In this document: piece after piece, positions 1 to 9,959 of the stretch | Numbering within the stretch: position 1 is the first letter of the stretch | How the letters are laid out: every line of letters starts with the position of its first letter | NCBI GenBank assembly: GCA_018658605.1 | Contig: JABHUV010000167.1 | Location: 1-9,959, forward strand | Length of the DNA stretch: 9,959 bases | DNA from: Planctomycetaceae bacterium | GTDB taxonomy: Bacteria; Planctomycetota; Planctomycetia; Pirellulales; Pirellulaceae | Reading direction: 5' to 3' | Translations under genes and position numbers: made by a program | Notes under the pieces: model-generated | The model's input: only the letters and a program-made list of their open reading frames with translations | What the model was told of the DNA's origin: nothing | Database searches by the model: none

Positions 1-785
1 ATTCTTCGGAGCACTGCATCAGATCCACTTTGCAGACAAATATGTAAATGCGGAACGATCTTCGCTGCATGTTCACCGAGGACAGCGATCAGTTCACGTG
101 TAACTTCGGTGGCTTCAATGCTGGAAATGCGAATCCGGAAATCTCCAGGAAGCATAGCGATTTGCCGTGTGAGATCAGCCAGCCGAATCCATTGATCGCG
201 TGGTTTGCCGAAATTCCAATCCACTCCGTAATGCCCAATATGTACTCCGGTTAACACCAGTTCACGGTAGCCATTATCAATAAGCCGTCGAGCTTCATCG
301 AGAATGTGTTCAACCGGACGACTGGTGAGTTCTGGGCGTACATGCGGAATGATGCAGTAGCTACACCGCAATAAACATCCGTCTTGTATTTTGATATAGG
401 CACGATGGCGACTGCCAAAGTTTGAAATTCCTGTCGGAATATCAATCACGCCAAATCGCCCTAATATATCCGGTAATTCGCGTTTGTCAGTTACTACTTC
501 GACAACGTTAGGAAGTGCATGTACTTCTTCTGGTGCACGAGTGGCATAACATCCCATAACGACGATTCTGGAATCTGGGTTTTCGCGGGCTAACTGGCGA
601 ATGGCTTTGCGGCTCTTGGAATCCCCTTCGTTGGTAACGGTACATGTGTTTACGATGCACAGTTCCGCCGGCTCTTCACGAGGAACTTCGTTATATCCGA
701 CGAGTTCCAAGCCCTCGCGGATATACTGAGTCTCGTACTGGTTAAGTTTGCAGCCGAGGGTCAGAGTTTTGAGTTTTCCAGACAT
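1..785 (-). CDS. mtaB: tRNA t6A37 methylthiotransferase MtaB (partial, C-terminus beyond the left edge)
   Basis: A radical-SAM methylthiotransferase. MtaB-type enzymes add a methylthio group to N6-threonylcarbamoyladenosine at position 37 of ANN-decoding tRNAs, using two Fe-S clusters. The visible 261 residues start MSGKLKTLTLGCKLNQYET. The N-terminal MTTase domain shows its three cluster cysteines at C12, C48 (VNTCTVTNEGD) and C79 (VMGCYATR). The radical-SAM CX3CX2C motif is C137/C141/C144 (DGCLLRCSYCIIPHVRPE), followed by SRPVEHI and the HLHICLQSGSD motif near residue 247. The C-terminal part of the radical-SAM domain and the TRAM domain lie outside the window. Short spacing in TLGCKLNQYE favours MtaB over MiaB or RimO. 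The ATG at 785 is 18 bp after the clpS stop, so the two are probably one transcript. No Shine-Dalgarno is visible before it. Confidence 0.88.
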   Translation of the reverse strand, partial: MSGKLKTLTLGCKLNQYETQYIREGLELVGYNEVPREEPAELCIVNTCTVTNEGDSKSRKAIRQLARENPDSRIVVMGCYATRAPEEVHALPNVVEVVTDKRELPDILGRFGVIDIPTGISNFGSRHRAYIKIQDGCLLRCSYCIIPHVRPELTSRPVEHILDEARRLIDNGYRELVLTGVHIGHYGVDWNFGKPRDQWIRLADLTRQIAMLPGDFRIRISSIEATEVTRELIAVLGEHAAKIVPHLHICLQSGSDAVLRR

Positions 786-803
786 AATGTCTTGCCGTAT
801 TTG

Positions 804-1124
804 TTATTCTATTGGTTCAATGGTTGCTGACATGGAGCCTTGGCATTGTGAGACGAAGGGGTCGTTCCCAAAAGCATGGATTTGATCCCGTTTCAATTCG
901 GCATGTTCGAGCGTTGTTGTTAGGCAGACAGCTTTTCCATCTTCGTCCACTTTAGTAGCAATCGTAAAGCCCTTTTCTGGAGGAAATCCAAACAGTTCTT
1001 GCAGCATATCAATGACATAATCAAATGTGTGGTCTTCATCATTCCATAAGATGACATTGTAGCGTGGTTGTTGCTTGGGCCGAGTGTCGGTTGTGGGGGC
1101 GATTGTGGGGACAGTGTTCGACAT
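804..1124 (-). CDS. clpS: ATP-dependent Clp protease adaptor ClpS
   Basis: A 106-residue cytosolic adaptor that carries N-degron substrates to ClpA or ClpC with ClpP. After a loose N-terminal tail (residues 1-19, Thr/Pro rich) the core begins at PRYNVILWNDEDHTFDYVID. N28 and D29 match the E. coli residues N34 and D35 that hold the substrate alpha-amino group. The helix with FGFPPEKGF, the strand ATKVDEDGKAVC and the ending LKRDQIHAFGNDP follow in family order. The E. coli pocket residue H66 aligns to D60 here (VDEDGKA versus VHYQGKA), so part of the canonical recognition pocket is changed. The C-terminal GSMSATIEP is longer than in E. coli. It is first in a likely clpS-mtaB unit, and no Shine-Dalgarno precedes the ATG. 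The family call is secure; the binding specificity is not. Confidence 0.9.
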   Translation of the reverse strand: MSNTVPTIAPTTDTRPKQQPRYNVILWNDEDHTFDYVIDMLQELFGFPPEKGFTIATKVDEDGKAVCLTTTLEHAELKRDQIHAFGNDPFVSQCQGSMSATIEPIE

Positions 1125-1193
1125 GGGGGGAAAGAACGGCGGTGGGAAAATGGTGATTGTGGCAAGCTACAATAGCCGAGACTAAGCGAAGTT

Positions 1194-1199
1194 ATTATA
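1194..1199 (-). promoter_or_regulatory. Candidate -10 box for clpS-mtaB
   Basis: The minus strand reads TATAAT here, a perfect sigma-70 -10 hexamer inside CAATATAATAAC. It lies about 70 bp before the clpS ATG in the 201-bp divergent gap, which would give a leader of roughly 60 nt. No convincing -35 box is present at 16-18 bp; TTGTCT is only 11 bp upstream. The sequence is visible, the promoter role is inferred. Confidence 0.4.
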
Positions 1200-1313
1200 T
1201 TGTACGTTTCAGACAACGGGAATACTTGTAATATCCTCTGCTAAAACACTTGAATCAAAAGAATTGGTATTCCATCAGAAGTACAAGGTTGTTGTGACCG
1301 CACAAGGAAATAC

Positions 1314-1318
1314 GAGGA
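1314..1318 (+). promoter_or_regulatory. Ribosome binding site that selects the M20 start
   Basis: GAGGA sits 7 nt before the ATG at 1326 but only 1 nt before the ATG at 1320. Normal Shine-Dalgarno spacing therefore favours 1326. It is one of the few clear Shine-Dalgarno sites in the window. Confidence 0.55.
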
Positions 1319-1325
1319 AATGGCT

Positions 1326-2705
1326 ATGCAGGAAATAGAACAATATTTGACTGAGCATCGCGATCGTAATGAGAACGAATTGTTCGAGTTATTACGGATG
1401 GCTAGTGTCAGTACGGATAGTCAATATGCGGATGAAGTTGCCAAAGCTGGAAATTGGGTCGCCGGTCAATTTCAATCGATGGGTTTTACAACCGAGGTTG
1501 TTCAGACGAAAGGGCATCCGATTGTTTATGCGGAGACGCCCGCTGTCGCAGGAGCACCCGTGGTTTTGGTTTACGGTCATTACGATGTTCAGCCCCCAGA
1601 TCCACTCGACGAATGGATTTCACCACCTTTTGAACCAGTGGTTCGTGATGGTAATGTCGTGGCGCGTGGTGCTACGGACGATAAGGGTCAAATGTTGACT
1701 CACATCAAGAGCGCCCAAGCGTGGCTGGATACCGTTGGGGCGCTGCCGGTGCAGATAAAATATGTAATTGAAGGTGAAGAGGAATGCGGCAGTTCCAACT
1801 TGGTACCGTTTCTGGAGGAGTACCGTGACCGTTTAGCGTGTGATATAGCGGTTATTAGTGATACTAGCCAGTTCGCAAAAAATCAGCCGGCGATTACTTA
1901 CGGTTTAAAAGGGATCGTCTATTTCGAAGTCTTCTTGGAAGGTCCTAAGCAAGATTTGCATTCTGGTACCTTTGGCGGGTCAGTTTACAATCCACTCAAC
2001 GCGCTGACTCGGATGCTCGGTGCACTTGTGGATGATCAGGGGAGGATTCAAATTTCGGGATTTTATGACGACGTTGTTGAGTTAGAACAACGTGAAAGAG
2101 ATCAGTTTGCGGCCTTACCGTTTAATGAACAGCAGTTCAAGGATAAGGTTGGCGTGGACACGGTGCACGGCGAAGCGGGTTACACAACCCTTGAACGTCG
2201 CTGGGGTCGCCCAACGTTGGATATCAATGGAATCTGGGGTGGCTATCAAGGCGAAGGAGCCAAGACGGTGCTGCCAGGAAAAAGTGGTGCTAAGTTTAGT
2301 TGCCGCTTGGTTCCGAACCAAGATCCTGAAAAAATTGGTGCAGCGATTGAGAAAACATTACGGGATTTAGTGCCGGACGGAATTCGTATGAAAGTCAAGC
2401 ATCACCATGGAGCACCTGGCGTGGTAGTCGATTTAGATAGTCCTTATATGGCCGCTGCCGCTAGTGCAATCGAGCAAGGGTTTGGTGTCGCACCAGTATT
2501 TATTCGTGAAGGCGGCTCGATTCCAGTCGTTACTGTCTTACGTGAATTGCTAGGAGTCGATACGTTATTATTAGGGTGGGGATTAGACGATGATAATACA
2601 CATGGGCCTAACGAAAAGTTTTCACTAGAAGATTTTTACCGTGGGACTAAAGCGAGTGCGAGCTTGTGGCAAGAAATAAGTAACATTAAAAGAGCAGTCG
2701 AATAG
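1326..2705 (+). CDS. M20 family di-zinc metallopeptidase (dipeptidase / carboxypeptidase type)
   Basis: A 459-residue cytosolic M20 peptidase of the carnosinase/CNDP2-like group, which cleaves dipeptides or the last residue of short peptides. Metal-site residues are in family order: H85 and catalytic-helper D87 (YGHYDVQPP), bridging D118 (ARGATDDKG), catalytic E152 and ligand E153 (EGEEECGSS), D179 (ISDTSQ) and H426 (DNTHGPNEKF). The dimerisation-domain histidine H212 is in DLHSGTFGG. There is no signal peptide. The start at 1326 is chosen from GAGGA 7 nt upstream; an ATG at 1320 would add Met-Ala. It is divergent from clpS and followed 91 bp later by serS on the same strand, with no strong terminator between them. 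The exact substrate cannot be read from sequence; an acyl-amino-acid deacylase role is possible but less likely given the CNDP2-like motifs. Confidence 0.9.
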   Translation: MQEIEQYLTEHRDRNENELFELLRMASVSTDSQYADEVAKAGNWVAGQFQSMGFTTEVVQTKGHPIVYAETPAVAGAPVVLVYGHYDVQPPDPLDEWISPPFEPVVRDGNVVARGATDDKGQMLTHIKSAQAWLDTVGALPVQIKYVIEGEEECGSSNLVPFLEEYRDRLACDIAVISDTSQFAKNQPAITYGLKGIVYFEVFLEGPKQDLHSGTFGGSVYNPLNALTRMLGALVDDQGRIQISGFYDDVVELEQRERDQFAALPFNEQQFKDKVGVDTVHGEAGYTTLERRWGRPTLDINGIWGGYQGEGAKTVLPGKSGAKFSCRLVPNQDPEKIGAAIEKTLRDLVPDGIRMKVKHHHGAPGVVVDLDSPYMAAAASAIEQGFGVAPVFIREGGSIPVVTVLRELLGVDTLLLGWGLDDDNTHGPNEKFSLEDFYRGTKASASLWQEISNIKRAVE

Positions 2706-2796
2706 AATCGTGCGGAATTTAGTGAGCTTAGGCTAGAAGTGTTCCTAACGATAAATACAAAATTGCAAGAGCCGGAGAGCCAGGGAAGAGTGATTG

Positions 2797-4077
2797 ATGC
2801 TTGATCGAAAATTCATTGTAGAAAACGCTGCGGATGTCGCTAAAAATTGTGAACTGCGGGGAGCCACCGCGGATGTACCATTGTTGGTGGAGCTCGAGGC
2901 ACAGCGTCGCCAATTATTAATCGAGGTTGAATCGCTGAACCGTCAAGCCAATGAAGTTTCAAAGACCATTGGGCAGGCTAGTTCTGATGAAGAACGTGAG
3001 CAGCGTAAGGCTGAAGGGCGGGATTTGCGGTCAGCGAAAGACGATTGCCAGCGGGCACATGACGACTTAGAGAGTCAAATCGCAGAGCTGCAGTCACAAA
3101 TACCCAACATGACGCATCCCGCAGCGCCGATTGGTGAAGATGATAAGTCAAACCTAGAAATTCGTCGCGGCCAGTACGAACCAGCCAAGTTGGACTTTGA
3201 TATTTTGGATCATGTTGAGTTGGGCGACAAACATGACATGATCGACTTTGAAGCAGGGGCTCGTATTGCCGGTCATGGATTTTACTTCTTAAGAAATGAC
3301 GGAGTGTTGTTGGAACTTGCCTTGCAGCAATACGCCGTAAATTATTTAGTGAAAAATGGTTTTACGCCTGTAATTACGCCTGACCTCGCTTACTCAGAAA
3401 TTTTGCATGGCACGGGCTATATACCACGTGGACCAGAGACGCAAATCTATAGCATTGAAAACTCCAACCTTAATTTGGTGGCGACCGCAGAAATACCGCT
3501 TGGCGGCATGATGGCGGGACAAACCATTGATAGCGCATCGTTGCCGATGAAGGTGTGCGGAATCAGTCATTGTTTCCGCACAGAGGCTGGGGCTGCGGGC
3601 CGAGCTACACGTGGGCTCTATCGCGTTCATCAGTTTACGAAAATTGAGATGTTTGCCTTCACGCTGCCGGAACAAAGTAGTGACATGCTGGAACAGTTTT
3701 GTCAGATTGAATGTGAAATTTTTGACAACTTGGAGATCCCATATCGAGTGGTCGATACGGCCACCGGCGACCTAGGTGGTCCCGCATATCGAAAGTATGA
3801 CCTCGAAGCGTGGATGCCTGGACGCGGCGATGGTGGTGAATGGGGCGAAGTGACTAGCACATCAAATTGTACGGACTTCCAAGCACGCCGACTCAATGCT
3901 CGCTATAAAATCAAAGGTGAAAAAGGGACTAAGTTTTTGCATACTCTCAACGGTACAGCAATTGCGATTAGCCGTGCGATGATCGCCGTCATGGAAAATC
4001 ATCAGCGAGCCGATGGAACGATTGTTGTTCCCAAAGTATTGCATGGCTTAATGGGCAAAGAAGTGATCGGCGTTTAA
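2797..4077 (+). CDS. serS: Serine--tRNA ligase (seryl-tRNA synthetase)
   Basis: A class II aminoacyl-tRNA synthetase that charges tRNA-Ser, and tRNA-Sec where present, in the cytosol. Its 426 residues are a normal bacterial length. It opens MLDRKFIVENAADV. The N-terminal coiled-coil arm that grips the tRNA extra arm spans about residues 30-105 and is rich in Glu, Arg and Gln. The catalytic domain shows GHGFYFLRNDGVLLELAL, the serine-binding TAE at 230-232, motif 2 CFRTEAGAAGRATRGLYRVH (R261, E263) and motif 3 NGTAIAISRAMIAVMENHQ (R393). The ATG at 2797 is chosen over the in-frame TTG at 2794 because TGA lies directly before that TTG, AGGGA (2782-2786) is 10 nt before the ATG, and family members start this way. 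It may share a transcript with the upstream peptidase, and it converges on the phosphohexomutase gene with a 51-bp gap. Confidence 0.97.
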   Translation: MLDRKFIVENAADVAKNCELRGATADVPLLVELEAQRRQLLIEVESLNRQANEVSKTIGQASSDEEREQRKAEGRDLRSAKDDCQRAHDDLESQIAELQSQIPNMTHPAAPIGEDDKSNLEIRRGQYEPAKLDFDILDHVELGDKHDMIDFEAGARIAGHGFYFLRNDGVLLELALQQYAVNYLVKNGFTPVITPDLAYSEILHGTGYIPRGPETQIYSIENSNLNLVATAEIPLGGMMAGQTIDSASLPMKVCGISHCFRTEAGAAGRATRGLYRVHQFTKIEMFAFTLPEQSSDMLEQFCQIECEIFDNLEIPYRVVDTATGDLGGPAYRKYDLEAWMPGRGDGGEWGEVTSTSNCTDFQARRLNARYKIKGEKGTKFLHTLNGTAIAISRAMIAVMENHQRADGTIVVPKVLHGLMGKEVIGV

Positions 4078-4128
4078 TCGGTTTTACCGCGCTGAAATTA
4101 TTGCAACCAACACCGCGAAGAAATATGG

Positions 4129-5505
4129 CTATCCGTTGTCTCTTTCGATTGCTTCGGTAGCCTGCTGACACAATTCTTGAGCCGCTATAAGTGTGCTGGC
4201 TTCTGCAATGGCGCGGATAATGGGTTCCGTGTTGCTTGGCCGTATCAGTAGCCATGGCCCCTCGGGCCAGCGTAGCTTTAGGCCGTCCGTGAAATCGGGT
4301 TCGGCCGTGGGAAACCGATTTGGTAAGGCTGCAAGAATCGCTTGCATAGGATGGTTACCAACTTGGATACTGGTCTTGTGGATGTGACATTTCGGTAGCG
4401 AAGCAGTAGCGGCACTCAGCGTTTGTTGCCGATTTGCCAGTAAATCTAATACACGGACCATGCCAACGAAACTGTCGCGAATAAATCCTACCTGAGGGTC
4501 GATGGGACCTCCATTTCCTTCGCCTCCGAAAATTGCATCCGTCGCTATCATTTTGTCCACGACGTTGGCTTCACCTACGGCTGATTCATGGCAATGGCAG
4601 TTATGTACAGCGGCTATTTGGTGATTGATGGAACTTGTAGCGCAGTTGATGACAACGTTGCCGGGATTACTTGCTAGGCATTGTTCTAGGCAAAGTGCAA
4701 TTGTGTATTCTTCGCCAATATAAACTCCTTGTTCGTCAATAAGTGCTAGGCGATCCGCGTCTGGGTCTTGGCAAAATCCAAGGTCGCAACCCATGGTTTG
4801 TACTTGCGAGGCAATGTTGACTAAATTGTCGGCGGTTGGTTCAGGTGGATGGGCAAATCGACCGTTGGGCAAGTCGCCGATTGTGATGGTTTGACATCCT
4901 AATTCAGCTAACAATTGTTTGCCTAAAATGGATCCAGCGCCGTGATTACTGTCTAGTAATACTTTGAAATTCTGGTTTCTTATTGCTGCTGCATCGACGG
5001 TTGCTAGTAGTTTCTCAATATGTATTGCATGTGGGTCCGACATCGTTGCTGAGTCGATCTCAAATGATTCATTGTTTTGTGGCGTGTCTGGTGTCAGGCT
5101 CGAGTGAAAAAATTTGAGGACTTGGTCACCTTGGGATTGATTGAGGATGCGGCCTACGGGGCTATAGAGTTTCAAGCCGTTGTAAGGTGCTGGGTTATGA
5201 CTGGCTGTGATTTGCAGGCCACCGGCGGCTTGTTGTTCTCGAATTTGTATACCGACGGTAGGCGTCGCCATAATACCCCCATCGATGCTACTGCGCCCGT
5301 AAGAGGCGACGACGGACTTTATCTGCTTCAATATGGTTGATCCGCTTTCGCGGCCATCGCGGCTAGTGACGATGGGGCCAGTGAACCCCGCGTTGTCGAG
5401 GAAGCGCAAGTAGGCGGCGGTATAGTTTTGGATCAGTTCAGGAGTTAGACTTTCTCCGACGATTCCTCGCAGACCACTAACGCTAATAATTGGTTTTTCT
5501 GACAT
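4129..5505 (-). CDS. glmM: Alpha-D-phosphohexomutase, probably phosphoglucosamine mutase (GlmM-like)
   Basis: A phosphohexomutase of 458 residues, probably converting glucosamine-6-phosphate to glucosamine-1-phosphate on the route to UDP-GlcNAc. Domain 1 has SVSGLRGIVGESLTPE and the phosphoserine loop ITASHNPAPYNGLK with S102, the same number as in E. coli GlmM. The Mg loop is QDPDADRLALID (D247, D249, D251). The sugar-specificity loop is GGEGNGGPI (E329, N331) and the phosphate-binding loop RPSNTEPIIRAI (R422). The last two differ from E. coli GlmM (GGEQSGH, RKSGTEP) and resemble archaeal-type GlmM or PGM/PMM enzymes, so the substrate is less sure than the fold. The start at 5505 is chosen because MSEKPIISVSG matches family N-termini. 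The frame stays open to 5604, with other ATGs at 5553 and 5604, but that extension looks non-homologous. It is divergent from the phosphatase gene. Confidence 0.8.
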   Translation of the reverse strand: MSEKPIISVSGLRGIVGESLTPELIQNYTAAYLRFLDNAGFTGPIVTSRDGRESGSTILKQIKSVVASYGRSSIDGGIMATPTVGIQIREQQAAGGLQITASHNPAPYNGLKLYSPVGRILNQSQGDQVLKFFHSSLTPDTPQNNESFEIDSATMSDPHAIHIEKLLATVDAAAIRNQNFKVLLDSNHGAGSILGKQLLAELGCQTITIGDLPNGRFAHPPEPTADNLVNIASQVQTMGCDLGFCQDPDADRLALIDEQGVYIGEEYTIALCLEQCLASNPGNVVINCATSSINHQIAAVHNCHCHESAVGEANVVDKMIATDAIFGGEGNGGPIDPQVGFIRDSFVGMVRVLDLLANRQQTLSAATASLPKCHIHKTSIQVGNHPMQAILAALPNRFPTAEPDFTDGLKLRWPEGPWLLIRPSNTEPIIRAIAEASTLIAAQELCQQATEAIERDNG

Positions 5506-5766
5506 GTCGCCATCATAATAACTGAACGACAGATACGAAACACTGATATCCATTTGCCCGCTTGTACCTCGCTGAGATCGGCTAGTCGTCGGCGGCAGAG
5601 TCAACTCACATGATTTGCAAATTGCCCAAAAACTGGCAGCTTCTTGTGACGCATGAGGATGAACTTAGTGATCATAACGTCCCCAAAAGCTGTTGTCGTG
5701 TATAGATATTTTTCTTTCTGTGTTATCATTTCGCGTGAGATGTAATGGCGTGAACGTAATGGCTTA

Positions 5767-6348
5767 ATGGTCAAAGGTTTTAAGAACAATATGAATGTAT
5801 TGAAATGGCTAGGTGCGCGGATTATCTTTATTCCAACGTTGGCTTGGAATGTGCTGCTCGGCAAAGTATTACGAATTCGCCATTGGTGGGACTTTATTGA
5901 CGACCAAGTGATCGTTGGCGCGTTTCCTTTTTGGTTTGATGTGGCCGCTATGTCTGAGGACGGTGTACAAGCGGTCGTAAATACGTGCAATGAATATGGT
6001 GGTCCTGTTAAGCAATACGACCATTTTGGAATTGAGCAGTTGCGTGTTCCGACAATTGACTTCACCGCGCCTTCTTTAGATAGCATTCAACGTGGAGTGG
6101 CGTTTATTCAACAGCACGTAGAACAAGGTCATAATGTGTATGTGCACTGCAAAGCTGGGCGAGGTCGCAGCGCGACTGTGGCTCTATGTTGGTTAATGGC
6201 TCATCGTGATATGAACCCTGACCAAGCTCAAGAACATCTGCTTTCCAAAAGACCGCATGTGCACTCGACGTTACCTGCTCGTACAGTTGTGAAGCAGTAT
6301 TGGAGTACACTGCAGGATAATAACGAGCAAGTTTCTACAGAAGATTAA
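5767..6348 (+). CDS. PTPMT1-like dual-specificity phosphatase, probable phosphatidylglycerophosphate phosphatase
   Basis: A 193-residue cysteine phosphatase resembling mammalian mitochondrial PTPMT1, which dephosphorylates phosphatidylglycerol-phosphate in phosphatidylglycerol and cardiolipin synthesis. The P-loop is VHCKAGRGRSATVALCWL, with nucleophile C128 and R134 in HCX5R. The likely general acid is D98 in RVPTIDFTAPSLDSI. Upstream ARIIFIPTLAWNVLLGKV, the IDDQVIVGAFPF strand and the NEYGGP loop parallel PTPMT1 (FYPTLLY, ID-VLLGALP, NEEYE). The hydrophobic N-terminal stretch around residues 15-32 may touch the membrane. From memory, a mammalian-type PGP phosphatase has been described in Rhodopirellula baltica, which supports the call. 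ATG 5767 is used; ATG 5791 is possible. Neither has a clear Shine-Dalgarno. The stop overlaps the sufS stop. A protein-tyrosine phosphatase role is the alternative. Confidence 0.8.
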   Translation: MVKGFKNNMNVLKWLGARIIFIPTLAWNVLLGKVLRIRHWWDFIDDQVIVGAFPFWFDVAAMSEDGVQAVVNTCNEYGGPVKQYDHFGIEQLRVPTIDFTAPSLDSIQRGVAFIQQHVEQGHNVYVHCKAGRGRSATVALCWLMAHRDMNPDQAQEHLLSKRPHVHSTLPARTVVKQYWSTLQDNNEQVSTED

Positions 6349-7568
6349 CAAAATAGCGAAATTGCTTTATTAACTGCTGTCGTCAAAGCCTGTACGTCCT
6401 CAGCGGTATTATAGAGATAGAAGCTCGCTCGAGCGCTAGCAGGCACCCCGAGTCGTTGGTGGAGCGGCATGGCACAGTGATGCCCAGCACGGATTGCAAC
6501 GCCTTGATTATCTAATGCGTGGGTTAAATCATGGGGATGCAATCCATCAATCGTAAAACTGACAATGCCAGATTTTTGGTCTGGCGTTGGACCGTGAATT
6601 TTCACTTGGGGTATTTCGGAAAATTGTTGATGCGTTAATTTGACGAGTGATTCAATATGTTGGCTGATGGATTCCAAGCCGATGTTTTGTAAGTAATCAA
6701 TGGCTGTTGGAAATGCGAGGACGGGTGAAATGGGCGGAGTACCTGCTTCAAATTTTGCTGGAAGGTCGGCTAGCTTGAAATCGTCTTGAGTAACAATATC
6801 GATCATACTACCGCCGCCTAAAAACGGAGGCATGCTTTCTAGCAGGTGTTGTTTACCGTAGAGGATACCGATGCCGGAAGGACCTAGCATTTTGTGAGCA
6901 CTAAATGCTAGGAAGTCGGCGTCGAGTTGTTGGACATCGATGCTTTGATGCGGGGCTGCTTGTGCGGCATCGACCATCACAATCGCGTTTACATCGTGTG
7001 CGGTAGTGATGATCTCAGCGGTTGGAGTGATGGAACCGAGCACATTTGAGCACATCGTAAACGCGACTACTTTTGTTTTTTCGTTAAGTAAGCTAGTGTA
7101 ATGCTCCATATCGATTTGGCCATCATCGGTTACGTTGGCCCAGCGGATAACGGCGCCCCTGCGTTGGGCGACTTGTTGCCAAGGTACAATATTGGAATGG
7201 TGCTCTAGCTGGGTTAGAACGATTTCATCACCGGCAGAGATGTTGTTTTCTGACCAGCTGCGTGCCACCAAGTTAATCCCCGCGGTGGTACCCTGAGTGA
7301 AAACGATTTCCTTGGAACTTTGGGCGCCGACGAATTTGGTTACACAGTCACGAGCTTCTTCATAAAGCGTAGTACTTTCGTCACTCAACCAATGGGCGCC
7401 ACGGTGGACGTTAGCATAGACAGTACTATCGATGCGACTGAGAGCATCAATCACAACTTGCGGTTTTTGAGCGGATGCAGCGGTATCTAAGTAGACTAAC
7501 GGTTTGTCACCGTGCACGACTTGCTGTAGCACAGGAAAATCGGATTTGAGTTGTTGGGCGTCAAACAT
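6345..7568 (-). CDS. sufS: SufS-type cysteine desulfurase
   Basis: A PLP enzyme that removes sulfur from cysteine as an enzyme persulfide, feeding Fe-S cluster assembly or tRNA thiolation. The 407 residues match the normal length of group II desulfurases. Visible marks are YLDTAASAQKP, HRGAHWLSDEST, FTQGTTAGINLVA, HH at 123-124 (LEHHSNIVPW), D200/Q203 stacking on and binding PLP (VDAAQAAPH), the PLP lysine K226 (FSAHKMLGPSGIGILYG) and the acceptor C365 (IRAGHHCAMPLHQRLG). The short RAGHHCAMP lobe is SufS-type rather than IscS-type. No SufB, SufC, SufD, SufE or SufU gene is next to it, so its sulfur acceptor is unknown; it follows the RNase HII-like gene by 113 bp. The ATG at 7568 fits family N-termini and has no Shine-Dalgarno. 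Selenocysteine lyase or CsdA-like activity is possible. Confidence 0.93.
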   Translation of the reverse strand: MFDAQQLKSDFPVLQQVVHGDKPLVYLDTAASAQKPQVVIDALSRIDSTVYANVHRGAHWLSDESTTLYEEARDCVTKFVGAQSSKEIVFTQGTTAGINLVARSWSENNISAGDEIVLTQLEHHSNIVPWQQVAQRRGAVIRWANVTDDGQIDMEHYTSLLNEKTKVVAFTMCSNVLGSITPTAEIITTAHDVNAIVMVDAAQAAPHQSIDVQQLDADFLAFSAHKMLGPSGIGILYGKQHLLESMPPFLGGGSMIDIVTQDDFKLADLPAKFEAGTPPISPVLAFPTAIDYLQNIGLESISQHIESLVKLTHQQFSEIPQVKIHGPTPDQKSGIVSFTIDGLHPHDLTHALDNQGVAIRAGHHCAMPLHQRLGVPASARASFYLYNTAEDVQALTTAVNKAISLFC

Positions 7569-7681
7569 ATCGTCGGCCGTTGGAAGAGGTTGGCGTGTTA
7601 CCGCTGAATATTTATTTAGTCTAAGCCTAAAAGTGCATTTCTGGTATGCCTAACGTGATCGTGGAATAGACAGCAATATTT

Positions 7682-8668
7682 TTAACTTTGTCGCCAGAGA
7701 GTCTCTTCTGGGATGTTTAAGTCTTGAAGCTGATCCTCAATTTCTGCTCGAAAACGACGGGCGTCTTGAGGGTAACCGGCAGTCGGTTTAATGTCTTTAA
7801 CATGCTGCTGCCAGTATTGATTAAACGCTTGCATACTGAGTTCTCGAGTATATTTTGCATACATTGATGCTAGCGCCGTTGGCAGAAACCCTTCGCCTTT
7901 GGCTACAAACCGAAATTGCCGGCGTTGTTCTGGGGGACCAAAATAATAGCGACTGATCGCCGTGCTTTCCTCGGCAATCTCTATCCAGTAGTCGGGAAAT
8001 AATTGCTGCAATAAATGGCTGTATCGATTACGGCCACCGTGTTTGTCGCAATGTACGAGCAGCGGGGCACGGGGATGGTTTGCGACGATTGATTGTGCAA
8101 GTTCCAGCGAACAATGCGATAGTAGTGCGCCTTTGGTTGGAAAGGAGTTTAATAGGTAATTGAATCGTCCTGCTGGTATACACATGACCTGCGCATCAAG
8201 AAATTGGATTCCCTGAGCAGATAATGTGGTTTTTAAATTGGAATGTAGGTCCGATATGATTGATTTGTCAGCATCCACCGGAAGTTCACAATTGTAATTT
8301 TTAAACCACGGTGACGTGTCGGACCATGCCTGCCACTGAACTCCAATCGTTTTCATCCAAGACTGAAAGTCTGGGCAGGTTATGATATTTGCTTGGTCTG
8401 CCGGAGTGGATAATAAGTTAGTGAAAGCATGTACCGCTCTTTCTAAATTCTGCAGCCCTGATTTGGGTTTGTAGGCAAGTTTCGAATCACCGACCATAAT
8501 GCGAGATTTATCTTTTAAAGTCGTCGTAACGCAATCTTGTAATTCGTCGTACAGATCGAATTCGTTGGTGTGTTGCGAGTCTGAGATTTGCCAGAGCGTC
8601 GCTCCGATGCAGAGTGGTCCAAGAAATGGACCGTATCCAGCTTCATCAATTCCAATTAGGTATGCCAT
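7682..8668 (-). CDS. Divergent RNase HII-like protein (RNase H fold)
   Basis: A 328-residue protein with spaced RNase HII marks. Family enzymes nick RNA within DNA at DEDD metal sites. It opens MAYLIGIDEAGYGPFLGPL (D8, E9; compare VDEVGRGPLAGP), then VGDSKLAYKP (D61, K63; the DSK motif), VHCDKHGGRNRY (D208, candidate third acid), and ALASMYAKYTREL, which parallels the family ASIIAKVTRD; the last acid is E276 instead of Asp. PTAGYPQDARRF matches the GYGTKEH end motif. RNase HII is usually about 200 residues, so this has some 100 extra residues between DSK and D208. The start at 8668 is chosen because the open frame upstream to 8743 runs into the inverted repeat and looks non-coding. It lies between mraZ and sufS. 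I am sure of an RNase-H-like relation but not of activity. Confidence 0.68.
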   Translation of the reverse strand: MAYLIGIDEAGYGPFLGPLCIGATLWQISDSQHTNEFDLYDELQDCVTTTLKDKSRIMVGDSKLAYKPKSGLQNLERAVHAFTNLLSTPADQANIITCPDFQSWMKTIGVQWQAWSDTSPWFKNYNCELPVDADKSIISDLHSNLKTTLSAQGIQFLDAQVMCIPAGRFNYLLNSFPTKGALLSHCSLELAQSIVANHPRAPLLVHCDKHGGRNRYSHLLQQLFPDYWIEIAEESTAISRYYFGPPEQRRQFRFVAKGEGFLPTALASMYAKYTRELSMQAFNQYWQQHVKDIKPTAGYPQDARRFRAEIEDQLQDLNIPEETLWRQS

Positions 8669-8725
8669 GTGGAGAGTTACTTGTGAGCGGCGTCGAGGAA
8701 GATAGTATATGGAGTTAACATTATA

Positions 8726-8893
8726 AGGAAAAACAAAAAACAAGCCCGTTTTGATACGAACGATTTTGTAGCTTTTGTGCTACTTTAACGCGTTAGCGTA
8801 GTATCCTGCTTCCCAACAACAATACTCAAGTAATGCGATAATTAAAATTCGTTGAATTCGTATCAAAAACGGGTTGTTTGTTTCTTGTTTCCT
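8726..8893. repeat. Long imperfect inverted repeat (35/37-nt arms, about 96-nt centre)
   Basis: The left arm 8726-8760 and right arm 8857-8893 are near reverse complements. The core CCCGTTTTGATACGAA at 8745-8760 pairs with 8857-8873 with one extra A, and the match continues outward through A-rich/T-rich sequence to AGGAAA/TTTCCT at the ends. The centre holds a perfect hairpin GTAGC-TTTTGT-GCTAC (8768-8783) and a palindrome TAACGCGTTA (8786-8795). It starts 20 nt after the mraZ stop and ends 57 nt before the RNase-like start. On both strands the distal arm is GGG followed by a T-rich run, as in a bidirectional terminator, but the loop is very long. A non-autonomous (MITE-like) insertion is the other reading; I see no clear target-site duplication. 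Confidence 0.7.
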
Positions 8894-8913
8894 ATTTAGT
8901 GAATGGATATGTA

Positions 8914-9399
8914 TTAGTTACTCAGTTCGTTAAACAGATCTCGGAACTCGGGCATTTGTTCGTTCAAGTATTGGACCCACTTTTCTGGGTGCCATATTTC
9001 CAAGCACACCGACGCTCCCACAACAAATAATGGTTGCCCTGGGTCGACTCCGAGAAACTCCCGAAATCCTTCGGGTATTACCAAGCGACCACGGCCGGCC
9101 ATTTGAATAGCGGTGTGTCGAGTGGAGAGTAACCGGCCAAGTTGCAGCAGTCGATTTGTTTGTTGCTGTAGTTTGCCTGCCTTGAGTTTGTCCTCGACCC
9201 AGTGAATTCCCTGCTGTAGGTGTTGTTGCCATGGATTGGCATTCCAAAGACTCAGACAACCAGGCCGTTCTTTGGCAAGTATCAAATCGGTTCCCTGTTG
9301 ATGTAGCCCATCGGCAAGCTCCGCCGGTACGGACAGCCGAAACCGTTGATCGATTGTGCGACGGAATTCTCCGAGCAACAGAATTTCCTGAGGGGGCAT
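8914..9399 (-). CDS. mraZ: MraZ, SpoVT/AbrB-type transcription regulator
   Basis: A 161-residue MraZ with two AbrB-like halves. The first is GEFRRTIDQRFRLSVPAEL (D17, R21 of the DX3R signature). The second is QMAGRGRLVIPEGFREFLG, where the Arg (R105) is present but the usual Asp is A101. VVGASVCLEIWHPEKWVQYL closes the second half, as FELWDETTW does in E. coli. MraZ forms ring oligomers, binds TGGG repeats and represses the dcw cluster and itself in E. coli. Here the next gene is the RNase HII-like protein; no rsmH, ftsL or mur gene is in view. Two TGGG-N7-CCCA palindromes lie 108-164 bp before the ATG, suggesting autoregulation. The 9399 start fits the family; there is no Shine-Dalgarno. Confidence 0.9.
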   Translation of the reverse strand: MPPQEILLLGEFRRTIDQRFRLSVPAELADGLHQQGTDLILAKERPGCLSLWNANPWQQHLQQGIHWVEDKLKAGKLQQQTNRLLQLGRLLSTRHTAIQMAGRGRLVIPEGFREFLGVDPGQPLFVVGASVCLEIWHPEKWVQYLNEQMPEFRDLFNELSN

Positions 9400-9506
9400 G
9401 TTTTTGTGTGGTGAGTTGAAATGACAACTTAAAGTTCCGTGGTTTCTATGTGGTCACTGGCGTCCGTGCTTGTACCATTCTTTTTGACTTGGCGGTGTTG
9501 CTGAGT

Positions 9507-9521
9507 TGGGCATAAAGCCCA
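9507..9521. promoter_or_regulatory. Palindromic site 1, TGGG-N7-CCCA
   Basis: Reads TGGGCATAAAGCCCA, a perfect 5-bp inverted repeat around ATAAA. It lies 108 bp before the mraZ ATG. Its centre is 41 bp (close to four helical turns) from site 2. A MraZ operator is the leading idea because MraZ recognises TGGG. Confidence 0.5.
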
Positions 9522-9547
9522 CAGAAACTGTAATACCTAATCAAAAG

Positions 9548-9562
9548 TGGGTCGATAACCCA
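9548..9562. promoter_or_regulatory. Palindromic site 2, TGGG-N7-CCCA
   Basis: Reads TGGGTCGATAACCCA. The inverted repeat extends one base each side (GTGGGT at 9547-9552 with ACCCAC at 9558-9563). It lies about 149 bp before the mraZ ATG. It could also form an RNA hairpin, but no T-run follows, so an operator is favoured over a terminator. Confidence 0.5.
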
Positions 9563-9691
9563 CAAAATAAAGTTTAGTCATTTGGTTAGGGATTGCAAGT
9601 GTTTTAGGGAAATTTTTTGGATACGTCGCTGAAAGCAGGTCCGTTAGAAAACATAGATGCCTTGGATATACACGAATCCCTAGGACTGACG

Positions 9692-9697
9692 TATAAT
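9692..9697 (+). promoter_or_regulatory. Perfect -10 box for the acidic-repeat gene
   Basis: TATAAT lies 41 bp before the ATG at 9739, placing transcription start near 9704 and giving a leader of about 35 nt. No recognisable -35 sits at 15-19 bp upstream; TTGGAT at 9662-9667 is 24 bp away. An activator or an alternative sigma factor may be needed. Confidence 0.5.
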
Positions 9698-9699
9698 GT

Positions 9700-9714
9700 T
9701 GGGCACAGAACCCA
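9700..9714. promoter_or_regulatory. Palindromic site 3, TGGG-N7-CCCA, over the predicted transcription start
   Basis: Reads TGGGCACAGAACCCA and begins 2 bp after the TATAAT box, so it would span roughly -4 to +11. Binding there should block transcription of the repeat gene, which makes it a candidate repressor operator. It has the same half-sites and the same 7-bp spacing as sites 1 and 2. Confidence 0.55.
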
Positions 9715-9738
9715 CTATTTTTAGGTATTGAGAAAATT

Positions 9739-9959
9739 ATGACTTTTGCAGATCAAGACGAAACGGCTAACGAAGAAGTTCAGGATGAAGCGGCTAATGA
9801 AGAAGTTCAGGATGAAGCGGCTAATGAAGAAATTCAGGATGAAGCGGCTAATGAAGAAATTCAGGATGAAGCGGCTAATGAAGAAGTTCAGGATGAAGCG
9901 GCTAATGAAGAAATTCAGGATGAAGCGGCTAATGAAGAAATTCAGGATGAAGCGGCTAA
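9739..9959 (+). CDS. Unrecognised acidic tandem-repeat protein (N-terminal part, runs off the right edge)
   Basis: I do not recognise this gene. The ATG at 9739 starts a short unique leader, MTFADQDE, followed directly by seven copies of a nine-residue unit, (A/T)ANEE(V/I)QDE, and the beginning of an eighth. Seventy-three codons are visible and the frame is still open at the window end; the final taa is out of frame. Each unit carries four acidic and no basic residues. There is no signal peptide or membrane segment. In a helix a nine-residue period places successive Val/Ile residues on opposite faces, so a classic coiled coil is unlikely; disorder or a charged single helix fits better. A TATAAT box and an operator-like palindrome lie just upstream, and GAG at 9730-9732 is a weak Shine-Dalgarno. 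The frame beginning at 9743 is also open but has no ATG before 9785, so this frame is preferred. Confidence 0.6.
   Translation, partial: MTFADQDETANEEVQDEAANEEVQDEAANEEIQDEAANEEIQDEAANEEVQDEAANEEIQDEAANEEIQDEAA
9763..9959 (+). repeat. 27-bp tandem repeat array, at least 7.3 units
   Basis: Units start at 9763, 9790, 9817, 9844, 9871, 9898 and 9925, with 8 bp of another unit at the edge. Units 2-7 are identical except for the first base of codon 6 (GTT or ATT). Unit 1 also differs by ACG for GCG and AAC for AAT. The codon-6 pattern is G,G,A,A,G,A,A, so 9790-9870 and 9871-9951 are exact 81-bp copies of each other. This points to recent duplication of a three-unit block by slippage or unequal recombination. 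Confidence 0.97.

Follow-up and report, generated by a model that had tools for sequence, protein, structure and literature searches.

The window, by which we mean the whole 9,959-base stretch of DNA analyzed here, carries an orphan mraZ gene and an open reading frame (ORF) of tandem repeats that is read away from it; the neighbors of mraZ in the window are a weakly matching RNase-HII-like gene and a gene for a class V aminotransferase, with no dcw gene found beside it (Table 1). Searching both strands, we found three copies of the palindrome TGGG-N7-CCCA, all located between mraZ and the divergent repeat ORF, against an expectation of 0.07 copies in shuffled windows (sd 0.27; three copies reached in 0 of 200). 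The original prediction had described these sites, and its positions, eight fixed bases and 7-bp gap, the 41 bp between its first two sites (here boxes 2 and 1), the absence of a further copy from the window and the excess over chance all proved exact. Its treatment of the three sites as alike holds for their form, which is identical, but not for their distribution, as boxes 1 and 2 form a clade-wide pair while box 3 belongs to the closest relatives only. Between mraZ and the RNase-HII-like gene we also observed a candidate structured RNA, possessing a long closing stem followed by a U-run (fold z-score -5.4), changes on both sides at 7 of 31 consensus pairs (10 sequences) and a single match apiece in 6 of 7 close genomes. 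Rfam returned nothing for it, even at E<=1. This element may be a strong terminator or an undescribed RNA, for which 6S-like is our guess.

Table 1. Coordinates of the features discussed, in positions of the window; box sequences are given in the sense of mraZ.
Feature	Position	Strand	Description
Candidate structured RNA	8735..8882	-	in mraZ sense
Orphan MraZ paralogue, 161 aa, proposed box binder	8914..9399	-	PF02381 match and AF2 model
Box 2, promoter-distal	9507..9521	-	TGGGCTTTATGCCCA, preceded by G
Box 1, promoter-proximal	9548..9562	-	TGGGTTATCGACCCA, preceded by G; box 2 lies 41 bp away
-10 hexamer TAAACT, predicted mraZ promoter	9571..9576	-	8 nt before box 1
-35-like hexamer TTGCAA	9593..9598	-	16-nt spacer; CTTGCAA invariant in 11 aligned sequences
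TATAAT of predicted divergent promoter, repeat gene	9692..9697	+	present in window, L001 and L002
Box 3	9700..9714	-	TGGGTTCTGTGCCCA; two bases past divergent TATAAT
Divergent ORF, 27-bp tandem repeats (DEAANEEIQ unit)	9739..9957	+	runs off window end

Evaluating the protein, we found that it scores 57.6 bits against PF02381, above the curated cut-off of 23 (E 1.2e-15), and is 99% identical to protein P0001 and 84% identical to a Planctomycetota bacterium protein. The MraZ family is defined by a DxxxR motif in both halves of the protein. The window protein keeps the first as DQRFR, while the second-half aspartate was present in 3 of 88 orphan rows (6 unread) versus 37 of 39 canonical rows (2 unread), the orphan motif mostly reading AGRGR with alanine in place of aspartate. 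The orphan proteins thus mostly lack the two-half signature, which has no bearing on their Pfam membership because that membership is not based on DxxxR. The AF2 model (pLDDT 89.7) agreed with the family assignment in that 15 of 15 PDB matches at E<=0.001 were MraZ chains (best 6.4e-9), at about 20% identity to the MraZ structures. The M. genitalium MraZ-promoter cryo-EM structures 9r4j and 9sz7, the latter with four boxes, are alike in fold (Foldseek E 8.1e-9 and 9.2e-9) at this same low identity but, in the available part of their records, hold an array of boxes where the orphan loci have palindromes.

To place the boxes in a wider set, orphan loci were collected by a genome scan with a 24-sequence alignment, in which 232 loci were confirmed; the 80 best of them, the window and 11 loci from an even sample of the phylum (see below) together made up 92 orphan loci. 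At least one exact site lay within 700 bp upstream of mraZ in 73 of the best 80 of 232. Applying a pair rule (spacing 40-43, with the 16 core bases allowed <=3 mismatches, of which <=1 in the better box) to these 80 plus the window, we recovered the pair in 80 of 81 loci, 44 of them at 41 bp, 35 at 42 and 1 at 40, with both boxes exact in 42 of the 81. Across the full set, the pair (<=3 mismatches over 16 core bases, 41 or 42 bp) was kept in 90 of 92 orphan upstream regions, 53 of them exact, whereas 0.9% of base-shuffled regions passed the rule at <=3 mismatches; the shuffles used for this, the direct-repeat and the spacing scores preserve base content and not dinucleotides. The two misses were L005, which lies at a contig end, and L041, which has no proper pair, its sites being 63 bp apart and its 40-bp pair probably spurious. 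Either box follows the consensus GTGGG-WWW-NNN-R-CCCA in the same orientation, with variable flanks and a variable spacer, and for sites with <=1 mismatch the spacing was 41 (n=49) or 42 (n=35), every other value from 20 to 70 being seen at most once; both spacings correspond to four helical turns. Conservation before mraZ in relatives, which the original prediction had offered as a check, was thereby borne out, both in these 90 regions and in all 12 of the sampled genomes described below. Among individual loci, L040, L053, L057 and L076 lack the last A in both boxes (CCCT or CCCG), a concerted loss that may track a protein change. Two Blastopirellula-like loci (G133:C1:180451 and L059, at -221) have an extra TGGG-N7-CCCA, placed 98 bp upstream of their box 1, and third sites in other lineages lie at other distances.

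An independent sample of 199 Planctomycetota genomes, drawn evenly with G001 as the center of the draw and searched for the paralogue with a 48-row alignment at E<=1e-15, allowed the pair to be evaluated genome-wide. The exact pair occurred in 13 of the 199 genomes and the paralogue in 12, such that the pair adjoined the paralogue in 12 of 12 genomes and occurred in 1 of the 187 without it (Fisher p 2e-18, a value that ignores kinship, several of the 12 being close kin). In the single exception, G080, the pair begins 9 nt past the stop codon of an ORF that looked by eye like a signal peptidase, and we attribute it to chance; a reversed-pair control gave zero in every genome except G184 (10 per strand). 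The exact pair was single in 10 of 12 genomes, and in each of these it lay at mraZ. The bare 8-base motif, by comparison, occurred 32-60 times per genome in 6 relatives versus 18-25 for its reversed control, about a twofold excess, and specificity was confined to the pair and the fuller consensus. The genome-wide scan that the original prediction had suggested therefore upheld promoter specificity for the pair but not for TGGG-N7-CCCA as such, which is common. When the second box was loosened, matches were seen in 43 of 100 genomes of the family of G002 versus 9 of 100 for the reversed control, and these matches were not all at mraZ. The frequency of the bare motif speaks for the boxes being chance, or similarity inherited without function; against this, the cores and their spacing stay while flanks and spacer vary, and the pair separates genomes with and without the paralogue almost completely. 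On these two grounds we consider chance refuted for the pair, to which this verdict is limited, and its residual probability negligible.

We then compared the orphan loci with canonical ones. PF02381 was found in 51 of 59 phylum genomes, and our 39 canonical loci comprise the 30 best-scoring from the PF02381 search, eight from chosen genomes and L147; the proteins of L034, L049, L061 and L070 were placed with the orphans by hand, the motif rule having grouped them otherwise. Canonical upstream regions carry the GTGGG core as direct repeats with a 10-bp period (e.g., L107, L118, L131, L136, L137). At least two GTGG at 10-bp steps were present in 30 of 39 canonical loci, nine lacking them, versus 2 of 92 orphan loci (L023 and L027) and 1.7% of shuffles, while the palindrome pair at <=3 mismatches was present in 0 of 39 canonical versus 90 of 92 orphan loci. 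Both paralogues co-occur in nine of 18 chosen genomes, and in these the pair accompanies the orphan copy in 9 of 9 (exact in 8, one mismatch in the other) and is missing from the canonical copy in 9 of 9 (5-7 mismatches). Under the strict direct-repeat rule the same genomes gave 4 of 9 canonical and 1 of 9 orphan copies, the latter (L027) in G009, where the canonical copy does not fit the rule. In a quick tree of 78 proteins (39 of the 92 orphans and the complete canonical set of 39), the orphans lie on one side of a single branch (SH-aLRT 97, length 2.5), the tree program flagging long branches among the canonical rows. Site geometry changes once on this tree, at the paralogue stem, when the 9 canonical rows fitting neither rule are left uncounted. 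As for genomic context, the orphan did not adjoin rsmH in any of the 14 genomes in which rsmH was found, whereas in 2 (G060, G164) of the 5 such genomes with a canonical copy, that copy and rsmH share a strand and are at most 0.7 kb apart.

Turning to the promoter, an alignment of 11 sequences (the window, L001-L004 and L006-L011, with L005 not aligned) retained TA.ACT in 11 of 11. The best -10-like hexamers across 90 orphan loci were TAAACT (28), TAGAAT (13), TAGACT (9) and TACACT (8), in a search near box 1 that favored TATAAT-like words, and the commonest gap from this hexamer to box 1 was 8-9 nt. The mraZ promoter did not appear in the list of a simple consensus promoter scan. Setting +1 about 7 nt past the hexamer, box 1 would lie over the predicted start and box 2 at about +43 to +58, so that the orphan boxes would share with canonical operators a position downstream of the -10 at the start of transcription, given this predicted promoter.

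Because the predicted -10 precedes both boxes, placing them within the predicted transcript, they could instead be RNA hairpins in the mraZ 5' UTR, acting as an attenuator or as a protein-RNA site, and in the window box 1 does score as terminator-like on the mraZ strand. The three inner G-C pairs hardly vary and so give no argument against RNA pairing. The outer pair departs from T-A in 13 of 90 loci for box 1, with 2 still standard (both T-G), and in 26 of 90 for box 2, with 8 standard (7 T-G, 1 G-C). At positions 4-6, A and T are about equally frequent and G or C seldom occurs, which is odd for an RNA reading; no recurring U-run follows the boxes in the listed loci (by eye), an Rfam search returned no match, and helical phasing at 41 or 42 bp is a property of DNA. 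The largely uncompensated changes in the outer stem pair and the A-or-T tolerance led us to reject an RNA leader, which we regard as very improbable.

Box 3 shows a narrower distribution, being kept in the window, L001-L004 and L006-L009 and absent from L010 and L011 (L005 not aligned). In L003, L004 and L006-L009 it lies 141-143 bp upstream of box 1, and there the alignment shows neither the repeat-gene start nor the TATAAT at box 3. The first codons of the repeat ORF are common to the window, L001 and L002 in the alignment; for the divergent TATAAT no good -35 was seen, and it was absent from the promoter scan list. The repeat ORF, which had no homologues at E<=1e-3, is acidic with a 9-residue tandem unit, and its MTFADQDE start recurs in the divergent ORF of L002, the remainder being variable. 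We can only guess that in the lineage of the window box 3 adds control of the divergent repeat gene or forms a loop.

A wider regulon was sought in 7 close genomes with the single-box pattern GTGGGWWNNNNRCCCA, which returned 37 rows (21 at mraZ, 5 tRNA-like and 11 others) versus 8 for the reversed control. The tRNA-like rows represent one sequence, four being tRNA-Leu by ARAGORN and the fifth lying at a contig end. Eight of the 11 other rows were examined, and 8 of 8 fell inside stop-free frames of at least 100 codons; two of these (G001 and G002) are one coding site in the two closest genomes, whose DNA there is 89% identical, and are taken as shared coding sequence rather than a promoter target. 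The same pattern in 9 further genomes gave scattered sites, some common to the close kin G060 and G081, with 14 loci inspected for open frames only. The sites inspected in the 7 closest genomes included no second promoter target. The dcw cluster was considered as a target in trans and rejected, as none of the 14 rsmH loci (rsmH being found in 14 of 16 genomes) had a palindrome.

These results also bear on whether another, unlinked transcription factor might bind the palindromes and control mraZ, given that helix-turn-helix dimers usually bind inverted repeats and that the known MraZ targets are direct repeats. Such a factor would be at odds with several observations: the core of the half-site is identical to that of MraZ sites in the same phylum, presence of the pair tracks the paralogue, the sites inspected in the closest genomes yielded no second promoter target, and no neighbor other than mraZ is common to all loci. 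The recurring neighbors included frames resembling KAS and uvrC, each at about 20 of the 81 loci, loose counts given that the BLAST clustering chained antisense and low-complexity frames, as well as CTP-synthase-like frames (by eye), and among them, with ORFs scanned in part, no other regulator was recognized. We therefore judge an unlinked factor unlikely.

Instead, boxes 1 and 2 are very probably the autoregulatory operator of the divergent orphan MraZ, in which the half-sites have turned from direct to inverted. The original prediction had raised inverted half-sites as a different binding geometry for an orphan MraZ, and conservation, promoter specificity and the canonical contrast lend support to that idea, with a presumed protein-DNA contact. 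What proved to be the conserved core, beyond what that prediction could see, is the pair together with its four-turn phasing and an overlap with the promoter start. Orphan MraZ would read the canonical GTGGG core as a pair of inverted half-sites spaced 11 bp apart within each box, and with the boxes four helical turns apart on one face of the DNA, two bound units could touch, such that binding to the two boxes may be cooperative. With box 1 around the predicted start, binding would block initiation or promoter clearance, and autoregulation would thus be negative. While the pattern, its conservation, phasing, position and link to the paralogue are observed directly, we infer binding, repression and assembly.

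Known systems offer points of likeness and difference. AbrB-fold antitoxins such as MazE possess a related swapped-hairpin fold and bind inverted repeats in their own promoter; MraZ, unlike MazE, is a single-chain pseudo-dimer, and, unlike MazE systems, no toxin-like neighbor was recognized among the ORFs listed around the orphan loci. The original prediction gives the E. coli MraZ sites as direct repeats with 5-nt spacers. Canonical dcw MraZ boxes (B. cenocepacia, Mollicutes, other Planctomycetota and, by report, E. coli) likewise combine a GTGG core, a place upstream of mraZ and an MraZ fold, but they are direct repeats of 10-bp period (Planctomycetota loci L103-L140) before a gene in dcw, whereas the orphan gene lies outside dcw behind two boxes of inverted half-sites. 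In the available portion of the work on Burkholderia, the MraZ site consists of four 7-nt repeats with 3-nt spacers, again a 10-bp period, and lies in B. cenocepacia downstream of the -10 over the start site, as is predicted for orphan box 1; canonical MraZ is given there as a ring, an octameric toroid (PMC7761207). Canonical boxes are elsewhere given, in the accessible part of the source, as direct repeats of AAAGTG[T/G] (PMC8475190). MraZ at large is a widely kept bacterial transcription factor, and the accessible parts of that literature describe it as a reader of direct repeats. In titles and abstract openings, a scope with subscription journals mostly outside it, we found no paper on palindromic MraZ sites or on planctomycete MraZ binding.

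The proposed palindrome operator is a variant of MraZ autoregulation and not a new kind of system. A cyclic ring presents its rim to direct repeats, while reading inverted ones calls for a two-fold axis, and the assembly of the orphan is therefore most likely different. More tentatively, and with somewhat more doubt than confidence, we suggest that MraZ after duplication may have left the cyclic ring for a two-fold form (dihedral or dimer) that bridges the two palindromes and controls only its own gene, free of a division that does without FtsZ, as is reported for the planctomycete phylum in the available part of one paper (PMC12283558). Several points run counter to the autoregulatory operator: the two sides of the box consensus differ (WWW to the left, R to the right), which is unexpected for a plain symmetric dimer; a regulator with itself as its one visible target has no obvious physiological output; L041 is without a proper pair; the bare motif is in twofold excess genome-wide; and the direct-repeat rule has its exceptions among both orphan and canonical loci. 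The finding raises the question of what role MraZ plays once detached from dcw, and two paralogues in one genome that share one half-site in two geometries represent a natural experiment in the passage from a cyclic oligomer to a two-fold DNA reader.
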